Of a stretch of 64,000 nt of DNA, positions 1-64,000 are shown piece by piece; position 1 is the stretch's first letter; each line of letters opens with the position of its first letter. Both the position numbers and the translations under genes were made by a program. The DNA is from a bacterium. GTDB taxonomy: Bacteria; Elusimicrobiota; Elusimicrobia; Elusimicrobiales; UBA9959. A model generated the notes under the pieces. It was not told where the DNA came from. It did no database searches and saw nothing but the letters and a program-made list of their open reading frames with translations. Location of the stretch: assembly GCA_021811315.1 (NCBI GenBank), contig JAJZPF010000003.1, positions 62,001-126,000 of the forward strand. The letters are read 5' to 3'.

Positions 1-1
1 G

Positions 2-1039
2 CCCAAAGGAAAAGTTCTGGTGACGGGGGGGCAGGGCAACAAGCGGCAGGCCCAGGGTATCATTTCCTCGGCGGAATTGTATGACCCCGCCTCCGGAACA
101 TTTTCACCCGTCGGGTCGCTGACCATCGCGAGGTTCAGGCATAGCGCTACCCTGCTGCCGGGCGGCAAGATACTGTTGGTCGGAGGATTCGACGGCATGG
201 AGACGCTTTCTTCTGCTGAATTGTACGACCCGGCCCGCGGCACATTTACCCCCACCGGTTCGATGAGCGGGATAAGACAAGCCCATGTGGCGATATTACT
301 TCCGAACGGAAAAGTGTTGGTGACCGGCGGCGCCGACAGTAGTGCGCCCCTCTCCCTGGCGGAGCTATACGACCCCGCCTCTGGGATGTTTTCCCCGAAT
401 GGTTCAATGAGCACTGCGAGAAGTTCTCACTCCGCGACTTTGCTGCCGGGGGGCAAAGTCCTGGCGACCGGAGGACATGGTGGCGTTTCGGCCGTCTCTT
501 CGGCCGAGTTGTATGCTTTTTCCACCAGGATCGCCGATTCTCCCGCTGCGGTTTCAGCGAGTGCGGCGAAGCAGGAACATAGCGAGGCTTTGTCGCCGGC
601 TATACCCCAGGAGCCTGCCCGCGTAAGAGTTGTGAAAATGCCGGACGCTAATAATGTGGCGGTGGCGGATTTTATCGGCAAGAACGTTTCGCAGGCGGAC
701 GCTTCTATAGTGGCGGGATTTTTAAGGACCGAACTGGTGAACACCAGGCAGTACAAAGTGATGGACCGCAGTAATATGGACACCGTACTGGCCGAGCAGA
801 AATTCCAGAACAGCGGCTGCACCGAGCAGGAATGCGCGGTTGAAATGGGGAAGCTGCTTAATGTCAGGCGGATGTACGTGGGCTCGCTCTCAAAGCTTCT
901 GGACAGCTATTATATAACGGTCAACGAGGTGGATGTGGCGACCGGTGAAATAACGGCGTCCTATGACAGCGACGCCGTATCCGCAAAGAAATTGAAAGAT
1001 GCCTGTAAAAAGATAGTGGTAAAGATATCCGGGAAGTGA
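2..1039 (+). CDS. Kelch-repeat / CsgG-like fusion protein (5' end outside window)
   Basis: The reading frame is open to the left edge: residues before the GTG at 20 still read as a Kelch blade (PKGKVLVTGG), so the true start lies outside the window. The first ~170 residues are Kelch-type blades of about 50 residues, each with an AELYDPASGTF-like strand and a LLPGGKVLVTGG-like strand. A Ser/Ala/Pro linker follows. The C-terminal ~120 residues (from about NNVAVADFIGKNVS) resemble the CsgG/LpoB-like fold, including a Cys pair in the SGCTEQECAVEMGKLL segment. CsgG-like domains usually act in the periplasm or outer membrane, and Kelch propellers bind proteins or glycans. The partner and role are unknown. 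Domain assignment is by motif only. Confidence 0.8.
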   Translation, partial: PKGKVLVTGGQGNKRQAQGIISSAELYDPASGTFSPVGSLTIARFRHSATLLPGGKILLVGGFDGMETLSSAELYDPARGTFTPTGSMSGIRQAHVAILLPNGKVLVTGGADSSAPLSLAELYDPASGMFSPNGSMSTARSSHSATLLPGGKVLATGGHGGVSAVSSAELYAFSTRIADSPAAVSASAAKQEHSEALSPAIPQEPARVRVVKMPDANNVAVADFIGKNVSQADASIVAGFLRTELVNTRQYKVMDRSNMDTVLAEQKFQNSGCTEQECAVEMGKLLNVRRMYVGSLSKLLDSYYITVNEVDVATGEITASYDSDAVSAKKLKDACKKIVVKISGK

Positions 1040-1090
1040 CGGTTTCTAACTGGCCGCGAAAATGAGCCCGCGATCGCTTAGCAGAGTTCG

Positions 1091-1981
1091 CTATCTAAAA
1101 TTGTATTTGGCCGAGAGGCCGAGGGCGGGCCCGCCGCGGAGGCGGGTTTTCGCTTTGTAGTCGTCGTAGCGCGCGCCGGTGTAGTACAGGCCGCTGAACT
1201 GCCAGCCGAGGGCGGGGGTCAGCTCGAAGGCGCGGGATAGAGACAGGGAGGGCTTAAGCGAAATATAGGAGGCCTCGTAATAGAGCGCCCGGCTTTTATC
1301 TTTCCGCCCGGCGGGGAGGAACTGCTCAAGAGCCGTGCCGCCCTCGAGCTCCGCGCGGAAGAAGGGCAGGGGGCGCCAGTTGAGGCCGGCTTTGAAATAT
1401 TTCACGGGCTGGTAGGAGGCCGAGAGCGCGATCGTTTTAGAGGCCTGCCAGCGGACCATGAAAGGCAGGACGACCAGAAGCGTTTTAGAGGTGTAGCGGT
1501 AGGTCAGGAAAGGGAGCGGCAGGCCGCGCAGGAAAGGGCGCCTGCTTGAATAGTTGAGGCCCCAGAGCCAGGCGCTGCCGTTTTTCTCCGACAGAAGGGC
1601 CATGAAGGTCAGGCCCAGGTCGGTTTCTGAGGGGGAGTTGAAGGGGCGGTCTGAATTCGAATTCAGGTTCAGCGCCAGGCGGGTGTCGCCTTTTTCCGCC
1701 GTCAGCTTAAGGCCGGCTTTGTAAAGCTCGCCGGGGAAATAGCCGGGGCCGAGGTTCCGCAAATGCTCCAGGTCCGCCGCGGCGCGCAAGCCGAAGCCGG
1801 CGGTCTTTCCCAGCGCCGTTTCCCCGGAAATCCCGGTCCGCCTGGAGATGAGTCCTTCGGGGGCGGAGTAAGAGAGGGAGGCCCCGAGCGAAGCGGCAGG
1901 CTTCGGGGGGCCTGTCTGAGCCGCGGCCGCCGCCGGGAATAACAGGCACAGGGCGCTGATGAATTTCATCGCGGCCCTCAT
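1091..1981 (-). CDS. Exported probable outer-membrane beta-barrel protein
   Basis: A 296-residue protein with an N-terminal signal peptide (hydrophobic core then AAAAAQT). The rest alternates short polar and aromatic stretches typical of barrel strands, and it ends in Tyr-Asn-Phe-Arg, close to the aromatic C-terminal signature of outer-membrane proteins. No known family was recognised. Its start overlaps the stop of the upstream zinc-ribbon gene by 4 bp, so it is the last gene of a leftward operon (5925 to 1091) that includes a kinase and a solute-binding protein. A role in envelope transport or sensing is possible but only inferred. Confidence 0.75.
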   Translation of the reverse strand: MRAAMKFISALCLLFPAAAAAQTGPPKPAASLGASLSYSAPEGLISRRTGISGETALGKTAGFGLRAAADLEHLRNLGPGYFPGELYKAGLKLTAEKGDTRLALNLNSNSDRPFNSPSETDLGLTFMALLSEKNGSAWLWGLNYSSRRPFLRGLPLPFLTYRYTSKTLLVVLPFMVRWQASKTIALSASYQPVKYFKAGLNWRPLPFFRAELEGGTALEQFLPAGRKDKSRALYYEASYISLKPSLSLSRAFELTPALGWQFSGLYYTGARYDDYKAKTRLRGGPALGLSAKYNFR

Positions 1982-2697
1982 CCGGTTTTCCCCAGCTCTA
2001 TCGGCTCGCGGTTCTTAGCGTCCAGTGCTATCAGGTAAAAACTGTAAAAGATGACGGCGGAGCCGCCCAGGAAAATAAGTTTGGCGACCAGCCCGGTCTG
2101 GGCCAGAAGGCCGGTTTCCGTTAAAAGATAATTCCAGTCATGCTCTCCGCCGCCCACGAGCGGCAGGGATTGTTTTACGGCGTCCCCGGCGTACATGCTG
2201 ATATTGAGGAGGCTCTGGCCTAGCCAGAAAAGGCAGAGCTGCCAGCCCAGATTCGCGCCGCGGCGCATAAGGTGAACCAGGCAGACGGCGGGGATCAGGA
2301 GCTGAAAGACCGTTCCGCCGAGCATGGAAATAAAGCGCCCGAAGAAGCCCAGAAAGACATGGCCGGCCTCATGGAAGGCCAGGTTGACGTAATCAAGCGG
2401 GGAGAAATAATTCTCTTCCCTGAGCCAGCGCGTATAGAACATGAAAAGGCCGGCTATTATCCCGGCCCTTATCCACATCCGGGCCGCCGGCCGCTGGCCG
2501 CCCTCCGCCTCGGGGTCCGCCGGCGCCGCCGCGGGCGAAGCGGCCGCGAGTATCTTTTTAACTTTGACGGCCGCGCGCACTTCCGCCGGGATATGCAGCT
2601 GCTTATAGCAGGCGCCGCAGAACTCGCTGTCCGTCGCGTTAGCCGCGCCGCAGTAAGGGCAAGCGATGTTATCCGGTATTTCTTGCGGCTCTTCCAT
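1978..2697 (-). CDS. Zinc-ribbon membrane protein with HEAGH motif
   Basis: Chosen start is the ATG at 2697, preceded by a GGGAGG ribosome-binding site and 5 bp after the kinase stop; a longer frame to 2736 would overlap the kinase. Residues ~10-33 form a CxxC...CxxC zinc ribbon (CPYCGAANATDSEFCGACYK). About five hydrophobic segments follow. One contains His-Glu-Ala-Gly-His, an HExxH zinc-binding signature in a membrane context as in site-2 (M50) proteases. The second M50 hallmark, an NxxPxxxLDG-type motif, was not seen, so proteolytic activity is uncertain. It could be an M50-like membrane protein that has lost activity or a small sensor. Operon position beside a kinase suggests envelope surveillance (inference). 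Confidence 0.75.
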   Translation of the reverse strand: MEEPQEIPDNIACPYCGAANATDSEFCGACYKQLHIPAEVRAAVKVKKILAAASPAAAPADPEAEGGQRPAARMWIRAGIIAGLFMFYTRWLREENYFSPLDYVNLAFHEAGHVFLGFFGRFISMLGGTVFQLLIPAVCLVHLMRRGANLGWQLCLFWLGQSLLNISMYAGDAVKQSLPLVGGGEHDWNYLLTETGLLAQTGLVAKLIFLGGSAVIFYSFYLIALDAKNREPIELGKTG

Positions 2698-2702
2698 AAA
2701 GA

Positions 2703-4190
2703 TTATTTTGCCTCCCAGGGCGGCTCTTTGCCGCATACTTTCAGCCAGCGCAGATGAGAGAACTTTTCATTTCCATGGCCTGTGGCCATAGAGATGTCGC
2801 TGAACCCTTTATCATGAAGTTCTTTAGCGATATCTTCCCCTTTTACTCCGTTCCCGAGATCTGAATCTATGAATATGCGGGTTACTTTTGATAAAGCGTT
2901 AGCGGCGGCCATGAATTCCTCGGGTTTTTTGAACGCTCTAAATTCCGTTCCCGCCGCCTTCGCCGCCAGCTTCCAGTTCATGTGCACCAGCAGATCGTCA
3001 TCAAGCAGGATTATGGGGCCTGCCTGCTCCCGGCTCCCTGTTTCGCGAGGAAGTTCGACGCTGACTGTAGTGCCGCTGCCAGGTTCGGAGCTGATTTGCA
3101 GCGTCCCTCCCCAGCTCTCGGCTTTTTTACGCGCGTGGTAAAGTCCAAGCCCTGTGCCTCCTGACTTTCCATGGGTTTCGCCTTTCTGTCCGAGCTTGGC
3201 CAAAATTTCCGGCCGTATGCCATTACCGTTGTCCTTGACCAGGATTAAGGCCTTGTTTCCCATGGCTGATAAACTTACGCTAACCATACCGCTGTTCTCA
3301 AAAGCTTCTACAGAATTGTTTATCAGGTTCGAGATCAATCTCTGAAGCTCTTTCGGCTCTACGGTGGCTTTTATATCTTTATCGATAGCCGTAAAATTTA
3401 TCTTTACCCAGGGTTTTTCTTTGTGCTGGGAGCGCTTTTCCATCACGACTTGTTCGATAAGTGGGGCTAAAGCGCAGGTTTCTGTTCTTTCGGCCGCTTC
3501 TCCGGGCCGGCGGTAGCGCTGGAGCAAATCGTCGGCTATGCCGCGGATACGGACGACGGCGCCGTCTATCAGCGATCTTTGCTCTGTCGGGATATTCAGC
3601 CCTTTGGCCGCGGCGCCAAGAGCCGCCAGCGGCGAGCGGATATCGTGCGCAACCTGGGCCGCTAAAGTAGAATAAGATTCCTTTACGCGCAGTTCAAGAA
3701 GCAGACTGTAATCCCTGATGAGCCGCTTTCTCTCGAAAAATGCGACGGGGACGGAAAGCGAGAATGTTATCAGCCAGCCTAAGATGCCCCACACTGCCGG
3801 AGTCCAGCGCGGGTAGTAGAAGACCATGTCGCCGGCTTTGAAGCGGCGTTCATCGTCGAAATAAAATCTTACCTGGGTGGAGGAACAGAGCAGAGGGGAG
3901 CAGCCGGCAGTTCCGGCCGGTAGAGAAAAACCGTCCTCTCCGGCAGAAGGGAACCAGGACATTCCGGAAAAGTCGCGGGCCACTGAAGAAGTCAGATCTG
4001 TTATGGCGCGGCGGGAATCACCGGAGAGTATCGCGTCCCTGGAGGCAGCAGATAACTGGCCGGCCAGGCGCTGTTTGAAGTAGGCCGTGAAAGAGGCTGA
4101 AAGCAGCACAGCGACCACGAAAATAATTGCCTGAAAAAGCAGGAATTTTATGAAAAGCTTTCGGATAGAACTTTTTATCTCCGGGTCCAT
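2703..4190 (-). CDS. Membrane hybrid sensor histidine kinase with C-terminal receiver
   Basis: The start at 4190 is favoured by an AGGAGA site and lies 2 bp after the upstream stop; a longer start at 4214 would overlap it. Two membrane helices (about residues 10-32 and 130-155) flank a ~95-residue periplasmic region. A HisKA dimerisation helix with the phospho-acceptor His (VAHDIRSPLAALG) comes next. The HATPase_c domain has the N box (LISNLINNSVEAF), DNGNGI and GTGLGLYHARK boxes. The C-terminal ~110 residues form a receiver with an acidic Asp triplet, a phospho-acceptor Asp (FIDSDLGNG) and a late Lys. It probably autophosphorylates and passes phosphate to its own receiver. The adjacent solute-binding protein may supply the signal (inference). 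Confidence 0.88.
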   Translation of the reverse strand: MDPEIKSSIRKLFIKFLLFQAIIFVVAVLLSASFTAYFKQRLAGQLSAASRDAILSGDSRRAITDLTSSVARDFSGMSWFPSAGEDGFSLPAGTAGCSPLLCSSTQVRFYFDDERRFKAGDMVFYYPRWTPAVWGILGWLITFSLSVPVAFFERKRLIRDYSLLLELRVKESYSTLAAQVAHDIRSPLAALGAAAKGLNIPTEQRSLIDGAVVRIRGIADDLLQRYRRPGEAAERTETCALAPLIEQVVMEKRSQHKEKPWVKINFTAIDKDIKATVEPKELQRLISNLINNSVEAFENSGMVSVSLSAMGNKALILVKDNGNGIRPEILAKLGQKGETHGKSGGTGLGLYHARKKAESWGGTLQISSEPGSGTTVSVELPRETGSREQAGPIILLDDDLLVHMNWKLAAKAAGTEFRAFKKPEEFMAAANALSKVTRIFIDSDLGNGVKGEDIAKELHDKGFSDISMATGHGNEKFSHLRWLKVCGKEPPWEAK

Positions 4191-4192
4191 AG

Positions 4193-5692
4193 TTATTCTC
4201 TCCTGAGTCTCCAAAGATTATCGCCGCCGAACATCGCCGGATAATTGAATTTCCAGGGCTTGCGTGCCACCGAGGCATAAGGCATAAGCGCTATCGGCAG
4301 CACGCGGGCTTCCTTCAGCGTGCGGTAGTGCAGGTCCTGAAGCATAAGAGAACGCGTTTTTTTATCCGGGCAGGAGGCGTATTTTGCGAACCATTTTTCC
4401 TTCGCCGCTGTGTTCATGTCAAAGAATTCCAATCCTATATAGTTTGAAACCAGGCCGATGTCGTCCTGGAAACTTATGTCGCCGCTGTTTAAGAGAAAAT
4501 CCGGCTTTGCAGATTTGTTCTTTATATCAACTTCAGATAGTCCGGGAAGCCAGGGCAGGAGGCTGTCCTCCTTGCGTGACAGGTATTTTTTAAGCCAGAG
4601 GGCGGATATTTCCCTATTTATTATTATGTCGCTGCCTTTATTAAGCAGGCCGTGTATTTCGGACAGTTGGTTCCTGGAGAGGGAACCCTCCATCTTGAAT
4701 ATCTGATGCGGATTCTCGCACAGTTCTCTTCCGGCCTTGTAAAGCCCGCGCATTTTCCTGGCTATGAAGAAGCGCTCCTTTTTTGTTAGGGTCCTGATGC
4801 CCTTATCTGTAAATACCACATATACCAGCCTGACTGGCTGCGTAATGTTGAGGTTGTACCCTTGGAGGTTGGAGACAAAACGGATCTTGTCACCCGGATT
4901 CCGCGCCAGACTGGCTATCATGTAGTCAATCTCCCCTTCTGAAAGTTTTGCGAGCGCCTGCTCGTTGCTGATTTGAGTCAGTAGCGGGACGGATTTGACC
5001 AATTGCGGCATAAGCTTGGAATATCTGTAATGGGACTGGTTTGCCAGTAATTCCCATGCCCCGCCGCCACTATCGGAACTGACGAAATAAGGACCGGAGG
5101 TGTTACGGAGGTCCCGGATTTTCAATGTGGCCGGATCGATAGAGTTCCTCGGGATCACCGCGTAAGTGATATTGGTAAGCAGGTGGAAGAGGAAAGGCTT
5201 CTTTTCTTTGAATTCCATCGCGAGCGTGCGTCCGCTGTCGCGTATCCGCAGTCCCGGGCAGGCGTCGGAAAGTTTTTTAAGCGGTGTCGGACCGCATAAT
5301 AAACCACTTAAAAGACTGTAATCCCGGCCGCCGATTATGAACAGGCGTTTCAGGCTTAATTCGGCATCATAGGCGTCTATGACCTGCCCGTCAGCGGTTG
5401 TTACGCCTTCGCGCATGCCAAACTGCGCCTCACCTCCGTGCCACCTGTAGGTTTCAGCCAGGCCTGAAGTGAGTTCGCCCGTGGCTGAATATTCCAACAG
5501 CGGGCTGAAGGTATTTTCAAGGAAGAAGAAGTCCTTCGGAAAATACGCATGGGCCGGGTCGTATTTATCCGTAGTGGAGAAGGAGTTTAAAAGTACTTTA
5601 AGTTCGGAAGATACGGGGGCGGAGAAGGGCTTGGACGAGAAAAAAAATGCCGCTCCTATCAGAAGGAACGGCGTTTTTTTAGCTGAGAACAT
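4193..5692 (-). CDS. Family-5 extracellular solute-binding protein (peptide/nickel type)
   Basis: A 499-residue protein with a Sec signal peptide (about residues 1-25, cleavage near KPFSAPVS). The mature part resembles ABC transporter family-5 solute-binding proteins: an early YDPAHAYFPKDFFFLENTFSPLLEY-like stretch (written here only as a landmark for residues ~42-66), a GLAETYRW strand, and DGQVIDAYDAELSLKRL in the ligand-cleft region. No permease or ATPase gene lies nearby. Instead it precedes a periplasmic-sensor hybrid kinase by 2 bp, so it may act as a ligand-presenting partner for signalling. Codons 5-17 contain an intrinsic terminator-like hairpin (5641-5680). Confidence 0.82.
   Translation of the reverse strand: MFSAKKTPFLLIGAAFFFSSKPFSAPVSSELKVLLNSFSTTDKYDPAHAYFPKDFFFLENTFSPLLEYSATGELTSGLAETYRWHGGEAQFGMREGVTTADGQVIDAYDAELSLKRLFIIGGRDYSLLSGLLCGPTPLKKLSDACPGLRIRDSGRTLAMEFKEKKPFLFHLLTNITYAVIPRNSIDPATLKIRDLRNTSGPYFVSSDSGGGAWELLANQSHYRYSKLMPQLVKSVPLLTQISNEQALAKLSEGEIDYMIASLARNPGDKIRFVSNLQGYNLNITQPVRLVYVVFTDKGIRTLTKKERFFIARKMRGLYKAGRELCENPHQIFKMEGSLSRNQLSEIHGLLNKGSDIIINREISALWLKKYLSRKEDSLLPWLPGLSEVDIKNKSAKPDFLLNSGDISFQDDIGLVSNYIGLEFFDMNTAAKEKWFAKYASCPDKKTRSLMLQDLHYRTLKEARVLPIALMPYASVARKPWKFNYPAMFGGDNLWRLRRE
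5641..5680 (-). terminator. Intragenic terminator-like hairpin in the signal-peptide codons
   Basis: On the minus strand an A run, a stem (CGCCGTTCC with GGAGCGGCA, one mismatch) around an 8-base loop and then a run of T residues form an intrinsic-terminator shape. It lies 30-70 nt after the stop of the small exported gene and inside the first codons of the solute-binding protein. It could cut most transcripts after the small gene and let a fraction continue into the SBP and kinase genes. Confidence 0.5.
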
Positions 5693-5709
5693 CGGTCACT
5701 AAATGATTA

Positions 5710-5925
5710 TTAGCTTTTAGCCGGGGAAGTTGTGCCGCCGTTATCTGTGGTCCCTGCGGGGTCAACAGTTCCTCCGGGCTTATCTTCGGTTCCGCCAGTA
5801 TTGCCACCGCCAGTAGTAGTGGTGCCGGTCGCATCGCCGTCTGCGGCATAAACATAGGAATTATGTCCGGCGGTAATAGCCATCAGGCCAAGAAGGAAAA
5901 ATAATGCGAAAAATGTTTTTTTCAT
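5710..5925 (-). CDS. Small exported Gly/Thr-rich protein
   Basis: A 71-residue protein: Lys-Lys start, a hydrophobic core and cleavage near YVYAADG give a clear Sec signal peptide. The ~42-residue mature part is low complexity, rich in Gly, Thr, Asp and Pro, with no Cys. An AGGGGA ribosome-binding site precedes the ATG. The upstream region holds a TAAACT -10 element (5958-5963) and an AGGCC inverted repeat (6017-6030) shared with other exported-protein genes in this window. No family was recognised. The composition would suit a flexible surface or matrix peptide, which is a guess. Confidence 0.7.
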   Translation of the reverse strand: MKKTFFALFFLLGLMAITAGHNSYVYAADGDATGTTTTGGGNTGGTEDKPGGTVDPAGTTDNGGTTSPAKS

Positions 5926-5957
5926 AATAATCCCCTAACGAACCGGCTACAGATATA

Positions 5958-6030
5958 GTTTAGCAAATCGGGGCAATGGTTGGGGGTGTCTATGGGCCCG
6001 GTTGGTAATAGGTCCTTAGGCCCAGGGCCA
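5958..6030 (-). promoter_or_regulatory. Upstream region of the small exported gene: TAAACT -10 and AGGCC motif
   Basis: On the minus strand TAAACTATATC lies 32 bp before the ATG and fits a sigma-70 -10 element. No good -35 is visible 17 bp further up. TAGGCCCAGGGCCA (plus strand, 6017-6030) is a near-palindrome of the class found in the upstream regions of several other exported-protein genes here (14011, 14109, 15558, 48955, 50796). Confidence 0.5.
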
Positions 6031-6062
6031 TTGATAAGTCTGCGGATAGGGAGGATATGAAT

Positions 6063-6095
6063 AAAAAAGGCCGGGCTTGCGGGCCCGGCCTTTTT
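6063..6095 (-). terminator. Intrinsic terminator of the ClpP-like gene
   Basis: A perfect 8-bp G+C stem (GGCCGGGC / GCCCGGCC) with a TTGC loop is flanked by A6 and T5, so it can work in either direction. The only gene ending into it is the leftward ClpP-like gene, 15 bp away. Confidence 0.9.
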
Positions 6096-6109
6096 GCGGT
6101 CGCCGCCGC

Positions 6110-7636
6110 TTATTCCCTATAGTATTTGTCAGGGTTGTAGATGTAGTAGAAATCGAACGGTTTCAGGTGGGGCAGCGAAACGTACGGCTTGCCCTTTTCG
6201 TCGGTTTTCTCCTCAAGTTCCATTCCGGCTATGCCGCGCATTGCCTTGGTGTCCGGCTTCTCATCCGGGTTCTTGAGCACACCTGTTTCCTCCACCCTGT
6301 CAACAGTCCCTGTAACCCATTTGTATTCTACCGCTTTGTCTCCGAACTCCCTCCAGTCGCCCTCGGAGTTCTTTTCGTACATCTTTTTATGGAATTCATC
6401 CATAGAGAGGCCCATTTTTTTTGCCACCGGTGAGTTAAGCCTCCTGTCCCATTCCCGCACCAGGTCCATATGTTCCTTCTGCTGCGTGAGGTTGCCGACC
6501 ATCGCGCCCCAGGGCTGGTGATGGAGTATTGTCGCGCTTGGATAGGCGTAGGATTTTTCAGCCAGTGTGGTTATTACCGCGGCCATGCTTGCGGCCATGT
6601 ATTTTACTACAACGTAGACCGGCGCGCGACTGCTCTCCATGGCCTTTAGTATCGCGTAACCTTCGGAGGTGGAGCCGCCAGGACAGTAGTCTATCACGAT
6701 AAAGATAGGCTGGGTAGAGATATTGTTGAAATAGTTTATCCTTTCCGTTACGGAATCGCCCACGCCGTCATAGATCGGGCCGTTGAGCGGGATGCGGCGG
6801 TCGCTTACGGTCAATTTGCCGTTGCTGAAAGGCTGATCAATATATATCGGATCGGTATTGCTTTCCTTCTTCCATTCCGCTTTCCTCGAGCGCATGTCAA
6901 GGTCGCTGTTCAGTTTGCTCATGCGGGCGTCCAGCTCCATTCTCTCTATCTTGAGCCTTTTCTCCTCGAGGTCGAGGCGTTTCATCGCCAGGTCGAGAGC
7001 ATTCCTTTCTTTGCTGTCCGCCAGCAGGTCGGAGCGCTGCTGCTCCGCGCCGAGGTCGTTGGCGGCTTTGAGCCTGGCTATCTGCAGGGCCAGGTCGGCC
7101 ATCAGTTTCTTGTTCTTCTCTTCCGCCAGCCTGTTCTCCAGGGTCAGTTTCGACAGCTCGTCGCCCTGGGCGGAGGTCAGGGCCCTGGACTGTTCCGCGG
7201 AAAGCTTGTTCTGGGAGGCCAGCTTTTGGTACTGGGTCTCGAGTTCGGCTATTTCGGCCTTTCTTTTTTCGTCGGCCAGCTTGTTCACCGAAGCGGCGCT
7301 GGCCAGCTCGGCTTCCAGCTCGGCGGTTTTAGTTCTCTGTTTCTGGAGATCGAGTTCGTATTGGGCCCGCAGCTCTTCTTTTTCGGCGGTCAACTGCTGA
7401 AGCTTCTTCTTTAACTTCTGCTCGGCCAGCTGGTTTTCCGCGGTAAGTTTAGCGAGTTCGGCCTGCTCGGGGGAGGGCGCCGGCGCGGGCTGAACCGTAA
7501 CTTTGGCGGAAATCTGTTCCGGCGCGGCCGCGGGCTGAACCGCGGCTTTGGCGGCGGCCGGTCCCTGCGCGGCCGCTGGCAGAGCCTGCGCGCAGCACAA
7601 AAGCGCCGCGGACAAAATCAGGTATTTGTGGTTCAT
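6110..7636 (-). CDS. Exported coiled-coil protein with ClpP-like serine protease domain
   Basis: A 508-residue protein with a Sec signal peptide (residues 1-23, ALPAAAQG). An Ala/Pro-rich linker is followed by a long Glu/Lys/Leu-rich coiled coil (about residues 55-260). The C-terminal ~230 residues match the ClpP/crotonase-like protease fold: GPIYDGVGDSVTERINYF near the start, a VIDYCPGG oxyanion-type loop, the nucleophile Ser350 in YMAASMAA, and a catalytic His372 or His373 in ILHHQPWG. An Asp in the VTGTVDRV segment may complete the triad. Cytosolic ClpP works with AAA+ unfoldases in the cytoplasm, whereas this one should be periplasmic and could not use ATP there. It resembles the SDH/ClpP-like periplasmic group, with the coiled coil perhaps forming the oligomer or gating substrates (inference). 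Confidence 0.82.
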   Translation of the reverse strand: MNHKYLILSAALLCCAQALPAAAQGPAAAKAAVQPAAAPEQISAKVTVQPAPAPSPEQAELAKLTAENQLAEQKLKKKLQQLTAEKEELRAQYELDLQKQRTKTAELEAELASAASVNKLADEKRKAEIAELETQYQKLASQNKLSAEQSRALTSAQGDELSKLTLENRLAEEKNKKLMADLALQIARLKAANDLGAEQQRSDLLADSKERNALDLAMKRLDLEEKRLKIERMELDARMSKLNSDLDMRSRKAEWKKESNTDPIYIDQPFSNGKLTVSDRRIPLNGPIYDGVGDSVTERINYFNNISTQPIFIVIDYCPGGSTSEGYAILKAMESSRAPVYVVVKYMAASMAAVITTLAEKSYAYPSATILHHQPWGAMVGNLTQQKEHMDLVREWDRRLNSPVAKKMGLSMDEFHKKMYEKNSEGDWREFGDKAVEYKWVTGTVDRVEETGVLKNPDEKPDTKAMRGIAGMELEEKTDEKGKPYVSLPHLKPFDFYYIYNPDKYYRE

Positions 7637-7765
7637 GTGTTAGGCCTCCGTATTTTTACGTACCGGTAAATGATAACGGTTGTCGCTCCCGCTGTCAACA
7701 GAATCGGCCGGCCGGCGGCGTCCTCTATTTATCAAGGCGTTTAAAAGTTGTTTAATGTAGTTACT

Positions 7766-10393
7766 ATGCTTAAAAAACTCGTTGAAGCCATCATAGGCTC
7801 AAAAAGCTTGCGCTCCATGAAGACCATCCAGCCCCTGGTCGACCAGATAAACGCGCTCGAAGATGAAATTTCAAAACTTACTGACGCCGAACTGCGCGCC
7901 AAGACCGACGAATTCAAGGAAAGGCTCGCCAAGGGCGAGACCCTCGACGACCTGCTGCCCGAGGCCTTCGCCTGCGTGCGCGAGGCGTCGAAGCGCGTGC
8001 TGAAAATGCGCCACTACGACGTGCAGCTCATCGGCGGCATAGTGCTGCACCGCGGCAAGATAGCCGAGATGCGCACCGGCGAGGGCAAGACCCTGGTGTC
8101 CACCCTGCCCGCCTACCTCAACGCCCTCACCGGCAACGGCGTCCACATCGTCACCGTCAACGACTACCTGGCCAAGCGCGACAGCCAGTGGATGGGCCCG
8201 GTGCACGAATTCCTCGGCCTTACCGTAGGTTCCGTGCAGCACGACATGAAGAACGAAGAGCGCCGCGAGATGTACAACCGCGACATCACCTACATCACCA
8301 ATAACGAGGTCGGCTTCGACTATCTGCGCGACAATATGGTGATGGAGAAGGACGAGCGCGTGATGCGCAGCCGCAATTTCGCCATCATCGACGAAGTCGA
8401 CTCCATCCTGGTGGACGAGGCCCGGACCCCGCTGATCATCTCCGGCCCCGCCGAGGAATCCACCGACAAGTATTATATCGTGAACCGCGTCATCCCGCTG
8501 CTGACCCCCCGCTTCATCACCGAGAAAGAGGAGATCGAAGCCAAGCGCGACGGCGTGGACCTGGGCAAGGGCTTCGACGCCGTGGTGGACGAAAAGAGCC
8601 ACACCGCCACGCTCACCGAGGAAGGCGTGCACAAGGCCGAGAAGATCCTGGGCGTGGGCAATATCTACGACGACGTCAATTCCGAGTGGTCCCACCATAT
8701 CACGCAGGGCCTGCGCGCCCACCACCTGTTCCGCAAGGACGTGGAATACGTGGTGAAAGAGGGCGAGATCATGATCGTGGACGAGTTCACCGGCCGCCTG
8801 ATGCCGGGCCGCCGCTGGTCGGACGGCCTGCACCAGGCCATCGAGGCCAAGGAAAACCTCCGCATCAAAGAGGAAAACCAGACCCTCGCCACCATCACTT
8901 TCCAGAACTACTTCAAGCTCTACAATAAGCTGTCCGGCATGACCGGCACGGCCATGACCGAGGCGGACGAATTCTGGGAGATCTACCACCTGGAAGTGGT
9001 GGAGATCCCGCCGAACCGCCCCCTGGTCCGCAAGGACTCCCCCGACCGCATCTACCGCACCGAGCGCGAAAAGAACAACGCGATAGTGATGGAGATAGAG
9101 GAGCGCTGGCGCAAGGGCCAGCCGATGCTGGTGGGAACCCGGTCCATAGAAAAATCCGAGAAGTTCGCCACGATGCTGCGCACCAAGGGTATCCCGCACC
9201 AGGTCCTGAACGCGAAGTACCACGAGATGGAAGCCCAGATCATAGCCCAGGCCGGGCGCAAGGGCCAGGTGACCATCGCCACCAATATGGCCGGCCGCGG
9301 CACCGACATCGTGCTGGGCGGCAACCCGCCGCTGCCGGAAGAGCACGAATACGTCAGCGCCACCGGCGGCCTGTGCGTGATGGGCACCGAGCGCCACGAG
9401 AGCCGCCGCATCGACAACCAGCTGCGCGGCCGCTGCGCGCGACAGGGCGACCCCGGCTCCTCCGTTTTCTACGTTTCCCTCGAGGACGAGCTGATGCGGC
9501 TGTTCGGCTCCGAGCGCATCTCGATGATCATGGAGAAGCTCGGGATGGAAGAGGGCGAAGTCATCGAGTCCGCTCTGGTCAGCCGCCAGATCGAGGGCGC
9601 CCAGAAGCGCGTGGAGGGCATGAACTTCGACGCCCGCAAGCAGCTGCTTGACTACGACAACGTGATGAACAAGCAGCGCCTGGCGGTCTACGAGCTGCGC
9701 AACGCGGTGCTGGACGGCCAGGGCGTGCCCGAGCGCGTGAAGAGCATGATCCACGAGGCGGTGGAGGAGCAGCTTGACCTTAACGCCCCGCAGGACCAGG
9801 CTTCGCAGCTGTGGAACATGGAGGCGCTCGGTATTTATCTGAAGAAGATCGCCGGCTTCGACCTGGCCTATACGGCCGACGAGGTGCACGGGCTTACGCG
9901 GCCCGCGCTTTACGACGAGGTGATGAAGCGGGTGGACGCGGCCTACGCGGCGCGCTTCGAGGCTTTCGCTGAGCGGAACGTGGATTTCGCGGAGCTGCAG
10001 CGGGTGCTGCTGCTGCAGATCATGGACCATATCTGGAAGAACCACCTGTTCGAGCTGGACCACCTGAAGAAAGGCGTGGGCCTGCGCGCCTACGGGCAGA
10101 AGGACCCGCTGATCGAGTACCAGAAGGAGTCCTATTCTTTGTTCGAATCGATGCTGGCGCGCGTGCGCGACCAGATGGTGGAATATGTTTTCCGGATCCA
10201 GCTGCCGCCGCGCCCGGTGGCGCGCCCGGCGGTGACCGAGGTTTCCTCCGAGGAAGCCAAACCCAGGCCGCAGGCCCAGGCGCCGGCGCCGAAGCCGGCG
10301 AATAAATTCATAGATTCCAAGACGGGGCGCAATGATCCCTGCCCTTGCGGATCCGGGAAAAAATACAAGAAGTGCCACGGGGTTAACGGGTAG
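7766..10393 (+). CDS. secA: Preprotein translocase ATPase SecA
   Basis: SecA drives post-translational export through SecYEG by ATP hydrolysis at the inner membrane. The chosen start is ATG 7766 ([13 protein letters not shown]), the usual SecA N-terminus; a TTG at 7748 is in frame but less likely. Visible hallmarks are Walker A MRTGEGKT, the [19 protein letters not shown] helicase segment, the preprotein-binding insertion, [10 protein letters not shown] and the [15 protein letters not shown] motif VI. The C-terminus has the SecB/lipid-binding zinc motif [14 protein letters not shown]. At 875 residues it is normal length. Codon use is strongly G/C-ending, as expected for a highly expressed gene. 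A structured repeat starts immediately after its stop codon. Confidence 0.99.
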
Positions 10394-10540
10394 GGCTGCC
10401 GAGGGGGGCGGAACGCAAAACGCGGTCGGCCACACCGTGGCCTCCCTCCTCCTCAGGGCAAGAAAGTGGCGGTGCGCCACGCGGCGCTATGCAAGCCTCG
10501 GCCTTCGGAAGGTTTTGCTAACCCGCCCCCCTCAGCAGCC
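10394..10540 (+). repeat. Structured dispersed repeat family 1, copy A
   Basis: The 16-bp ends pair (GGCTGCCGAGGGGGGC with GCCCCCCTCAGCAGCC, one mismatch). Inside are the conserved blocks GGAACGCAAAACGCG, GGCCACACCGTGGCCTC and GGTTTTGCTAACCC plus variable hairpins such as GTGGCG-GTG-CGCCAC. Copies B (58664-58803) and C (62007-62133, minus) keep the inner blocks but have different, still complementary, ends. It begins at the base after the secA stop codon and ends 37 bp before lnt. Confidence 0.9.
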
Positions 10541-10577
10541 TCAGAATTGCTTTAGGGGTTCCCGGAATAACTAAAAG

Positions 10578-12083
10578 ATGTTGAAGAAATTCCCTCCTGC
10601 GCTTTTGCCTCTCCTGACGGCGCTGCTGCTTATTCTCAGCTATCCCAGGTTTAACCAGGGGTGGCTGGCGTGGTTCGCGCTGGCGCCGCTTTCTTTTTAC
10701 ATACTCAAGTCTAAAACTTATAAAGCGGCGGCGGCGGGGGGGGCGGCCTGCGGTTTTGTTTTTTATTCCGGGATCCTTTACTGGATCTATCCTACTATGC
10801 GGGCGGGCGGGGTTAGTCCGGCGGTTTCGGCGCTTGGGCTGGCGCTGCTTAGTCTTGTTCTTTCGGCCGAGTTCGCGCTGGTCTCGGTGTATGGTTTCCG
10901 GCTGAAAAGGATAGGGGTGAAAAGGTGGCCGTATCTTTTCGCGCTTGGCTGGCTGCTTCTGGAGTACGGGAAGGTTTATCTAAGTCTTAAGGCCGTCTGG
11001 TTCCCCTGGTTCATGCTGGGGTATACGCAATGGGACTATGCGCCGCTTATACAGATCGCTTCGGTTACGGGGGTTTACGGTTTAAGCGCGGCTTTGTGTT
11101 TGTCCGGGGCGCTTCTCGGCTCTTTGTTCGCGCTTGAGGCTCCTTTACTTAAAAAAATATTGCGCTTCAGCCCGGCTGTGCTGATTTTTGCAGGTATCTT
11201 TCTCTTCGGTCGGCGGGAGCTTGCCCGGTCCGGGGATCTTCTTCCGGAAATGACGATAAAGGCCGCGCTGCTGCAGCCTTCCGTGGACCTTTACGCGAAG
11301 TGGGACGCCGCCCAGGCCGGGAGCGTCAAGGCTAATATCGAAGGCCTGCTGGGGGAAGTGAAAGGCGCGGACCTGGTGGTCTGGCCGGAGAACGCTCTGC
11401 CCTGCTGGCTGGACGGGCCGGGCTGCTACGACTGGCTTAAAGCGGCGGTTTCATCCGGTACGGCCGCCGGCAATTTTGTCGGGTCTGTTTCCAGGGACGG
11501 CGGCCAGTATGTCTCGGCTTTCCTGCTGGACGGGAAAGGCGCTATTACGGCCTCCTATAATAAGCGGCAGCTCGTGCCTTTCGGGGAATATGTCCCGCTC
11601 AGGGATCTTCTCGGGAAATATATAAAGCCGGTGGCCGCGCTGGGCGAATTCCTGCCCGGAGACCCGGAGCAGAAGCTGTTCGACTTTCAAGGGACTAAGC
11701 TGGGGACCGCGATCTGCTACGAATCCATCTTCCCTTACCTTTTCGCCGGGGATACTCGCGCCGGGGCCGGCCTTTTCGTGAATATCACTAATGACGGCTG
11801 GTACCTGGACACGGCCGCGCCCTACCAGCATTTTATAGCCAATATTTTCAGGGCCGTGGAGAACCGGCGCGCGGTCTTGCGCGCGGCGAACAACGGGATC
11901 TCGGCCATGATAGACCCCTGGGGCAGGGTGCGGGCGAAAACCAGGCTGAACGAGCGGACGGTCCTCTATGTTTCCGCCCCGGTTTACTCCGCGCAGGCCC
12001 TCTTCCCGCTTTACGGCCACTGGGCCGCCGCGGCGGCGCTGCTTATCGTTTCGGCTTTCCTGATCGCGGTCGTCTTTCTTTGA
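10578..12083 (+). CDS. lnt: Apolipoprotein N-acyltransferase
   Basis: Lnt adds the third acyl chain to the N-terminal Cys of lipoproteins, using phospholipid as donor, in the inner membrane with a periplasmic active site. The N-terminal ~210 residues are a run of membrane helices. The nitrilase-like domain follows with the Glu-Lys-Cys triad: Glu271 (VVWPENALP), Lys329 (YNKRQLVPFGEY) and Cys380 (GTAICYESIF). A last C-terminal helix is present. Length (501) is normal. The gene ends in a TGATG overlap with the downstream deacetylase-like gene, which implies translational coupling. Its presence supports a two-membrane cell envelope. Confidence 0.97.
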   Translation: MLKKFPPALLPLLTALLLILSYPRFNQGWLAWFALAPLSFYILKSKTYKAAAAGGAACGFVFYSGILYWIYPTMRAGGVSPAVSALGLALLSLVLSAEFALVSVYGFRLKRIGVKRWPYLFALGWLLLEYGKVYLSLKAVWFPWFMLGYTQWDYAPLIQIASVTGVYGLSAALCLSGALLGSLFALEAPLLKKILRFSPAVLIFAGIFLFGRRELARSGDLLPEMTIKAALLQPSVDLYAKWDAAQAGSVKANIEGLLGEVKGADLVVWPENALPCWLDGPGCYDWLKAAVSSGTAAGNFVGSVSRDGGQYVSAFLLDGKGAITASYNKRQLVPFGEYVPLRDLLGKYIKPVAALGEFLPGDPEQKLFDFQGTKLGTAICYESIFPYLFAGDTRAGAGLFVNITNDGWYLDTAAPYQHFIANIFRAVENRRAVLRAANNGISAMIDPWGRVRAKTRLNERTVLYVSAPVYSAQALFPLYGHWAAAAALLIVSAFLIAVVFL

Positions 12084-12973
12084 TGAAAATAGTCTTTTCC
12101 AAATATTATACGGCGAGAAGCCCCGGGCACGTTTTCAGGGCGGATAAGTTCGAGGCCGCGCTGAAGCTCCTTCTGAAAGAGGGCGTGGTCCTGAAAAAGG
12201 ACGTGCTCGCGCCGGGGGCTCCTTCGAGAGCCGACCTGCTCCTGGCCCATAGTCCCGGCTGGGTTAATAAAAATCTGGGCTTCAAATTCACCGCGGAGGA
12301 CGGCGCGAGGGCGGAGATAAAGATCACCCGGGGCGTGGCCCGCGCGCATTTGATGAGCGTCGGCGGAACGATCCTGGCGGCCCGGCTGGCGCTTAAAAAC
12401 GGGATAGGAGTGAATTGCGGCGGCGGCTCCCATCACGCCTTCAGGGACCACGGCGAAGGGTTCTGCCTTTTGAACGATATAGCGGTGGCCGTGAAAATAC
12501 TCCTTAAAGAGCGGCGCATAAAGCGCGCGATGGTGATCGACCTGGACGCGCACCAGGGCAACGGGACGGCCTCCATCTTCGGCGGCGATAAAAAAGTTTT
12601 CACCTTCTCGATGCACGGCGCGGGGATCTACCCGGAGAAAAAAGAAAAGAGCACTTTGGATATCGGGCTGCGTCCCCGCACGGGCGACGCCGCGTATCTC
12701 GCCGTTCTCGGGCGGGAGCTGCCCCGGGCGCTGGATAAGTTCAGGCCGGACCTCGCCGTCTATGTCGCGGGCGCGGATATCTACAGGGGCGACTTGCTGG
12801 GCGGGCTGGGGCTTACCGTGGGGGGGATAAAAAAGCGCGACGCTTTAGTCTTCGGCGAGTGCCGCGGGCGCGGCGTGCCGGCGGCGGTCGTCCTCAGCGG
12901 CGGCTACGCGAAGAAATTTTCAGATACCGTCCGCATCCACGCGAATACGGTAAAAGCCGCGAAAACAGGATAG
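12083..12973 (+). CDS. Histone-deacetylase-family amidohydrolase
   Basis: Starts at the ATG inside TGATG, overlapping the lnt stop by one base. The protein has the deacetylase/arginase-fold signatures: tandem His117-His118 in GGGSHHAFRDHGEGFCLLND, zinc ligands Asp155 and His157 in VIDLDAHQGNG, the FSMHG strand, AGADIYRGDLLGGL with the third ligand Asp, and a LSGGY loop near the end. Bacterial members deacetylate acetyl-lysine, acetoin-utilisation proteins or polyamines; the substrate here cannot be told. At ~297 residues it is a compact single-domain enzyme. Linkage to lnt looks like chromosomal convenience rather than a shared pathway. Confidence 0.9.
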   Translation: MKIVFSKYYTARSPGHVFRADKFEAALKLLLKEGVVLKKDVLAPGAPSRADLLLAHSPGWVNKNLGFKFTAEDGARAEIKITRGVARAHLMSVGGTILAARLALKNGIGVNCGGGSHHAFRDHGEGFCLLNDIAVAVKILLKERRIKRAMVIDLDAHQGNGTASIFGGDKKVFTFSMHGAGIYPEKKEKSTLDIGLRPRTGDAAYLAVLGRELPRALDKFRPDLAVYVAGADIYRGDLLGGLGLTVGGIKKRDALVFGECRGRGVPAAVVLSGGYAKKFSDTVRIHANTVKAAKTG

Positions 12974-12992
12974 TTCACGCGGTGAGAATAAA

Positions 12993-13024
12993 AACAGCCG
13001 GCTTTCGGCCGGCTGTTCCGCGCT
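12993..13024 (-). terminator. Intrinsic terminator of the exported protein at 13036
   Basis: A 10-bp perfect stem (AACAGCCGGC / GCCGGCTGTT) with a TTTCG loop is followed on the minus strand by a T run. It lies just after the stop of the leftward gene at 13036 and also closes off the rightward deacetylase gene. Confidence 0.85.
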
Positions 13025-13035
13025 AAGGCTTGCTG

Positions 13036-13869
13036 TTACCAGCCCATCTTGAACTTGAAGTTGTGGGTTCCGTTCACGGGGTCGGTCAGCCACTGGCCGT
13101 CCACCACAACCGCTATTTCCTGGCGGAAGTTGTAGCCGTAGCCGATATGGCTCTGCGAGAGCTCCACGCGCTGGGCCTGCGCCTGGTAGGACAGCGGGCC
13201 GTGGCCGTAAGAGCCGGGGGGGACCAGTTTCAAGTCCAGTTCCTGTTTCTCGAACAGGGAGTTCGCGGCTATATTGGAGCTGTCATAATAGTTCATTATC
13301 ACGGCGCGCACTTTTTCGGCCCCGGTAAAACCCATGCCGGGCTTTACTACCGTTACCCAAAGAGGGGAGGCGATGATCTCGGCGCCAAGGCTGAGCGGGC
13401 TGTAGTCCACCACTATCTTAGTCCCGTCGGAGGCGGTGAATTTGGCCTGTTTCCAGTTTAGATCCGCCTTCGTCGCTTCTTTGGGTACCCGGGGATAAAC
13501 CTTGAGGTCCATATAGCTGGGATTGTCGCCCGGGTCCTGGTAGAACAGGTCTTTGACCTTCTCGTATTCGGCCCAGTTCTGGAATTCTACCCAGAGGCCG
13601 TAGCCGCCTTTAGGCTCGTTAAGCAGGCCTACTTTCGCCTTTAGGCCGTAGCCTTTCAGGTCCTTGCGCAGGGTCGAGGCGGCTTCGAGGGCGAACTGCA
13701 TATCGGCCGGGACGACCGGCTGCGGGATATTGTTGTGCTGCTGGTTTATCTGCGCCAGGATGGCGCCTGCGTCTATGGGGGGGAGCTGGGGGGCCCGGCC
13801 AGGGGCGTCCGCGGCCAGAAGCGGCGCCGCTATGGAAAGTGTTATGAGAAAAGCCGATAATTTTTTCAT
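13036..13869 (-). CDS. Exported protein of unknown function
   Basis: A 277-residue protein with a signal peptide (MKKLSAFLITLSIAAPLLAA). It has no Cys in the mature region and no recognised motif. The middle has alternating hydrophobic strands (KIVVDYSPLSLGAEI, LWVTVVKPG, RAVIMNYY), suggesting a beta-sandwich-like secreted protein. It is divergent from the C11 peptidase gene at 14251, and both lie next to AGGCC motifs. Its promoter carries the TAAGCCTC block at the same spacing as two other exported-protein genes (43184 and 48825), so it is likely part of a co-regulated secreted set. Confidence 0.7.
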   Translation of the reverse strand: MKKLSAFLITLSIAAPLLAADAPGRAPQLPPIDAGAILAQINQQHNNIPQPVVPADMQFALEAASTLRKDLKGYGLKAKVGLLNEPKGGYGLWVEFQNWAEYEKVKDLFYQDPGDNPSYMDLKVYPRVPKEATKADLNWKQAKFTASDGTKIVVDYSPLSLGAEIIASPLWVTVVKPGMGFTGAEKVRAVIMNYYDSSNIAANSLFEKQELDLKLVPPGSYGHGPLSYQAQAQRVELSQSHIGYGYNFRQEIAVVVDGQWLTDPVNGTHNFKFKMGW

Positions 13870-13902
13870 TTAATGCCTCCGTGTCTCCTGCCTGCTTCCC
13901 AC

Positions 13903-13939
13903 AGTTTCTCAAATATACGCGGCTTTTTATAGAGGCTTA
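13903..13939 (-). promoter_or_regulatory. Promoter with TAAGCCTC block
   Basis: On the minus strand: TAAGCCTCTATA (13928-13939), exactly 19 bp, then GAAACT (13903-13908), 33 bp before the ATG. The same arrangement, with TTAGCCTCATGT and TAAACT or TAGACT, occurs at 43077-43113 and 48881-48917. The block overlaps TTAGGGCCCTTTG (13937-13949). Confidence 0.55.
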
Positions 13940-13961
13940 GGGCCCTTTGCGCCCAAGTAAA

Positions 13962-13984
13962 AAGGCCCCCGCCCGCGGGGCCAT
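13962..13984 (-). terminator. Hairpin with T tract upstream of the 13036 promoter
   Basis: GGCCCC and GGGGCC arms around a G/C-rich loop, followed on the minus strand by a T5 run. No leftward gene ends here. It may insulate the divergent region or act as an attenuator if a more distant promoter reads leftward. Confidence 0.5.
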
Positions 13985-13999
13985 CCGGCCCGGCCGTTA

Positions 14000-14199
14000 G
14001 ACTAATGTCATAGGCCCTTTAGTCGGAGCCGCGTAAACAAGTTAAAAGATACGAATTAAATATCTGCGCGAAAAATAGTAGTTCTCCTATGAAGCCTTGA
14101 CAGGTCCATAGGCCTTAAGGCCCAAAAAGCAATAGGCCTAAAGACTTTCGCTTGACTAGGCCCTTTGGTCTTGATTATAATCAAGATAGAGATTAAACT
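14000..14199 (+). promoter_or_regulatory. AGGCC motif cluster and two overlapping promoters of the C11 peptidase gene
   Basis: Four AGGCC-type motifs lie here: TAGGCCCTTTAGTC (14011), the 12-bp palindrome GGCCTTAAGGCC (14111), TAGGCCTAAAGAC (14133) and TAGGCCCTTTGGTC (14157). One promoter reads TTGACT (14152), 18 bp, TATAAT (14176). A second reads TTGATT (14171), 17 bp, TAAACT (14194). The 16-bp perfect palindrome CTTGATTATAATCAAG (14170-14185) covers the first -10 and the second -35, so a protein bound there would affect both. Confidence 0.6.
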
Positions 14200-14250
14200 C
14201 TAAGTGTAGCGCACACTACACAAGACCAAACCGCAGTACGGGAGGCAGTA

Positions 14251-15498
14251 ATGTTAAGGAAAGCAACCGCAGCGTTAGCCATAATCGCCGCAGTCTCCGC
14301 CCAGGTGTCAGCAATATCTTTTGACACGCTCAACAAAACCACCCTGCAGGATGAGATCTCAGCTCTCGAGCTGAGCGTTCCCCAGCCTGCCACCGCAGTT
14401 GAAAAGGCCGCCACCGACAAAGAATGGACCATCATGGTCTTCGTGAACGGCAAGAACAACCTTGAGCCGTATGCGCTTAAAGACATGAACGAGATGGAGA
14501 TGATAGGCTCCTCCGACAAGGTCAATATAGTGACCGAAGTGGGCCGCATCGCCGGTTACGACTCCACTGACGGCGACTGGAAGACCGCCCGCCGCTACCT
14601 TGTGAAGAAAGACAATGATACTAAGAAGATATCTTCTCCTATAGTGCAGGAGCTTGCCAAAGTCGACATGGGCGACTACAAACACCTGGTGGAGTTCACC
14701 AAGTGGGCCCAGGCCGCCTACCCTGCCAAGCATTATATGCTGATAGTCTGGAACCACGGCGCGGGCTGGATAAAATCCCGCGGGATGGAAGCCGCCAAGG
14801 GCATCTCCTACGATGACCAGACCGGCAACCACATCACCACCCCCCAGCTGGGCCTGGCGATGAAAGCCATCGGCAAAATAGACGTGATCGGCACCGACGC
14901 CTGCCTCATGCAGATGCCGGAAGTGAACTACGAGATCAAAGACTACGTCGACTACATAGTGGCCTCCGAAGAGACCGAGCCCGGCGACGGTTATACCTAT
15001 AACACCTTCCTCGGCCCCGTGGTCGCGAAGCCCACGATGAGCGCCAAAGAAGTCGGCGCGCAGGCCGTGAACGCCTACGCCGACCATTACGGCACCCAGG
15101 ACCACACCCAGAGCCTGGTGGACGCTTCCGCGATGAACGGCCTCATGCCCCTGGTCAACAAGTTCGTGGCCGCCGCGATGGCCGCCAACGAGAAAGACCT
15201 GGTCAAGTCCGCCCTCGGCAGCGCGCAGTCCTACGCTTATGCCGAGAACAAGGATATGTGGCACTTCCTGAGCCTCTACGCCGCTTCCTCCAAGGACGCG
15301 AACGTGAAAGCCGCCGCGAAGTCCCTGCAGGATTATATCACCGGCAAACTGGTGCTGGTTAACCGCGCGAACAGCACCTATAGCGACTCGCATGGCCTGG
15401 CCGTGTATATGCCCAACTACACTAACTCCTCCTATGCCGCCCTGGCCTGGTCCAGGGACGGTCAGTGGGACGAGTTCATCGCCTGGTATACGAAATAA
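14251..15498 (+). CDS. Exported C11 (clostripain-like) cysteine peptidase, paralog 1
   Basis: A 415-residue protein with a signal peptide (MLRKATAALAIIAAVSAQVSA). The C11 peptidase core starts at EWTIMVFVNGKNNLEPYALK (about residue 71). The catalytic dyad is His169 (VWNHGAGW) and Cys218 (GTDACLMQM), followed by the ASEETEPGDGYTY loop that usually shapes the S1 pocket. Clan-CD enzymes of this family cleave after Arg or Lys and often self-process. The gene has a GGAGG-type site, its own promoter cluster and a terminator. The paralog at 15668 is about 170 bp downstream. The likely role is extracellular or periplasmic protein breakdown or maturation. Confidence 0.9.
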   Translation: MLRKATAALAIIAAVSAQVSAISFDTLNKTTLQDEISALELSVPQPATAVEKAATDKEWTIMVFVNGKNNLEPYALKDMNEMEMIGSSDKVNIVTEVGRIAGYDSTDGDWKTARRYLVKKDNDTKKISSPIVQELAKVDMGDYKHLVEFTKWAQAAYPAKHYMLIVWNHGAGWIKSRGMEAAKGISYDDQTGNHITTPQLGLAMKAIGKIDVIGTDACLMQMPEVNYEIKDYVDYIVASEETEPGDGYTYNTFLGPVVAKPTMSAKEVGAQAVNAYADHYGTQDHTQSLVDASAMNGLMPLVNKFVAAAMAANEKDLVKSALGSAQSYAYAENKDMWHFLSLYAASSKDANVKAAAKSLQDYITGKLVLVNRANSTYSDSHGLAVYMPNYTNSSYAALAWSRDGQWDEFIAWYTK

Positions 15499-15520
15499 GC
15501 TGTCAGTCAGCTGAATCGGA

Positions 15521-15551
15521 GGGCCGGCTTAACCGCCGGCCCTTCTTTTTT
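15521..15551 (+). terminator. Intrinsic terminator of C11 paralog 1
   Basis: A perfect 8-bp stem GGGCCGGC / GCCGGCCC with a six-base loop and a T-rich tail, 22 bp after the stop. Confidence 0.92.
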
Positions 15552-15557
15552 GCTCTC

Positions 15558-15625
15558 TAGGCCCAAGGGCCTATAAAACTCAGGGTCCCCCGTACCTTGT
15601 AGGATATCTCCGGGCAGGCTAAACT
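15558..15625 (+). promoter_or_regulatory. AGGCC palindrome and promoter of C11 paralog 2
   Basis: TAGGCCCAAGGGCCTA (15558-15573) is an inverted repeat with 7-bp arms and a 2-bp centre. The promoter TTGTAG (15597-15602), 17 bp, TAAACT (15620-15625) follows. Transcription would begin about 35 bp before the ATG at 15668. Confidence 0.6.
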
Positions 15626-15667
15626 ATGTATATGAAACGCAACATCTGCAAAGTCCTGGAGGTCTCC

Positions 15668-16999
15668 ATGTTACGCAAACTGTCAATATCGGCCGTAGCC
15701 GTTTCCATGTTCGCAGCCATTGCCTCGGCCGAAGTGAACTTCGACGGCGGCAAGAACCTCAATATAAAGGAAGAGATCGCCAATGCCGGCGTCTCGGTCC
15801 CCGAGCCCACCCAGGACAAGAGCGGAGTGCTCGACTGGTTCTTCGGCAAGCCGCCTGCGGCGCCCAAAGCCGGAGCCGAGTGGACCATAATGTTCTTCGA
15901 GAACGCGAAGAACGACCTTGAACCCTACCTTCTTAAGGACCTCAACGAGATGGAGATGATCGGCTCCACCGACAAGATCAATCTGGTCGCGCAGGTCGGC
16001 CGCATAGACGGCTACGACGATTCCGACGGGGACTGGAAAGGCGTGCGCCGCTACCTTATAACCAAAGATACCGATACCGCCACGATGGGCTCCAAGATGC
16101 TCCAGGACCTGGGGCAGTCCGATATGGGCGATTATAAAACCCTGGCCGAGTTCGCCAAATGGGCCAAGGCTGCCTACCCCGCCAAGAAATATATGCTGAT
16201 AATCTCCAATCACGGCGCGGGCTGGACCAAGGGCCTCGACGGGCGCCCCGTGAACAGGGGCATCTCCTACGACGAACAGTCCGGCAACCACATCAATACC
16301 CCGCAGCTGGGGCTGGCCATGAAAGAGATCGGCAAACTTGACGTGCTTGGCACCGACGCCTGCCTGATGCAGATGGCCGAAGTCGACTACGAGATCAAAG
16401 ACTACGTCACCTATATAGTAGGCTCCGAGGAAACCGAGCCCGGCGACGGCTACACCTATAACGACATGCTCGGCCCCCTGGCCAAGAAGCCCTCGATGGG
16501 CGGCGCCGAACTGGCCAAGCTGACCGTCGACGCTTACAGCGACCACTACGCGGCGCAGAAGACTGGCGCCACCCAGAGCTATGTGCTGTCCGCTTCCGTG
16601 CCCAGGCTGCTGACCCTGACCAATGCCTTCACCGCCGCGATGACGGCTTCCGGGGACAAAGCCCTGGCCAAGAAAGCCCGCGACGGCGCGGTCAAGTTCG
16701 CGATGGACGAGAACAAGGACCTCTACGACTTCCTCCGCCTGGTGCTCGCCGAGACCAAGAGCGAAGCCGTGAAGACCACCGGCCAGACCCTGATGACGTT
16801 CATCACCGGCGAGCTGGTGGCGCACAACCGCACCAGCAACTCCCCCGGCGGCTACTGGAGCGGCCCGGTGGATTACTCTCCCGCCAAGGGCATAGCGGCC
16901 TACTTCCCGAGCGGCGCTCTGGGCGACGGCTACGCCGACCTGCAGTGGGCCAAGGCCTCCCAGTGGGACGAGTTCGTGACCTGGATCAACCAGCCTTAA
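15668..16999 (+). CDS. Exported C11 (clostripain-like) cysteine peptidase, paralog 2
   Basis: The start at 15668 is set by CTGGAGG 5 bp upstream and gives a clean signal peptide (MLRKLSISAVAVSMFAAIAS). A longer frame to 15626 would overlap the promoter. The peptidase core mirrors paralog 1 throughout, with His182 (ISNHGAGW) and Cys232 (GTDACLMQM). Differences are a Trp-containing insert near residues 40-60, a DGRPVNRG insertion after the catalytic His and a Ser/Gly/Pro-rich loop near residue 385. These suggest the pair diverged in specificity after duplication. It has its own promoter and terminator, so the two can be controlled separately. Confidence 0.9.
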   Translation: MLRKLSISAVAVSMFAAIASAEVNFDGGKNLNIKEEIANAGVSVPEPTQDKSGVLDWFFGKPPAAPKAGAEWTIMFFENAKNDLEPYLLKDLNEMEMIGSTDKINLVAQVGRIDGYDDSDGDWKGVRRYLITKDTDTATMGSKMLQDLGQSDMGDYKTLAEFAKWAKAAYPAKKYMLIISNHGAGWTKGLDGRPVNRGISYDEQSGNHINTPQLGLAMKEIGKLDVLGTDACLMQMAEVDYEIKDYVTYIVGSEETEPGDGYTYNDMLGPLAKKPSMGGAELAKLTVDAYSDHYAAQKTGATQSYVLSASVPRLLTLTNAFTAAMTASGDKALAKKARDGAVKFAMDENKDLYDFLRLVLAETKSEAVKTTGQTLMTFITGELVAHNRTSNSPGGYWSGPVDYSPAKGIAAYFPSGALGDGYADLQWAKASQWDEFVTWINQP

Positions 17000-17011
17000 T
17001 AAGCAAGCAAT

Positions 17012-17049
17012 AAAAGAAAGGGCCGGCTTTTAAGCCGGCCCTTTCTTTT
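17012..17049. terminator. Bidirectional terminator between convergent genes
   Basis: A long near-perfect inverted repeat (A/G-rich arm into GGGCCGGCTT, mirrored by AAGCCGGCCC into a T-rich arm) sits between the C11 peptidase and the leftward kinase. A and T runs on the two sides suit termination in both directions. Confidence 0.9.
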
Positions 17050-17077
17050 AAAAAGGGGACACCTGTCCCCTTTACCT

Positions 17078-18601
17078 TTACTTCTTCAGCACCTCTCCCA
17101 GGGCTTCCTGCAGGGCTTCGAAGCTGAACGGCTTGGCCAGCACCGGGCGGCCGGTTTTTAACAGGTCTTCCCCGCCGCTGGAGCCGGAGATGAAGATCCA
17201 GCGTTTTTCCAGCTCGGGTTTCAGCCCTATGGCCCATTTAAACAACTCAAGGCCGTTCTGGCCCGGCAGGCGGTAGTCGCACAGAACCGCGTCGTAGGTA
17301 CCGCTTTCTATTTTTTTTCTGGCGCTCTCTGAATCGCGGGCCGTGTCCGGGGAAAGGTTAATGGTGCGGAGGATCCTTACCGTCACGTCCATCACGCACT
17401 CCTCGTCGTCGATTATCAGGACCCGCTGGCCCTTTAAGGCCGCAGGCTCCTCGCCGGCGGCTTTTTTATCTCCGCCAGCGGGTTCCTCGGCTATAGGCAG
17501 CTCAATGGAAAAGCGGGCTCCTCCGCCCGGGAGATTTTCGGCCCAGATCCTGCCGCCGTGGCCCGCGATTATGCCGAAAGAGATGGACAGGCCCAGCCCC
17601 GTGCCCTTGCCGGGTTCCTTTGTAGTAAAAAATGGCTCAAAGATGTTTTCAATGCATTCCTCGGGCACCCCGGGTCCGCTATCTGATATTTCTATGCGTA
17701 TAAAACCGCCTATTTTCCTGGTTTTTATCGCAATATGCTTCTCCCTGCTTTGCTGCCCCATCGCGTCCTGGGCATTGCCTATCAAATTCATCAGCACCTG
17801 CTGGAGCTGGTGGAAATCCGCCATCGTCTTCGGCAGGTCCGGCGCAAGCTCTTTGGAGACGGCGATATTGTGAAGGTTAAGCTGGTGTCCCTGCAGGCGC
17901 AGGGAATCCTCTATCAGCCCGTTAAGGCCTATAAATGTCTTTTCGGGTTTGTGCTTCCTGGCGAAAGTGGTGAGATTGCGCACGATCTTCTGGCAGCGCT
18001 CCGCTTCGCGGAAGATGGTTTCTATATCCTCGCGGTGGCGGGAATTCTCCTGGATGGCCTCGTCGCGCAGCAGCAGCTGGCAGAAGCCCATGATGCCGGT
18101 AAGCGGGTTGTTCAGCTCGTGAGCCACGCCCGAAATGGTCTTGCCAAGCGAATTAAGCTTGTCCGCCTGGAACAGCTGCATCTCCAGGGCTTTTTGCTTT
18201 TCAGCCGTATCTTTGGCCCCGGTTATATCCCTGGAAACGACTATCACCTTCTCCACTTTGCCGTCCGGGGCTTTGACCGCTATGCCCTGCGACTGTATAT
18301 GCCTGACGCTCCCGTCCTTAAGGAGAAGGCGGTACTGGGTGCTCTGGCCGACGCCGGTGCGCACCGTTTCGAAGAAAAGATTTTTTATCCTCTCTTTGTC
18401 TTCGGGGTGGATGTCGGTGAAAGAGTCGGTCCCGGTCATTTTCTCCGGGTCCCCCAGGAAGCTGTAGTTCGGCGTGCAGTAAAGCCTGCGGCCGGTGACG
18501 TCCACCAGCGCTATCATGTCGGTCAGGTTTTCCGCTATGAGGCGGAAATATTTATCGGCTTCGCCCTGCCCGCCATCGTCTTTTTTTGTTTCTTCCGGCA
18601 T
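17078..18601 (-). CDS. PAS-containing hybrid histidine kinase with receiver
   Basis: A 507-residue soluble protein. The N-terminal PAS domain (residues ~20-135) ends in the typical VIVVSRDITGAK linker. The HisKA box is ISGVAHELNNPLTGIMGF. HATPase_c follows with QVLMNLIGNAQDAM, DSGPGVP and GKGTGLGLSISFGI. The receiver (about residue 390 on) has VLIIDDEE, the phospho-acceptor Asp in VLCDYRLPGQNG, a Ser in FISGSSG and a Lys in VLAKPF. There are no membrane helices, so it should sense a cytoplasmic cue. It is divergent from the kinase at 18787, and the intervening 185 bp would hold both promoters. Confidence 0.93.
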   Translation of the reverse strand: MPEETKKDDGGQGEADKYFRLIAENLTDMIALVDVTGRRLYCTPNYSFLGDPEKMTGTDSFTDIHPEDKERIKNLFFETVRTGVGQSTQYRLLLKDGSVRHIQSQGIAVKAPDGKVEKVIVVSRDITGAKDTAEKQKALEMQLFQADKLNSLGKTISGVAHELNNPLTGIMGFCQLLLRDEAIQENSRHREDIETIFREAERCQKIVRNLTTFARKHKPEKTFIGLNGLIEDSLRLQGHQLNLHNIAVSKELAPDLPKTMADFHQLQQVLMNLIGNAQDAMGQQSREKHIAIKTRKIGGFIRIEISDSGPGVPEECIENIFEPFFTTKEPGKGTGLGLSISFGIIAGHGGRIWAENLPGGGARFSIELPIAEEPAGGDKKAAGEEPAALKGQRVLIIDDEECVMDVTVRILRTINLSPDTARDSESARKKIESGTYDAVLCDYRLPGQNGLELFKWAIGLKPELEKRWIFISGSSGGEDLLKTGRPVLAKPFSFEALQEALGEVLKK

Positions 18602-18684
18602 AAGATCTCCGTTCTGTTCGAGCCGGGAGCGGCGCCGCCCCGGCCTTTGAAATCTGGGAATATGTTACTAAATATAAGGCTCGG

Positions 18685-18784
18685 GAAAGTTCGAGCTTTC
18701 CTGGCGATATTCCGGATTATTAATTGTATAATTAGTTTTGATAATAACGCGTTACGCCGTAGGGAGAAGCTGGGGGGGGGGGGA
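18685..18784 (+). promoter_or_regulatory. Intergenic hairpin, -10 element and G-rich ribosome-binding site between divergent kinases
   Basis: GGAAAG-TTCGAG-CTTTCC (18685-18702) is an inverted repeat, and TATAAT at 18727-18732 is a good -10 for the rightward kinase. No convincing -35 was seen. A run of about 13 G followed by AGA precedes the ATG at 18787 as an unusual ribosome-binding site. The G tract could be prone to slippage in length. Confidence 0.45.
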
Positions 18785-18786
18785 GA

Positions 18787-20718
18787 ATGGCAAATAAAGG
18801 CGAAATACTGATAGTCGACGATTCGGCCGCGTCCTTGGCGCAGATATCTTCGATGCTTGCCGGAGAGGGCTATTCCGTCCGCACCGCGGAAAGCGGGGAG
18901 CTGGCCCTGTCCGCGGCGGCGGAGCGTCCGCCCGAGCTGATCCTGCTGGACGTGCGCATGCCGGGGCTGGACGGGTTCGCTGTTTTTAACCGCCTTAAAA
19001 CCGAACGGGGGACCGGCGCCCCCCCCGTGATCTTCTTGACGGCCGCCACGGACCCGGACGAATGCGTCGCCGGCCTTAAATTGGGCGCCGTGGACTTTAT
19101 TACAAAACCCTATGACCGCGAAAGCCTGCTGGCCAAGGCCCGCACCCATATAGAGCTTTTCCGCCTGAGAAAAACGCTGAAGCAGCAGACGGTCAAGTAC
19201 AAGGCGCTTTTCGAAAACTCCAATGACGCGATCTTTGTATATCCAATGGAGCCGGGGGGGCGGCCCGGGAAATTCACGGAGGTCAACGACGTCGCCTGCG
19301 CCAGCCTCGGCTACAGCCGGGAGGAATTGCTGACGTTGACTCCAGCGGATATCGGCGCTCCCGGCATGGATGGGAAGCGTGAGGCGGCCATAGCGGAAAT
19401 AGCGCGCTCCGGGTATGCCGTTTTTGAGGTAACCCAATCCACAAAAGACGGAAGAAGCATCCCGGTGGAAGTTTCCAGCAGGGTCTTTCAGTTCGGCGGC
19501 AGGCCGCATGTGCTTTCTATAGCGCGGGATATCACCGAGCGCAAGCGGCTTGAGAACAGGCTGAGGCAGTCCCAGAAGATGGAGACGGTCGGCCTGCTCG
19601 CCGGCGGGGTGGCACATGATTTCAACAATATTCTTAGCGCTATAATGTGCAATGCCGGCTTCCTGGCCAAGGACATAGCCCCCGGAGACCCCAAGCTTAA
19701 AGACGTGAAGGAGATAGTGACGGCCAGCGAGCGCGCGGCCGCGCTTACCCACCAGTTGCTCGCTTTCAGCCGGCGCCAGATACTGGCGACCCAGGTGGTG
19801 GACATAAACGGCCTGGTGGGCGGCATGACCAGGCTGCTTAAGCGGGTGATAGGCGAAGAGATAAGGGTGGCGGTGAAACTGCACCCGTCGCCCTGCACCG
19901 CCAGCGTCGACCCCGGGCAGATTGAGCAGGTGATAATGAACCTGGCCCTGAACGCGCGCGACGCCATGAGCGGCGGCGGGACCATAGCCCTTGAAACGGA
20001 AATAATCAACCCGCCGGAAGAATTCTTCGATACTCGGCCGGACCTGCCTAAAGGACCGCTGGTCTGCATGAGGGTGTCGGATACCGGCAGCGGGATGAGC
20101 AAGGAAATTAAAGACCATCTTTTTGAACCTTTCTTTACCACGAAAGAGCAGGGCAAGGGCACCGGCCTCGGGCTTTCCACCGCTTTCGGCATCGTAAAGC
20201 AGAGCTGCGGGGATATAGAGGTTGAAAGCGAGCAGGGTAAAGGCTCCGTTTTCACCGTATACCTGCCGCTTGTGGAAGCTCAACCCCGGGACAAGGAAAA
20301 GGATAAGAACGACCGCCCGCTTGGAAAAGGCCATGAGACCGTCCTGTTCGTTGAGGATGAAGAGAGCCTGCGCCGCCTCGGTGAGCGTATTTTGCTCAGC
20401 AGCGGCTATAAAGTCCTCGTCGCCACGGACGGACAGGCGGCCCTGAAGCTCATGGATGAGCGCGGGAAGCCCGTCGACCTGCTTATGTCCGACGTCGTGA
20501 TGCCCGGGATGAGCGGCCGCGAACTGGGGCTCGAGCTCGCGCGCAGGAAGCTTGTCGGCCGGGCGCTCTATATGTCCGGCTATACGGACGAGGCCATAGT
20601 CAAGCACGGAGTTCTTGAGCCGGGCATAGCTTTCATTTATAAGCCTTATACGGTGGAGGCGCTGCTGAAGAAACTGCGGGAAGCCCTGGACGGGCCGGCC
20701 GGACAGGCGAAAGTTTAA
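18787..20718 (+). CDS. Receiver-PAS-kinase-receiver hybrid histidine kinase
   Basis: A 643-residue soluble protein with four parts. The N-terminal receiver (residues ~5-120) has the phospho-acceptor in LLDVRMPG and Lys in FITKPYD. The PAS domain (~135-255) ends in LSIARDITERK. The HisKA domain has GGVAHDFNNIL, and HATPase_c has QVIMNLALNARDAM, DTGSGMS and GKGTGLGLSTAFGI. The C-terminal receiver (~515-640) has LFVEDEESLR, LMSDVVMPGMSG and FIYKPY. The input receiver at the front suggests it is switched by another kinase, possibly the divergent one at 17078, making a relay. The next kinase gene follows after 29 bp. Confidence 0.93.
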   Translation: MANKGEILIVDDSAASLAQISSMLAGEGYSVRTAESGELALSAAAERPPELILLDVRMPGLDGFAVFNRLKTERGTGAPPVIFLTAATDPDECVAGLKLGAVDFITKPYDRESLLAKARTHIELFRLRKTLKQQTVKYKALFENSNDAIFVYPMEPGGRPGKFTEVNDVACASLGYSREELLTLTPADIGAPGMDGKREAAIAEIARSGYAVFEVTQSTKDGRSIPVEVSSRVFQFGGRPHVLSIARDITERKRLENRLRQSQKMETVGLLAGGVAHDFNNILSAIMCNAGFLAKDIAPGDPKLKDVKEIVTASERAAALTHQLLAFSRRQILATQVVDINGLVGGMTRLLKRVIGEEIRVAVKLHPSPCTASVDPGQIEQVIMNLALNARDAMSGGGTIALETEIINPPEEFFDTRPDLPKGPLVCMRVSDTGSGMSKEIKDHLFEPFFTTKEQGKGTGLGLSTAFGIVKQSCGDIEVESEQGKGSVFTVYLPLVEAQPRDKEKDKNDRPLGKGHETVLFVEDEESLRRLGERILLSSGYKVLVATDGQAALKLMDERGKPVDLLMSDVVMPGMSGRELGLELARRKLVGRALYMSGYTDEAIVKHGVLEPGIAFIYKPYTVEALLKKLREALDGPAGQAKV

Positions 20719-20747
20719 TTTACAATCTTAATGAGCATCATTGAAAT

Positions 20748-21521
20748 ATGAACCAACAAATAAAAATAGAAGATAAAGGCCTTCCGGAAAAGAAAAAAAT
20801 GGAGGCGCTCGGGCGGCTCTCCTGCAAGGTAGCCCACGATTTCAATAATATCCTGGGCGCGATAGAGGGCTACGCTACGCTCGCGATGGGCGCGCTTAAA
20901 GCCGACGACCCGGTGAGGGCCGATCTGCAGGAAATACGCGTTTCCGTGGCTAAAGCCGCCGCTATCGGGAAACACCTTACCGCTTTCGGCGGCAGGCAGA
21001 TGCTGCATAAGGCGCTGTGCGACGTTAACGAACTGATCGCGAATACGCTCAAGAGGGCGGAGTTGGCGCAGGATGAAAAATACAGGATAGAAGAACGCCT
21101 GGAACCGGGGCTGCCGGGGATAATGGCCGACGCCGCCCATTTCGAGCAGGCGCTCGCCGGCTTGCTGCTCAACGCGCGCGAGGCCATGCCCGGCGGCGGG
21201 ACCGCCGTGATAAGCGCCTCCGCCAGGAAATTAGAGGCCGGGGAGATCGGTTCGCCGAAACCGGAAGAGGCCGGCGCCTTGTTCGTGAAAATAACCGTCA
21301 GCGACGGCGGCGCGGGGGTAAGCGCCGAAGCTTTCGAGCATCTTTTCGAGCCTATGTTCTCGACCAGTAAAAAAGGCCTCGGGACGGGGTTCGGGCTCGC
21401 GCTGCTTTACGGCCTGGCCAAGCAGCATAACGGCTGGGTAGAGGCGAAAAGCGAGCCCGGCAGGGGAAGCGAGTTCTCTCTGTATCTGCCCGCGGTAAAT
21501 GGGGCCAAGCCCGCCGCCTGA
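20748..21521 (+). CDS. Sensor-less histidine kinase
   Basis: A 257-residue protein that is almost only a kinase core. The H box is CKVAHDFNNILGAIEGYATL near residue 30, followed by HATPase_c with EQALAGLLLNAREAM, the glycine-rich DGGAGVS and a GLGTGFGLALLYGLAKQ box. It has no PAS, GAF, receiver or membrane segment. It probably shares a transcript with the 18787 kinase and may be an auxiliary kinase that phosphorylates that protein's front receiver, or it may form heterodimers with it (inference). The catalytic residues look intact. Confidence 0.88.
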   Translation: MNQQIKIEDKGLPEKKKMEALGRLSCKVAHDFNNILGAIEGYATLAMGALKADDPVRADLQEIRVSVAKAAAIGKHLTAFGGRQMLHKALCDVNELIANTLKRAELAQDEKYRIEERLEPGLPGIMADAAHFEQALAGLLLNAREAMPGGGTAVISASARKLEAGEIGSPKPEEAGALFVKITVSDGGAGVSAEAFEHLFEPMFSTSKKGLGTGFGLALLYGLAKQHNGWVEAKSEPGRGSEFSLYLPAVNGAKPAA

Positions 21522-21630
21522 CATGCGCCGCCGGCGGGAGCCGGCTTGTGAGTATCAACGCCGCCGCTTCCCGATATTTGAGTAAAACCTGAACCTGACC
21601 TGAAGTTTTCGTTAAACCGCCGGGGTATTC

Positions 21631-21652
21631 TATGGATGCAGGTGCATCCATA
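21631..21652 (+). promoter_or_regulatory. Palindrome overlapping a start codon
   Basis: ATGGATGCA-GG-TGCATCCAT is a perfect inverted repeat with 9-bp arms. Its last base abuts the ATG at 21652. It could be an operator or an RNA hairpin that hides the start codon of the truncated gene that follows. Confidence 0.5.
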
Positions 21653-21930
21653 TGGCAAACACAGGACGAAAATCGGTCGCGCTGCTGGCTGCCGCCTTCG
21701 TTCTCCTCCGCGCCCCAGGCGCGGCCGCCGCAGGAGGGTACGAGAATATTTCCGCTCAGATAATGAAATGCGCCGAGGACAACTCCTTTAAAAAAATAGC
21801 CGTGCTGGAGTTTTCCGCCAAAGGCGGCGCGGGCAAGATGACACGGGCACGTAGTGGAAACACTGTCCTGGCGCATTCTTGCGCGTATTTAAAAGGCCAT
21901 TTCGCCAGAAATGGCTATAAACGCGCTTAA
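21652..21930 (+). pseudogene. Truncated exported CsgG-like protein, fused to repeat sequence
   Basis: The first ~62 residues are protein-like: a signal peptide (ALLAAAFVLLRAPGAAAAGG), then YENISAQIMKCAED and KKIAVLEFSAKGGAGK, which resembles the start of a CsgG/TolB-like domain. At about 21837 the frame runs into dispersed repeat family 3, and the last ~30 residues are merely translated repeat. The rest of the gene is absent. I infer a gene cut by repeat insertion or by recombination between repeats. An upstream palindrome overlaps its start. Confidence 0.65.
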
Positions 21931-22004
21931 AGGGCTTTTAGGAAAAAAAAAGGGGGGTGTTTTGGCCGGGAAAACGCCTCCAGGATCCACCGGCGGCGGT
22001 TGTA
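21837..22004 (+). repeat. Dispersed repeat family 3, copy 1
   Basis: About 165 bp with high similarity to 55727-55884. Shared landmarks, in order, are GGAAAC-CTGTCCTGGCGC, TTCTTGCGCG, the hairpin GGCCATTTC-GCCA-GAAATGGC, ACGCGCTTAAA, a G-rich tract, GCCGGGAAA and CGGCGGCGGTT. Both copies begin inside an interrupted reading frame. Confidence 0.88.
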
Positions 22005-22052
22005 TGGGGGCCTAAACCTGGGGAGGTCAAGACTCCCCAGGTGCCATCCCGC

Positions 22053-22898
22053 CTATGCTTCCTTGGATTTTTCAAAAATCGCGGCCACTGTCCTTGTCAG
22101 CCAGACGCCGATCAGCAAAACAAGGAAAGCCGAGACTATAGTCGGCCCGGTGGACCAATCCAGCCTTAACGACATCTCAAGGCCGCCGAAACAACCGACG
22201 ATCCCGAACAGCCAGCCGAACATTATCCGTTTAGATGTGCCCTCCACGCAGGTCATTGCCGCGACCGACGGAATTATCAGGAAGGCGAACACCAGCAGCA
22301 CCCCCGCCACCTTGACCGAAGAGGTGACTATCAGGCCAAAGGTGGCGTAGAAAACAAAATCCCACCACCACAGCTTCATTCCTTTCGCCCGCGCTTTCTC
22401 AGGCGCTTCGGTGACCAGCAGCAACCTCTTCCTGGCCAGCCAGTGGATGACCCCTATCACCGAATACAGCACGGCGATGAACGCCACTTCTTTCGGCGAG
22501 ACCGTAAGCAGCGAGCCGGTGAGCATCTCCTTTATTTCCTCGGTGCCGGTGGCGGCGTGTTCCAGCACTATCAGCGACAAGGCGATGGAACCCGCGTAGG
22601 TTATGCCGATGAGCGCCTCGATAGGAACTTTCTCGTGTTTACTCCGGAACACCACGAACAGCAGCGCCCCGCACAGAGTGAACGCCAGCGACATCAGGTA
22701 ATTCTGCACGGGGAACTGCTCGCCCCAGCCCACCAGGATGGCCACGCTGGAGCCCAGCGCGGCCACCTGGGCCAATGACAGGTCCACGAAGATAACGCCC
22801 CGCTTCACCACGTGATAGCCCATATACGTATGTATGCCGGTCAGGATAAGGCAGACCAGGAGCGCTATTACCGCGAAGTGATACTGGAAGATCATCAT
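22053..22898 (-). CDS. Metal ABC transporter permease (ZnuB/MntB type)
   Basis: A 281-residue integral membrane protein with about eight hydrophobic helices. It matches the ABC-3 permease family of zinc and manganese importers: GYHVVKRGVIFVDLSLAQVAALGS near residue 28 is the typical second-helix region, and VKVAGVLLVFAFLIIPS is the conserved late helix. It starts 2 bp after the binding-protein gene, so they are co-transcribed. The transporter also needs an ATPase subunit, and none is encoded in this cluster. The left neighbour is a truncated gene plus a repeat. Confidence 0.93.
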   Translation of the reverse strand: MMIFQYHFAVIALLVCLILTGIHTYMGYHVVKRGVIFVDLSLAQVAALGSSVAILVGWGEQFPVQNYLMSLAFTLCGALLFVVFRSKHEKVPIEALIGITYAGSIALSLIVLEHAATGTEEIKEMLTGSLLTVSPKEVAFIAVLYSVIGVIHWLARKRLLLVTEAPEKARAKGMKLWWWDFVFYATFGLIVTSSVKVAGVLLVFAFLIIPSVAAMTCVEGTSKRIMFGWLFGIVGCFGGLEMSLRLDWSTGPTIVSAFLVLLIGVWLTRTVAAIFEKSKEA

Positions 22899-22900
22899 GT

Positions 22901-23785
22901 CTATTTCCCGCCTTTTATACGCGCCGTGATCTCGTCGAAATGACCGAAATACGAATCCGGCTTTACGTTGTCGCAGGAGGGCGGGAACTTGTAGACCTTT
23001 ATCCCGGTCTGCCGGGCCAGGAAGCGCGGCGCGTCGTCGGGAAAATACATTTCCTGCAGAAGCACCGCTATGCCGTCCCTCTTGATCAGGTCGACAAGTT
23101 CCGCCAGGTGTTTAGCCGTGGGCGGGATGCCGGGCAGGGGCTCGACGCTGCCCGCCACCGCCAGGCCGAACGCGGAAGCGAAATAGACCCAGGAGGAATG
23201 ATAACTGATGATCTTCTTCCCCGGCACATTCGCAAACGCGTCTTTCCAGGCGGGCAGGCGCTTCTCTGTTTCGGCCTTGAACTGCTCGTAATTCTTTTCG
23301 TAGTACCTGGCGTTCTCCGGGTCGGCTTTTGTCAGCGCGGCCAGCACGTTGCCCGCCACTATCACGCCGTTTGCCGGATCCAGCCAGTAGTGGGGATTAC
23401 CCTCGGGGTGCACGTCGCCCATGGAGGCGTCCACCTTGCCGGCCGGCTTCTGAAGAACCTGCACGCCGTTGGAACAGTCCACCACCGTCAGCTTGCTGTT
23501 GCGCGAGCCGTCTATTATGGCGTTGGACCACTGGTCCAGCGCAAGCCCGGCTTTCAGGTAGATGGCGGCGCGGGAGACCTTTATCATGTACGACGGCAGC
23601 ACTTCGACCGCGTGCGGGTTGGCGTTGTTCCTGCCTATGGCGAACACGTCCACCTTGTCGCCGCCGACATACGCCGCTATGGACCCCAGGTCCGGCAGAG
23701 CCGCCGCTATCTTTATAGGCGCGGCCGACAAGGGCAGAACACCGGCGAAGAGCGCCGCAACTAACGGGATCAGATATTTTTTCAT
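22901..23785 (-). CDS. Periplasmic metal-binding protein of an ABC importer (ZnuA-like)
   Basis: Start set at 23785 (MKKYLIPLVAALFAG) with an AAGGA site; a frame to 23803 lacks one. A signal peptide is followed by a cluster A-I binding protein. Metal-ligand His candidates are in NPHAVEVLPS, GNPHYWLDPANG and ISYHSSWVYFASAFGL, with a late acidic ligand in LLQEMYFPDD. The long His/Asp-rich loop of many ZnuA proteins is missing apart from a short MGDVHPEGNPH stretch. It captures zinc or manganese in the periplasm and delivers it to the permease at 22053. Confidence 0.9.
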   Translation of the reverse strand: MKKYLIPLVAALFAGVLPLSAAPIKIAAALPDLGSIAAYVGGDKVDVFAIGRNNANPHAVEVLPSYMIKVSRAAIYLKAGLALDQWSNAIIDGSRNSKLTVVDCSNGVQVLQKPAGKVDASMGDVHPEGNPHYWLDPANGVIVAGNVLAALTKADPENARYYEKNYEQFKAETEKRLPAWKDAFANVPGKKIISYHSSWVYFASAFGLAVAGSVEPLPGIPPTAKHLAELVDLIKRDGIAVLLQEMYFPDDAPRFLARQTGIKVYKFPPSCDNVKPDSYFGHFDEITARIKGGK

Positions 23786-23809
23786 ATTTTTTTCCTTATC
23801 CATGAACGA

Positions 23810-24865
23810 TTAGAACTGATGCGCTTTATGCGGCCCCATGCTGAACAGCACCTGAAGCATGACGGTGTGCACGGCGGGGTTGTTCTCGGGCTTGAACCGC
23901 TCGCAGGTCAGCCGGAGCAGCGTCGTTTCCTCAAGCAGCGAATAGCCCAGAAAGCCCTTTATGGCGCTGTTAGTGAGGTTCTTGTTCTCGACGGGGTTAT
24001 ACTGGTCGTAGATGACGCCGGCGTTCCACCTTTGTTTGAACCTCAGGTCGGCGAAGGCGTAAAAGCCCTGCCGGCCCATGTGGCTGGTGTCGCCGGTGGT
24101 TGTATCCACAACAACGCTGCTGTTGTTGTAGAAATACTCGCCCTGCAGGGTCAGGTTGGTCAGGCTGGAGAACGGGATCTTGGTTTTGATATCCGCTCCG
24201 TAAACGGCGGTTTTTGTTCCCCAGAGCACGTTGTTGGTTCCCTGTGTCGCCGAGACGCCTATATCCAGCGGCGTAACGTCGCCGAGCAGCAGCGAATTAT
24301 TCCAGTGCGCCACCCAGCCGCCTTTCGACTCCGTTTCGTCCGGGTGGAACGCCGCGCCTTTTAGGGCGTCTACCGTAACGTCGGACGACCAGGAAAACGG
24401 CAGGAAGTAGGAAGCTCGCGTACCGATGTCGTTGAACCCGTCCTCGCCCGGCAGCATGGCCTTCATGACCCGCGGCGCGTCTATGAACGAATATACGTGC
24501 GGATGGACGGGGTTCAGCTTGCCGAAGCCGAGGCGGTACTTGCCGCCCCGCAGCGCCAGCCCGTCGGGAAGGCCTTTTATGACGTCGATATAAGCCTCCT
24601 CGGTACCCAGGCCTTCGCCTCCCACGGTGAACACGAAAGTCCCTCTCGCGTAGGGGTTCAGGTAGGATTCGAATACCAGCTCCGTCTCGCCCAGGTCCAG
24701 CGTGGGCTTGCGGGCGTCCGGCGCGGCTTTGTCGTCGTGGTATTTATACAGGAGCTGCCCGATAACGGAAATATCGGGATTGATCACGCCGGCACGTAAG
24801 ATCCCGGGGCCGGCCAGTAAAATATATACAAAACATAAAGCCGCAATGGCTCGCGCTCTGAACAT
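23810..24865 (-). CDS. Exported probable outer-membrane porin linked to metal uptake
   Basis: A 351-residue protein with a signal peptide ending near ILRAG. The mature part has repeated amphipathic strands with aromatic girdles (LALRGGKYRLGFGKLNP, GFYAFADLRFKQRWNAGV) and ends in an aromatic residue (His-Gln-Phe), as barrels do. The residues PHVHPHVYSF-like are scattered His that might meet metals at the pore. It lies 24 bp upstream of the metal-binding protein gene in the same direction, so it may be the outer-membrane entry route of this importer. No family was identified. Confidence 0.75.
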   Translation of the reverse strand: MFRARAIAALCFVYILLAGPGILRAGVINPDISVIGQLLYKYHDDKAAPDARKPTLDLGETELVFESYLNPYARGTFVFTVGGEGLGTEEAYIDVIKGLPDGLALRGGKYRLGFGKLNPVHPHVYSFIDAPRVMKAMLPGEDGFNDIGTRASYFLPFSWSSDVTVDALKGAAFHPDETESKGGWVAHWNNSLLLGDVTPLDIGVSATQGTNNVLWGTKTAVYGADIKTKIPFSSLTNLTLQGEYFYNNSSVVVDTTTGDTSHMGRQGFYAFADLRFKQRWNAGVIYDQYNPVENKNLTNSAIKGFLGYSLLEETTLLRLTCERFKPENNPAVHTVMLQVLFSMGPHKAHQF

Positions 24866-24954
24866 AAATGTTCTCCTTTGAAACGGGGCACAATGGCACC
24901 GTCTAAATATCGAAGTTGTGGGTTATTATAACTCCGGAACAAGGCCCGGAATTA

Positions 24955-25251
24955 TCAGATAAGAGAACCGGGCGGCGCCCGGCTCAGGAAGATAGGATGG
25001 CAGACATGGAACGCCGGGATATACGCATCCGCGGACGCTTCCGTAATTACAATAAAACAGCAGGCGAGCGCGGGCCCGGCCGCAGGAGACACTACTCCGT
25101 GCCCGCCGGCGAGGGCAGCGCAGACATCGCAGGCGCCTTGATGCGGGGAAAGAAGGTCGGTAATAGGATCGCCGGCAACGCCGAAGGCAAAAGCGCCCAA
25201 CAGCAGCGCGCAACTCACCTTGCGGAAAAATAAAGTCATTGCCAGCTTCAT
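24955..25251 (-). CDS. Small exported or membrane Cys/His-containing protein
   Basis: A 98-residue product starting with MKLAMTLFFRKVSCALLLGAF, a likely signal peptide or membrane anchor. The middle holds CDVC and CC pairs and several His residues (HQGACDVCAA, GGHG, FHVCHP) that could bind metal. A TAGGA site precedes the ATG. It is first in the leftward metal-uptake cluster, 89 bp upstream of the porin gene. The palindrome GACATAATGTC (25292-25302) lies 41 bp above the start. An overlapping frame exists at 24926-25213, so the gene call is only moderate. Confidence 0.5.
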   Translation of the reverse strand: MKLAMTLFFRKVSCALLLGAFAFGVAGDPITDLLSPHQGACDVCAALAGGHGVVSPAAGPALACCFIVITEASADAYIPAFHVCHPIFLSRAPPGSLI

Positions 25252-25291
25252 TACAGTAAATCCTACTCTTAATCGACTCTTTCGGTCAATG

Positions 25292-25302
25292 AGACATAAT
25301 GT
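25292..25302 (-). promoter_or_regulatory. Candidate Fur-family operator upstream of the metal cluster
   Basis: GACAT-A-ATGTC is a perfect palindrome with a one-base centre. GACA-T-TGTC and GACATAAT occur at the promoter of the Fur-family gene at 53165. A metal-responsive operator is inferred. Confidence 0.4.
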
Positions 25303-25361
25303 CGGGAGTGGTAACCATCACGCGGGAGACAGTTCCAATACGCGCGTGCCGCCACAGCGGT

Positions 25362-26222
25362 TTAGCGCGTGTTTAAAAGCAGGATCGCCGCGCCAAGAAT
25401 GATCCGATAGACGGCAAAAGGAATAAAACCCCGCCGCCGGACCCAGGCCATAAACCAGACAACCACAGCCCAGGCGACAAAGAACGATGAAACAAAGCCG
25501 ATGGTTAGCGTAATCCATTGATGGGCGGTTATAGAGACAGCGGCCAGGGCTGCCGTGTCAGAATTTGGTCTTAAAGTTTTAAGGAGGTCATAGCCGGTTG
25601 CGGCGAACATTGTTGGTATCGACACGAAGAAGGAAAACTCCAGCGCCGCGGCGCGGGACAGACCGGCGGTCTGCCCGGCAGCGATGGTTGCCATGGAGCG
25701 GCTGGTGCCGGGAAATACTGCCGACAGTATCTGGACGGCGCCGATCCATGCCGCCTGCAGCCAGTTCATCTGGTTTATATCAGCCGTCCGGGGCTTAACG
25801 GACAGCGCGTCCACCACCCACATAATAATCCCGCCGATCAACAGCGCGGAACCGATGATTTGGGGACTTTCCAGGTTACGGCTTATTAGTTTTTTTAATA
25901 TGAATGCCGGCAACGCCGTCACGAAGAAAGCAATGAAGACCAGTGCTGCCGGGTGATTTAAGATATCACGCTTCCAGGTGAACGGATTTACGGGGAACGG
26001 CGTAAAGAAATCTTTGATGCGCCGCCGGAAATAGATAGGCAGGCAGAGCACCGCGCCGAGCTGGATTACCACGTCGAACATCTTCCAATACGGGTCGGTA
26101 AGCGGAATATGGATGTAAGGCAGCGCTTTTGCCAGGCGCAGGTGGGCCGTAGAGCTGACCGGAAGAAACTCGGTTACGCCTTCGATGATGCCGAAAAGCA
26201 ATGCAAGCAGGTAATCGGTCAC
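25362..26222 (-). CDS. uppP: Undecaprenyl-diphosphatase
   Basis: UppP (BacA) removes a phosphate from undecaprenyl pyrophosphate at the membrane to recycle the lipid carrier for cell-wall and polysaccharide synthesis. The 286-residue protein has about eight helices and both family signatures: GIIEGVTEFLPVSSTAHL near residue 12, with the catalytic Glu pair and Ser, and FPGTSRSMATIAAG near residue 170, with the catalytic Arg. Length is normal. It is a single gene with no obvious operon partner. Confidence 0.97.
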   Translation of the reverse strand: MTDYLLALLFGIIEGVTEFLPVSSTAHLRLAKALPYIHIPLTDPYWKMFDVVIQLGAVLCLPIYFRRRIKDFFTPFPVNPFTWKRDILNHPAALVFIAFFVTALPAFILKKLISRNLESPQIIGSALLIGGIIMWVVDALSVKPRTADINQMNWLQAAWIGAVQILSAVFPGTSRSMATIAAGQTAGLSRAAALEFSFFVSIPTMFAATGYDLLKTLRPNSDTAALAAVSITAHQWITLTIGFVSSFFVAWAVVVWFMAWVRRRGFIPFAVYRIILGAAILLLNTR

Positions 26223-26710
26223 ATAATCCTTAAGTCAGACCGGACTGAAGTCAACGTCCGGCCGGAGGGTATCTTCTTGGTGAAGAAAGAGAGATCTTTC
26301 AAGTATTATACCGCATTCGAAAAAAACTTATTCTTACAAGGCCGCGGTTGTTGGCGCGGGCCTTGCCGCCAACGGCGGTAAGGGGCGCGCGGCCGCGCAG
26401 GGGCGGGGCAGGGCGGTGGCTGCGCCAGGCCGCGTAAGGAACTCCACTTTTATCAGGAACTCCGCCCGCGAGTAAATGCAAATTTGCCCCGGACGGTAAG
26501 CGGCAATACGCAGGGGAACCGCCCGTGTTGCCCGGTCCGCCAGCCCCGGCCAGTTCGTGTCCACGGACGGCGGTCCTGAAATCAATCCCTCGTGCGGGGA
26601 CTTCATCGTAAGCCGGATGGGAAAGTAAAACGCGCTGAACCGGGCGGAAACGGGCGGATTATTTTCGCGCGAAGAAAGCGGAGCAATAAAAGACGCGCGC
26701 GGGGAGACCG
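26223..26710. other. Gene-free stretch with repeat family 2 copy a
   Basis: The left half holds dispersed repeat family 2 (26326-26458). In 26459-26710 I see no convincing gene; a leftward frame from 26606 runs into the repeat and is probably spurious. Confidence 0.5.
26326..26458 (+). repeat. Dispersed repeat family 2, copy a
   Basis: About 133 bp closely matching 56304-56445, with a shortened relative at 38591-38664. Shared blocks are AAGGCCGCGGTTGTT, a hairpin (CCTTGCCGCC-AAC-GGCGGTAAGG here), GCGCGGCCGCGCAGGGGCG and CCGCGTAAGGAACTCCA followed by TTTTATCAGG. Confidence 0.88.
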
Positions 26711-27265
26711 CTATTCGGCTCCCGCAGGAGGGCTCATTTCACTGACGCGCATTTTATATATGTCCTCTGAAACGGTCCTGAGGTCTTCCCTGGCCGACAT
26801 GGGCCGGCCGACGCCTGAAAGCTGTTTTTCCGTCTTAATGCCATCCGGCGAGATCCTGCCGGAGCCTTTCAGTTCCCCGCCGGTTTTCAGCTTTATATCA
26901 TAGGTCCAGGTTTTAAGCTCCGGGTCTTTAAAGGTGACGCTCCCGGTAAAAGTCCCGCCGGCGTCCGAGGCGTCGTAGACCAGCGTTTTTTTGCGGCGTT
27001 TCAGCGTGGTGATTATTTCCCTGGGGCGCATGCTATGGCCGTGGCCGGGCTGGGTTACGGTCTCTATTATCCGCGCGCCGCCGTCCAGGATTTCCCGCTT
27101 TACCGCTGACTCAGTGTTATTGTACGGTATTTTCCCGTCGGGAGAAAAAAAGGAGACCTGGCCGTAATAATGCGCCGCGCCGCCGGCGGCCTTCAGCGCC
27201 ACGGTCCCGGCGCAGGCGGAAAGAGCCGCGGCGATCATTATGAGACCTGCTTTAAAAGTTTCCAT
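26711..27265 (-). CDS. Probable lipoprotein of unknown function
   Basis: A 184-residue protein whose N-terminus carries a lipobox (AALSACAG, Cys at residue 18), so it should be lipidated and anchored in a membrane. The mature part is rich in beta-prone stretches (GTFTGSVTFKDPELKTWTYD, IKLKTGGELKGSGRISPDG). No family was recognised. It lies in a leftward group with two other exported genes (27326 and 27914) and may be co-transcribed with them. Confidence 0.75.
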   Translation of the reverse strand: METFKAGLIMIAAALSACAGTVALKAAGGAAHYYGQVSFFSPDGKIPYNNTESAVKREILDGGARIIETVTQPGHGHSMRPREIITTLKRRKKTLVYDASDAGGTFTGSVTFKDPELKTWTYDIKLKTGGELKGSGRISPDGIKTEKQLSGVGRPMSAREDLRTVSEDIYKMRVSEMSPPAGAE

Positions 27266-27325
27266 TTTTCCCCGCTTAAGCGGAAACCCTTCCGCCTTTT
27301 TCCCGTCCCTGGGTTTAACTTCTCT

Positions 27326-27898
27326 TCAACGAACCAGCGGCTTAAACGAGGCCAGAACCGCTTCGTACTCTTTCAGGCTGGCCTTGGCCAGGTCCATGGG
27401 GGCATAGTACCGCAGCACGAAAAAGCCGTTCTTCACCGGAACCACGGCGAAACTTTCGTAGACAGGGATCTTCTTCGGGTGCAGCGCGTTAGCCGGCAGG
27501 TATTCGAAAACTTTGCGCTCGAAAATCCTGGCGTAGTAATTACCGGCCTTGCCGGGCTTCACCTTGCCGTAGACCTTGCCGTCCAGGTTGATCCCCAGCG
27601 CGGGCTGGGAATGCAGCTTTATGAATTTCTCCGGGGACTTGTGCACCAGGTTGTCCGGCGCGTAGTAATGCACTCCTATCCTTACGGCCAGTCCGCCGGC
27701 GGCCGGCCCGAAGAACTCCGCCCCGTAAACCTTTTTCTCTTCGTCCGAAAGGCCGACCCCCTCCTCTTTTTTCACCCAGCCCGGCGGGAAGACTACCGAG
27801 AAATATTTACCCTCGGCATAAGCCTGTCCCCTGGGGGCTTCCCCCTGCGCCGGGCCGGCGGTCAGGCAGAAAGCCGCGGCCATTAACAAATTTCTCAT
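27326..27898 (-). CDS. Exported PsbP-like protein of unknown function
   Basis: A 190-residue protein with a signal peptide (MRNLLMAAAFCLTAGPAQG). The sequence after it (GKYFSVVFPPGWVKKEEG ... YYARIFERKVFEYLPA ... VKNGFFVLRYYAPMDLAKASLKEYEAVLASFK) has the layout of small PsbP/DUF1795-like secreted domains, which often fold as an alpha-beta sandwich. The call is from pattern only. It starts 15 bp after the stop of the large HEAEH gene, so the two form an operon. Confidence 0.75.
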   Translation of the reverse strand: MRNLLMAAAFCLTAGPAQGEAPRGQAYAEGKYFSVVFPPGWVKKEEGVGLSDEEKKVYGAEFFGPAAGGLAVRIGVHYYAPDNLVHKSPEKFIKLHSQPALGINLDGKVYGKVKPGKAGNYYARIFERKVFEYLPANALHPKKIPVYESFAVVPVKNGFFVLRYYAPMDLAKASLKEYEAVLASFKPLVR

Positions 27899-27913
27899 CG
27901 TTACTTGTTCCTC

Positions 27914-29773
27914 TTACATGGCCGGGACCGCAAAGCCGGAGCCGGTGTTGCCGTACTTCTTCCTGAAAGCCAGGGCCTCGGCGTCGTTGACGGCGTTCTC
28001 CCGGTAGCTGATGGTGTACCATTTAAACCTGGTGTTCATAAGCTCGCGGTAATTCTTCAGGTCCAGCTTCTGCTCCGCCGTCATCGCGGCGGGATCGGTG
28101 CGCTGCTGGGTCTCCAGTGTCTTCACCTGCGCCGCGTACTTCTGCGCCATTTTGAACTCGCGCGCGGCGCCGCCCTCGAAACCGTCGATGCGCGCGTAGA
28201 GCGGGGCTTTAAGCGTATCCAGGGCTTCCACCCCGCCCTCCATGAACTTCTCGGCGTTCTCGGCGTGTGCGGCGTTGAACTTGGCGTAGCAGCCGGCCCC
28301 GCCGTTCCTGGAGCAGTACTCGATCATGTGCCTGGCGGATTCAGTATTTGAAAGGTTTTCCTTGGCCCGCGTGTACGGCGAGTCGCTGCCAGTGTCCTGT
28401 TTTTTGTAGTCCGTGCCGGCGGCTATGGCGCGCGCGGTCTGGTTCTGGTGCTCGGCCTCGTGCACCATGGTGGGCGAGATATAGAGCGCCAGGTCTTTCA
28501 TGGCCGCTTTATCCTTCATGAGCTGCGGCACGGTCAGGCCGCGCCTGGCCGCGAATTCCTCGGCCACCCCGCTGTTTATCCTTATGTTTTTCTTGTCCGG
28601 GTCCCAGTAGCCGAACACGCCCGGGGAGTTGGTGAAGCCGAAGTCCAGCTTATTGCTGCCGGCCTTGGCGTACTTCGGATCGCCGTAAAAAGCGTTGGTG
28701 CGCTTTCCGGCCTCGGTCTGGTTCATCACTTCGGCCAGGTACCCCGCCGGTTTGCCGCCCTCCATGCGCATCATCCGCTTGCCAAGCTCTTTCCTCTCTG
28801 CGTCCGTCATCGGCGCCGGCTTGATAGCCGCGCCGGTTCCGGGGGCGGGCCTGGTTCCGGTCCCGGCAGCGGGGTTGCCGGGGGCAAGGGCGCCCGGCTT
28901 GACGGCGGCGGCATTGTCGAAGGTCTGCCCCAGGTAATCGCCCCGCCCGGCCGGATCTATGCCAGCCAGCCTGTCGCCGGCGGCGGTCATTTCCTTCGCT
29001 TTTTTATCCGCGGCTGAGGGGGTGTTGTCTTTCTTCTTCCCGGCCTCTTCCGCGGTCTTTCTCTCCAAAGCGTCCAGCGTAGCCCTGCAAGTAGAGTCGG
29101 ACGGGAAGATCAGGTCCTCGCGCAGTACGGAGGCGAGGCCGGCTATATCCAGCTTCGAGGAGGCGCCTTTAAGCGCCGCTGCGTCGGCCAGTTCATAGGT
29201 CTCGTTCCTGGCCCAGCTTGAAAGCTCCCTGTAGCGGGCCAGTATGTTCTGGCTGTTCCACGAGGCCTTGTTCTGGCCGTAGCCGGCCGAAGAAAGGGAA
29301 TTTGTCCTCACCGGACCCAGCGCGTCCCAGGTTCGCACCCCGCGCTGCACCTCAACAAGGCGGTCGCCGGCGTATCTGTCGACCCACTCGAAAATATCCT
29401 CCGGCCTGGGGCCGAGGGTCATGTCGCAGAGGGCGCAATTGGAATTTTCCAGCACGCGGGTCAGCGCCTTGGCGGCGTGGTAGCCGTTCTGCTTTACCAC
29501 TATTTTTTTAAGGTCCAGCAGGGCATTGTTATTGCCTATAAGCCTGCCGGCGGCCTCGGGGTCCTCGGCGGAGTACCTGGTTATCAGGGCCGCGGGGGAA
29601 CCTTCGTTAAACCCCTTCACGCATTTGTCGGCGGTTTCAGGTGAGAGGAGTTTTCTGGCGGGGTCGATATTCGCCTCGCATTCTTCTATCAGGGCCTGAT
29701 CCTTCTCCGACAACTGGGCGAAGATTGGATGAGCCGGAAGGATTAAAAGAAGAGATAATAGCAGTTTGTTCAT
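27914..29773 (-). CDS. Large exported protein with HExxH motif
   Basis: The start at 29773 (MNKLLLSLLLILPAHPIFAQ) gives a clean signal peptide and an AGGA site; the frame extends upstream to 29947 but without protein-like sequence. The mature ~600 residues start with helical segments containing Cys pairs (ENSNCALCD), then a Pro/Ala/Gly-rich linker. The C-terminal third contains MVHEAEHQNQTARAIA, an HExxH zinc-binding helix, plus INSGVAEEFAARRG upstream of it. This suggests a secreted metallopeptidase or a relative of the anthrax-toxin or gluzincin-like folds, but no third ligand can be assigned. It leads the 27326 operon. Confidence 0.78.
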   Translation of the reverse strand: MNKLLLSLLLILPAHPIFAQLSEKDQALIEECEANIDPARKLLSPETADKCVKGFNEGSPAALITRYSAEDPEAAGRLIGNNNALLDLKKIVVKQNGYHAAKALTRVLENSNCALCDMTLGPRPEDIFEWVDRYAGDRLVEVQRGVRTWDALGPVRTNSLSSAGYGQNKASWNSQNILARYRELSSWARNETYELADAAALKGASSKLDIAGLASVLREDLIFPSDSTCRATLDALERKTAEEAGKKKDNTPSAADKKAKEMTAAGDRLAGIDPAGRGDYLGQTFDNAAAVKPGALAPGNPAAGTGTRPAPGTGAAIKPAPMTDAERKELGKRMMRMEGGKPAGYLAEVMNQTEAGKRTNAFYGDPKYAKAGSNKLDFGFTNSPGVFGYWDPDKKNIRINSGVAEEFAARRGLTVPQLMKDKAAMKDLALYISPTMVHEAEHQNQTARAIAAGTDYKKQDTGSDSPYTRAKENLSNTESARHMIEYCSRNGGAGCYAKFNAAHAENAEKFMEGGVEALDTLKAPLYARIDGFEGGAAREFKMAQKYAAQVKTLETQQRTDPAAMTAEQKLDLKNYRELMNTRFKWYTISYRENAVNDAEALAFRKKYGNTGSGFAVPAM

Positions 29774-30053
29774 AATGAACAGTGTCCTGACGCCGCCGCG
29801 CCGCAGCATCGTCAATAACAACATGCGGCCACGGCCGGGCCCACATATAATATTATGCGGTCTGGATTGACTACTGTCAAGGGCCTGCCCCCGCCCCGCC
29901 CTCCCCCGGTGCCGCGAAAGTGCTGTGGGGGCGGACGGGGCGTGCATGGCCGCCTGTGTGAATCCCCGGCGGATCCCCGGCGGACGGAGACAGGAAGGCC
30001 TGGAAAATGTACAATACGGTCAGGGATAATGCATCGGGGTTCGGTTAAGAAAA

Positions 30054-30908
30054 ATGCCGGCACAAGAACCGCTTTGTCGCATTGCGAGATACGACCATTT
30101 TAATATCTGCACTACGCTTGATATCAGCTCACTTCACTTCTATGAGCGCGCCAGAGCGGAGCATCCGGGTATTGAAGTCTGCTTTGACTCCCTGCGGCCT
30201 CATCACCGCCGGCTGGGGAATAAACAACTGACGCTCGCTCCGGGCAAGATCATGACGTTTAACGCCATGGAAGAGCATGTGGAAGAGTGTTCGAAGAATG
30301 GCGCCAGCCATCATTCCCGCGCCGTGATCATTGATTTCGCCTTTGTTGACCAGCTGACGCGGGAGCTGGGAATCCAGGCGGAGGAACTGTTGTTCACAAA
30401 TACGATTTCGACGCCGACGGCGGAGATCCGGGCCCTCCTCGGGGAACTGGTCGCTTTGCAGGATACTCCCGGCAGTTCGCGTGTGGCATTTGATTGCGTG
30501 GCCACGGAACTGGTCCTGGAGCTGCTCTCGCAAGTGGAAAATACTATGAGCGGGCGGCTCCGCGCCGCCGCGGCCACTGGATATTATCCGCGCAGTTTTG
30601 ACCGGGCCAAAAAGATCATGCATGAGCTTCTGCCGGATGACAATGTGTCGTTAGAACGCGTCGCCTCGCTCGCGGGCCTGAGCAAGTTCCACTTCGCCAG
30701 GCTTTTCAGAAGATGTACGGGGCTCCCGCCGATGCGGTACTATAACCAGCTCAAGATCGATTTCGTCAAAGACCAGCTCCGGCGTACGGCCACCCCCATT
30801 ACCGACATCGTTTATAAAATGGGGTACTCGGATATTTCCACCTTTGAAAAATCTTTCAAGAAATTGTGCGGCCTGTCTCCTTCACAGTACCGGCGGCAAA
30901 GCGTATAA
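30054..30908 (+). CDS. AraC-family transcriptional regulator
   Basis: A 284-residue protein. The N-terminal ~170 residues look like an AraC cupin sensor (LTLAPGKIMTFNAMEEHVEEC, with several His). The C-terminal ~100 residues hold the two helix-turn-helix motifs: VSLERVASLAGLSKFHFARLF and the family signature DIVYKMGYSDISTFEKSFKK. It binds DNA in response to a small ligand that cannot be named. The neighbouring FMN-binding protein at 30999, same strand, is a plausible target. Confidence 0.9.
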   Translation: MPAQEPLCRIARYDHFNICTTLDISSLHFYERARAEHPGIEVCFDSLRPHHRRLGNKQLTLAPGKIMTFNAMEEHVEECSKNGASHHSRAVIIDFAFVDQLTRELGIQAEELLFTNTISTPTAEIRALLGELVALQDTPGSSRVAFDCVATELVLELLSQVENTMSGRLRAAAATGYYPRSFDRAKKIMHELLPDDNVSLERVASLAGLSKFHFARLFRRCTGLPPMRYYNQLKIDFVKDQLRRTATPITDIVYKMGYSDISTFEKSFKKLCGLSPSQYRRQSV

Positions 30909-30998
30909 AGAAGAGCAATATTTTCCTACCAGCCTGCGGTCCCCGGTGTGCTACACTACGGTTATGAAGTCTTACCGGGTGATAGAATGGAGGCATGT

Positions 30999-31454
30999 AT
31001 GAAGCTGGAACTGGATGAGGAGTTGCGCCGGCAGTTTAACAATAAGCACAAGGCCATAGCCCATTTCGCGACCGTGGATGCCGGGCGCGGTTATGCGCCT
31101 GAGATCAGACCCATGACCTTGCTGGAAGACGGCTGGCGTTTTTATATCGCCACCTCCGTCTCCAGCAGGAAAGCTAAAGAGATTGAGCGCCATCCCAAAG
31201 CGGCGTTCCTGGTGTATTTCCATGACGGAAAAAACGCGGGCTACCTGAGGGTTACCGGGAGACTCCAGGCTGTCACCGACGCGGTCGCCAGGGCTAAAGT
31301 AGTAAAGACGGCCGATTACCCGCTTGAATGCCGCTGGAAAGGCGGCGCCGCGGACCCCGCTTTATATTTCACCCGGATCATACCTGAGCGGGCCGAGTAC
31401 CTTAAGCCGGGGGAAGACGAGGCCACGGATATCACGGCGGAATTACCGCAGTGA
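30999..31454 (+). CDS. Pyridoxamine 5'-phosphate oxidase-like FMN-binding protein
   Basis: The start at 30999 follows GGAGG by 5 bp; the frame is open upstream to 30948. The 151-residue product has the split-barrel flavin-binding layout: AIAHFATVDAGRGYAPEIRP, WRFYIATSVSSRKAKEIERH and AAFLVYFHDGKNAGYLRVTG. Such proteins bind FMN or F420 and act on small substrates or as general stress proteins. The substrate is unknown. It is probably controlled by the AraC-type gene 90 bp upstream. Confidence 0.85.
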   Translation: MKLELDEELRRQFNNKHKAIAHFATVDAGRGYAPEIRPMTLLEDGWRFYIATSVSSRKAKEIERHPKAAFLVYFHDGKNAGYLRVTGRLQAVTDAVARAKVVKTADYPLECRWKGGAADPALYFTRIIPERAEYLKPGEDEATDITAELPQ

Positions 31455-31516
31455 GCCGGTTGTCACCGAGCCGGGGGTATTACCGTCTCATGGGTAAACC
31501 TTTGTTTATCCGCCGG

Positions 31517-31546
31517 GATATCTGTATATACAGGTATACAGATATC
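31517..31546. repeat. TATA-rich palindrome at the end of the AbiE module
   Basis: GATATCTGTAT and ATACAGATATC are perfect 11-bp arms around an 8-bp centre, touching the stop codon of the toxin gene. Related sequences lie at 33096-33126, on the other side of this module, and at 56468-56500, beside the YefM/YoeB-type pair. Confidence 0.7.
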
Positions 31547-32412
31547 TACGCCGCCAGCCTGGAATAGAAGGAATCCAGGGCTTTAAACGCCGCTGCCAGG
31601 TCCGCGGGCAGGCCGCACGCGCCGGCTAATGCCCCGAAGGGGGCCTTCCATGCGGCTGGCGGCCGGGCGAGGGATGCCGGCAGGGGGTGAGTCTTGCGGC
31701 GCTTAAATGTGGCATCGAGCGCCAGCCGGACCTTGGAGCGGTCCATCTTGCCGGAGCCGATGAGCAGAAGTATATCGATAAGATCCCGGGCCCGGGAGTT
31801 GGGCGTCTCGCGCGGCAGGGTGTAGGAGTGAAGCTTTTCCGCGAAGTGCTGCTCCCGCGAAATAGTGGGGAACTCGGCGCCGGGGATGCCGGCGAACGCA
31901 AGCCAGTCATGGGCGTGGGTCATGTCGAACGGCGCAAGGACCACGTCGCCGGCGCCGATATCGAGGTGAAAGCGCACGAATGTACGGCCATCGAGCCGGG
32001 CCTCGACCGGGAAACGGGCGCCGCCGTAGGGCGCGGCATCCAGGTCCAACATGGCTTCGCCGATATTAAAAGAAAAGAAGTCGCCCAGGTCGCGGGCCGT
32101 AGACTCCGCGAGCGCTTCGAGGATCAAGGTTTTGAGGGGGAGATCTTTCTCTTTGCCCAGGGAATGCCGGAGGGCTAGGTCGATATCCTTGGTTGCGCGG
32201 GCTTCCTTCATGCGCAATTCCAGGGCATAGCCGCCCTTGAGGATCCAGGCCGCGTCTTTCCTGGCGAACAGACGGGCGAGCAGGCGGTCGAAAGCCACCT
32301 CACGCATGAGACGCTGGAGGTCTAATTCTTCGTTTTTTGCTTTTTGTTTAAGACGGTCTTCTAAGGCGCGGCGGAACGCCGTCGGGGTTGCATACTTCTT
32401 CTGCTTGTCCAT
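31546..32412 (-). CDS. abiEii: AbiEii-type nucleotidyltransferase toxin
   Basis: A 288-residue member of the AbiEii/AbiGii family, the toxin of a type IV toxin-antitoxin system that also gives phage resistance by abortive infection. The nucleotidyltransferase signature is ILKGGYALELRMKEARATKD followed by IDLALRHSLG, with the paired acidic residues. Known members transfer pyrimidines to tRNA and block growth. The start codon overlaps the antitoxin stop by one base (TAATG), so translation is coupled. A palindrome sits right at its stop. Confidence 0.93.
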   Translation of the reverse strand: MDKQKKYATPTAFRRALEDRLKQKAKNEELDLQRLMREVAFDRLLARLFARKDAAWILKGGYALELRMKEARATKDIDLALRHSLGKEKDLPLKTLILEALAESTARDLGDFFSFNIGEAMLDLDAAPYGGARFPVEARLDGRTFVRFHLDIGAGDVVLAPFDMTHAHDWLAFAGIPGAEFPTISREQHFAEKLHSYTLPRETPNSRARDLIDILLLIGSGKMDRSKVRLALDATFKRRKTHPLPASLARPPAAWKAPFGALAGACGLPADLAAAFKALDSFYSRLAA

Positions 32413-33032
32413 TATTGGTCTCCCCTGAGCTGCTCGATCTCTTTCTTTATGGCGGCAGGGATCCGTTTGGCGCGGGCCAGTTCCGTGCGGGTAATGAGCC
32501 CGCGCTGGAACGCTTGTTTCACCGCTTGCTGCATATGGTCCATCTGGACCGTGCGGGTGGCCAGAAGATCGGCGATGGTTTTAAGCGGCCGGGTTACTTT
32601 GACGCTAAATCTGGTCTCAATATCGTCTTTGTGTACGTTGCCCCGGTGAAGGACCGGGGTTCTGGATAGGGGGCTCCTGCGTTGAAAAGAGCGGGGCACG
32701 GTCATGTGCAGCCTGGCCGGATTGATATCAGAAAGATCGTAAAGGCTTAGCGCCGTTTCATGCGAATAGACGCCCTGCGGCATGTCGGCGCGGTTGCGTG
32801 ACCATAGCCACCAGAATATGAGGTCGGGGCGTTCCGTGGGGGGAAATTTGGCCAGGAGGTAAATACCGCGGCGCTCCCTGATCCAGTTGCCCGTCCGGAC
32901 ATGGTAGCCATGATTCTTCTGGCTGAAACCAGCCGCCTCCGCCTGCTTAGTCGTGAAATAGCCGCCCTGCACCTCAGCGATTTTATAGAGGCGCTCAAAT
33001 GTGTCTTTATGGCTGTGGCGGCTGCTAGTCAT
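32412..33032 (-). CDS. abiEi: AbiEi-type antitoxin / transcriptional autoregulator
   Basis: A 206-residue AbiEi protein. The N-terminal winged-helix region contains GYFTTKQAEAAGFSQKNHGY, and VRTGNWIRERRGIYLLAKFP is the conserved hinge after it. The C-terminal domain carries the ALSLYDLSDINPARLHMTVP signature. In known systems the N-terminal domain represses its own promoter and the C-terminal domain blocks toxicity without stable toxin binding. A perfect 25-bp palindrome stands 5 bp upstream of the start. Confidence 0.93.
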   Translation of the reverse strand: MTSSRHSHKDTFERLYKIAEVQGGYFTTKQAEAAGFSQKNHGYHVRTGNWIRERRGIYLLAKFPPTERPDLIFWWLWSRNRADMPQGVYSHETALSLYDLSDINPARLHMTVPRSFQRRSPLSRTPVLHRGNVHKDDIETRFSVKVTRPLKTIADLLATRTVQMDHMQQAVKQAFQRGLITRTELARAKRIPAAIKKEIEQLRGDQ

Positions 33033-33036
33033 ATGT

Positions 33037-33089
33037 AATACCCTTAATAATTAAGGGTATTGTACCATAAAACAAGGGAAAGTCAAGGA
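33037..33089 (-). promoter_or_regulatory. AbiE promoter with perfect palindromic operator
   Basis: The arms AATACCCTTAAT (33037-33048) and ATTAAGGGTATT (33050-33061) form a perfect palindrome with a single-base centre. On the minus strand TTGACT, 16 bp and TACAAT (33059-33064) make the promoter, so the operator starts at the -10 and covers the start site. This fits autorepression by AbiEi. Confidence 0.82.
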
Positions 33090-33095
33090 GTAGGG

Positions 33096-33126
33096 GGATA
33101 TCTGGATATCTATATATACGGATACC
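33096..33126. repeat. TATA-rich palindrome upstream of the AbiE module
   Basis: GGATATCTGGATATC followed by TATATATACGGATACC. It is related to 31517-31546 and, on the opposite strand, to 56468-56500 (shared TATCCGTATATA core). Confidence 0.6.
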
Positions 33127-33157
33127 TTCGGGGATCGTACGGCCTGGGGGAACTGTT

Positions 33158-34318
33158 CTACTGCACCGGGCACTGGTTTTCTTTTCTGGGGAAGATAAGC
33201 GTGAATATTGTGCCTTTGCCCGGGGCGCTTTTCACTTCTATTCTCCCCTTGCAGGTTTCCGTTATCTGTTTTACCAGCGCGAGGCCGAGGCCCAGGCCGC
33301 CGCTTTTTCTGGTCATGTAGTCGGCCACCTGGTAGAAGGGGTCGTAGATCGCGGTAAGTTTCTCTTCCGGTATGCCGATGCCGGCGTCTTCCACGCTGAG
33401 CCGTATGCCGCCGGTGTTCTCAGCCAGTGTTATTTTAACAATGCCCCCAGGAGGGCCGAAAGTGACGGCGTTTTTTATGAGGTGCTTTATGGCCAGGGTG
33501 AGTTTTTCCGGCACGCAGTTTATGGCCGGGGCGGTTTTTGGGAAGGAGGTAAGCGCGGAGGCGTTATGTTCCTTAAAAACCGGTTCCAGTTCTTCGACGG
33601 CTTTTTTTATCAGGCCTGCGGCGTCTGCCGCAGTCGGCTGCGCCGGGCAGGTTGAGTTCTGGGAAGCAGTATAGGCGAGAATGTCGCCGATAATTTCCTT
33701 GAGGCGCAGCGCGCCAGTCTGCGCGGCGGTTATTATGGCCTCGGGCGCGCCCGCGGGGCCGCTGTTTTTGATCATTTCTATCCCGCCGAGGATCTTTGTC
33801 AGCGGGGTCTTTAATTCATGGCCGATCACGGACAGGAACGCGTCTTTCATCTTTTCAAGCGCTTGCAGCTGGGAGTAAGCGGCCAGGATTTCGTCCCGGG
33901 CGGCTTTGGTGGCGGTAAGTTCCAGGGAAAGTTTCCGTTTCTGCAGGCAGCGTTCCACGGTAAGGTGGAGCATTTTGTCGGAGAACGGTTTTACCAGGTA
34001 GTCATAGGCTCCCGCTTTGAGCGCGCCTATGGCGTTCTCAAGATTCGGGTCGCCGGTCATTATGATTATGTCGCACGTGCCGGCCCTGGCTTTTATTTCT
34101 CTGGTCAGGGTTATGCCGTCCATCCCGGGCAGGTTTACGTCTATCAGGGCCAGCTCGAAAGGTTCCAGGAGCACTTTGTTCAGGAATTCCTCGGCGGAAC
34201 TCGCCGCCGTGACCGCAAAGCCGCGGTTTTCAAGAGCGCGGCCGAGAAAGCCGGACATGGAACTGTCGTCTTCTATTATGAGTATCGCGGTTTTACTTTC
34301 TTCCATTTGATTTCTCAT
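33158..34318 (-). CDS. Receiver-first histidine kinase
   Basis: A 386-residue soluble protein. The N-terminal receiver (residues ~10-125) has ILIIEDDSS, the phospho-acceptor in ALIDVNLPGMDG, Thr in IIMTGD and Lys in LVKPFSDK. HisKA follows with VIGHELKTPLTKILGG, then HATPase_c with HLIKNAVTFG, DAGIGIPEEK and SGGLGLGLALVKQI. Phosphate on the receiver presumably gates the kinase. Its start lies inside the end of the large kinase gene at 34293 (26-bp overlap), so they are coupled and probably work as one relay. An alternative start is at 34306. Confidence 0.92.
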   Translation of the reverse strand: MRNQMEESKTAILIIEDDSSMSGFLGRALENRGFAVTAASSAEEFLNKVLLEPFELALIDVNLPGMDGITLTREIKARAGTCDIIIMTGDPNLENAIGALKAGAYDYLVKPFSDKMLHLTVERCLQKRKLSLELTATKAARDEILAAYSQLQALEKMKDAFLSVIGHELKTPLTKILGGIEMIKNSGPAGAPEAIITAAQTGALRLKEIIGDILAYTASQNSTCPAQPTAADAAGLIKKAVEELEPVFKEHNASALTSFPKTAPAINCVPEKLTLAIKHLIKNAVTFGPPGGIVKITLAENTGGIRLSVEDAGIGIPEEKLTAIYDPFYQVADYMTRKSGGLGLGLALVKQITETCKGRIEVKSAPGKGTIFTLIFPRKENQCPVQ

Positions 34319-37001
34319 CCAGCATTCCGCGGATCTTGGCCAGCAGCTGCGGGAATTCTATCGGTTTGTGGAGCTGCACGGTATCGTCTATGTGGTGCTG
34401 CTCCAGGATGTCGGCGTCGGAGTAGCCTGTCATGTAAAGAAGCCTGAGGCCGGGGCGTAATTGCAGCAGCTCTTCGGCCAGCTCGGCCCCGGTCTTCCCG
34501 GGCATCCGCATGTCAGTTAGCAGCAGGTGTATTTCCCCGACGTGTTCTTTTGCGAGCGACAGCGCTTCCCCGGCGTTGGCGGCGGCGAGCGCGTTATAGC
34601 CCTGCTCTTTGAGGATCCGTAAAAGCACCGCCCGGAACGCGTCGTCGTCCTCGGTTATCAGGATGGTTTCGGCGCCTTTGAGGCTGGCGCCCGGCTTCTG
34701 GCTTTCGGGCGCGGCGGGTGTTTCGCTTTCATCGGCGGCGGCCGGTATATAAACCGTGAAGGTGGTGCCTTCGTTTAAAACGCTGTCTACGGTTATCTGC
34801 GCGTTGTTCTGTTTTATTACGCCGTAGACTATTGAAAGCCCCATCCCCGTTCCCTTCCCCTCCGGCTTGGTAGTGAAGAACGGCTCGAATATCCTTTTTT
34901 TTATTTCCTCGCTCATGCCGGTGCCGGTATCGGACACGGAAAAGACCACGCATTTTCCCGGCGGCGGGCCGGCGTGGGGGAGCCCTTCCGCGGCCTGGGT
35001 TTTCTCCGTTTTTATTGCGATGGTGCCGCCGGCCGGCATGGCGTCCCTGGCGTTTATCACGAGGTTCATTATGACCTGTTCGAGATGAGTGGGATCAATT
35101 TTTATCAGGGGTAGGCCTTCCCCGGGCGAGAACTCGAGTTTTATGTTCTCGCCGGTTAGCTCGCCGAGCATCGGGAGCAGCCCTTTTATGGCGTCGTTGA
35201 GGTTTACGTTCCTCTGGATGGCCGCCTTTTTGCGGCTGAAGGTAAGCAGTTGTTTTGTAAGCGCCGCCGCCCTTTCCGCGGCCTTTTTTACCTCCAGCGC
35301 GTCCGCGAGCTGTTGGGGCATATTTTCCAGGTCTTTTGTCAGAAAATTGGTGTACCCTAATATAGCGCCGAGAATATTGTTGAAATCGTGCGCTATGCCG
35401 CCCGCGAGCTTGCCGACGGTGTCCATTTTCTGGGCCTGCACGAGCTGCTCCGCGAGCAGGTTCTGGCTTAAGATCATGCTCATCTGGTCGGCGGTAGCCA
35501 TGAGGAAGCTCACGAATTCCTCGTCCTCGGCGCCTTCCCGTACGGTTAAGAAGTTTATAACGGCCGCGACCTCCCCGCCCACTATGATGGGGATGGCGAC
35601 GGCGGCCTTTATGCCGCAGGCAAGCGCGATGTTCTTGCGCGGGAAATTGGCGTCTTTCGTCACATCCGGCACCCAGGCCGTTTTCCTGCTTTCCCATACC
35701 CTGCCGGGCAGGCCCTCGCCTTTTTTGAACCTGAACTCCCTGGACTGCACCGCGAAGGTTTCGATCCCCGGCGCGTCCGTATGATAAGCCGAGACCCGGT
35801 ACAGGCAGGGTTTATCCATATCCGGCAGCCACACTTCGCCGATGGGCCAGTCGGCTATTTCGCAGATGTTGGTCACCAGCAGTTCAAGGGACGTTTTGCT
35901 GTCCTGCGTGCCCGCCGCCCTCACGTGCAGGTCTCTCAGGAAAGAGAGATATTCGTTCATCTTTTTCCTATGGATTATGCCGGCCAGGATATCCGCTATA
36001 GCGGAAAGAAAACTGATGTCGGTCCCGGAGCGGACCTGGCCGGGCTTGAGGTAGATATTGAGGACGCCGTAGGTCCTGGCGCCGGAGATTATCGGGATTA
36101 TGTAATGTCCATGGTCGGCCATTCCCTCATAGCGGGTTTCATGGTCGCCGTCGACATGCGCTTTAAACACGGGTTTGCCGCCGGCCAGTACCCTGCCGCA
36201 AAGGCAGTTGCCGGTCATTACTTCGCCGCAGGCTTTTATAAAAGAGGCGCCAAGGCCGGCGCTGGCGGCGATCTTTAAGGAGTTCGTCTTTTCATCCGCG
36301 AGGAGGATGGCGCCTTTAGCCTCCGCCGAGAACTGGTCGACCGAGAATATTTCCGCCAGTGTGCGTTGAAATATCTCATCCAGCGGCCGGTTCTCCATCT
36401 GGAGTTTTAATATTTTATTCAGGACTTTGCTGGTTTGCAGATGTTTGAGGATCTTTTCCTCCGCGAGCAGCTTGTCGGTGATGTCTTTCCAGATCCCGAT
36501 AAATTCGGCCAGCCGGCCGTTTTCGTCCAGTACGGGGAAGATGACCACGTCTTCCGTATAGAGCGAGCCGTTCTTTTTTTTATTGATTATCTGCCCGCGC
36601 CAGGTTTTGCCGCTTGTAAGGGTCTGATGGATCTCCTGGTACAGCGAGTCCTTATGTCTGCCGCTTTTGAGGATAGCGGGGTGTTTGCCCGCGACTTCGG
36701 CCAGCGTGTAGCCGGTGGTTTTTTCGAAAGCGGGGTTCACATAGGTGATCTTGGTGTCGAGGCCGACTATTACGACGCTGTCGGGGATCTGCGCCGCGAG
36801 GTCCGAGAATCTGGCCTGGGCGGACGCCAGCGTGGTGTTGTAGTGGCGTATAAGAAAAAGGGCCGCGGCGGTTATGCCGGCGCTGTCGAGCAAAGTTCCC
36901 CAGAAATGCGGCAGGGCCAGCTGGTCCAGGACGACCATGATGAAAGACTCGGCCGCGAAGATAAGCAGCATGATCCTTAGCACGGGCAGCTTTGTGTTCA
37001 T
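34293..37001 (-). CDS. Membrane PAS-GAF-GAF hybrid histidine kinase with receiver
   Basis: A 902-residue multi-sensor kinase. Two N-terminal membrane helices (about residues 5-50) are followed by PAS (~65-175, ending IGIWKDITDK) and a GAF with Cys-rich CGEVMTGNCLCGRVLAGGKP, which could bind a cofactor or sense redox. A second GAF has KGEGLPGRVWESRKTAWVPD. HisKA (GGIAHDFNNILGAILGY), HATPase_c (QVIMNLVINARDAM, DTGTGMS, GKGTGMGLSIVYGV) and a C-terminal receiver (ILITEDDDAF, LLTDMRMPGKTG, LHKPIE) complete it. It probably senses a membrane and a cytoplasmic cue, and it is translationally coupled to the receiver-kinase downstream. Confidence 0.94.
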   Translation of the reverse strand: MNTKLPVLRIMLLIFAAESFIMVVLDQLALPHFWGTLLDSAGITAAALFLIRHYNTTLASAQARFSDLAAQIPDSVVIVGLDTKITYVNPAFEKTTGYTLAEVAGKHPAILKSGRHKDSLYQEIHQTLTSGKTWRGQIINKKKNGSLYTEDVVIFPVLDENGRLAEFIGIWKDITDKLLAEEKILKHLQTSKVLNKILKLQMENRPLDEIFQRTLAEIFSVDQFSAEAKGAILLADEKTNSLKIAASAGLGASFIKACGEVMTGNCLCGRVLAGGKPVFKAHVDGDHETRYEGMADHGHYIIPIISGARTYGVLNIYLKPGQVRSGTDISFLSAIADILAGIIHRKKMNEYLSFLRDLHVRAAGTQDSKTSLELLVTNICEIADWPIGEVWLPDMDKPCLYRVSAYHTDAPGIETFAVQSREFRFKKGEGLPGRVWESRKTAWVPDVTKDANFPRKNIALACGIKAAVAIPIIVGGEVAAVINFLTVREGAEDEEFVSFLMATADQMSMILSQNLLAEQLVQAQKMDTVGKLAGGIAHDFNNILGAILGYTNFLTKDLENMPQQLADALEVKKAAERAAALTKQLLTFSRKKAAIQRNVNLNDAIKGLLPMLGELTGENIKLEFSPGEGLPLIKIDPTHLEQVIMNLVINARDAMPAGGTIAIKTEKTQAAEGLPHAGPPPGKCVVFSVSDTGTGMSEEIKKRIFEPFFTTKPEGKGTGMGLSIVYGVIKQNNAQITVDSVLNEGTTFTVYIPAAADESETPAAPESQKPGASLKGAETILITEDDDAFRAVLLRILKEQGYNALAAANAGEALSLAKEHVGEIHLLLTDMRMPGKTGAELAEELLQLRPGLRLLYMTGYSDADILEQHHIDDTVQLHKPIEFPQLLAKIRGMLDEKSNGRK

Positions 37002-37143
37002 GGTTCTGTTTTCTTTATTTATGCGGGATTTGCAGGGTGTAAAGACAAGCGGGTGTTTGTAAAACGCGTGCCCGGGTTATTGCCGGCCGCGGAACGCTTT
37101 CTATTCAAACAATGTTTTTACCCAGTCTAGGTAACGGCCTACG

Positions 37144-37794
37144 TCACTTACGTGCCTGGTGCGATGTTTTTTGGGGCTCATGGGCCAGCACCTCGTAGAA
37201 ATGTTTACCGAAAATAACGCGGCCTTCCCTGATCACGTTCTGGATCAATTTATCTTTCTTACCGAACCGGGAGATGAAATCGCGGCGCCGGATCACGTGG
37301 GGGGAAAGCATTATGCCGAATTTAGCCAGGAACTTGCCGCCTTTGTCCTGTACGCAGGAGGTGATCTTCCGGGCATCCAGGGAATTCTCGACCACGATCA
37401 TAACATCCAGATCGCTGCCCGGCTTGTTTTCTCCGCGTGCCACGCTGCCGAACATGATTATAGAAACAATGCCTTTAGGCGGCAGCGCCTTGCGCAGTTC
37501 TTCGATCATTGCGGCGCCAAGGCCCTGCTCGCCGTCAAAAAGGGGGGATAAGATCTTTTCGACTACGTAGCGCGACCTGTTGAGTGAAAATAAGTATGAC
37601 GCCCCCACGGCTTTCCGGTGGACGACGCCTGTGGCATAGAGTTCCTGCAGGGCCTGTTGCGCGGCCCTGGGGCTCAGGTCCGCCTTCCTGGCTATTTCCC
37701 TGCCCGTGAGTTCGGTCCCGCGGTAAAGAATGCGGAGTACGGCCACTTTCGACTTCTGGCCCAGGTAATCTTCTAGCAGGTGTTTTGTGCGCAT
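37144..37794 (-). CDS. Winged-helix / nucleotidyltransferase fusion protein
   Basis: A 216-residue protein. The N-terminal ~85 residues are a MarR-like winged helix (GREIARKADLSPRAAQQALQ ELYATGVVHRKAV). The C-terminal half is a minimal Pol-beta-type nucleotidyltransferase with IIMFGSVARGENKPGSDLDV, the Gly-Ser and paired Asp residues of MNT-type toxin or antitoxin proteins. Proteins of this layout resemble antitoxin-like regulators that modify a HEPN partner, but no HEPN gene lies next to it. A repeat of TGTA(T)ACA elements lies upstream (37817-37834). It may be an orphan of a HEPN/MNT module or a self-regulating nucleotidyltransferase. Confidence 0.82.
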   Translation of the reverse strand: MRTKHLLEDYLGQKSKVAVLRILYRGTELTGREIARKADLSPRAAQQALQELYATGVVHRKAVGASYLFSLNRSRYVVEKILSPLFDGEQGLGAAMIEELRKALPPKGIVSIIMFGSVARGENKPGSDLDVMIVVENSLDARKITSCVQDKGGKFLAKFGIMLSPHVIRRRDFISRFGKKDKLIQNVIREGRVIFGKHFYEVLAHEPQKTSHQARK

Positions 37795-37816
37795 ATGTCT
37801 ATATTAAGTGATTGTT

Positions 37817-37834
37817 TGTATACATTAGTGTACA
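37817..37834 (-). promoter_or_regulatory. Candidate operator of the winged-helix nucleotidyltransferase gene
   Basis: TGTATACA (37817-37824) is a perfect palindrome, with a second half-match TGTACA (37829-37834) 4 bp away. It lies 23 bp upstream of the start, where an autoregulator could bind. Confidence 0.4.
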
Positions 37835-37924
37835 TGCAATAGCGCGCGCTTGTCAATCATAAGTCTGCATGCGCGATGGGCATGGGCGGCATTGTAAACT
37901 TATCCTGACAATCGTTAATAAATA

Positions 37925-38164
37925 TCAACAGTGCAGCACATAGCGCCGCCGTGTCGCAGAAGGGGTTTTGCGACACTCGAAGCGGCGCGGCCGAATTTTC
38001 ACGACGAGGGGGGAAAGGCGGAACTGGACTTTTGCGACACTGGGGGCGGATCGCTTGAAAAAAACGTCCAATGCCGCCCCTGCGGCGGCCCCGCCCAGGA
38101 AGTAAGGCAGCACCGTCCGGGTGAGTGCGAAAAATTCTTTAAGAAAAGCGGAGATATATTCCAT
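37925..38164 (-). pseudogene. Truncated membrane permease downstream of arsR
   Basis: The start ATG overlaps the arsR stop (TAATG), so it was a real coupled gene. The first ~38 residues (EYISAFLKEFFALTRTVLP ... GGAAAGAALDVFFKRS) are one hydrophobic segment, as at the start of YraQ/DUF318 or SO_0444-like metal-efflux permeases that often follow ArsR genes. The rest is Arg-rich, not membrane-like, and stops at 79 residues. The remaining permease is absent. A direct repeat, TTTTGCGACACT, occurs twice in the fragment (near 37967 and 38031), possibly marking a deletion junction. Confidence 0.6.
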
Positions 38165-38523
38165 TATTCAACTTTGGAAAGCGGCGCCAGACCGCGAAGC
38201 GCCTTAACAAGCAGGGGACCGCCGGTATAGGTGTAAAAAACCAACTTCCCCTGATTTCGGCAGCGCACAAGACCTGCCGCGCGCAACAGCCTTAACTGGT
38301 GGGAGACGGCCGAAACGCCTGCAGCCAGCACCTGCGAGAGGTCGCAGACGCATAGCTCGTGCCCGGCCAGAGCCAGCAGTATGGACAAGCGCCCCGGATC
38401 GGACAGCAGGGCGTAGACAGCGGAGTCGGCGCGCAGCCGCGCGGCCGGCGGCAGCCTCCGTTTTGCCGCGGCAACCTTTTGTTTGTTGGAGCAGAATTCA
38501 GCGCAAACAGCGGGGTTAGTCAT
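38164..38523 (-). CDS. ArsR/SmtB-family metal-responsive repressor
   Basis: The start at 38523 has an AGGA site; the frame is open to 38559 but that stretch contains the operator. The 119-residue product has a winged helix with recognition helix VSAVSHQLRLLRAAGLV and, just before it, ELCVCDLS, the Cys-x-Cys metal or arsenic site of ArsR-type sensors. An N-terminal CAEFC pair resembles the extra ligands of CadC. It probably releases DNA on binding arsenite, Cd, Pb or Zn. Its target is the coupled permease gene, which is now truncated, so the circuit may no longer do its work. Confidence 0.9.
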   Translation of the reverse strand: MTNPAVCAEFCSNKQKVAAAKRRLPPAARLRADSAVYALLSDPGRLSILLALAGHELCVCDLSQVLAAGVSAVSHQLRLLRAAGLVRCRNQGKLVFYTYTGGPLLVKALRGLAPLSKVE

Positions 38524-38543
38524 AAAATCCTTTGAATTGTTAC

Positions 38544-38567
38544 TTGAACAGTTATTCAACTATTATA
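38544..38567 (-). promoter_or_regulatory. arsR promoter and operator
   Basis: TTGAA-CAGTTA-TTCAA (38544-38559) is an ArsR/SmtB-type inverted repeat, adjacent on the minus strand to a consensus TATAAT -10 (38562-38567). The operator would cover the transcription start and fits autorepression. Confidence 0.75.
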
Positions 38568-38590
38568 ACATCAACAAGATGCATTATCAA

Positions 38591-38664
38591 AATCTTATTC
38601 CCGTCAAGGCCACGATTGTTGGCGCGGACGCGCAGGGGCGGGGCCGCGTATATCCTTTTTATGG
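38591..38664 (+). repeat. Dispersed repeat family 2, shortened copy
   Basis: It carries the starting block, an AAGGCC...TTGTTGGCGCGG stretch, CGCGCAGGGGCGGGG and CCGCGTA...TTTTTAT in the same order as copies at 26326 and 56304 but lacks the middle hairpin and part of the third block. It looks like an internal-deletion derivative. Confidence 0.7.
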
Positions 38665-38779
38665 GGTACTGCTTGGGGTTTGGGTTAAGGAGGCGCCTAC
38701 GCGGCCCCGGTAAATTCTTTTCCAAACCCTCAAGCCGTTCAGGTCTCCGTCGGGGAGTTATGCGGTACAGCTAATTTGA

Positions 38780-38785
38780 TACAAT
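38780..38785 (+). promoter_or_regulatory. Likely -10 element of the B12 receptor transcript
   Basis: TACAAT lies just before the riboswitch and would start RNA near 38792. The -35 is weak (GTTATG at 38757). Confidence 0.4.
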
Positions 38786-38789
38786 AATC

Positions 38790-38882
38790 ATGTTCCAGCG
38801 GAGGAATCCGGTTTAAATCCGGAGCTGCCCCGCAACGGTAAGGTCCGTCCCTGACGGACTAAGCCCGGTCTACCGCCGGAAC
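38790..38882 (+). ncRNA. Cobalamin (adenosylcobalamin-type) riboswitch
   Basis: The conserved core is clear: GGAATCCGGTTTAAATCCGG, then GAGCTGCCCCGCAACGGTAA, and the B12 box AGCCCGGTCTACCGCC. It lies 86 bp upstream of the btuB-type gene. The following GC-rich hairpin (around CCACCCGGTGG) and the sequence up to the ribosome-binding site (GGGAGGAAAA) are the likely expression platform. When cobalamin is plentiful it should reduce expression of the receptor and the downstream membrane protein. Confidence 0.95.
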
Positions 38883-38967
38883 TGTCGCAGCCTGCGAGGG
38901 ACGGCCTTTTTCCACCCGGTGGAGAAGCCGCTTTTGTCATGGCGCGGCGATTCTCTCGGGAGGAAAA

Positions 38968-40851
38968 ATGAAAACAGCACCTGTGTTCCTTGCGGCCATC
39001 CTTGCCCTGTGCGCTCCGCGGGCTTATTCACAACAAGACAGCGACGTTTATCTCTCCATCAGTAAATCCGGTCTGTCCAGAATTGAAAGACCTACGGACG
39101 CCATAAATCTGTATATCCCGTATCAACAGCGTGGGGAGGCCTCTTCAGCGGCCGATCTGCTTGATACCGCGCTTCCCGCGCTGGTAAAAAGCGCTGGTGA
39201 TAACGGCCTTGCCACGGCAGGCCTGCGCGGTTTCGCCTCCAAACAAACCGCCGTTTTCTTCGACGGTATGCGCATCCCGGCCGACCTTACCGGCACGGTG
39301 GACCTTTCCGTAGTTCCGGCCGGGGATATTGAAAGGGTGGAAATTCTGCCCGGGGCGCAGTCCTCCATACACGGAGCGGACGCCGAAGGCGGCGTTATAA
39401 ACTTTATAACGCGCGCCCCTAACCCCGGCGTTACGCGCGCGGATCTGAGTTCCACGCTATCCTCGTACGGCGGGAACTCAGGCGCGCTTTCGTTCATGAG
39501 CGGAACGGACAGGGTTAAAACCTCCGTAAGCGCTTCAAGGGAAGCTTCGGACGGCTTTCAGCAGAATTCGGCCGCCCGCAAAGAGTTCTACAGCGGCAAA
39601 ACCGTTATTGCCCTTAACAATGGCGGCAAAGTTTCCGTTAACGCCATACGCAGTAATTCCGAGATCGGCGTGCCCGGCGGAACGCCTGTGCCTATCGACC
39701 AATGGAACGGCAGCCGGGAGCGGGCGGCCAACTCGCTTACCGACGGCATGCGCTCAAGCCTGGGGCTGGCCCGCGCCGCGCTTGAAATGCCGCTTAATAG
39801 CGATGTTTCTTATTCGCTGTCCGGGCAGTACGGGGTAAACAGGCTTTTCTCCCACACTAGTTATGGCGACTCGCTTACCCGCACACTAAGCGATACGGCT
39901 ATGCTCAGTTTCTCTTTTTTAAATAAGGGAGAGGCCGGAGTTGAATACGACAAAAACATGCTGAGGTCCGACACTTACGGCGATCATTTTACGCAGAATA
40001 CCGGGCTTTTCGCCCAGTGGGCGCTGAAACCGCTTAAAGGCCTTAGTGTTATTCCATCCGTGCGCCACGATATTAATGTGGCCTATGATAACCAGACCAG
40101 TCCCAAGCTGGCCATGGTCTACTCTCCGGATTCAGTCTGGAAGTTCTCGGCACAGACGGGGCGCGCCTGGCAGGCGCCTACCTTAGCGGACCTTTATAAT
40201 ATCAAGGGGCCGAATAATCCCTGGGGGCCTTCGATCAGTGATATCTCGCCCAACCTGAAGCCCGAATCTTCCTGGCAGACGCAGACCGGCGTGGCCGCGA
40301 ATTTCGCTTCGGGGATATGGACCTCGCTTAACGGTTATTACGCTGATGTTAAAGACCGTATCGCGCTGGATTCCTCAAAGAACTGGGCGGCCTATAATCT
40401 GGATTCGGCCTTCAACGAGGGAGTGGAAGCGGGTCTGGGTTACAAAGGCGGGACGTTCAGTGCCGGGCTGGGCTATGTTTATAACCTCAGCAAGGGGCGT
40501 ACTGCCGGCAATTACAAGCTGCTCTCTTTCAGCCCCAAATACCGGTTTACCGCGGACGCCGCGCTTAAAACCTCTCTGGCGGATATTACGGCAAAGGGGT
40601 ATTACAGCGACAGGCAGTATTCGGCTGTGGATTACGGCGGCGCAAAGATCCCGTCTTATTTTACCGCCGACCTGTACCTCTCGCGTAAGTTCGACCGGTT
40701 CGAGGTTTTCGCCGGGGCGGATAATATCTTTGACGCACACTACGCCCAGACAGCTGATATGTATAACGGCTCCTGGCCGGATTATTACCCGCGTTATTTT
40801 CCGCGGCCGGGCCGCGTGCTGAAATGCGGGCTCAGCGTAAGGTTTATATAA
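38968..40851 (+). CDS. btuB: TonB-dependent vitamin B12 receptor (BtuB-like)
   Basis: A 627-residue outer-membrane receptor with a signal peptide (ending AYSQQ). The N-terminal plug (about residues 50-160) has DLLDTALPALVKSAGDNGLAT, LRGFASKQTAVFFDGMRIP and IERVEILPGAQSSIHGADAE GGVINFIT, the usual plug landmarks. The 22-strand barrel follows, ending in a Phe-containing C-terminal strand (LKCGLSVRFI). Regulation by the upstream cobalamin riboswitch makes B12 or another corrinoid the likely ligand. Energy would come from TonB-ExbBD encoded elsewhere. Confidence 0.95.
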   Translation: MKTAPVFLAAILALCAPRAYSQQDSDVYLSISKSGLSRIERPTDAINLYIPYQQRGEASSAADLLDTALPALVKSAGDNGLATAGLRGFASKQTAVFFDGMRIPADLTGTVDLSVVPAGDIERVEILPGAQSSIHGADAEGGVINFITRAPNPGVTRADLSSTLSSYGGNSGALSFMSGTDRVKTSVSASREASDGFQQNSAARKEFYSGKTVIALNNGGKVSVNAIRSNSEIGVPGGTPVPIDQWNGSRERAANSLTDGMRSSLGLARAALEMPLNSDVSYSLSGQYGVNRLFSHTSYGDSLTRTLSDTAMLSFSFLNKGEAGVEYDKNMLRSDTYGDHFTQNTGLFAQWALKPLKGLSVIPSVRHDINVAYDNQTSPKLAMVYSPDSVWKFSAQTGRAWQAPTLADLYNIKGPNNPWGPSISDISPNLKPESSWQTQTGVAANFASGIWTSLNGYYADVKDRIALDSSKNWAAYNLDSAFNEGVEAGLGYKGGTFSAGLGYVYNLSKGRTAGNYKLLSFSPKYRFTADAALKTSLADITAKGYYSDRQYSAVDYGGAKIPSYFTADLYLSRKFDRFEVFAGADNIFDAHYAQTADMYNGSWPDYYPRYFPRPGRVLKCGLSVRFI

Positions 40852-40931
40852 GTTGTAAAGTTCCCCGGCGGGGCGGGAGGCGGCTGTCAATCCGCCTTCC
40901 CGCCCTCCGGAAACAACACTAAGGAGAAGAC

Positions 40932-41435
40932 ATGAAACTGACGCCTAAAATATACGCCTTAATCATAATTATCGCCGCTGTTTCCAGGCTGGCGCCGCAC
41001 CCGCCGAACTTTACCGTTATAGGTTCCATGGCCTTGTTCGGAGGCGCTTGTTTTGAAGGGGCGGCGGCGGCCTACCTTATTCCGCTGGCGGCGATGCTTC
41101 TTTCGGACGCTGTTATAGGGTTCCACCGCGGGATGCCGGCAGTCTATCTTAGTTTCCTGCTGACTACGCTGCTCGGCAGGCGGCTGCTGGGTGACAGGGG
41201 CGCGGGAAAGATAGCAGCCGTGTCGTTCGCCAGCGCGGTACTGTTCTACGCCATCACAAACTTCTGGGTCTGGGCCGGCTCGCAGTTGTACCCGCATACG
41301 GCTCAGGGGTTGCTTATGTGCTACACCGCTGCAATACCGTTCTTCGGCAATACGCTGGCGGGCACCATGATCTATTCCGCCGTGCTCTTCGGCGCGGCCG
41401 CCGCAACTGACCGGCTGATCCTGTCGGCTGCCTGA
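40932..41435 (+). CDS. DUF6580-like membrane protein, probable corrinoid uptake component
   Basis: A 167-residue protein with about five membrane helices. The N-terminal motif SRLAPHPPNFTVIGSMALFGG and the late NFWVWAGSQLYPHT GLLMCYTAAIPFFGNTL segment fit the DUF6580 family, seen beside BtuB genes and proposed as an S component of a B12 ECF importer. It has an AAGGAG site and lies 80 bp after btuB, so it should share the riboswitch-controlled transcript. No ECF ATPase is nearby. The transport role is inferred from family and context. Confidence 0.82.
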   Translation: MKLTPKIYALIIIIAAVSRLAPHPPNFTVIGSMALFGGACFEGAAAAYLIPLAAMLLSDAVIGFHRGMPAVYLSFLLTTLLGRRLLGDRGAGKIAAVSFASAVLFYAITNFWVWAGSQLYPHTAQGLLMCYTAAIPFFGNTLAGTMIYSAVLFGAAAATDRLILSAA

Positions 41436-41493
41436 GAGGGGGGGCTAAAGCGGGTGAGACAACAAGCTTATGGAACTCAGCGGGGGTTGTTCA

Positions 41494-41847
41494 TCAGCTT
41501 AAACTTATCATCAATGTTTTGAAATCCCCGTAGGAAAAAGGTTTGCGTAAGATGGCGTGGACGCTCTTGCCGGAAAGCCGGCGGTCTATTTCCGCCTGGT
41601 CTACGGCCGTTATGATCACAACCCGCGTCTTCGGGTCCACGCTGCGGAGGTCCTCCAGCACTTCGATGCCGGATTTTCCGGGCAGGATAAGGTCGAGGAA
41701 AACCACGTCCGGTTTTAACCGGGTAAAGAACTGGACCGCTTTCTCTCCGTTCTCGGCTTCGCCCACGATTTCATGGCCGAGCTTTGTCAGCAGAGCCTTC
41801 ATAACATACCGCGTCAGTTCATTGTCTTCAACCAGTAATATTTTCAT
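41494..41847 (-). CDS. CheY-like single-domain response regulator
   Basis: A 117-residue stand-alone receiver: ILLVEDNELTR at the front, phospho-acceptor in VVFLDLILPGKSG, Thr in VVIITAVDQAE, and Lys in ILRKPFSYG. It has no output domain, so it should signal by protein contact or pass phosphate on. No kinase is adjacent on its strand, so the partner is among the many kinases elsewhere. Confidence 0.92.
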   Translation of the reverse strand: MKILLVEDNELTRYVMKALLTKLGHEIVGEAENGEKAVQFFTRLKPDVVFLDLILPGKSGIEVLEDLRSVDPKTRVVIITAVDQAEIDRRLSGKSVHAILRKPFSYGDFKTLMISLS

Positions 41848-41898
41848 AAAGCCCCCGGCCGGCTACCTTGAACTTATGGGATTAATTCGACTGATGAA

Positions 41899-42081
41899 TT
41901 ATATCAAGGTTCTGCGCCGTACAGTTACCCCGCCGGGCGTTATTGCGGCAGTCCATACAAAAACCTTTGGGTTTTGATTATGGTTCCCCAAATAGTCTTT
42001 GATGGCGGCTATCAGAACTGAAACACTTTCAAAAGAACCGCGGCGGATTCGTTTATCGGTAATCTCACGGAACTGGGCCAA
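41899..42081 (-). mobile_element. IS630-family transposase C-terminal remnant
   Basis: The 60-residue frame contains REITDKRIRRGSFESVSVLI followed by AAIKDYLGNHNQNPKVFVWT, the C-terminal signature of IS630/Tc1-type transposases (LxxFIxxHNxNPKPFxWT). After WTAAI it diverges. There is no catalytic domain and no ends were seen, so it is a dead fragment. Confidence 0.82.
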
Positions 42082-42117
42082 ACAGCCTCACGTCCCCTAT
42101 CTCCCCTTCGATTGGGT

Positions 42118-42978
42118 TCAGTCTCTGGGAAAAATCCGGTACATACAGGCGTCGATAAGGTAGACGCCCGAATCCCGCATGTTTCCGTCGGAATTGCAAT
42201 AGACGGAAGCCAGGTTCACGGCTTTTTCAAGGTGCTGACGGTATATCGCCAGGTTGGCCTCCGACATGCGTACGATTATCCGCTTCGAATCAACGCGCTT
42301 GGAATCCTCTACCCATTTATTCAAATGATTGCGCAGCGAGGCCTTAATCGACGCCGTCGCCGGCGTAGCGGGCAGCAGTTCGACCAATTTTTTAGCGAAC
42401 GGGCTGCGCGCCTTGTCTCCGGAAAGCTCAACCAACCCTCCGGAAGCCAGCGTTTTAATCGCCTTCCTTACTGCTTCCGGTTTAAACTTGGTCGCATCCG
42501 ACAAATCCCGGACCGTGACCCAGCCCGCCGTGTTTACCAGGAAGAACTGACAGATGTTCGTCACTATGTCCCTTGCGCACAACCTCCATTGGTCTATCGT
42601 CAGGTTGACGCTGCGCTGTTCGAGCGCTTTATGAATCGCCGCTTCGGCCAGTTCCCTGCTGGTGAGGTCGGCGCCGGCGGAGGGCGGAGCCGACAGGGCC
42701 TGGACCAGTTCGTCTGAACCCGAAAGCGTCTTAAAATAAGCCCGGACCAACTCCTGGGCTTTAGGAGAATAGATCTCAATGCACAAAGCCGCCATAATCA
42801 CCTTAAGGCGCCAGCTCCTGGGCAATTTTTTACCGCGTTCCATATCCCAGTAACTCACGAAGGCAAGCCCCAGACTTTTGCTCCCCCCGACGCTTTTAAA
42901 GAATTGATGCGCGCTGGAGAAGCCTTGCTCTTTCCTTATCCTGGACAGAACGCTGCCGAATGTTTTGGCGTTAATCAT
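42118..42978 (-). CDS. TIGR02147-like DNA-binding regulator (DUF4423)
   Basis: A 286-residue protein. An N-terminal helix-turn-helix reads FGSVLSRIRKEQGFSSAHQF with SYWDMERGKKLP, an XRE-like region. The C-terminal part has the WVTVRDLSDATKFKPEAVRK winged helix and RMSEANLAIYRQHLEKAVNLASVY, typical of the TIGR02147/DUF4423 regulators seen in Bdellovibrio- and Fibrobacter-like genomes. Their targets are usually unknown. It may control exported-protein genes nearby (for example 43184, divergent), but the sequence does not prove it. Confidence 0.85.
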   Translation of the reverse strand: MINAKTFGSVLSRIRKEQGFSSAHQFFKSVGGSKSLGLAFVSYWDMERGKKLPRSWRLKVIMAALCIEIYSPKAQELVRAYFKTLSGSDELVQALSAPPSAGADLTSRELAEAAIHKALEQRSVNLTIDQWRLCARDIVTNICQFFLVNTAGWVTVRDLSDATKFKPEAVRKAIKTLASGGLVELSGDKARSPFAKKLVELLPATPATASIKASLRNHLNKWVEDSKRVDSKRIIVRMSEANLAIYRQHLEKAVNLASVYCNSDGNMRDSGVYLIDACMYRIFPRD

Positions 42979-43076
42979 GCTCCCAGTATATCATATCGGT
43001 TTAGCCAATGGCTAAGCTAAAGATGTTTATGTTTAGCCGCCGCTCCTGGGTCGAAAAACAAGACTATTCTGTGTCG

Positions 43077-43113
43077 TTAGCCTCATGTAATCCAGCGCCG
43101 GCCGGGGTAAACT
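43077..43113 (+). promoter_or_regulatory. Promoter with TTAGCCTC block
   Basis: TTAGCCTCATGT (43077-43088), 19 bp, TAAACT (43108-43113), continuing TATATCAAG. The same block, spacing and downstream bases recur upstream of 48825 (minus) and, less exactly, 13869 (minus). Confidence 0.6.
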
Positions 43114-43183
43114 ATATCAAGAGGTTTTGCAAGGCTGCACGGTAAGCCATATTCAAGTCTGGTTAAGGATAAGGAGAGTAAAT

Positions 43184-44134
43184 ATGAAGAAATTGCTATT
43201 AGCGGCGGGAGTTGTTTTTACAACTGTTATGGCAGTGAGCGCGGAAGAAGCGCGCCTGGATTGGAATAAAGACCCGGTTGCTCAATTCAGGAACATACAG
43301 ACATATATTGGTGAGGTCAATACCACCATCCCCGTCTTCAAGAAAGGCTGCGGCAATGTTCCGGAGCCCAAGGCCGTTGCGGTTGAGGGTGTGTCTGCCG
43401 GCGAGGCGGCCTGCGTGGCTGAGGCCTCCCGGCCTTTCCACGACCCTTCCGGCAAAATCGTCGAAGTAGCTTCTCTTTCCATAGCGCAGGCTGTGCGGCT
43501 TTGTAAAGGCGCAAGTGATACCGCCCCTGCGGAATGCCGCGAACTCGCCTACATCCACACAGGTCTTTCAAAGGAAGAGGAAATTCAACTTTGTACCGGT
43601 GCGAAGCGCGGTGGCCATAAGCCTGTGCTCTGTTACATGGCCGACATCGTATATCCCGCTTCCCGAGAGGAGTCACTGCGGTATTGTAGTGCCATTAATC
43701 TATACAGCGCCAATGGCTGGACGCCCCCTAACTACCACGACATGGGGACCAAGGCGGCGTCAGCCATGCAGCCAGCCGCTAAGATAACTAAAGCGGAATT
43801 GCTGGGGATGAACTTCCTCACTAATCCCAAAGACAGCACAAAGGCCGCGCTCACTATCGGCAAAGACGGCTCCTGGTCATTTAATATGGGCAGCACTAAA
43901 TTATCCGGAGGGAGTTTTGAAATAGCGGAAAGGATACAGCTCTGGGGCGATAAAGAAGGGCAGATCGCGGTGTTCGGTGAGCGCGGCGGACCCGTAATGA
44001 GGCTGACGGAAGAACTGCGGGCGAAAATAGAAGCGCAGTTAGGCTCCAAAGTCAGCGGCGACTATATTATGACCTTCTTCTATGGCTCAATAGGCGACGG
44101 TCAGGCAATCTACCTGTTCGGCGGAAAGAATTAA
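43184..44134 (+). CDS. Exported Cys-containing repeat protein of unknown function
   Basis: The start at 43184 follows AAGGAG and gives a signal peptide (MKKLLLAAGVVFTTVMAVSA); the frame upstream to 43127 covers the leader. The mature N-terminal half has three spaced Cys motifs of similar form (VRLCKGASDTAPAEC, IQLCTGAKRGGHKPVLC, LRYCSAINLYSANGW), which look like disulfide-linked helical repeats. The C-terminal half is a beta-rich domain (DGSWSFNMGSTKLSGGSFEI). No family was recognised. The promoter carries the shared exported-gene block. Confidence 0.78.
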   Translation: MKKLLLAAGVVFTTVMAVSAEEARLDWNKDPVAQFRNIQTYIGEVNTTIPVFKKGCGNVPEPKAVAVEGVSAGEAACVAEASRPFHDPSGKIVEVASLSIAQAVRLCKGASDTAPAECRELAYIHTGLSKEEEIQLCTGAKRGGHKPVLCYMADIVYPASREESLRYCSAINLYSANGWTPPNYHDMGTKAASAMQPAAKITKAELLGMNFLTNPKDSTKAALTIGKDGSWSFNMGSTKLSGGSFEIAERIQLWGDKEGQIAVFGERGGPVMRLTEELRAKIEAQLGSKVSGDYIMTFFYGSIGDGQAIYLFGGKN

Positions 44135-44252
44135 CAGCCGCAGGAATTTCAGTGATGGCTTAGCGTACGATTTTTCCCGTTTCCTGAGGGGGGCCCGTTA
44201 ATGCGCGTATCCGGCACGGCATCCTTAGAGGGGGAAGGTGACGCCGCAATGA

Positions 44253-45944
44253 TCAGGCAGGGCCCCTTTTCTCCGGCGGATTTATTGTGAAGTAGAAGGC
44301 GGCGCCTTTATCCTCGGCAGCCTCCGCCCAGATCCTCCCGCCGTGGCGCTCGACGATGCGGCGCACCGTGTTCAGGCCCACGCCGGTGCCGGGAAATTCG
44401 TCCGGGGAGTGAAGCCTCTGGAAAGGCTGGAACAGTTTGTCCGCGGATTTCATATTAAAACCTTTGCCGTTGTCCTTCACAAAATAAACCGTTTCCCCGT
44501 CCCTTTCCTCCGCGCCGAACTCCACTGCGGCATTTTCCGTCTCCCGCGTGAACTTCCAGGCGTTATCCAGCAGGTTCTCCATTACCTCCCTCAGCAGCCC
44601 GGCGTCGCCGGCCGCGCGGAGGTTCTGGGCGGCCCTGAATCTTACGACCCGGCCGGACCCGGCCGCCGCCAGGCGCTCCGCCGCCTCCGCCGCCAGCGCG
44701 CCCAGGTCCACTTCCTCAAATTTCAGCTCCAGGTGTGTTGCGCGGGAAAGCCTGAGCAGGCCGTCCACAACAGCGGCCAGCTGCCCGCAGCCTTTGCTTA
44801 TTCTGGCGAGATAGCCCCTGCCCTCGGCGCTGACCTCGCCGGCGCATTCCTGCTCCAGCAGCGAGATGAATGCGGCTATGCGCCGTATGGGGGCGCGCAG
44901 GTCGTGCGAGACGGCGTAGGTGAACGCTTCCAGTTCGGAGTTGGCCTCGCGCAGGCCGGCTGTGGTCTTCTCCAGGCGCACGGCCGCGCCGACCAGTGTA
45001 TCGGCCAGGAAGCCGCTGAGGGCCGCCGCGGCCAGGACCAGGAGGAGCATGCCGGCCAAAACAAGATCGCGCGCCGCGTAGACTTCCTGGAGAGACTGTT
45101 CGACGGCCACGGCCCAGCGCCCGCCCTTTACGGGCGCAACGGCCGCCATAAACTTCTCGCCGCCGCGCGCGTAGGTCAGCACGCCGCGCAGGCCCTGTAA
45201 GGCCCTGCGCGCGGGGTCCTGCGCGCCGGCCGGGTGCAGCGGCCCGGGTTTGCCCCCGCTGAAGACGGTGTTCCCCTCATGATCCACAAGGTAGGCCGAA
45301 GCCGAGCCTTCCAGGCGGATGTCGCGCAGCCAGGACACCAGCGTGCCGGCTTCTACCTGCAGGACAAGGTAGCCTTTAAGTTCGCCTTTGTCGCGCACCG
45401 GCGCCGCGCAGGCCACCACTGCAATGCGCGGCTCTGCCGCACGCAGGTAGAAGCCGGATATAAAAGGCACCTGCGCGCGCGCCACACCCCTATACCACTC
45501 CCGGTAAGCGAAACTCCTCCCACGCACTCCGGGCAGCCGCGGCCAATCCGCCCTGAGCACACCCGCGCGGTCCGCCAGAAACACGCGGTTCACGAACGGG
45601 AAGTTCCCCGGCACGTCGCGCTGGATGAGGATGGCCTCCTCCCAGCGGCCCTGCGACACGAGTTCCCGGAACTCAACCCGGCTTGCCAGCGAGAGGGCAA
45701 GGTCGCTCGTGTGGTCAAGCTTCTCCCGGATGGTGGCGGAGGCTAGGTCAGCCATGGCTTGCCGGTGCTCCACGGCGGAGCGGTTCAGCAAGCTGTGGAG
45801 GTACACGATGCTGGGCGCCCCTACCAGCACCACGGGCGCCGCGGCGGCCAGAGCCACCGCCAGCCGATGCCAGGACGTGAACGGGCGTCCCTCCGGATAA
45901 GAGGGCCGCAGGGCCTTGAACACCGACTTCCAGAGCATCGCCAT
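44253..45944 (-). CDS. Cache-domain membrane histidine kinase
   Basis: A 563-residue protein with membrane helices near residues 28-50 and 290-315 that enclose a ~240-residue periplasmic dCache-like sensor (NFPFVNRVFLADRAGVLRAD, RIAVVACAAPVRDKGELKGY). HisKA has the phytochrome-type H box AVSHDLRAPIRRIAAFISLL. HATPase_c has EVMENLLDNAWKFT, DNGKGFNMK and GTGVGLNTVRRIVERHGG. Kinases with this core usually pair with small Rcp1-type receivers, and one is encoded at 46477 on the same strand, about 530 bp upstream. Cache domains bind small organic molecules. Confidence 0.92.
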   Translation of the reverse strand: MAMLWKSVFKALRPSYPEGRPFTSWHRLAVALAAAAPVVLVGAPSIVYLHSLLNRSAVEHRQAMADLASATIREKLDHTSDLALSLASRVEFRELVSQGRWEEAILIQRDVPGNFPFVNRVFLADRAGVLRADWPRLPGVRGRSFAYREWYRGVARAQVPFISGFYLRAAEPRIAVVACAAPVRDKGELKGYLVLQVEAGTLVSWLRDIRLEGSASAYLVDHEGNTVFSGGKPGPLHPAGAQDPARRALQGLRGVLTYARGGEKFMAAVAPVKGGRWAVAVEQSLQEVYAARDLVLAGMLLLVLAAAALSGFLADTLVGAAVRLEKTTAGLREANSELEAFTYAVSHDLRAPIRRIAAFISLLEQECAGEVSAEGRGYLARISKGCGQLAAVVDGLLRLSRATHLELKFEEVDLGALAAEAAERLAAAGSGRVVRFRAAQNLRAAGDAGLLREVMENLLDNAWKFTRETENAAVEFGAEERDGETVYFVKDNGKGFNMKSADKLFQPFQRLHSPDEFPGTGVGLNTVRRIVERHGGRIWAEAAEDKGAAFYFTINPPEKRGPA

Positions 45945-46018
45945 GAATTACGATTATACCCCTTAATGACGCACCTGAAAGGGTGCAGGGAGCCATTATA
46001 AAATATGCGTATACACAT

Positions 46019-46089
46019 GACTCCACTAACCCCAACCTGTAGTATCAGTGGAGTGACACAGACTGCCATCTGTGGTAGATAGTGGAGTC
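46019..46089. repeat. Long inverted repeat, possible RNA hairpin
   Basis: GACTCCACTA (46019-46028) and TAGTGGAGTC (46080-46089) are perfect 10-bp arms. Between them lie a second GTGGAGTG match and ACAGA-CTGCCA-TCTGT. It could fold into a branched structure or hold nested operator sites. Confidence 0.5.
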
Positions 46090-46246
46090 AAGTAGATACC
46101 CACATTATAAAAAGACGCAGACGCTTGATTGTCTTAGAGAATTTCTCAAACTCCGCCGGCGGCTAAAATGCGCGGCTGCACTTATATTTTGATAACCTAT
46201 GCCCCCGGAATACTACAATCCGAATGGTAACAAAAACGGGGGGGGC

Positions 46247-46309
46247 AATGCTTGCCCTGGAAATGCTTGCCCTGGAAATGCTTGCCCCCTGGAAATGCTT
46301 GCCCTGGAA
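46247..46309 (+). repeat. Four-copy 15-bp tandem repeat
   Basis: AATGCTTGCCCTGGA is repeated in positions 46247, 46262, 46277 (with an extra CC, 17 bp) and 46294. It is a simple tandem array with copy-number potential. Confidence 0.92.
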
Positions 46310-46476
46310 AACGCCGGCCAGCGCGGTTCCCGTGCGGAATCAGGGCCTCCGGTAAGGACCAGGCAATATCATGTTTGCCCGCCTTAACGATCGCATAAAA
46401 TCTTTTTCTTCGCGGGGCGAAGTCCACACGGTCAGGGCGTGATCCTTAAAATCCGGCGGGGTTTAGCCTGCGGCTG

Positions 46477-46920
46477 TTATTGCGGCAGGGCCGAGACCGT
46501 GAGCCAGTATCTGGTGAAGTCTCCTATCAGATTTTTTAACCCTTCGAAGCTTCCCGGCTTGGTCAGATAAGAGGCGGCGCCGCATTCATAACTGCGCGAG
46601 ACGTCCTCCCTGGCGGAGGAAGAGGTGAGTATTATCACGGGGATCTTCCTTAGGAGCTGGTCCGCTTTTAAGATCTTCAGGAGGGCGAACCCGTTTATAA
46701 TGGGCATATTGATGTCCAGCAGCAGCAGGTCCGGCAGAACGGGTTTCCTGTCCGCGTATTTGCCGCGGCAGTGCAGATAATCCAGCGCAGACTGGGCGCT
46801 CATCGCCGTTTCCAGTTTATGAGGGAAGCTGAGCTGGGCGAAAGCTTTCCGGGCTATCATAATGTCGTCCTCGCTGTCGTCCACCAGCAGGATGTTTAGG
46901 CCGTTATAATAGTTGCTCAT
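46477..46920 (-). CDS. Rcp1-like single-domain response regulator
   Basis: A 147-residue receiver of the type paired with phytochrome-like kinases: ILLVDDSEDDIMIARKAF at the front, phospho-acceptor in LLLLDINMPIINGF, Thr/Ser in VIILTSSSAREDV and Lys in YLTKPGSFEGL. The long beta2-alpha2 region (SALDYLHCRGKYADRKPVLP) is the Rcp1 hallmark. It lies upstream of the Cache kinase at 44253 on the same strand and is its most likely partner. Confidence 0.92.
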   Translation of the reverse strand: MSNYYNGLNILLVDDSEDDIMIARKAFAQLSFPHKLETAMSAQSALDYLHCRGKYADRKPVLPDLLLLDINMPIINGFALLKILKADQLLRKIPVIILTSSSAREDVSRSYECGAASYLTKPGSFEGLKNLIGDFTRYWLTVSALPQ

Positions 46921-47211
46921 ATATCCCCCTTAGCGTGGAAATAAAACAACATACGGCTTTACGAGCCGGGCCTTTCAGGCCCGTCGGTATCGCCGCTGTC
47001 CCTCACATTACAGTATAACAGGCCTGATAAATATATCAATAGCATCTTGAGTACATAAGGACCTGCGCCGACGGCAGACCGGGCGTTTAAGATCTTATCA
47101 GGGGGATACGCACCGGTTTCAGGCCGGAATAAACACCCCGCACGGACGCTCCCGGAGGAAACATCGGGGGGTAGGGACTCTTCCGGGAGCGCCACGAATG
47201 GGGGCCTGGGC

Positions 47212-47427
47212 TCAAGGCATAAATTTATCGGGCAGATTATACCAAGGTTCCGCGCTGTAGAGTTTCTTAACACAAGCCGGGCACATACAATGCGAGAACC
47301 TGTGCCCGGCGAATTTCTTTTTATAGCCGGGGACGGTCCGCCAATGCCCCTGGCTGTCTTTTATTTTTTTACAGTTGGCGCAGACTAAAACAAGCGCGCC
47401 CCCGGTTTTCTTGGTTTTAGCTTTCAT
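47212..47427 (-). CDS. Small zinc-finger-like protein found with signalling proteins
   Basis: A 71-residue protein with LVLVCANCKKIKDSQGHWRT and HRFSHCMCPACVKKLYS. The CANCKKI...W...FSH.MCP.C.KKLY pattern is the small Cys4-type module normally found at the end of PAS-kinase proteins; here it stands alone. Four Cys residues probably bind zinc. Its function in signalling proteins is not known. It is followed on the same strand by two further signalling genes (46477, 44253) and preceded by a broken receiver (47441). Confidence 0.7.
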   Translation of the reverse strand: MKAKTKKTGGALVLVCANCKKIKDSQGHWRTVPGYKKKFAGHRFSHCMCPACVKKLYSAEPWYNLPDKFMP

Positions 47428-47440
47428 CACGGGGAGGGAT

Positions 47441-47731
47441 TTACGCCAGGGCCCTGGTTACCGCGGCTATAAAAGCGTCGGCGTCGAGAGGCTTCTCGAA
47501 ATAAGCGGCCAGGACCGGGATCCTGGCCGGGTCGAGCTCCGGCGCCGCGCCCGTTACGAGTATGCACTTGGCGCAGCCTTGTTTCCTTTCAAAGATCGTT
47601 ATCAGATCGGTGCCAACCCCGTCCGGGAAGACCAGGTCCGTCACCAGCAGGTCGTAATTATGTGAGTTTATGAGCGCCGTGGCTTCGGCGAAGCTGGAAG
47701 CGCGGGAAACAGCATACCCTGTGCCGGCAAG
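47441..47731 (-). pseudogene. Response-regulator receiver missing its N-terminus
   Basis: The frame carries GYAVSRASSFAEATALI, the phospho-acceptor strand YDLLVTDLVFPDGVGTDL, a Thr in CILVTGAAPE and Lys in AYFEKPLDADAF, so it is clearly a receiver. The first strand with the acidic pair (about 15-20 residues) is missing: the frame is closed by a TAA at 47732-47734 and has no good start codon before the core. It is therefore probably non-functional. Confidence 0.72.
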
Positions 47732-47886
47732 TTACAGACTTTTTTTCAATCTCCTTGCCGACACAGATATGCTGTGTATCCGTATCCCCCAAGACGGGGA
47801 ACGGGAGAAATCAGGCTGTTTGATGCCGGAATGAAAAGGACCGGCGGTTAAAACTGCCGGCCCTCTTCCGTTCATAATCTGATGTT

Positions 47887-48825
47887 TTATCTGCAGATGT
47901 AATTTGCTGTAGCCGGACCGGCGCCATCGCCTATCATCTGGACGCGCAATTCGGCGGAGCCGTGAAAGCCGGGGTTCGCGAGATCCGAATCCAGGCGAAG
48001 CTGGGTAAAAACACCCCACTGGTCGCCGCCGGAGGAGGCTATCGCGAAGACTTTGGTGCATGGATTCTCCCTGCCATAGTCCGTGCTCGCGTCTACTTTC
48101 GCGTTCTCATAATACCTGAACCAGCTCTGATATGCCTGCGGCACATGAGCGCCCGGGTATGCCTGATCACGGAGAATGGTGCAGGAATTCCCGTCTTTCC
48201 TTAACGTAAGCTTTTCCGGACCAGAGAAAGTCAACTCCAGCATCTTCTTCTCGTAGTCCCAGCAGCGGCGTGTCACTTCGGCAGGGGAGGCGGCTTTTGA
48301 AGCGCCATCAATCGCGGAGAAGCCGCTCTCGCCGGCCTTTTCCCGCGCTAACGCCTCAAACACAATGGAGTCCTTGTACATCCCGAGCTCCGGGACTGTA
48401 CCCAACAGGTTTTTCCTTAATCCGGGTTCGACCATTTCCGGGGTCTTGCCCGGTTCCAGGATGTACTGGACTTTCAGAACGAACCGCCCGCCGGAAGCCA
48501 TCGCGACCACGACGTTATGCACCGGATAGCGGGAGAGCAGAAGGTCTTTATTGGTTATGCCGTAGTTGGCGACAGGGGCGTCCAGGAACCGTTGCAAATC
48601 CTGTTGTGAAGGGGCTTTCACAAGCCTTTCGTTCCCGTCCCCGGATACTTTGTCCATATCATCTGCCCTGGCCAAAACTGGACTAGGAATGGATACAGAG
48701 ACGGCATTCTCACCTTTCAGAAGCGGAAAGGATAGCGCATCAAGAGTGAAGCCGCCGGCTATGGCGGCCGAAGTCATGCAGAGCACGACCGCCGCGAGAG
48801 TCACTGTGTTTTCTATTTTTTTCAT
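47887..48825 (-). CDS. Exported protein of unknown function
   Basis: A 312-residue protein with a signal peptide (MKKIENTVTLAAVVLCMTSA AIAG) and an AAGGGGA site. The mature part has a Lys/Asp-rich N-terminal stretch and a C-terminal beta-rich half with paired Cys (RRCWDYEKK, NSCTILRD, NPCTKVF, NYICR), suggesting disulfides. No family was recognised. Its promoter has the TTAGCCTC block and an AGGCC motif at 48955-48970, at the site where an IS4 element inserted, about 130 bp upstream of the start. Confidence 0.75.
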   Translation of the reverse strand: MKKIENTVTLAAVVLCMTSAAIAGGFTLDALSFPLLKGENAVSVSIPSPVLARADDMDKVSGDGNERLVKAPSQQDLQRFLDAPVANYGITNKDLLLSRYPVHNVVVAMASGGRFVLKVQYILEPGKTPEMVEPGLRKNLLGTVPELGMYKDSIVFEALAREKAGESGFSAIDGASKAASPAEVTRRCWDYEKKMLELTFSGPEKLTLRKDGNSCTILRDQAYPGAHVPQAYQSWFRYYENAKVDASTDYGRENPCTKVFAIASSGGDQWGVFTQLRLDSDLANPGFHGSAELRVQMIGDGAGPATANYICR

Positions 48826-48880
48826 TAATTCCCCTTAGGCTTCGTCTGGTATGGGCACTTAGAGCGCCTGTTCTTGATAA

Positions 48881-48917
48881 AGTCTACCACTTGGACGGAG
48901 CATCCACATGAGGCTAA
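48881..48917 (-). promoter_or_regulatory. Promoter with TTAGCCTC block
   Basis: On the minus strand TTAGCCTCATGT (48906-48917), 19 bp, TAGACT (48881-48886), continuing TTATCAAG. This matches the 43184 promoter almost base for base in block, spacing and downstream sequence, although the 19-bp spacers differ. Confidence 0.6.
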
Positions 48918-48969
48918 ATGCCCAGAAGTAGTCTTTTTTCCGACCTATATCCCATTGGGCCTTTAGGGA

Positions 48970-50264
48970 CAGGGCTGTCCCAAGAAACTTTTTCAGGCGA
49001 AGGGCAGGAAGGGCTGCAGATCCCCGTCACGTATCCTATTCAGCCTATTTTGGTTCAAATTTAAAGTGTCCAACAGCGATAATCGCTCCATTAACCCCGC
49101 CTTAATCACCTGATGCAGGTAGTAAAGCGAATGCGCGTAGCGGCTTTGATATTTTATATAGGCCAGCAGCAGGTAATAGCACATGGCTGACCAGATCTGT
49201 GTCAGGACCGCGTTCTCGCTGGTACCCAGGAACGTCTTTATTTTCAGGTTCTGCTTTACCCATCTGAAAAACGCTTCTATCTGCCAGCGCGACTTGTAGA
49301 TGTCCGCTATTGTCCGCGCCGGCAGCTTCATCTGGTTCGTTATGAACTCAAAAGTCTTATCACGCTCTTTATCGTAATATCTTACAAGCCGCAGCCACCG
49401 GGGATGCGTTTCCTTCATTTTCCCGCATAGTTCTATTACGTCATCGCTGACCACCCCTTTGGCCGGACCCTTCCAGCTTACATGCTGTCCCACAATGCGG
49501 TAATTCACCCTTTCCCGCAGGCGGGTGACGAAGTAAGCCCCGGCGTCGCCGATGCGGCGAAACCACTTGGAATCCATATAGCCCCTGTCAAAGCAGTAGA
49601 TGCTGTCCCGTGAAAGCTTTATATGCGCCCTGGCCGCAACAACATCGTTATCCTCGCCGCCGGTCATCACCATAAAGCACGGGATATCCCCGCTGTGGTC
49701 GAACTGGAAATGCATTTTTATGGCCCCTTTCTTATGCTTTATCCTCGCCCAGGGGAAGACCGACAGGCAAAGGCTGATGGTGGTGGCGTCTATGCTGTAA
49801 AGCGGGTTCGGGAAGTTAAACTTGTGTTTAGGGGTAAGGTCGCGGCATCTGGCCAGAAGTTTGTAGAACATGCCCTCGTAGATGCGCCAGTCGCGCTTTG
49901 CGTTGGCGTTTGAAAGCGTGTTGCGGCAGATCTTTGAGGGCAGGCCCAGGTGATAGGTTCTTAAATTCTGCACGCTGAAGGCGCTTTCTATTTCGCGCAG
50001 ACTTTCCAGCCCGCTTATCTGCGCGTATAGTAGCGCCGTGAACTGGTTCCAGGTGCTCAGCTTCTTGGCGTAGCGGTCTGCGCCATACTGTTTTACGAGG
50101 GTTTCGAAACTATGTCTTGGCAGCTGCAAAAGCAGGCTGGAAAACAATGTGTTATAATGTGACATAAGGGATCCTCCGTCGGTAAAGACTGTTTTCTAAG
50201 CAAAAACATCTTACCATTAACGGAGGATTCTCTTTGTTTTACGGATTTTCCTGGGACAGCCCTG
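48970..50264 (-). mobile_element. IS4-family insertion sequence (intact, with target duplication)
   Basis: The 1295-bp element is bounded by inverted repeats CAGGGCTGTCCCAAGAAA (48970-48987) and the reverse complement of TTTCCTGGGACAGCCCTG (50247-50264), one mismatch. A 9-bp direct repeat, CTTTAGGGA, flanks it (48961-48969 and 50265-50273) as a target duplication. It encodes one transposase. The intact ends, intact gene and exact duplication imply a recent insertion. Confidence 0.95.
48993..50165 (-). CDS. IS4-family transposase
   Basis: A 390-residue DDE transposase. The N-terminal region (about residues 10-70, TLVKQYGADRYAKKLSTWNQ) matches the DUF4372-like segment of IS4-type enzymes. Catalytic acids are in YSIDATTISLCLS and YCFDRGYMDSKW. 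The IS4 signature Y-x2-R-x3-E-x6-K is exact in YKSRWQIEAFFRWVK. It nearly fills the element and should be active. Confidence 0.95.
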   Translation of the reverse strand: MSHYNTLFSSLLLQLPRHSFETLVKQYGADRYAKKLSTWNQFTALLYAQISGLESLREIESAFSVQNLRTYHLGLPSKICRNTLSNANAKRDWRIYEGMFYKLLARCRDLTPKHKFNFPNPLYSIDATTISLCLSVFPWARIKHKKGAIKMHFQFDHSGDIPCFMVMTGGEDNDVVAARAHIKLSRDSIYCFDRGYMDSKWFRRIGDAGAYFVTRLRERVNYRIVGQHVSWKGPAKGVVSDDVIELCGKMKETHPRWLRLVRYYDKERDKTFEFITNQMKLPARTIADIYKSRWQIEAFFRWVKQNLKIKTFLGTSENAVLTQIWSAMCYYLLLAYIKYQSRYAHSLYYLHQVIKAGLMERLSLLDTLNLNQNRLNRIRDGDLQPFLPFA

Positions 50265-50273
50265 CTTTAGGGA

Positions 50274-50357
50274 ACACTGCGTGTAGACTCGCTGGGTGTT
50301 GTCGGATAACCGCCGCAGCTGCATGTCACGGACCATCTTTTCGCGCAACGGGGTCAT
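50274..50357 (-). pseudogene. Tyrosine-recombinase/integrase N-terminal stub
   Basis: After a GGAGG site at a proper distance, the ATG at 50357 begins MTPLREKMVRDMQLRRLSDN followed by TQRVYTQ, the N-terminal SAM-like core-binding start of phage-type integrases. After 28 residues it meets the IS4 target duplication. The sequence beyond the IS does not resume the integrase, so it was already a fragment before the IS landed. Confidence 0.72.
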
Positions 50358-50956
50358 TGCTGCCTCCTGTATTTTAGGTGGGATAAGGCGCTCCAAGGAG
50401 CCGCCCAGTGGCAGTATAGGCAACTGGTGATACGGAATTATTGATGAATAAAGAACCGGAATTATCGGAGAGGCAGGAGGCGATGGGAAGCTACGGCCGC
50501 GGGACAACCGCGAAGCGGTTTCGTTCAACGATGTTATGTATAACCCAAGCCCGCCCGCCTCCTTATCCCGAATCCCGCATTTGCGGGATGTCCCGCTGGC
50601 GCATGACCCGGTGTTAAAACCGCTGATCCCGCACGGATTGGACGTGTATGAAAAGATGGTGCGCCGTGAAACGACACTACATACTTGGTAGCGACAAAAC
50701 TAACCTAAAGGAGGTCTGGCCTGCGGGTTGCCCCTTGGGTAACATTCTTAATTGATTTGACAGGGGGGCCACAAGTACCCAGTTCAGTCACATTTTAAGG
50801 CCTATGTTAAAATGGGCCTTACTGGTGTGGAGAACTCGCCAGGCTGGGCGGATGGGACCTAAGGCCTATTTTTGCCTAGTCCAAAAAAATACATTTAACA
50901 GGCATTCATGCCCAGGATAAGTTAATGGGTTGTGTTAAACTATCAAATGTGCAGGG
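50358..50956. other. Accessory remnant region
   Basis: No intact gene is seen. A plus-strand frame ending near 50691 reads PLIPHGLDVYEKMVRRE and has no recognisable start, so it may be the tail of a lost gene. The right part holds the AGGCC motifs at 50796, 50813 and 50859. Confidence 0.4.
50791..50941 (+). promoter_or_regulatory. AGGCC motifs and -10 of the first exported phosphatase
   Basis: CATTTTAA-GGCCTATG-TTAAAATG (50791-50814) is an inverted repeat with an AGGCC centre, followed by TGGGCCTTA (50813) and CTAAGGCCTA (50859). TAAACT at 50936-50941 is a -10 element 45 bp before the start. A -35 is not evident. Confidence 0.5.
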
Positions 50957-50986
50957 TTGCACACTGGAGTGTTAAAGGGGATTCTC

Positions 50987-51727
50987 ATGAGGCACAAAAT
51001 AACCGGCATTGCCGCCATTCTCACTATCTTGGTTCCCCTGCAGGCCGCACAAGCCCAGGAAAACCGGCAGCTGGCCCCATACGCCTATTTCGCTTCCGCG
51101 GGTTTTGAAGGGAAAGCGCTTCCTGTTCCAGCTATAATCGCGGATATCCCGAAAGTGGATACGCCCGCCGCCGAACCTTTAAACATACCTTTGGGGAACT
51201 TCGGCGTTGTCCTCACGCAAGGTATAGACGCCCGCCGGAACATCCGGGATGGTGTCGTTTTTAGGGGCGGCTCGCTGGATAATGAGCCCTCATACGCGTT
51301 TTTGCGCGATATAGGCGTCAGCGCCGTTGTTAACCTTCAAAGCTTGCACCAGAGTGACCCGGCTCTCTGCGCCAAATACGGTCTGACGTGCCGGGAAGTG
51401 GGCATACTTCCTTTCGATTTCATCAGTCTGACTAGGAGCTCGGCTTTTCAGAATGCTTTCCGCTTTGTCCTTGATGAAAGAAAGGCCGGCAAGAAAGTCT
51501 ACATCCACTGCATGAAAGGCAAAGACAGGACAGGGGCGCTAGCGGCGGCTCTGATGATAAGAGAGCAGGCTTGCGGCGGAGAGTTCGACAAAGTCAGGCT
51601 GCGCGACACCATAGAGGAGTCGCTCAAGGCGCATCATTTCTGGTTCCGTAACTATCCTAAATGGCACGCGGAAATAACCGGTTGGGTAGAGAATTTTGAG
51701 GGGAATAAAGATTGGCTCTGTAAGTGA
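50987..51727 (+). CDS. Exported tyrosine/dual-specificity phosphatase, paralog 1
   Basis: The start at 50987 follows AAGGGGA. A signal peptide (ending LQAAQAQ) is followed by a PTP-fold domain: FGVVLTQGIDARRNIRDGVV, GVSAVVNLQS and the catalytic loop IHCMKGKDRTG with nucleophile Cys175 and Arg181 (HCx5R). A general acid may be the Asp in PFDFIS. The C-terminus, FEGNKDWLCK, contains a conserved Cys. Such secreted enzymes hydrolyse phosphotyrosine, inositol phosphates or phosphoinositides; the substrate is unknown. Paralog 2 follows at 51807. Confidence 0.9.
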   Translation: MRHKITGIAAILTILVPLQAAQAQENRQLAPYAYFASAGFEGKALPVPAIIADIPKVDTPAAEPLNIPLGNFGVVLTQGIDARRNIRDGVVFRGGSLDNEPSYAFLRDIGVSAVVNLQSLHQSDPALCAKYGLTCREVGILPFDFISLTRSSAFQNAFRFVLDERKAGKKVYIHCMKGKDRTGALAAALMIREQACGGEFDKVRLRDTIEESLKAHHFWFRNYPKWHAEITGWVENFEGNKDWLCK

Positions 51728-51806
51728 CCGGACAAAAGGGCCGGGGGGGGTAAAAAGAGAAGTTCGCGCATAAGTTGCTGCACAGTGCGATGATTTCGGA
51801 GGAAAT

Positions 51807-52574
51807 ATGATGAAACCCACAGTATCGAAAACAATCAGCGCGTTTGCTATGCTTTTTTTCGTCTCAACGGCATCCGCTTCTGATCTTGAAAGTCGGGTGG
51901 TGGAGAGCGGGCGGGCGTTCGTTAATCAGAAGTTTATAGCCGGAGAAAGCGTGGTCGAGATCCCAAGTCCGGGGGAGCCCGAATATGTCGAAAAAGGGGG
52001 CGAAGGGCCGTATTATCCGGGGACCAATGAAGGCAAAGCTCCTGATTTCAACAGCCCGATACCCAATTTCGGCCGGGTTGTGGAAGGCGTATATAGAGGC
52101 GCCAGGGTCACCACTGACGAGCATTTTAAGTTCCTTAAAGATATGGGGGTCAATACCCTCGTAAATCTGCAGTGGCCTCTTAAAAACGATGCCAGGCTTT
52201 GTGAAAAATACGGGCTTAATTGTTCCTATGACCCCGTAATAATCGTTCCGCTGGTTGATTGGTATTTTGACATGAAAGCCCTTAAAAAGACTTTTGAATT
52301 TTCGGTAAGCGAGCTCAAAGCGGGCAGGAAGATCTACATCCATTGCCACTTTGGCAGGGAAAGGACCGGGATCCTGGCGGCCGCTTTAACGATAAGGAAC
52401 AGCATGTGCGACCCTGAAAGGCAAAAAGACCCCCAGCTCAAGGAAAAGACCTGGAAAATAGTTGAAGCCGGATTTGTGAAATACGGTTATAAAAGCACGT
52501 ATGCCAAGCCTTTCCGTGAAATGCGGTCATGGATAGATAACTTCGGAAACAACAAAGACTGGCTCTGCCGGTAA
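51807..52574 (+). CDS. Exported tyrosine/dual-specificity phosphatase, paralog 2
   Basis: GGAGG precedes the ATG. Signal peptide ends near STASAS. The domain mirrors paralog 1: PIPNFGRVVEGVYRGARVTT, GVNTLVNLQWP and the catalytic loop IHCHFGRERTG with Cys180 and Arg186. It also ends in FGNNKDWLCR, so the two share the same tail with a Cys. The unusual His after the catalytic Cys and the general-acid region (VPLVDWYFDM) differ from paralog 1, which suggests a different substrate. They are 79 bp apart and probably co-transcribed. Confidence 0.9.
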   Translation: MMKPTVSKTISAFAMLFFVSTASASDLESRVVESGRAFVNQKFIAGESVVEIPSPGEPEYVEKGGEGPYYPGTNEGKAPDFNSPIPNFGRVVEGVYRGARVTTDEHFKFLKDMGVNTLVNLQWPLKNDARLCEKYGLNCSYDPVIIVPLVDWYFDMKALKKTFEFSVSELKAGRKIYIHCHFGRERTGILAAALTIRNSMCDPERQKDPQLKEKTWKIVEAGFVKYGYKSTYAKPFREMRSWIDNFGNNKDWLCR

Positions 52575-52623
52575 CGCGGAAAGATCGCGTTAAAGACGAA
52601 GCGGGCGTTAACCAGGCCGCACG

Positions 52624-52786
52624 ATGTTCAGCAACCGCGGGAACGGCTTCGACATGACGTCCCCGGCCTTGGCGGGCGGGAACAGGAACGTGCGCGCCGT
52701 GCCGCTGAACTACTATGACAGCGAGAGCATGCTGTCCGGCCAACTGCGCGACAGCCAGACCCTGGACCTCAAATATGCGGGGTCCT
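52624..52786 (+). pseudogene. Unidentified gene fragment beside an IS21-like remnant
   Basis: A frame reading FDMTSPALAGGNRNVRAVPL and SGQLRDSQTLDLKYAGSW looks coding but lacks any family match and runs into the IS21-like element at 52787. A matching frame resumes after the element (ALGDYPFYYSKMNTLIYYFL, 53070-53150), so a gene may have been split. The evidence is weak. Confidence 0.35.
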
Positions 52787-53069
52787 GGGCGCTAACGAAA
52801 ACTGACCCACTTCTGCTAATTTAAATTGACCCAAGCGGAGCGTTTGCGCGCGCAAACGAGGATTCTTACTATGGGTAGTGACTCTCTCATATATCCGCCT
52901 ACTGCCTTCTGGTTGATTTCCCCTATGGGAGGGCCGTTAAAAGTTAGCTGTAAACATGGTACGCTCTGGCACAACCACCCATAGTTATGGGGCCAAAACC
53001 TCAGCTTGTTCCAAAAATCGGGTGGGTCAGTTTTCGTTAGCAGGGGCGGGTCAAATCTGGTTAGCGCCC
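52787..53069. mobile_element. IS21-like end remnant or MITE, 283 bp
   Basis: GGGCGCTAAC (52787) and GTTAGCGCCC (53060-53069) form terminal inverted repeats. CTAACGAAAACTGACCCAC (52792-52810) reappears inverted at 53022-53040, and a weaker GCTAA...TGACCC pair lies inside each end. Multiple GCTAAC...TGACCC repeats at both ends are typical of IS21-like elements. There is no transposase, so this is a deletion relic or a non-autonomous element. Confidence 0.6.
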
Positions 53070-53129
53070 AAGCTCTGGGCGATTATCCCTTTTATTACAG
53101 CAAGATGAATACTCTGATTTATTACTTTC

Positions 53130-53158
53130 TTGACATTGTCCAGATTAAGACATAATAT
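53130..53158 (+). promoter_or_regulatory. Consensus promoter of the Fur-family gene
   Basis: TTGACA (53130-53135), 17 bp, TAATAT (53153-53158). The start site would fall at about 53165, the ATG itself, so the message is likely leaderless. GACATTGTC and GACATAAT overlap the promoter and could be its own operator. Confidence 0.82.
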
Positions 53159-53164
53159 AGGGTT

Positions 53165-53560
53165 ATGGTTAATGCCGCACTCGTATTAAAACATCACGGG
53201 GTCAGACCGACCATGCACCGCTTGGCCGTGGCTAAATTTATACTGGGCAGCAAGGAGCACCCTTCCGCGGAGCAAGTTTGGGCGCTTGTGAAGGCGAAGT
53301 TCCCCGCCATCTCACGCGCTACCGTATACAGCACGCTTGAACTGTTCGCGGAAAAAGGCCTGGTCCGCAGGCGCATTATAAAGAAAGGCACAGCCGTATA
53401 CGACCCGGTCATGGAGCCGCACCATCACCTGGTGGAGGAGGCCACCGGCCGCGTTTACGACATCCCTTGGGCAGCGGTAAGACTCCCGCGCAGGATAGTG
53501 ATCCCCGGTTTTGAGGTTGCGGAATTCCATTTGGTGATAAAGGGAAAAAAGAAAAGATAG
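53165..53560 (+). CDS. Fur/PerR-family regulator lacking the structural zinc Cys residues
   Basis: A 131-residue Fur-fold protein: winged helix with PTMHRLAVAKFILGSKEHPS and ATVYSTLELFAEKGLVRR, and the metal-binding EPHHHLVEE. The CxxC pair that normally follows the HHH motif is replaced (EEATGRVYD) and the C-terminal CxxC is absent, so the Cys4 zinc site is missing. Operon position ahead of catalase and a Dps-like ferritin supports a peroxide-responsive role. No ribosome-binding site was seen. It is probably translated from a leaderless message. Confidence 0.92.
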   Translation: MVNAALVLKHHGVRPTMHRLAVAKFILGSKEHPSAEQVWALVKAKFPAISRATVYSTLELFAEKGLVRRRIIKKGTAVYDPVMEPHHHLVEEATGRVYDIPWAAVRLPRRIVIPGFEVAEFHLVIKGKKKR

Positions 53561-53572
53561 AGGGGAGGAAAC

Positions 53573-55033
53573 ATGGATAAGAAAAAAGTTAACAAACTGA
53601 CTTCGGTGACGGGCGCACCGGTGGTGGACAACCAGAACAGTATGACTGCCGGACCGCGCGGGCCCATGTTGATGCAGGACGTGTGGTATCTAGAAAAACT
53701 CGCGCATTTCGACCGCGAAGTGATCCCGGAACGCCGTATGCACGCCAAGGGCTCGGGCGCATTCGGCACATTCACCGTTACCAAGGACATCACAAAATAT
53801 ACCAAGGCCGCCATCTTCTCTAAGGTGGGCAAGAAGACCGATATGTTCGTGCGCTTCTCCACCGTGGCCGGAGAGCGCGGCGCGGCCGACGCCGAGCGCG
53901 ATATACGCGGCTTCGCCATGAAGTTCTACACCGAGGAGGGGAACTGGGACTTGGTGGGCAACAACACCCCGGTCTTCTTCCTGCGCGACCCGCTGAAATT
54001 CCCGGACTTGAACCACGCCGTCAAGCGGGACCCGAAGACCAACCTGCGCAGCGCGAAAAACAACTGGGATTTCTGGACCTCGCTGCCCGAGGCGCTGCAC
54101 CAGGTGACTATCACTATGAGCGACCGCGGCATCCCGGCGAGCTATCGCAACATGCACGGCTTCGGCAGCCACACGTTCAGCTTCTACAACGCCAAGAACG
54201 AGCGCGTATGGGTGAAGTTCCACCTCCGCACACAGCAGGGAATAAAGAACCTCACCGACCAGGAGTCGTCCGAGACCATAGCGAAATGCCGCGAAAGCCA
54301 CCAGCGTGACCTCTTTGAGGCCATCGAGAAGAAAGACTTCCCGAAGTGGACAATGCTCATACAGGTTATGACCGAGGAACAGGCGGCGAAGCTGCCCTAC
54401 AATCCGTTCGACCTGACCCGCGTGTGGTACCATAAGGACGCCCCACTGATGGAAGTTGGGGTGTTCGAGCTCAACCGCAACCCGGAGAATTACTTCTCCG
54501 ACGTCGAGCAGGCAGCGTTCAACCCTGGCAGTATAGTGCCAGGCATAGGCTTCTCTCCGGATAAGATGCTGCAGGGGCGGCTGTTCTCCTACGGCGACGC
54601 GCAGCGCTACCGCCTTGGGGTCAACCACCACCAGATCCCGGTGAACAAGCCGCGCTGTCCGTTCAACTCCTACCACCGCGACGGCCAGATGCGCACAGAC
54701 GGCAATCACGGCGGTACGCTGGGCTACGAGCCTAACAGCTACGGCGAGTGGCAGCAGCAGCCCGGCTTCGCCGAGCCGCCGCTGAGGCTGGAGGGCGCCG
54801 CGGACCACTGGGCGCAGGACGACGACAACTTCACCCAGCCAGGCAAACTGTTCCGCCTGATGAAGCCCGCGCAGCAGAAAGTGCTCTTCGAGAACACCGC
54901 CCGCGCCATGGGCGACGCCCCGAAGGAAATAAAGCTGCGCCACATAGGCAACTGCTACAAGGCCGATCCTGCCTACGGCGAGGGCGTGGCCAAGGCACTG
55001 GGCCTGAATGTTAAAGAGGCTGTTAGGGCCTGA
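53573..55033 (+). CDS. katA: Monofunctional haem catalase
   Basis: Catalase converts hydrogen peroxide to water and oxygen in the cytoplasm. The 486-residue enzyme has the active-site His in [13 protein letters not shown], the Asn/Phe region of [40 protein letters not shown], and the haem-ligand Tyr in [21 protein letters not shown]. The size and lack of a C-terminal flavodoxin-like domain place it in the small-subunit clade. It starts 13 bp after the Fur-family gene and forms an operon with it and the ferritin gene. The Fur-family protein is its likely regulator. Confidence 0.97.
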
Positions 55034-55071
55034 TATACAGACTGGACCCCGTAAAACAAGGAGGAACGCTA

Positions 55072-55575
55072 ATGGGAACACGTGGACGTGAAATTATAGG
55101 AATGGATGTAGATAAACTGCTGGGACTGCTTAATAAAGCTTTCGCCAGCGAATGGCTGGCCTATTACCAGTACTGGCTGGGGGCCAAGGTAATCAAAGGC
55201 CCCATGAAGGACGCCGTGGCGGCGGAGTTGAACCTGCATGCCACCGAGGAATTAAGCCACGCCACACTGCTGGCCGGGCGGATAATACAGTTAGGCGGTA
55301 CTCCAGTACTTAGCCCGCAGGGCTGGCTAGAGGAAACTCCGTGCAAGTACGATGCTCCGGCGGACCCTTACGTCGCCGTGCTGCTGGACCAGAACATCGC
55401 CGGTGAGCAGTGCGCCATCAGCACCTACAAAGCGCTTATGGATGCCACCAAGGATAAAGACATGGTCACTTATAATATGGCACTAACCATATTAGAGCAG
55501 GAAGTGGAGCACGAAGAAGACCTGCAAAGCCTGCGCGAGGATCTGGACCTGATGGTAAGACGCGGCGATAAATAA
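55072..55575 (+). CDS. Dps-like ferritin (DPSL type)
   Basis: A 167-residue ferritin-like helical bundle: FASEWLAYYQYWLGAKVIKG, AVAAELNLHATEELSHATLL and EQEVEHEEDLQSLRE supply carboxylate and His ferroxidase ligands. Two Cys residues (TPCKYD and GEQCAIS), placed as in Dps-like thioferritins, support the DPSL type. These proteins oxidise and store iron using peroxide and protect DNA. A GGAGG site and its place 38 bp after catalase fit one oxidative-stress operon. Confidence 0.93.
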   Translation: MGTRGREIIGMDVDKLLGLLNKAFASEWLAYYQYWLGAKVIKGPMKDAVAAELNLHATEELSHATLLAGRIIQLGGTPVLSPQGWLEETPCKYDAPADPYVAVLLDQNIAGEQCAISTYKALMDATKDKDMVTYNMALTILEQEVEHEEDLQSLREDLDLMVRRGDK

Positions 55576-55590
55576 GCTGGAGAGTATAAG

Positions 55591-55623
55591 AAAAGACCGG
55601 GGAGAGGCCCCGGTCTTTTCTTT
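55591..55623 (+). terminator. Terminator of the Fur-catalase-ferritin operon
   Basis: A perfect 12-bp stem, AAAAGACCGGGG / CCCCGGTCTTTT, with an AGAGG loop and a C/T tail, 15 bp after the ferritin stop. Confidence 0.95.
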
Positions 55624-55639
55624 ACCAGGGAGATTAAGG

Positions 55640-55726
55640 GTGGTTAAGATTGCAAGTTCGCCTAAGACAATTATAGCGATAGGAAGCGGGCCACGTAACC
55701 AGCTCGTCGTAAAACGCGGGGTAGAG
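55640..55726 (+). pseudogene. Short reading frame cut by repeat family 3
   Basis: A GTG-started frame reads VVKIASSPKTIIAIGSGPRN and then QLVVKRGVED before entering the repeat at 55727. It looks like the start of a protein that lost its remainder, as at 21652. Too short to identify. Confidence 0.3.
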
Positions 55727-55884
55727 GATGACATGGGCACGTTGTGGAAACGCTGTCCTGGCGCATTCTTGCGCGAATTTAAACGGCCATTTCGCCAGAA
55801 ATGGCCGTAGACGCGCTTAAAAGGCTTTTAAGGCGGGGTATTTTTGCCGGGAAAGCGCCTCCTGGGGCCGCCGGCGGCGGTTAT
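55727..55884 (+). repeat. Dispersed repeat family 3, copy 2
   Basis: Closely matches 21837-22004. The hairpin ACGGCCATTTC-GCCA-GAAATGGCCGT is longer here (11-bp arms) than in copy 1. It ends near GGCGGCGGTTATA, where similarity stops. Confidence 0.88.
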
Positions 55885-55959
55885 ACCCGACTTTGACACT
55901 TAAACCCTGAAAATCCGCCTTGTCTCCAATGAGGGAGGGCTGGGAAATCCGAAAATGTA

Positions 55960-56163
55960 GGCACACAATCTTTCTATATTGTGTCTATCGTGGATAGGAC
56001 GCGTTTCCGTGGAACCTGTTACCGGGCGGCAAACTGGATCTGTGTCGGTGCCACGCAAGGCCGAGGAAAACTGGACCGTCACCGCCTGCATCCGCTGCCG
56101 GCAAAAGACATCTTCCTTTACCCGCTCAGCCAGGATTTCCGGCAGAAGCTTCGCGCCGCCTGA
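55960..56163 (+). pseudogene. DUF4338 C-terminal fragment
   Basis: The frame reads IVDRTRFRGTCYRAANWICV, GATQGRGKLDRHRLHPLPAK and DIFLYPLSQDFRQKL, the conserved tail of DUF4338 proteins. That domain is found in transposon-linked proteins and in the Druantia anti-phage system. No N-terminal part and no other Druantia gene is present, so this is a mobile-element or defence-island relic. Confidence 0.72.
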
Positions 56164-56303
56164 TACCGCGGCGAGACGGGTTTACTGAATATTTACAAGT
56201 CGGGAGCCAAAGGGCTCCTTAGATAAGGCCGCTTCAGGCTCAAAGCGACGAGCCTTACTTAAGGTTTATTATAGCAAGACAATGCGATTTTTTATTACCG
56301 GGA

Positions 56304-56445
56304 AATCTTTTCTTGCAAGGCCGCGGTTGTTAGCTCGGGCCTTACCGCCGCAGGCGGTAAGGGGGGGGCGCGGCCGCGCAGGGGCGGGGCAGGGCTGTTG
56401 CGGCCCTGAGAAGGGCCGCGTAAGGAACTCCATTTTTATCAGGGA
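56304..56445 (+). repeat. Dispersed repeat family 2, copy b
   Basis: About 142 bp matching 26326-26458 in order. The second hairpin is CCTTACCGCC-GCA-GGCGGTAAGG: relative to copy a, the G-U pair has become A-U, keeping the stem. A third hairpin, CGGCCCT-GAGA-AGGGCCG, is present only here. Confidence 0.88.
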
Positions 56446-56467
56446 AGGCGAACCGGCGCCACTGGGA

Positions 56468-56500
56468 AGATATGTGTATATCCGTATATACAGATATGCC
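56468..56500. repeat. TATA-rich palindrome beside the YefM/YoeB-type module
   Basis: AGATATGTGTATATCC followed by GTATATACAGATATGCC, an imperfect palindrome related to the two beside the AbiE module. It lies 8 bp beyond the toxin stop. Confidence 0.6.
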
Positions 56501-56507
56501 GGCGGGG

Positions 56508-56774
56508 TTATTCGTAATGGGTCCACATCCGCAATATCTTTACGATATGTTCGGCTTTGTAGACCTGGTAGGCGAGGCGGTGCTTGATGTTAATGCGCCG
56601 GGAGTAAGCGCCGGCGAGATCACCCACAAGCCTTTCGTAAGGAGGGGAATTCTGGAACGGGTTAGCGCGTAAGACCTCGAACAGAGCGTCTACGCGGCCG
56701 CGAAGCCCGGAGGCTTGGATCTTCTTGGCGTCCTTGCAAGCGTCCCGGGTAAAAACAAGTTCCCACTTCACCAT
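56508..56774 (-). CDS. yoeB: YoeB/Txe-type mRNA-interferase toxin
   Basis: The 88-residue start at 56774 lies inside the antitoxin end (7-bp overlap), the usual arrangement; a GTG-started frame to 56792 is possible. It matches the YoeB/Txe family: WELVFTRDACKDAKKIQASG, ENPF-type RANPFQNSPPYERLVGDLAG and YSRRINIKHRLAYQVY, with the late IVKILRMWTHYE carrying the typical HY end. The family cuts mRNA at the ribosome. It looks intact. Confidence 0.93.
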   Translation of the reverse strand: MVKWELVFTRDACKDAKKIQASGLRGRVDALFEVLRANPFQNSPPYERLVGDLAGAYSRRINIKHRLAYQVYKAEHIVKILRMWTHYE

Positions 56775-57010
56775 GGCAGCTTTTTTGAGCACTTGGCGAC
56801 GGGAGTCTTCATGTTTTTAATAAGGGACTCGCGCATACCAGGGACGGACAGAAGATAAAGCGTCTCCTGGATGGCTTCCCAGTCTTCGGAAGAAACAAGG
56901 ACCGCGGAGGCGCGGCGCCCTTTTATCTGCACCGGCCTGTGCGAAATGATAGCCGCATCAACAAGGCTAAAGAGCTGCGCGCGGGCCTGGCTGGTAGTTA
57001 TGGTAATCAT
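56768..57010 (-). CDS. yefM: YefM/Phd-type antitoxin
   Basis: An 80-residue antitoxin with the Phd/YefM N-terminal fold: SQARAQLFSLVDAAIISHRP, VQIKGRRASAVLVSSEDWEA IQETLYLL. The C-terminal part, SKKLPW, should wrap the toxin. The N-terminal domain normally represses its own promoter. An imperfect AT-rich sequence (GTACCAGATATAGTACC, 57018-57034), whose ends mirror each other, stands just upstream of the start and may be its operator. Confidence 0.93.
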   Translation of the reverse strand: MITITTSQARAQLFSLVDAAIISHRPVQIKGRRASAVLVSSEDWEAIQETLYLLSVPGMRESLIKNMKTPVAKCSKKLPW

Positions 57011-57017
57011 ACCTTTA

Positions 57018-57034
57018 TTGTACCAGATATAGTA
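57018..57034 (-). promoter_or_regulatory. Candidate antitoxin operator
   Basis: GTAC-CAGATATA-GTAC lies about 10 bp above the antitoxin start. YefM-type operators contain TGTACA-like centres, and this GTAC pair is only a weak match. Confidence 0.35.
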
Positions 57035-57130
57035 CCGCTCGTCAAGGGCCAGTGCGGGCTATAATGAGAGCGGGCGTCTTCTGAGGGTGAAAGGCTCTTA
57101 GCCGGGTTTGTTATTCGGATTGTGCCGAGG

Positions 57131-57180
57131 GCGGGCAAGGCTGTCGCGATCAAAGATCGCGCAGGTCGCCCGTTTTTTTG
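57131..57180 (+). terminator. Terminator-like hairpin ahead of the double-receiver gene
   Basis: Arms around CGCGATC-AAA-GATCGCG extend outward to a GGGC / GCCC pairing with some unpaired bases, followed by T7. It may end transcripts read in from the left or act as an attenuator, since the start codon is 47 bp further on. Confidence 0.6.
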
Positions 57181-57226
57181 CGCGGCAGGGGCCGGACCGC
57201 GCGCTAATAATATACAATCTTTTTAT

Positions 57227-58012
57227 ATGGCAAAGATCCTGGTAATAGATGACGACGGCATAGTGCGGGACGCTCTTTCCGTTTTTCTTATGCGCGCCGG
57301 GCACGAGGTGCTTACCGCGGCCGACGGGGCCAACGGGGTGCAGGCTTTCAAAAGCTCCTTGCCGGACCTGGTGGTGCTGGACCGCGACCTCCCGGTTCTG
57401 TCCGGCTCCGGGGTTTTCGACAAAATACGCGAAGTTTCAAAAAGCGTCCCGATCCTGATCCTCAGCGGCTATGACGACCCGGAGGAGGTCGGCGCCTACC
57501 TCCGCAGCGGCGCGGCCGATTTCCTTTCCAAAAGCGACGGCCTTTCCCCCGTGCTCGCCGCGGTGGACCGCCTCCTGGGGGCGGCGTCCGCGCAAGTGGC
57601 GGCCGCGCCCAGGCCGGCCAAGCCGGCTCCCGCTCCTTCGGGCGCGGCCATTATCCTCGTGGCCGACGACGACGAAGAGATCAGGAAAGTTTTGAACCGA
57701 TTCCTGTCTTCGCTGGCCTATGAAGTTCTGGAAGCGGCGGACGGGGCCGAGGCGCTTGCGCTCGCGCGCGCCCGCAGGCCGGATATAATCCTGCTTGATA
57801 TCGCCATGCCTAAAAAAGACGGGGTGGAAGTGCTTAAAGAACTGGCGCCGGAAATGCCGGGGGCTGGTTTTATTATGATAACCGGAAACGAGGATGAGGA
57901 GCTCGCGCGCGAATGCCTGGGCCTGGGGGCTTTCGATTATGTCTCAAAGCCGATAAACATCGACTCGCTGGGTAAATCTATAAAGGCCAGGCTCCTGCTT
58001 CACAGGATTTAA
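57227..58012 (+). CDS. Double-receiver response regulator
   Basis: The start at 57227 (MAKILVIDDDG) is the first codon of the receiver; the longer frame from 57122 includes the terminator hairpin and is unlikely. The 261-residue product has receiver 1 (IVRDALSVFLMRAGHEVLTA, phospho-acceptor in LVVLDRDLPVLSG, Lys in FLSKSDG), an Ala/Pro linker, and receiver 2 (LVADDDEEIRKVLNRF, IILLDIAMPKKDG, YVSKPINID). There is no output domain. Two phosphorylation sites could integrate two kinases. It is not next to a kinase. Confidence 0.92.
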   Translation: MAKILVIDDDGIVRDALSVFLMRAGHEVLTAADGANGVQAFKSSLPDLVVLDRDLPVLSGSGVFDKIREVSKSVPILILSGYDDPEEVGAYLRSGAADFLSKSDGLSPVLAAVDRLLGAASAQVAAAPRPAKPAPAPSGAAIILVADDDEEIRKVLNRFLSSLAYEVLEAADGAEALALARARRPDIILLDIAMPKKDGVEVLKELAPEMPGAGFIMITGNEDEELARECLGLGAFDYVSKPINIDSLGKSIKARLLLHRI

Positions 58013-58053
58013 GCGGGAGGGACGGCGCGGGGCGTCCCTTATCATAAAATGCG

Positions 58054-58085
58054 ACCGGCCGGGTCTAACCCGGCCGGTTCTTTTT
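58054..58085 (+). terminator. Terminator of the double-receiver gene
   Basis: A perfect 11-bp stem ACCGGCCGGGT / ACCCGGCCGGT with a CTA loop and a TTCTTTTT tail, between convergent genes. Confidence 0.93.
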
Positions 58086-58105
58086 GGCAATGGCTGCTGC
58101 TTTGT

Positions 58106-58492
58106 TTATTTGCCGGCGGCTTCGGGCTTCTTGGCTTCGGGCTTCTTGCCTTCGGCTTTCTTGCCTTCGTGCTTGCCCTCGTGTTTCTGTATGGGCTTCA
58201 CGGAAGCTTTGCCGTCCCTCACGGTGACTTTTACTTTGGCGCCTGCGGCCAGGCCGGCCATCTTGGCGGCTTCAAGGGTGAACTGCTTCTCCACGCCCTT
58301 GGCGTCCTTTACGGTTATCATGTTGGTGGCGGCGTCGACGGCGCTGATGTCGCCGGTGAAGTTCTCGACGACCACTTTCGCGTGCTTAGCGGCGGCGGGC
58401 TTCTCGGCTTTGGCCGGAGCGGCCGGGGCCTGCGCGAAGCTCATCCCCGCGAAAGCGGCGAGCGTTACGGCTGCGAGTAAGTACTTTTTCAT
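58106..58492 (-). CDS. Small exported Lys/Ala-rich protein
   Basis: The start at 58492 follows GGAGG. A 128-residue product: signal peptide (MKKYLLAAVTLAAFAGMSFA), then an Ala/Pro/Lys-rich linker. The middle 60 residues (AKVVVENFTGDISAVDAATN, MITVKDAKGVEKQFTL, GLAAGAKVKVTVRDGK) form a compact all-beta module like a DUF-type beta domain. The C-terminal 35 residues are Lys/Glu/Gly repeats (EGKHEGKKAEGKKPEAKKPEA, direct repeats). The basic tail could bind anionic surfaces. No family was recognised. Confidence 0.75.
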   Translation of the reverse strand: MKKYLLAAVTLAAFAGMSFAQAPAAPAKAEKPAAAKHAKVVVENFTGDISAVDAATNMITVKDAKGVEKQFTLEAAKMAGLAAGAKVKVTVRDGKASVKPIQKHEGKHEGKKAEGKKPEAKKPEAAGK

Positions 58493-58894
58493 TTTAGTGT
58501 CCTCCAAAAGATTTTCTGCCTGCACCCATAGTCTAGCAACACCCCCATTAAAACAACCTTAGAACAACATTAAAAGATTTTAATGTTGCGCGAGGGAAGC
58601 AGGGACGCGATATATAAAGTCGGGCCTTGCCACAGCGCAGGAATCTGGTCAAGCGCCAGGCGGCTGGGCGGCCTACCGTGCGGGCCGGAACGCAAAACGC
58701 GTTCGGCCACACCGTGGCCTCACTCCGTGTTCGCCCGCCGGGCTATGCAACCGGCGGGCTCTCCGAGGGTTTTGCTAACCCGGCCCGCACGGTCTCCGCC
58801 CAGGTTGCCCGCCTTAACGGAAAACGCGCCGCCTGACAAAGTGAGCGACGGGCCCATACCCTTGCCAGGCCCCCGACTACGCTTCTCGCGGTTC
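58493..58894. other. Intergenic region holding repeat family 1 copy B
   Basis: No gene was recognised. Reading frames over 58583-59290 and 58627-58836 are translations of the repeat or shadows of the kinase gene. Confidence 0.5.
58664..58803 (+). repeat. Structured dispersed repeat family 1, copy B
   Basis: The conserved core GGAACGCAAAACGCGTTC...GGTTTTGCTAACCC is closed by the arms CTGGGCGGCCTACCGTGCGG and its partner ending near 58803. Arms differ from copy A but remain complementary. The internal hairpin GCCCGCCGG-GCTATGCAA-CCGGCGGGC is specific to this copy. Confidence 0.9.
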
Positions 58895-60364
58895 TTATAT
58901 CTTTTTATCTGTTGGCGGGAAGACTACGGTGAAGGCGGCGCCTTGGCCGGGGGGGCTTTCGGCTTTTATTTCGGCGCCGTGGGCTTCGGCTATGGACCTG
59001 GCTATGGCGAGGCCGAGGCCGAAGCCGGAGGAGCTGCGCGAGGAGTCGGCGCGGTAGAAGCGCTTGAAGATGTGGGGCAGGTCAGCGGCCGGTATCCCGG
59101 GGCCGCCGTCCGATACGCTTACCGCCGGCCGCCCGGCTTCCATGTATATATTGACCTTTACCTTTCCCCCGGGGCCGCCGTATTTCACGGCATTGTCGAG
59201 CAGGTTAAGGAAAAGCCGGCTGAGCTGGCCCTGGTCCGCCACGACTTCCAGCGGCTCCGCGCCGCTGGACAGTTCGATGGAGGTCCCTGACTTCCCGGCC
59301 AGGACCGAGAGGCTGCCGGCCGCGCCCTCCAGCAGGTCCTTCAGGTTCACGCGGGAGCGCTCGAGGCGCACCTCCCTGTTGTCGAAGCGGGCGAGGGTGA
59401 GCAGGTCTCCCACTATCTTGGACATCTTCTCGGTCTCCTCCAGGTTGCTCTGCAGTACGGCGGTATATTCGCCTACGGAGCGGGCTTTCTTCAGCGCCAC
59501 CTCCAGCTCGCCTTTAAGGATGGTCAGCGGCGTCTTCAGTTCGTGGGAGACGTCCTGGATGAAGCGCCGCTCCGAAAGGAAAGAATCCTCGAGGCGCGCC
59601 AGCATGGCGTTGAAGAGGTCGGCCAGCTCGCGGATCTCGTCGCGGGTCCGCGGCGGCTTGATGCGCAGGCTCAGGTTCTCGGCCGTGATCTGGCGGAGGG
59701 TGCGCGCCATGTTCGCCACCGGCCGCAGCGCCACGCGCGCGAAGAACATGCCGAAGGCCCCGGTCAGCAGCACTATCAGCGGAACCATGGCCGTCATCAT
59801 CACGCGCAGGTTCTTCAGCGTGAACCGGGTGTGGTAGGTGGAGCGGTAGGCCTGCACTATGTAAACGGCCCCGCCGGTGCCGGAAGCCGGGGTGGCGTAA
59901 GAGCGGTAAGTGTCATCGGGGCCCTCTCGCCCGGCGATCTTGATGGTGTCGTAGACGGCATTGCCTTTCAGGGCGTCCTTCAGCGTCCGTTCGGGCAGTT
60001 CCGGGGCTCCGGCGGCGCCGCGCGAGTTTTCCAGCTCGGCCCCGGAAGCGTCGAGGATGCGCAGTTCGACGGCGGCCTGCTTGGGGTCTTCGGTGCGCAG
60101 GCGCACCAGCTCCGGGGCTATCTTGAAGAAAGCGCCGCCTTTGGCCGCCGAGGCGGAATACCTGCCCACCTCTATGCGCTCGGTCTCCAGGTAGGCTTCC
60201 AGCGCGTCGGCGACCCCTTCGCCGCGGACCGCCAGCAGCTGGTCCAGGTTCTCGTCGAGGCTGTTTTTGAGATTGTTGTAGACCACCACGCTGAAAAGGG
60301 TAAGCGTGACGGCGAGCGCCGCCGCGTACCAGAGAGTTATCCTGAACCTCACGGAATTGAACAT
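58895..60364 (-). CDS. CusS-like HAMP histidine kinase
   Basis: A 489-residue membrane kinase. Membrane helices near residues 8-28 and ~185-205 enclose a ~155-residue periplasmic sensor. A HAMP linker (VALRPVANMARTLRQITAEN) is followed by HisKA (FIQDVSHELKTPLTILKGEL) and HATPase_c (RLFLNLLDNAVKYG, DGGPGIPAADL, GFGLGLAIARSIAEAHG). It resembles the heavy-metal sensor kinase group by domain layout. Its regulator gene lies 5 bp upstream and they are co-transcribed. The stimulus cannot be read from sequence. Confidence 0.93.
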   Translation of the reverse strand: MFNSVRFRITLWYAAALAVTLTLFSVVVYNNLKNSLDENLDQLLAVRGEGVADALEAYLETERIEVGRYSASAAKGGAFFKIAPELVRLRTEDPKQAAVELRILDASGAELENSRGAAGAPELPERTLKDALKGNAVYDTIKIAGREGPDDTYRSYATPASGTGGAVYIVQAYRSTYHTRFTLKNLRVMMTAMVPLIVLLTGAFGMFFARVALRPVANMARTLRQITAENLSLRIKPPRTRDEIRELADLFNAMLARLEDSFLSERRFIQDVSHELKTPLTILKGELEVALKKARSVGEYTAVLQSNLEETEKMSKIVGDLLTLARFDNREVRLERSRVNLKDLLEGAAGSLSVLAGKSGTSIELSSGAEPLEVVADQGQLSRLFLNLLDNAVKYGGPGGKVKVNIYMEAGRPAVSVSDGGPGIPAADLPHIFKRFYRADSSRSSSGFGLGLAIARSIAEAHGAEIKAESPPGQGAAFTVVFPPTDKKI

Positions 60365-60369
60365 TTCTA

Positions 60370-61038
60370 TCAGCTCTTAAGGAGGTAGCCCTTGCCCCGG
60401 ACCGTCTGTATGACTTTCTTCGAAGGGGATCTTTCCAGCTTGCGGCGCAGGTAGTTGATGTAGACGTCTATGACGTTAGTGCCGGTGTCGAAATTGATAT
60501 CCCACACGTGTTCGGCTATCATGGTGCGGGTCACTATCTTCCCCTTGTTGCGCACCAGGTATTCCAGCAGGGAGAATTCCTTGGCGCTCAGGTCCAGCTC
60601 CTTGCCGGCCAGGCGGGCTTTGTGCGCGGCCAGGTCCAGCTCGATCTCGCCGGCGCTGAGAAGGGCGGACTGGTCCGCCGGCTTTGCCCTCAGGAGGGCG
60701 CGCACCCGGGCCAGCAGCTCCTCGAAGGCGAAAGGCTTGGTGAGGTAGTCGTTGGCGCCGGAGTCGAGGCCTTTCACTTTGTCCTCCACCCGGTCCTTGG
60801 CGGTGAGCATCAAGATGGGCGCGGCGAAGCCGGAGGCGCGCAGGCTGGCGCAGACGGCCACTCCGTCCAGGCCGGGGAGCATTACGTCGAGAAGAAGCAG
60901 GTCGTAGGGGTTTTCTTCGGCGAGGGCCAGGGCTTCGGGGCCGGTGCCGGCGACGTCGGCCGCGTAGCCTTCCTCTTTAAGCCCGCGCTTGATGAAGTCG
61001 GCTATCTTCTTTTCATCTTCGGCGATAAGAACGCGCAT
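60370..61038 (-). CDS. OmpR-family response regulator
   Basis: A 222-residue regulator. The receiver has VLIAEDEKKIAD, phospho-acceptor in LLLLDVMLPGLDG, Thr in ILMLTAKDRVEDK and Lys in YLTKPFAFEELL. The output is the OmpR winged helix with LDLSAKEFSLLEYLVRNKGK and VIDVYINYLRRKLE. It binds DNA as a dimer when phosphorylated by the downstream kinase at 58895. Targets are unknown, but the nearby capsule-type sugar genes at 61043 and 62178 run the same way. Confidence 0.95.
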   Translation of the reverse strand: MRVLIAEDEKKIADFIKRGLKEEGYAADVAGTGPEALALAEENPYDLLLLDVMLPGLDGVAVCASLRASGFAAPILMLTAKDRVEDKVKGLDSGANDYLTKPFAFEELLARVRALLRAKPADQSALLSAGEIELDLAAHKARLAGKELDLSAKEFSLLEYLVRNKGKIVTRTMIAEHVWDINFDTGTNVIDVYINYLRRKLERSPSKKVIQTVRGKGYLLKS

Positions 61039-61042
61039 AGCG

Positions 61043-61972
61043 TCAGACCCTGGCTTTAAAGTGGGTGATGGTGAGCTTCAGGCCTTCTTCCAGGTCCACC
61101 CTGGGCTGCCACTTGAGGAGCTTCTTCGCCCTGGTGATATCGGGGCGGCGGACCTTGGGATCGTCTTCGGGAAGGGGCCGGAAAACTATTTTAGACCTGC
61201 TGCCGGACAGGCGTTTTATGGTTTCCGCCAGTTCCAGGAGGGAGATCTCGTGCGGGTTGCCGATATTGACCGGCTCGTTCTCTTTGCTCATCAGCAGGCG
61301 GTAGATGCCGTCTATCAGGTCCGACACGTAGCAGAGGCTGCGGGTCTGGCTGCCGTCGCCGTAAACGGTGATGGGCTTGCCTTTCAGCGCCTGCGTCATA
61401 AAATTAGGGACGGCGCGGCCGTCCCGGAGGCGCATATTGGGCCCGTAGGTGTTGAAGATGCGGAGCATGCGCACCTGCATCTTGTGGTAGCGGTGGTAGG
61501 CCATGGTCATGGCCTCGGCGTAGCGCTTGGCCTCGTCGTAAACGCCGCGGGGACCGATGGGATTAACATTGCCCCAGTAGCCCTCGTGCTGCGGGTTGAT
61601 AAGCGGGTCGCCGTAAACTTCGGAGGTGGAGGCGATCATGAAGATGGCCTTCTTCTCCTTCGCCAGCCCCAGCGCCTTATGCGTCCCCAGCGCGCCCACC
61701 TTCAGCGTCGGTATCGGGAACTTCAGGTAATCTATCGGCGAGGCCGGGCTGGCGAAGTGCAGCACCGCGTCGAGCTTTCCCGGCACGTGCAGATAATTAG
61801 TAACGTCGTACTTTGTAAATTCGAACTTAGGGTTCTTAAGAAGGTCCTCGATATTGGCGATATTGCCGGTGATAAAATTATCTATCCCGATAACGGAATG
61901 GCCCTTCCCCAACAGATAGCGCGAAAGATGGCTGCCTAAAAACCCCGCCGCGCCGGTAACTAATATTCTCAT
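61043..61972 (-). CDS. UDP-glucuronate decarboxylase (UDP-xylose synthase type)
   Basis: A 309-residue short-chain dehydrogenase-type enzyme. NAD is bound by [15 protein letters not shown]. The catalytic Tyr and Lys are in [17 protein letters not shown], and the substrate region [19 protein letters not shown]-like ([14 protein letters not shown]) is the UXS signature. Other sugar-nucleotide decarboxylases such as ArnA-like are larger. It turns UDP-glucuronate into UDP-xylose and CO2. The UDP-glucose dehydrogenase at 62178 makes its substrate, so together they supply pentose for a surface polysaccharide. It starts 4 bp before the response-regulator gene in transcription order. Confidence 0.94.
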
Positions 61973-62006
61973 AGCTAAATCTCCAGATCCTTAAATCGTA
62001 AACCGA

Positions 62007-62133
62007 GGCCGCGTGTCGGGCCGGGTTAGCAAAACCTTCCGAAGGCCGAGGCTTGCGTAAGCGCCGAGGCCTGAGGAGGAGTGAGGCCACGGTGTGGCCG
62101 AACGCGTTTTGCGTTCCGGCCCGACATGCGGCC
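62007..62133 (-). repeat. Structured dispersed repeat family 1, copy C
   Basis: On the minus strand the arms GGCCGCATGTCGGGCC and GGCCCGACACGCGGCC pair, with one wobble or mismatch. The core matches copies A and B from GGAACGCAAAACGCGTTC to GGTTTTGCTAACCC. The internal stems include CCTTCGGAAGG. It lies between ugd and the decarboxylase gene. Confidence 0.9.
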
Positions 62134-62177
62134 CAGGGACAACGCAAAATCCCTCCGGATTCGGAAACCGGGGCTGG

Positions 62178-63509
62178 TTACGGCCGGCCTACTGACTTGT
62201 ACGTCCAGCCCATTTCGCGCATCTTCGCGGGGTCGTAGAGGTTGCGTCCGTCCACCATGATCGGGTGCTTCAGGGCGGCCTGCAGCTTACCCTGGTCCAG
62301 CTTCGCGAATTCTTTCCACTCCGTCACCAGGCAGACGCAGTCCGCGTCTTTGGCGCAGTCATAGGCGTCCTTCGCGAAATAGATGCCCTTGATGCACTTC
62401 TTGGCGTTCTCCTGCGAGACGGGGTCGTAGGCGCGCACTTTGGCGCCGCGCCTGAGCAACTCGCGGATGATGTCTATGGAAGGGGCGAAGCGCATGTCGT
62501 CGGTCTCCGGCTTGAAGGCCAGGCCCAGCAGCGCCACGGTCTTGCCCTCGATGTTCCAGAGCTCTTCCTCGATCTTCTTGAGCAGCCACATCTTCTGGCC
62601 CTCGTTGATGTCCTTCACCGTCTTGAGCAGGGCGAAATCGTAGCCGACCTGCGCGCTCAGCCAGTAGAAGGCCTCCAGGTCCTTGGGAAAGCAGAAGCCG
62701 CCGAAGCCGATGCCGGCCTTAAGGAAGGAAGCGCCGATGCGCTTGTCCAGGCCCATGCCGCGGGCCACGTCCTCGACGTTGGCGCCGGTCTTCTCGCAGA
62801 CGTTCGCCACGGCGTTGATGAAAGAGATCTTGGTGGACAGGAAGGAGTTCGAGGCGTGCTTGATGAGCTCGGCGCTCTTCACGCTGGTCACCACTATCGG
62901 CGCGCCTTTCATGGGCTTGTAGATGCGCCGCATAAGCGCCTCGGCTTCTTTGGACGAGACGCCCACGACGACGCGGTCCGGCTCCAGGAAATCCCAGACC
63001 GCGGTGCCTTCGCGCAGGAACTCCGGGTTGGACGCCACGTCGAAAGGCAGGTGGTGCTTGTTGTGGCGCTTCACGGTCTTGATGATCCAGTCGCAGGTGG
63101 CCACGGGAACGGTGGATTTCTCCACTATCACCGTGTAGTCGGTCATGTTCTTCGCCACTTCTTCGGAAACCTTCTCTATCGCGGAGAGGTCGGCCGAGCC
63201 GTCCTCGCGGGGCGGGGTGCCCACGGCTATGAACACGGCCTCGGCGCGGTGGCCGCCGTGGTGCATGCCGTCCTTGATCGAGTTGGCGAAGTGGAGGCGC
63301 CCGGCCTTCACGTTCTTTTTGACGACGCGCTCGAGGTCGTCCTCGTAGATAGGCATCACGCCTTTTTCGAGCATCTTGATCTTGGCGGGGTCGCTGTCCA
63401 CGCAGACCACGCGGTGGCCCACCTCGGCGAGGCAGGCCCCGCTGACCAGGCCGACATAGCCGGCGCCGACGATGCAGATATTGACTTTTTCGTTCTTTGT
63501 CTTTTTCAT
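62178..63509 (-). CDS. ugd: UDP-glucose 6-dehydrogenase
   Basis: The 443-residue enzyme oxidises UDP-glucose to UDP-glucuronate with two NAD. The Rossmann region is ICIVGAGYVGLVSGACLAEV. The catalytic Cys273 is in GIGFGGFCFPKDLEAFYWLS, and central landmarks include STVPVATCDWI, NPEFLREGTAVWDFLEPDRVV and SVKSAELIKHASNSFLSTKIS. Length is normal. It precedes UDP-xylose synthase on the same strand, separated by repeat copy C, and supplies its substrate. Confidence 0.97.
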   Translation of the reverse strand: MKKTKNEKVNICIVGAGYVGLVSGACLAEVGHRVVCVDSDPAKIKMLEKGVMPIYEDDLERVVKKNVKAGRLHFANSIKDGMHHGGHRAEAVFIAVGTPPREDGSADLSAIEKVSEEVAKNMTDYTVIVEKSTVPVATCDWIIKTVKRHNKHHLPFDVASNPEFLREGTAVWDFLEPDRVVVGVSSKEAEALMRRIYKPMKGAPIVVTSVKSAELIKHASNSFLSTKISFINAVANVCEKTGANVEDVARGMGLDKRIGASFLKAGIGFGGFCFPKDLEAFYWLSAQVGYDFALLKTVKDINEGQKMWLLKKIEEELWNIEGKTVALLGLAFKPETDDMRFAPSIDIIRELLRRGAKVRAYDPVSQENAKKCIKGIYFAKDAYDCAKDADCVCLVTEWKEFAKLDQGKLQAALKHPIMVDGRNLYDPAKMREMGWTYKSVGRP

Positions 63510-63528
63510 GATGTTTTCCTGACGCGTC

Positions 63529-63999
63529 TTAATTCTGTTCTTTGGCCGCGGCGGAGGCCGGGGCGACGCCGTTGGCGGTGGCGCAGACTTCCGTGTCCTT
63601 TTCCAGCTCTATCTCGTGCGCCTTCGCCAGCTCGCAGGCGCGCTTCTGCTCGGCTTTGCCCATGAAGTAGATGGCCACGAAGATGGCGGCCAGGCCGAAC
63701 CAGTCCTCCATCTCCGGCAGCTTCTGGCCGGCTATCAGCCACCAGACCACCAGCGTAGCCACGGTTCCGGCCACCAGGGAGGTGACGCGGTTCACCAGGC
63801 CGGCGAAGGTGGCCGTGCGGCCCTTGAACATGAACAGGAAGACCGAGAAGAAGGCCGCGGCGCCGAAAGGCAGGCCCGAGAGTATCCCTTCTTTCCACAG
63901 GGCCGGGGCGTTCACGAGCGAATCCTTGAACTGGAAGGCGAAAGTGGCGGGGCCGGCCGCCGCCAGGTCTATGGAGTAGAAGAAGACGGCCCCGCCTAT
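63529..63999 (-). CDS. Membrane protein, C-terminal part (5' end outside window)
   Basis: The frame is open to the right edge of the window: the residues above the GTG at 63915 (GGAVFFYSIDLAAAGPATFA) read on as membrane protein. At least four hydrophobic segments are visible, then a ~35-residue Glu/Lys/Ala-rich cytoplasmic tail with a Cys (KDTEVCATANG). The layout resembles the end of a DMT/EamA-like transporter, but no firm match is possible from this part. Stop is 20 bp before ugd in transcription order, suggesting a shared operon. Confidence 0.7.
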   Translation of the reverse strand: MGGAVFFYSIDLAAAGPATFAFQFKDSLVNAPALWKEGILSGLPFGAAAFFSVFLFMFKGRTATFAGLVNRVTSLVAGTVATLVVWWLIAGQKLPEMEDWFGLAAIFVAIYFMGKAEQKRACELAKAHEIELEKDTEVCATANGVAPASAAAKEQN

Positions 64000-64000
64000 G

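Follow-up and report, generated by a model that had tools for sequence, protein, structure and literature searches.

In the 64,000-nucleotide stretch of DNA that we analysed (the window), the stop codon of secA (positions 10391–10393) is directly followed by copy 1 of a structured repeat, a solo unit of what we call the A type at 10393–10541 on the plus strand (118.2 bits). On this strand, the fold places the two arms of an outer stem, P1, at 10393–10410 (5') and 10524–10541 (3'). Inside P1, an inner stem, P1b, is formed by GCAAAAC (5' strand, 10415–10421) pairing with GTTTTGC (3' strand, 10512–10518, placed by the fold and by covariation). The hairpin P3 (GGCCAC-ACC-GTGGCC, 10424–10446) contains a TC/TC internal loop and a covarying N-X pair, and the variable hairpin P4 (10447–10511) carries the conserved tip GC-TAT-GC-AA and, in this copy, an extra nested hairpin. 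A sequence-only reading of this DNA had described three copies of the repeat, and we found each of them in its place, with the third on the minus strand; GGAACGCAAAACGCG has exactly three matches in the window, all without mismatch. We correct that reading's account of the inner blocks on one point: GCAAAAC is the pairing partner of GTTTTGC, although for copies 2 and 3 the minimum-energy fold has a local hairpin at each of these blocks instead. With short flanks included, copies 1, 2 and 3 fold with z scores of –3.51, –7.69 and –7.24 relative to their own dinucleotide shuffles, and for each copy none of 200 shuffles folded as well.

Copy 2 is an A-type unit at 58669–58798 on the plus strand (133.9 bits). 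It is real, as had been read, but makes up only the left half of a composite. The composite's left terminal motif GCGCCAGGCGGCTGGGC lies at 58653–58669 on the plus strand, and the remnant of an inverted B-type unit (a CCCATACCCTTGCC arm) together with the right terminal motif lies at 58847–58897 on the minus strand, as judged by eye from intact composites. When we compared loci, the stretch 58589–58916 was without a counterpart at the orthologous site in the genome of a second, closely related species (G019), where the edges of the empty site are ragged. The stop codon (58895–58897) of a called gene on the minus strand (58895–60364) falls within the right terminal motif, and the composite insertion may set the end of this reading frame. 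Copy 3 is a solo A-type unit at 62006–62135 on the minus strand (141.4 bits); the unit at its site in G019 has another core and points the other way. The window also contains two or more further families of dispersed, GC-rich repeats (21837–22004 and 55727–55885; 26324–26457, 38605–38644 and 56303–56443), an AdoCbl (cobalamin) riboswitch matched by Rfam at 38776–38911, upstream of a called gene at 38968–40851, and two similar open frames in tandem (14251–15498 and 15626–16999) that share stretches with 75–81% identity.

A unit is about 134 nt long. Its fold consists of an outer stem of about 20 bp, an inner stem and a pair of hairpins whose mismatched loops are partly conserved. From the outside in, the order is P1, an internal loop AAC/TAAC, the 7-bp P1b GCAAAAC/GTTTTGC, and the hairpins P3 and P4. 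P1 is loose in sequence, and in 89 units the bases from about position 21 on, further out, pair no better than chance; this end of pairing near 20 bp, together with the loose arm consensus, led us to reject the idea that the arms were copied from target DNA on insertion. Among 29 copies from the genome that contains the window, A22, T128 and A130 of the AAC/TAAC loop and the AA at the P4 tip are invariant, and P1b appears as GAAAAAC/GTTTTTC in two. P3 has the tip CACACCGTG and mostly TC/TC mismatches, and its N-X pair covaries fully (UA, CG or GC) and is paired in all 29 copies. We had considered loop-loop kissing of separate blocks and dropped it for a nested stem of GCAAAAC with GTTTTGC; both the N-X pair of P3 and the variant GAAAAAC/GTTTTTC favour this arrangement. 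P4 is variable around a conserved tip GC-TA(T/C)-GC-AA, and its TC/TC mismatches are paired as GC/GC in one subtype.

In the B type, the P3 and P4 tips are similar to those of the A type, P1 is GGCAAGGGTATGGG/CCCATACCCTTGCC, and P1b is a G-C version, GGCGGGC/GCCCGCC. A third, longer palindromic type (CCCTGTTCGCTCATAAGC ... CACACAGTG ... GCTCACAGGGAGC) was seen in L261, L263, L265 and L274, which are the secA junctions of genomes G009, G014, G025 and G013, with a divergent form in G013. Within P3 and P4, additional small hairpins are a recurrent feature. The nested hairpins AAGAAAGTGG..CCACGC and CACTGCAGTGGCC..GGCCACCCG appear to be modules inside P3 or P4 of L001, L002, L028 and L136, and one nested hairpin of L002 is absent from the orthologous G019 unit. 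Insertion sequences, of each of which only about 100 bases are assembled, interrupt units L074 (end of contig C15), L011 (start of C6), L019 (start of C1) and L017 (start of C34) with L078 (end of C28). Three of the interrupted units share one insertion sequence (a frame beginning MTQIHRSYN) at the P4/P1b junction and one holds another; a search for IS110 as the interrupting element gave no PF01548 match in the window's own genome, a draft that may miss repeated elements.

That genome (G000) is a 63%-complete draft of 2.67 Mb, in which we found 46 BLAST matches to copy 1 and 89 matches, some of them partial, to a covariance model built from the 29 copies. A BLAST search with copy 2 gave matches in all 31 other genus genomes searched and in none of 29 genomes from other genera. 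The covariance model had matches in 46 of the 340 phylum genomes searched: 32 belong to the genus, 13 to the same family but to different genera, and one, whose match is marginal (E 1e-4), lies outside the family. Carriers are thus 32 of the 32 genus genomes searched and 45 of the 59 family genomes. Among the 80 contig matches listed, some have Elusimicrobia, Elusimicrobiales or Elusimicrobiota in the title, and the others come from 'bacterium isolate SKS' bins, whose titles name no phylum. The repeats, which are non-coding and mostly intergenic, were found in one family of Elusimicrobiota, a lineage of groundwater bacteria.

The central claim of the sequence-only reading was that selection acts on the structure of the repeat and not on its sequence, and it proposed a covariance model and a covariation test on the arms. 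We built such a model, and changes on both sides of pairs far exceeded those in shuffles. In the 29 own-genome copies, where the structure was drawn from one of the sequences and the alignment was not fitted to the model structure, 162 cells were changed on both sides of a pair, compared to 49.0 in shuffles. In 103 matches (101 distinct), which came from 80 of at least 100 contig stretches and whose alignment was fitted to the model's structure and hence leans towards it, 728 cells were changed on both sides, compared to 214.0 in shuffles. None of 500 shuffles of this alignment reached any of five measures, and slid versions were likewise nowhere near; 91.1% of its cells pair, and both-side changes are present in 38 of the 46 pairs. 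Arm changes without compensation and ends that vary independently would speak against the claim, and we did not see this pattern: in the inner ten pairs of P1, 918 of 948 cells with letters are Watson-Crick. The structure is retained while letters change on both sides of its pairs, which strongly supports the claim.

To ask in which strand the pairing is kept, we compared G-U and A-C cells, since a structure that works as RNA from one strand should clearly favour G-U. In 97 units, which are what is left of the 103 rows after removal of duplicates and of sequences shorter than 115 nt, we counted 3914 Watson-Crick, 68 G-U, 83 A-C and 303 other pair cells. The loosely paired outer eight pairs of P1 have 14 G-U and 49 A-C cells, the latter being 49 of all 83. 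The inner ten P1 pairs have 11 and 8, P1b 2 and 3, P3 3 and 3, the base of P4 31 and 16, and the rest of P4 7 and 4. When we restricted the count to pairs in which standard cells make up 90% or more (38 pairs), a filter that by itself favours G-U, we obtained 54 G-U and 25 A-C cells, and 24 of the 54 are one U-G pair at the base of P4, without which the counts are 30 and 25. As a control, in 32 distinct tRNAs aligned at fixed positions the acceptor and anticodon stems had 12 G-U and no A-C cells; with the T stem included the counts were 31 and 8, with 20 other cells given by misplaced T-stem arms. G-U and A-C are thus near parity in the repeat, and RNA from one strand is disfavoured. The near-parity is moderate evidence for folded DNA, for both strands being used equally, or for copying of one arm from the other; it is only approximate, and it would also fit RNA folding from both strands, or in both orientations over time.

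We also looked for the T-tract of an intrinsic terminator after the stem and found runs of at least four T in 9 of 89 units, compared to 14 of 89 further out. Rfam gave no match over a unit in the window at the gathering score, and in four loci searched up to E 1 it gave two weak matches, neither over units. To place the units relative to genes, we used 106 model matches (the 103 and the three in the window) and gene calls made in this analysis. Of these, 57 lie in tandem gaps, 22 in convergent and 2 in divergent ones, while 14 overlap a called gene and 11 are at edges; the gene pairs available are 508 tandem, 82 convergent and 63 divergent. In the tandem gaps, 36 units are oriented as the genes and 21 are antisense to both.

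We examined two orthologous junctions by eye. Between secA and lnt, 30 loci hold 11 A-type units (one of them cut), 7 B-type units, 4 of the third type with CACACAGTG and 1 of a fourth; 6 loci are without a unit and 1 is ended by the contig. Overall, 23 of the 30 loci have a palindromic unit of one type or another after secA, which suggests a host function there. At the junction of copy 3, 15 of 16 loci are readable and seven have A-type units. Those of G000 and G012 share the strand of the gene, and those of G019, G008, G022, G031 and G003 are on the opposite strand. The remaining readable loci have no unit, another palindrome or a different next gene. Short tandem arrays (TCGAGAATCGGGA-like and CAGATTAT-like) are present beside units or replacing them, at about 363590–363660 of contig C26 in G019 and at the secA junction of G024 (L277).

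These data bear on the possibility that the units are structured RNAs in 3' untranslated regions (an mRNA stabiliser, a Rho-related or bidirectional terminator, or a regulatory RNA) that work from either strand. The strong folding, the unpaired loops that are kept inside covarying helices, the U-G pair at the base of P4 in 24 units and the long presence at the secA site fit such a role, as do the small number of units in divergent gaps and the 28 of 57 tandem-gap units that lie within 25 nt of the upstream stop codon. However, the G-U excess is weak at most, orientation changes at a single site, more than a third of the tandem-gap units (21 of 57) are antisense to both neighbours, and neither a T-tract nor an Rfam match was found for the units. 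We regard 3'-UTR RNA as unlikely. Of the three explanations that the sequence-only reading had offered, a structured RNA, taken as RNA from one strand, is disfavoured by the weak G-U excess, the flips of orientation and the missing T-tract; the other two, a protein-binding site with structure and a mobile element's folded DNA intermediate, both stay candidates.

To follow individual units between species, we compared G000 with G019. For 88 own-genome units with a locus, both flanks were colinear in 23 rows (1.6 Mb of G019), and 11 sites had an A-type core that passed our filter in both species (sites 49 and 78 were left out, as no core passed). At these 11 sites the mean identity of a core to its ortholog is 0.82, despite flanks that are 89–98% alike, compared to 0.97 (G000) and 0.98 (G019) to the best copy in the same genome, a value that is the maximum over 45 and 32 other copies, respectively. 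The best same-genome copy beats the ortholog at all 11 sites in G000 and at 10 of 11 in G019; at site 16, the core is nearly unchanged between species (0.99). In contrast, arms have a mean identity of 0.82 to their orthologs and 0.58 to other units, and at 7 of the 11 sites the orthologous arms are the best match among 33 (they rank second, third, sixth and twelfth at sites 1, 2, 23 and 39). Two of the 11 sites (0 and 3) are inverted between species; site 0 (C30:87303) is an inversion of the whole unit: once it is turned, each side matches at all 18 of its arm positions. As cores are closer within a genome while arms are closer to the ortholog, cores evolve in concert and arms mostly follow the site. 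Cores are exchanged, sometimes flipped, inside arms that tend to stay.

One way to explain this pattern is a structure-guided cassette exchange, in which a recombinase would read the folded strand and swap or invert the branched core inside stems owned by the site. If so, each site would keep its address in its self-complementary arms and draw its core from a genome-wide pool; we regard this as quite unlikely. A separate proposal, for the pairing itself, is that a mutational process keeps the palindromes paired, with one arm of a hairpin serving as template to correct the other and with little or no selection. Changes in the repeat are mostly Watson-Crick on both sides, two of the three arm differences between species at C45:11579 are paired double changes, and the TC/TC loop of P4 has turned into paired GC/GC in one subtype, all of which speaks for such correction. 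Set against this, the other mismatched loops (AAC/TAAC and the AA of the P4 tip) are kept in 29 copies and pairing ends at a defined length of about 20 bp. When we summed arm pairs over ten usable sites, aligned by their cores and with sites 16 (indel-shifted), 26 (nested unit) and 78 (misparsed, with a nested insertion) dropped, 137 were unchanged, 33 were changed on one side, 18 were changed on both sides to another Watson-Crick pair and 12 were changed on both sides otherwise. These counts also speak against it, and hairpin-templated correction seems to us distinctly improbable.

Some units are joined in head-to-head inverted pairs that form MITE-like composites of about 420 nt, without evident coding capacity. 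Three of the 23 colinear rows are empty in G019, and they represent two composites, the one with copy 2 and one at C8:129287–129627. The latter is the only clean case, with TAT on both sides of the insert as a possible target site duplication. We found no empty site for a solo unit: the other 20 colinear rows hold 109–393 bases in G019, with a unit confirmed in 11 and further ones seen by eye in part of the rest. Two terminal motifs, searched in 1.6 Mb of G019, pointed to no evident parent element. We also considered that some inverted pairs with wide spacing might enclose transposase cargo; by eye, the frames between them look ordinary. Of the 59 family genomes, 17 have the RVT_1 reverse transcriptase; 16 of these belong to the 45 carriers, and neither G000 nor G019 is one of the 17.

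The sequence-only reading had pointed to a linked HUH/TnpA-type enzyme, and we asked whether the units are a REP/REPIN-type family moved by a RAYT (Y1, HUH) transposase. Y1 transposases (PF01797) are present in 27 of 32 genomes, and the copy number, the intergenic 3' position and the opposed dimers of the units resemble REPs and BIMEs as described in excerpts of PMC2817692, PMC3733652 and PMC3116915. GTGG, reported as a degenerate REP tag in one species, was found near the two unit ends in 9 and 4 of 89 units, compared to 1 and 2 further out. However, linkage to these enzymes did not hold up: of the 86 PF01797 matches we examined 30 loci of 2.3–3.4 kb, and none holds a unit or the P3 motif, while the 5 genomes without PF01797 still carry units. 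Nor did we find an excess of the tags GTAG (6 and 2 of 89 near the ends, 4 and 3 far from them) or CGTC (0 and 0 near, 3 and 2 far), and the units are 134 nt long and branched. Movement by RAYT is highly improbable, and neither the Y1 loci, nor the reverse transcriptase survey, nor the terminal-motif search in G019 yielded a candidate enzyme for the units.

In the literature within our coverage, which most subscription journals fall outside, we found no description of this repeat family. The units share with REPs, BIMEs and REPINs that they are high-copy intergenic palindromes near gene 3' ends, present as singlets and opposed dimers. In excerpts of the REP literature, compensatory changes are reported in the REPIN spacer hairpin (PMC3116915), which is a likeness, and GT pairing is often observed in GTAG REPs (PMC3733652), which is a difference. 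The units differ from all three in their 134-nt branched form, their kept mismatched loops and their variable outer arms around a conserved core; they work like REP/BIME and MITE elements, and we do not file them as REPs because our tests found neither a GTAG or CGTC excess nor RAYT linkage in the 30 loci. The likeness to bacterial MITEs belongs to the composites, with their inverted halves, their length, their lack of evident coding capacity and their discrete insertion, seen cleanly at one empty site that may carry a 3-bp duplication. Unlike MITEs, solo units stay put while cores exchange, each end is itself a branched palindrome, and no parent transposon emerged from the motif search in G019 or from the wide-spaced pairs inspected by eye. 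The double-hairpin elements (DHE) of Allomyces and the repetitive hairpin-forming elements (RHE) of sponges are, like our units, hairpin-forming repeats in intergenic DNA; according to excerpts of PMC2800124, they are mitochondrial, with proposed mobility and no settled mechanism. They differ from our units in being smaller and in organelle genomes, and the sponge RHE keeps its stems and has substitutions in loops, which is the reverse of the Elusimicrobiota units (PMC2800124, excerpts).

Taken together, the data establish dispersal, structural constraint, free orientation, homogenisation of cores, inversion and the insertion of one composite. We favour, at slightly better than even confidence, a reading of the units as non-coding REP/MITE-like structured palindromic repeats, constrained as folded DNA (or in both strands), subject to ectopic recombination and moved by a trans-acting enzyme. 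In this REP/MITE-like reading, the constrained form would be a folded DNA strand (a hairpin or a cruciform), or both strands equally. A recombinase or transposase acting in trans would use the folded unit as its substrate, and so would ectopic recombination. Ectopic recombination or conversion, probably seeded in the conserved block of about 35 nt and the GTTTTGCTAACC block, would exchange cores; flips would arise between the two self-complementary arms; and composites may be moved by an enzyme acting in trans. The host function that the secA site suggests is a feature that the REP/MITE-like reading does not need; that our searches linked no enzyme to the units and gave a single clean empty site, that of a composite, also counts against this reading.

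Integron attC sites are recombination sites of variable sequence, at which the structure and bulges of a folded strand serve for recognition. They keep their end boxes and vary inside; unlike them, the Elusimicrobiota units keep the core and vary at the ends. Small bacterial repeats are usually recognised by their sequence, whereas in this family the shape is kept, the sequence is not and orientation is free. The units amount to a natural experiment, open to counting, on the way in which palindromic DNA keeps its pairing as it evolves, and they give a concrete target for a search, a putative enzyme that recognises hairpins.
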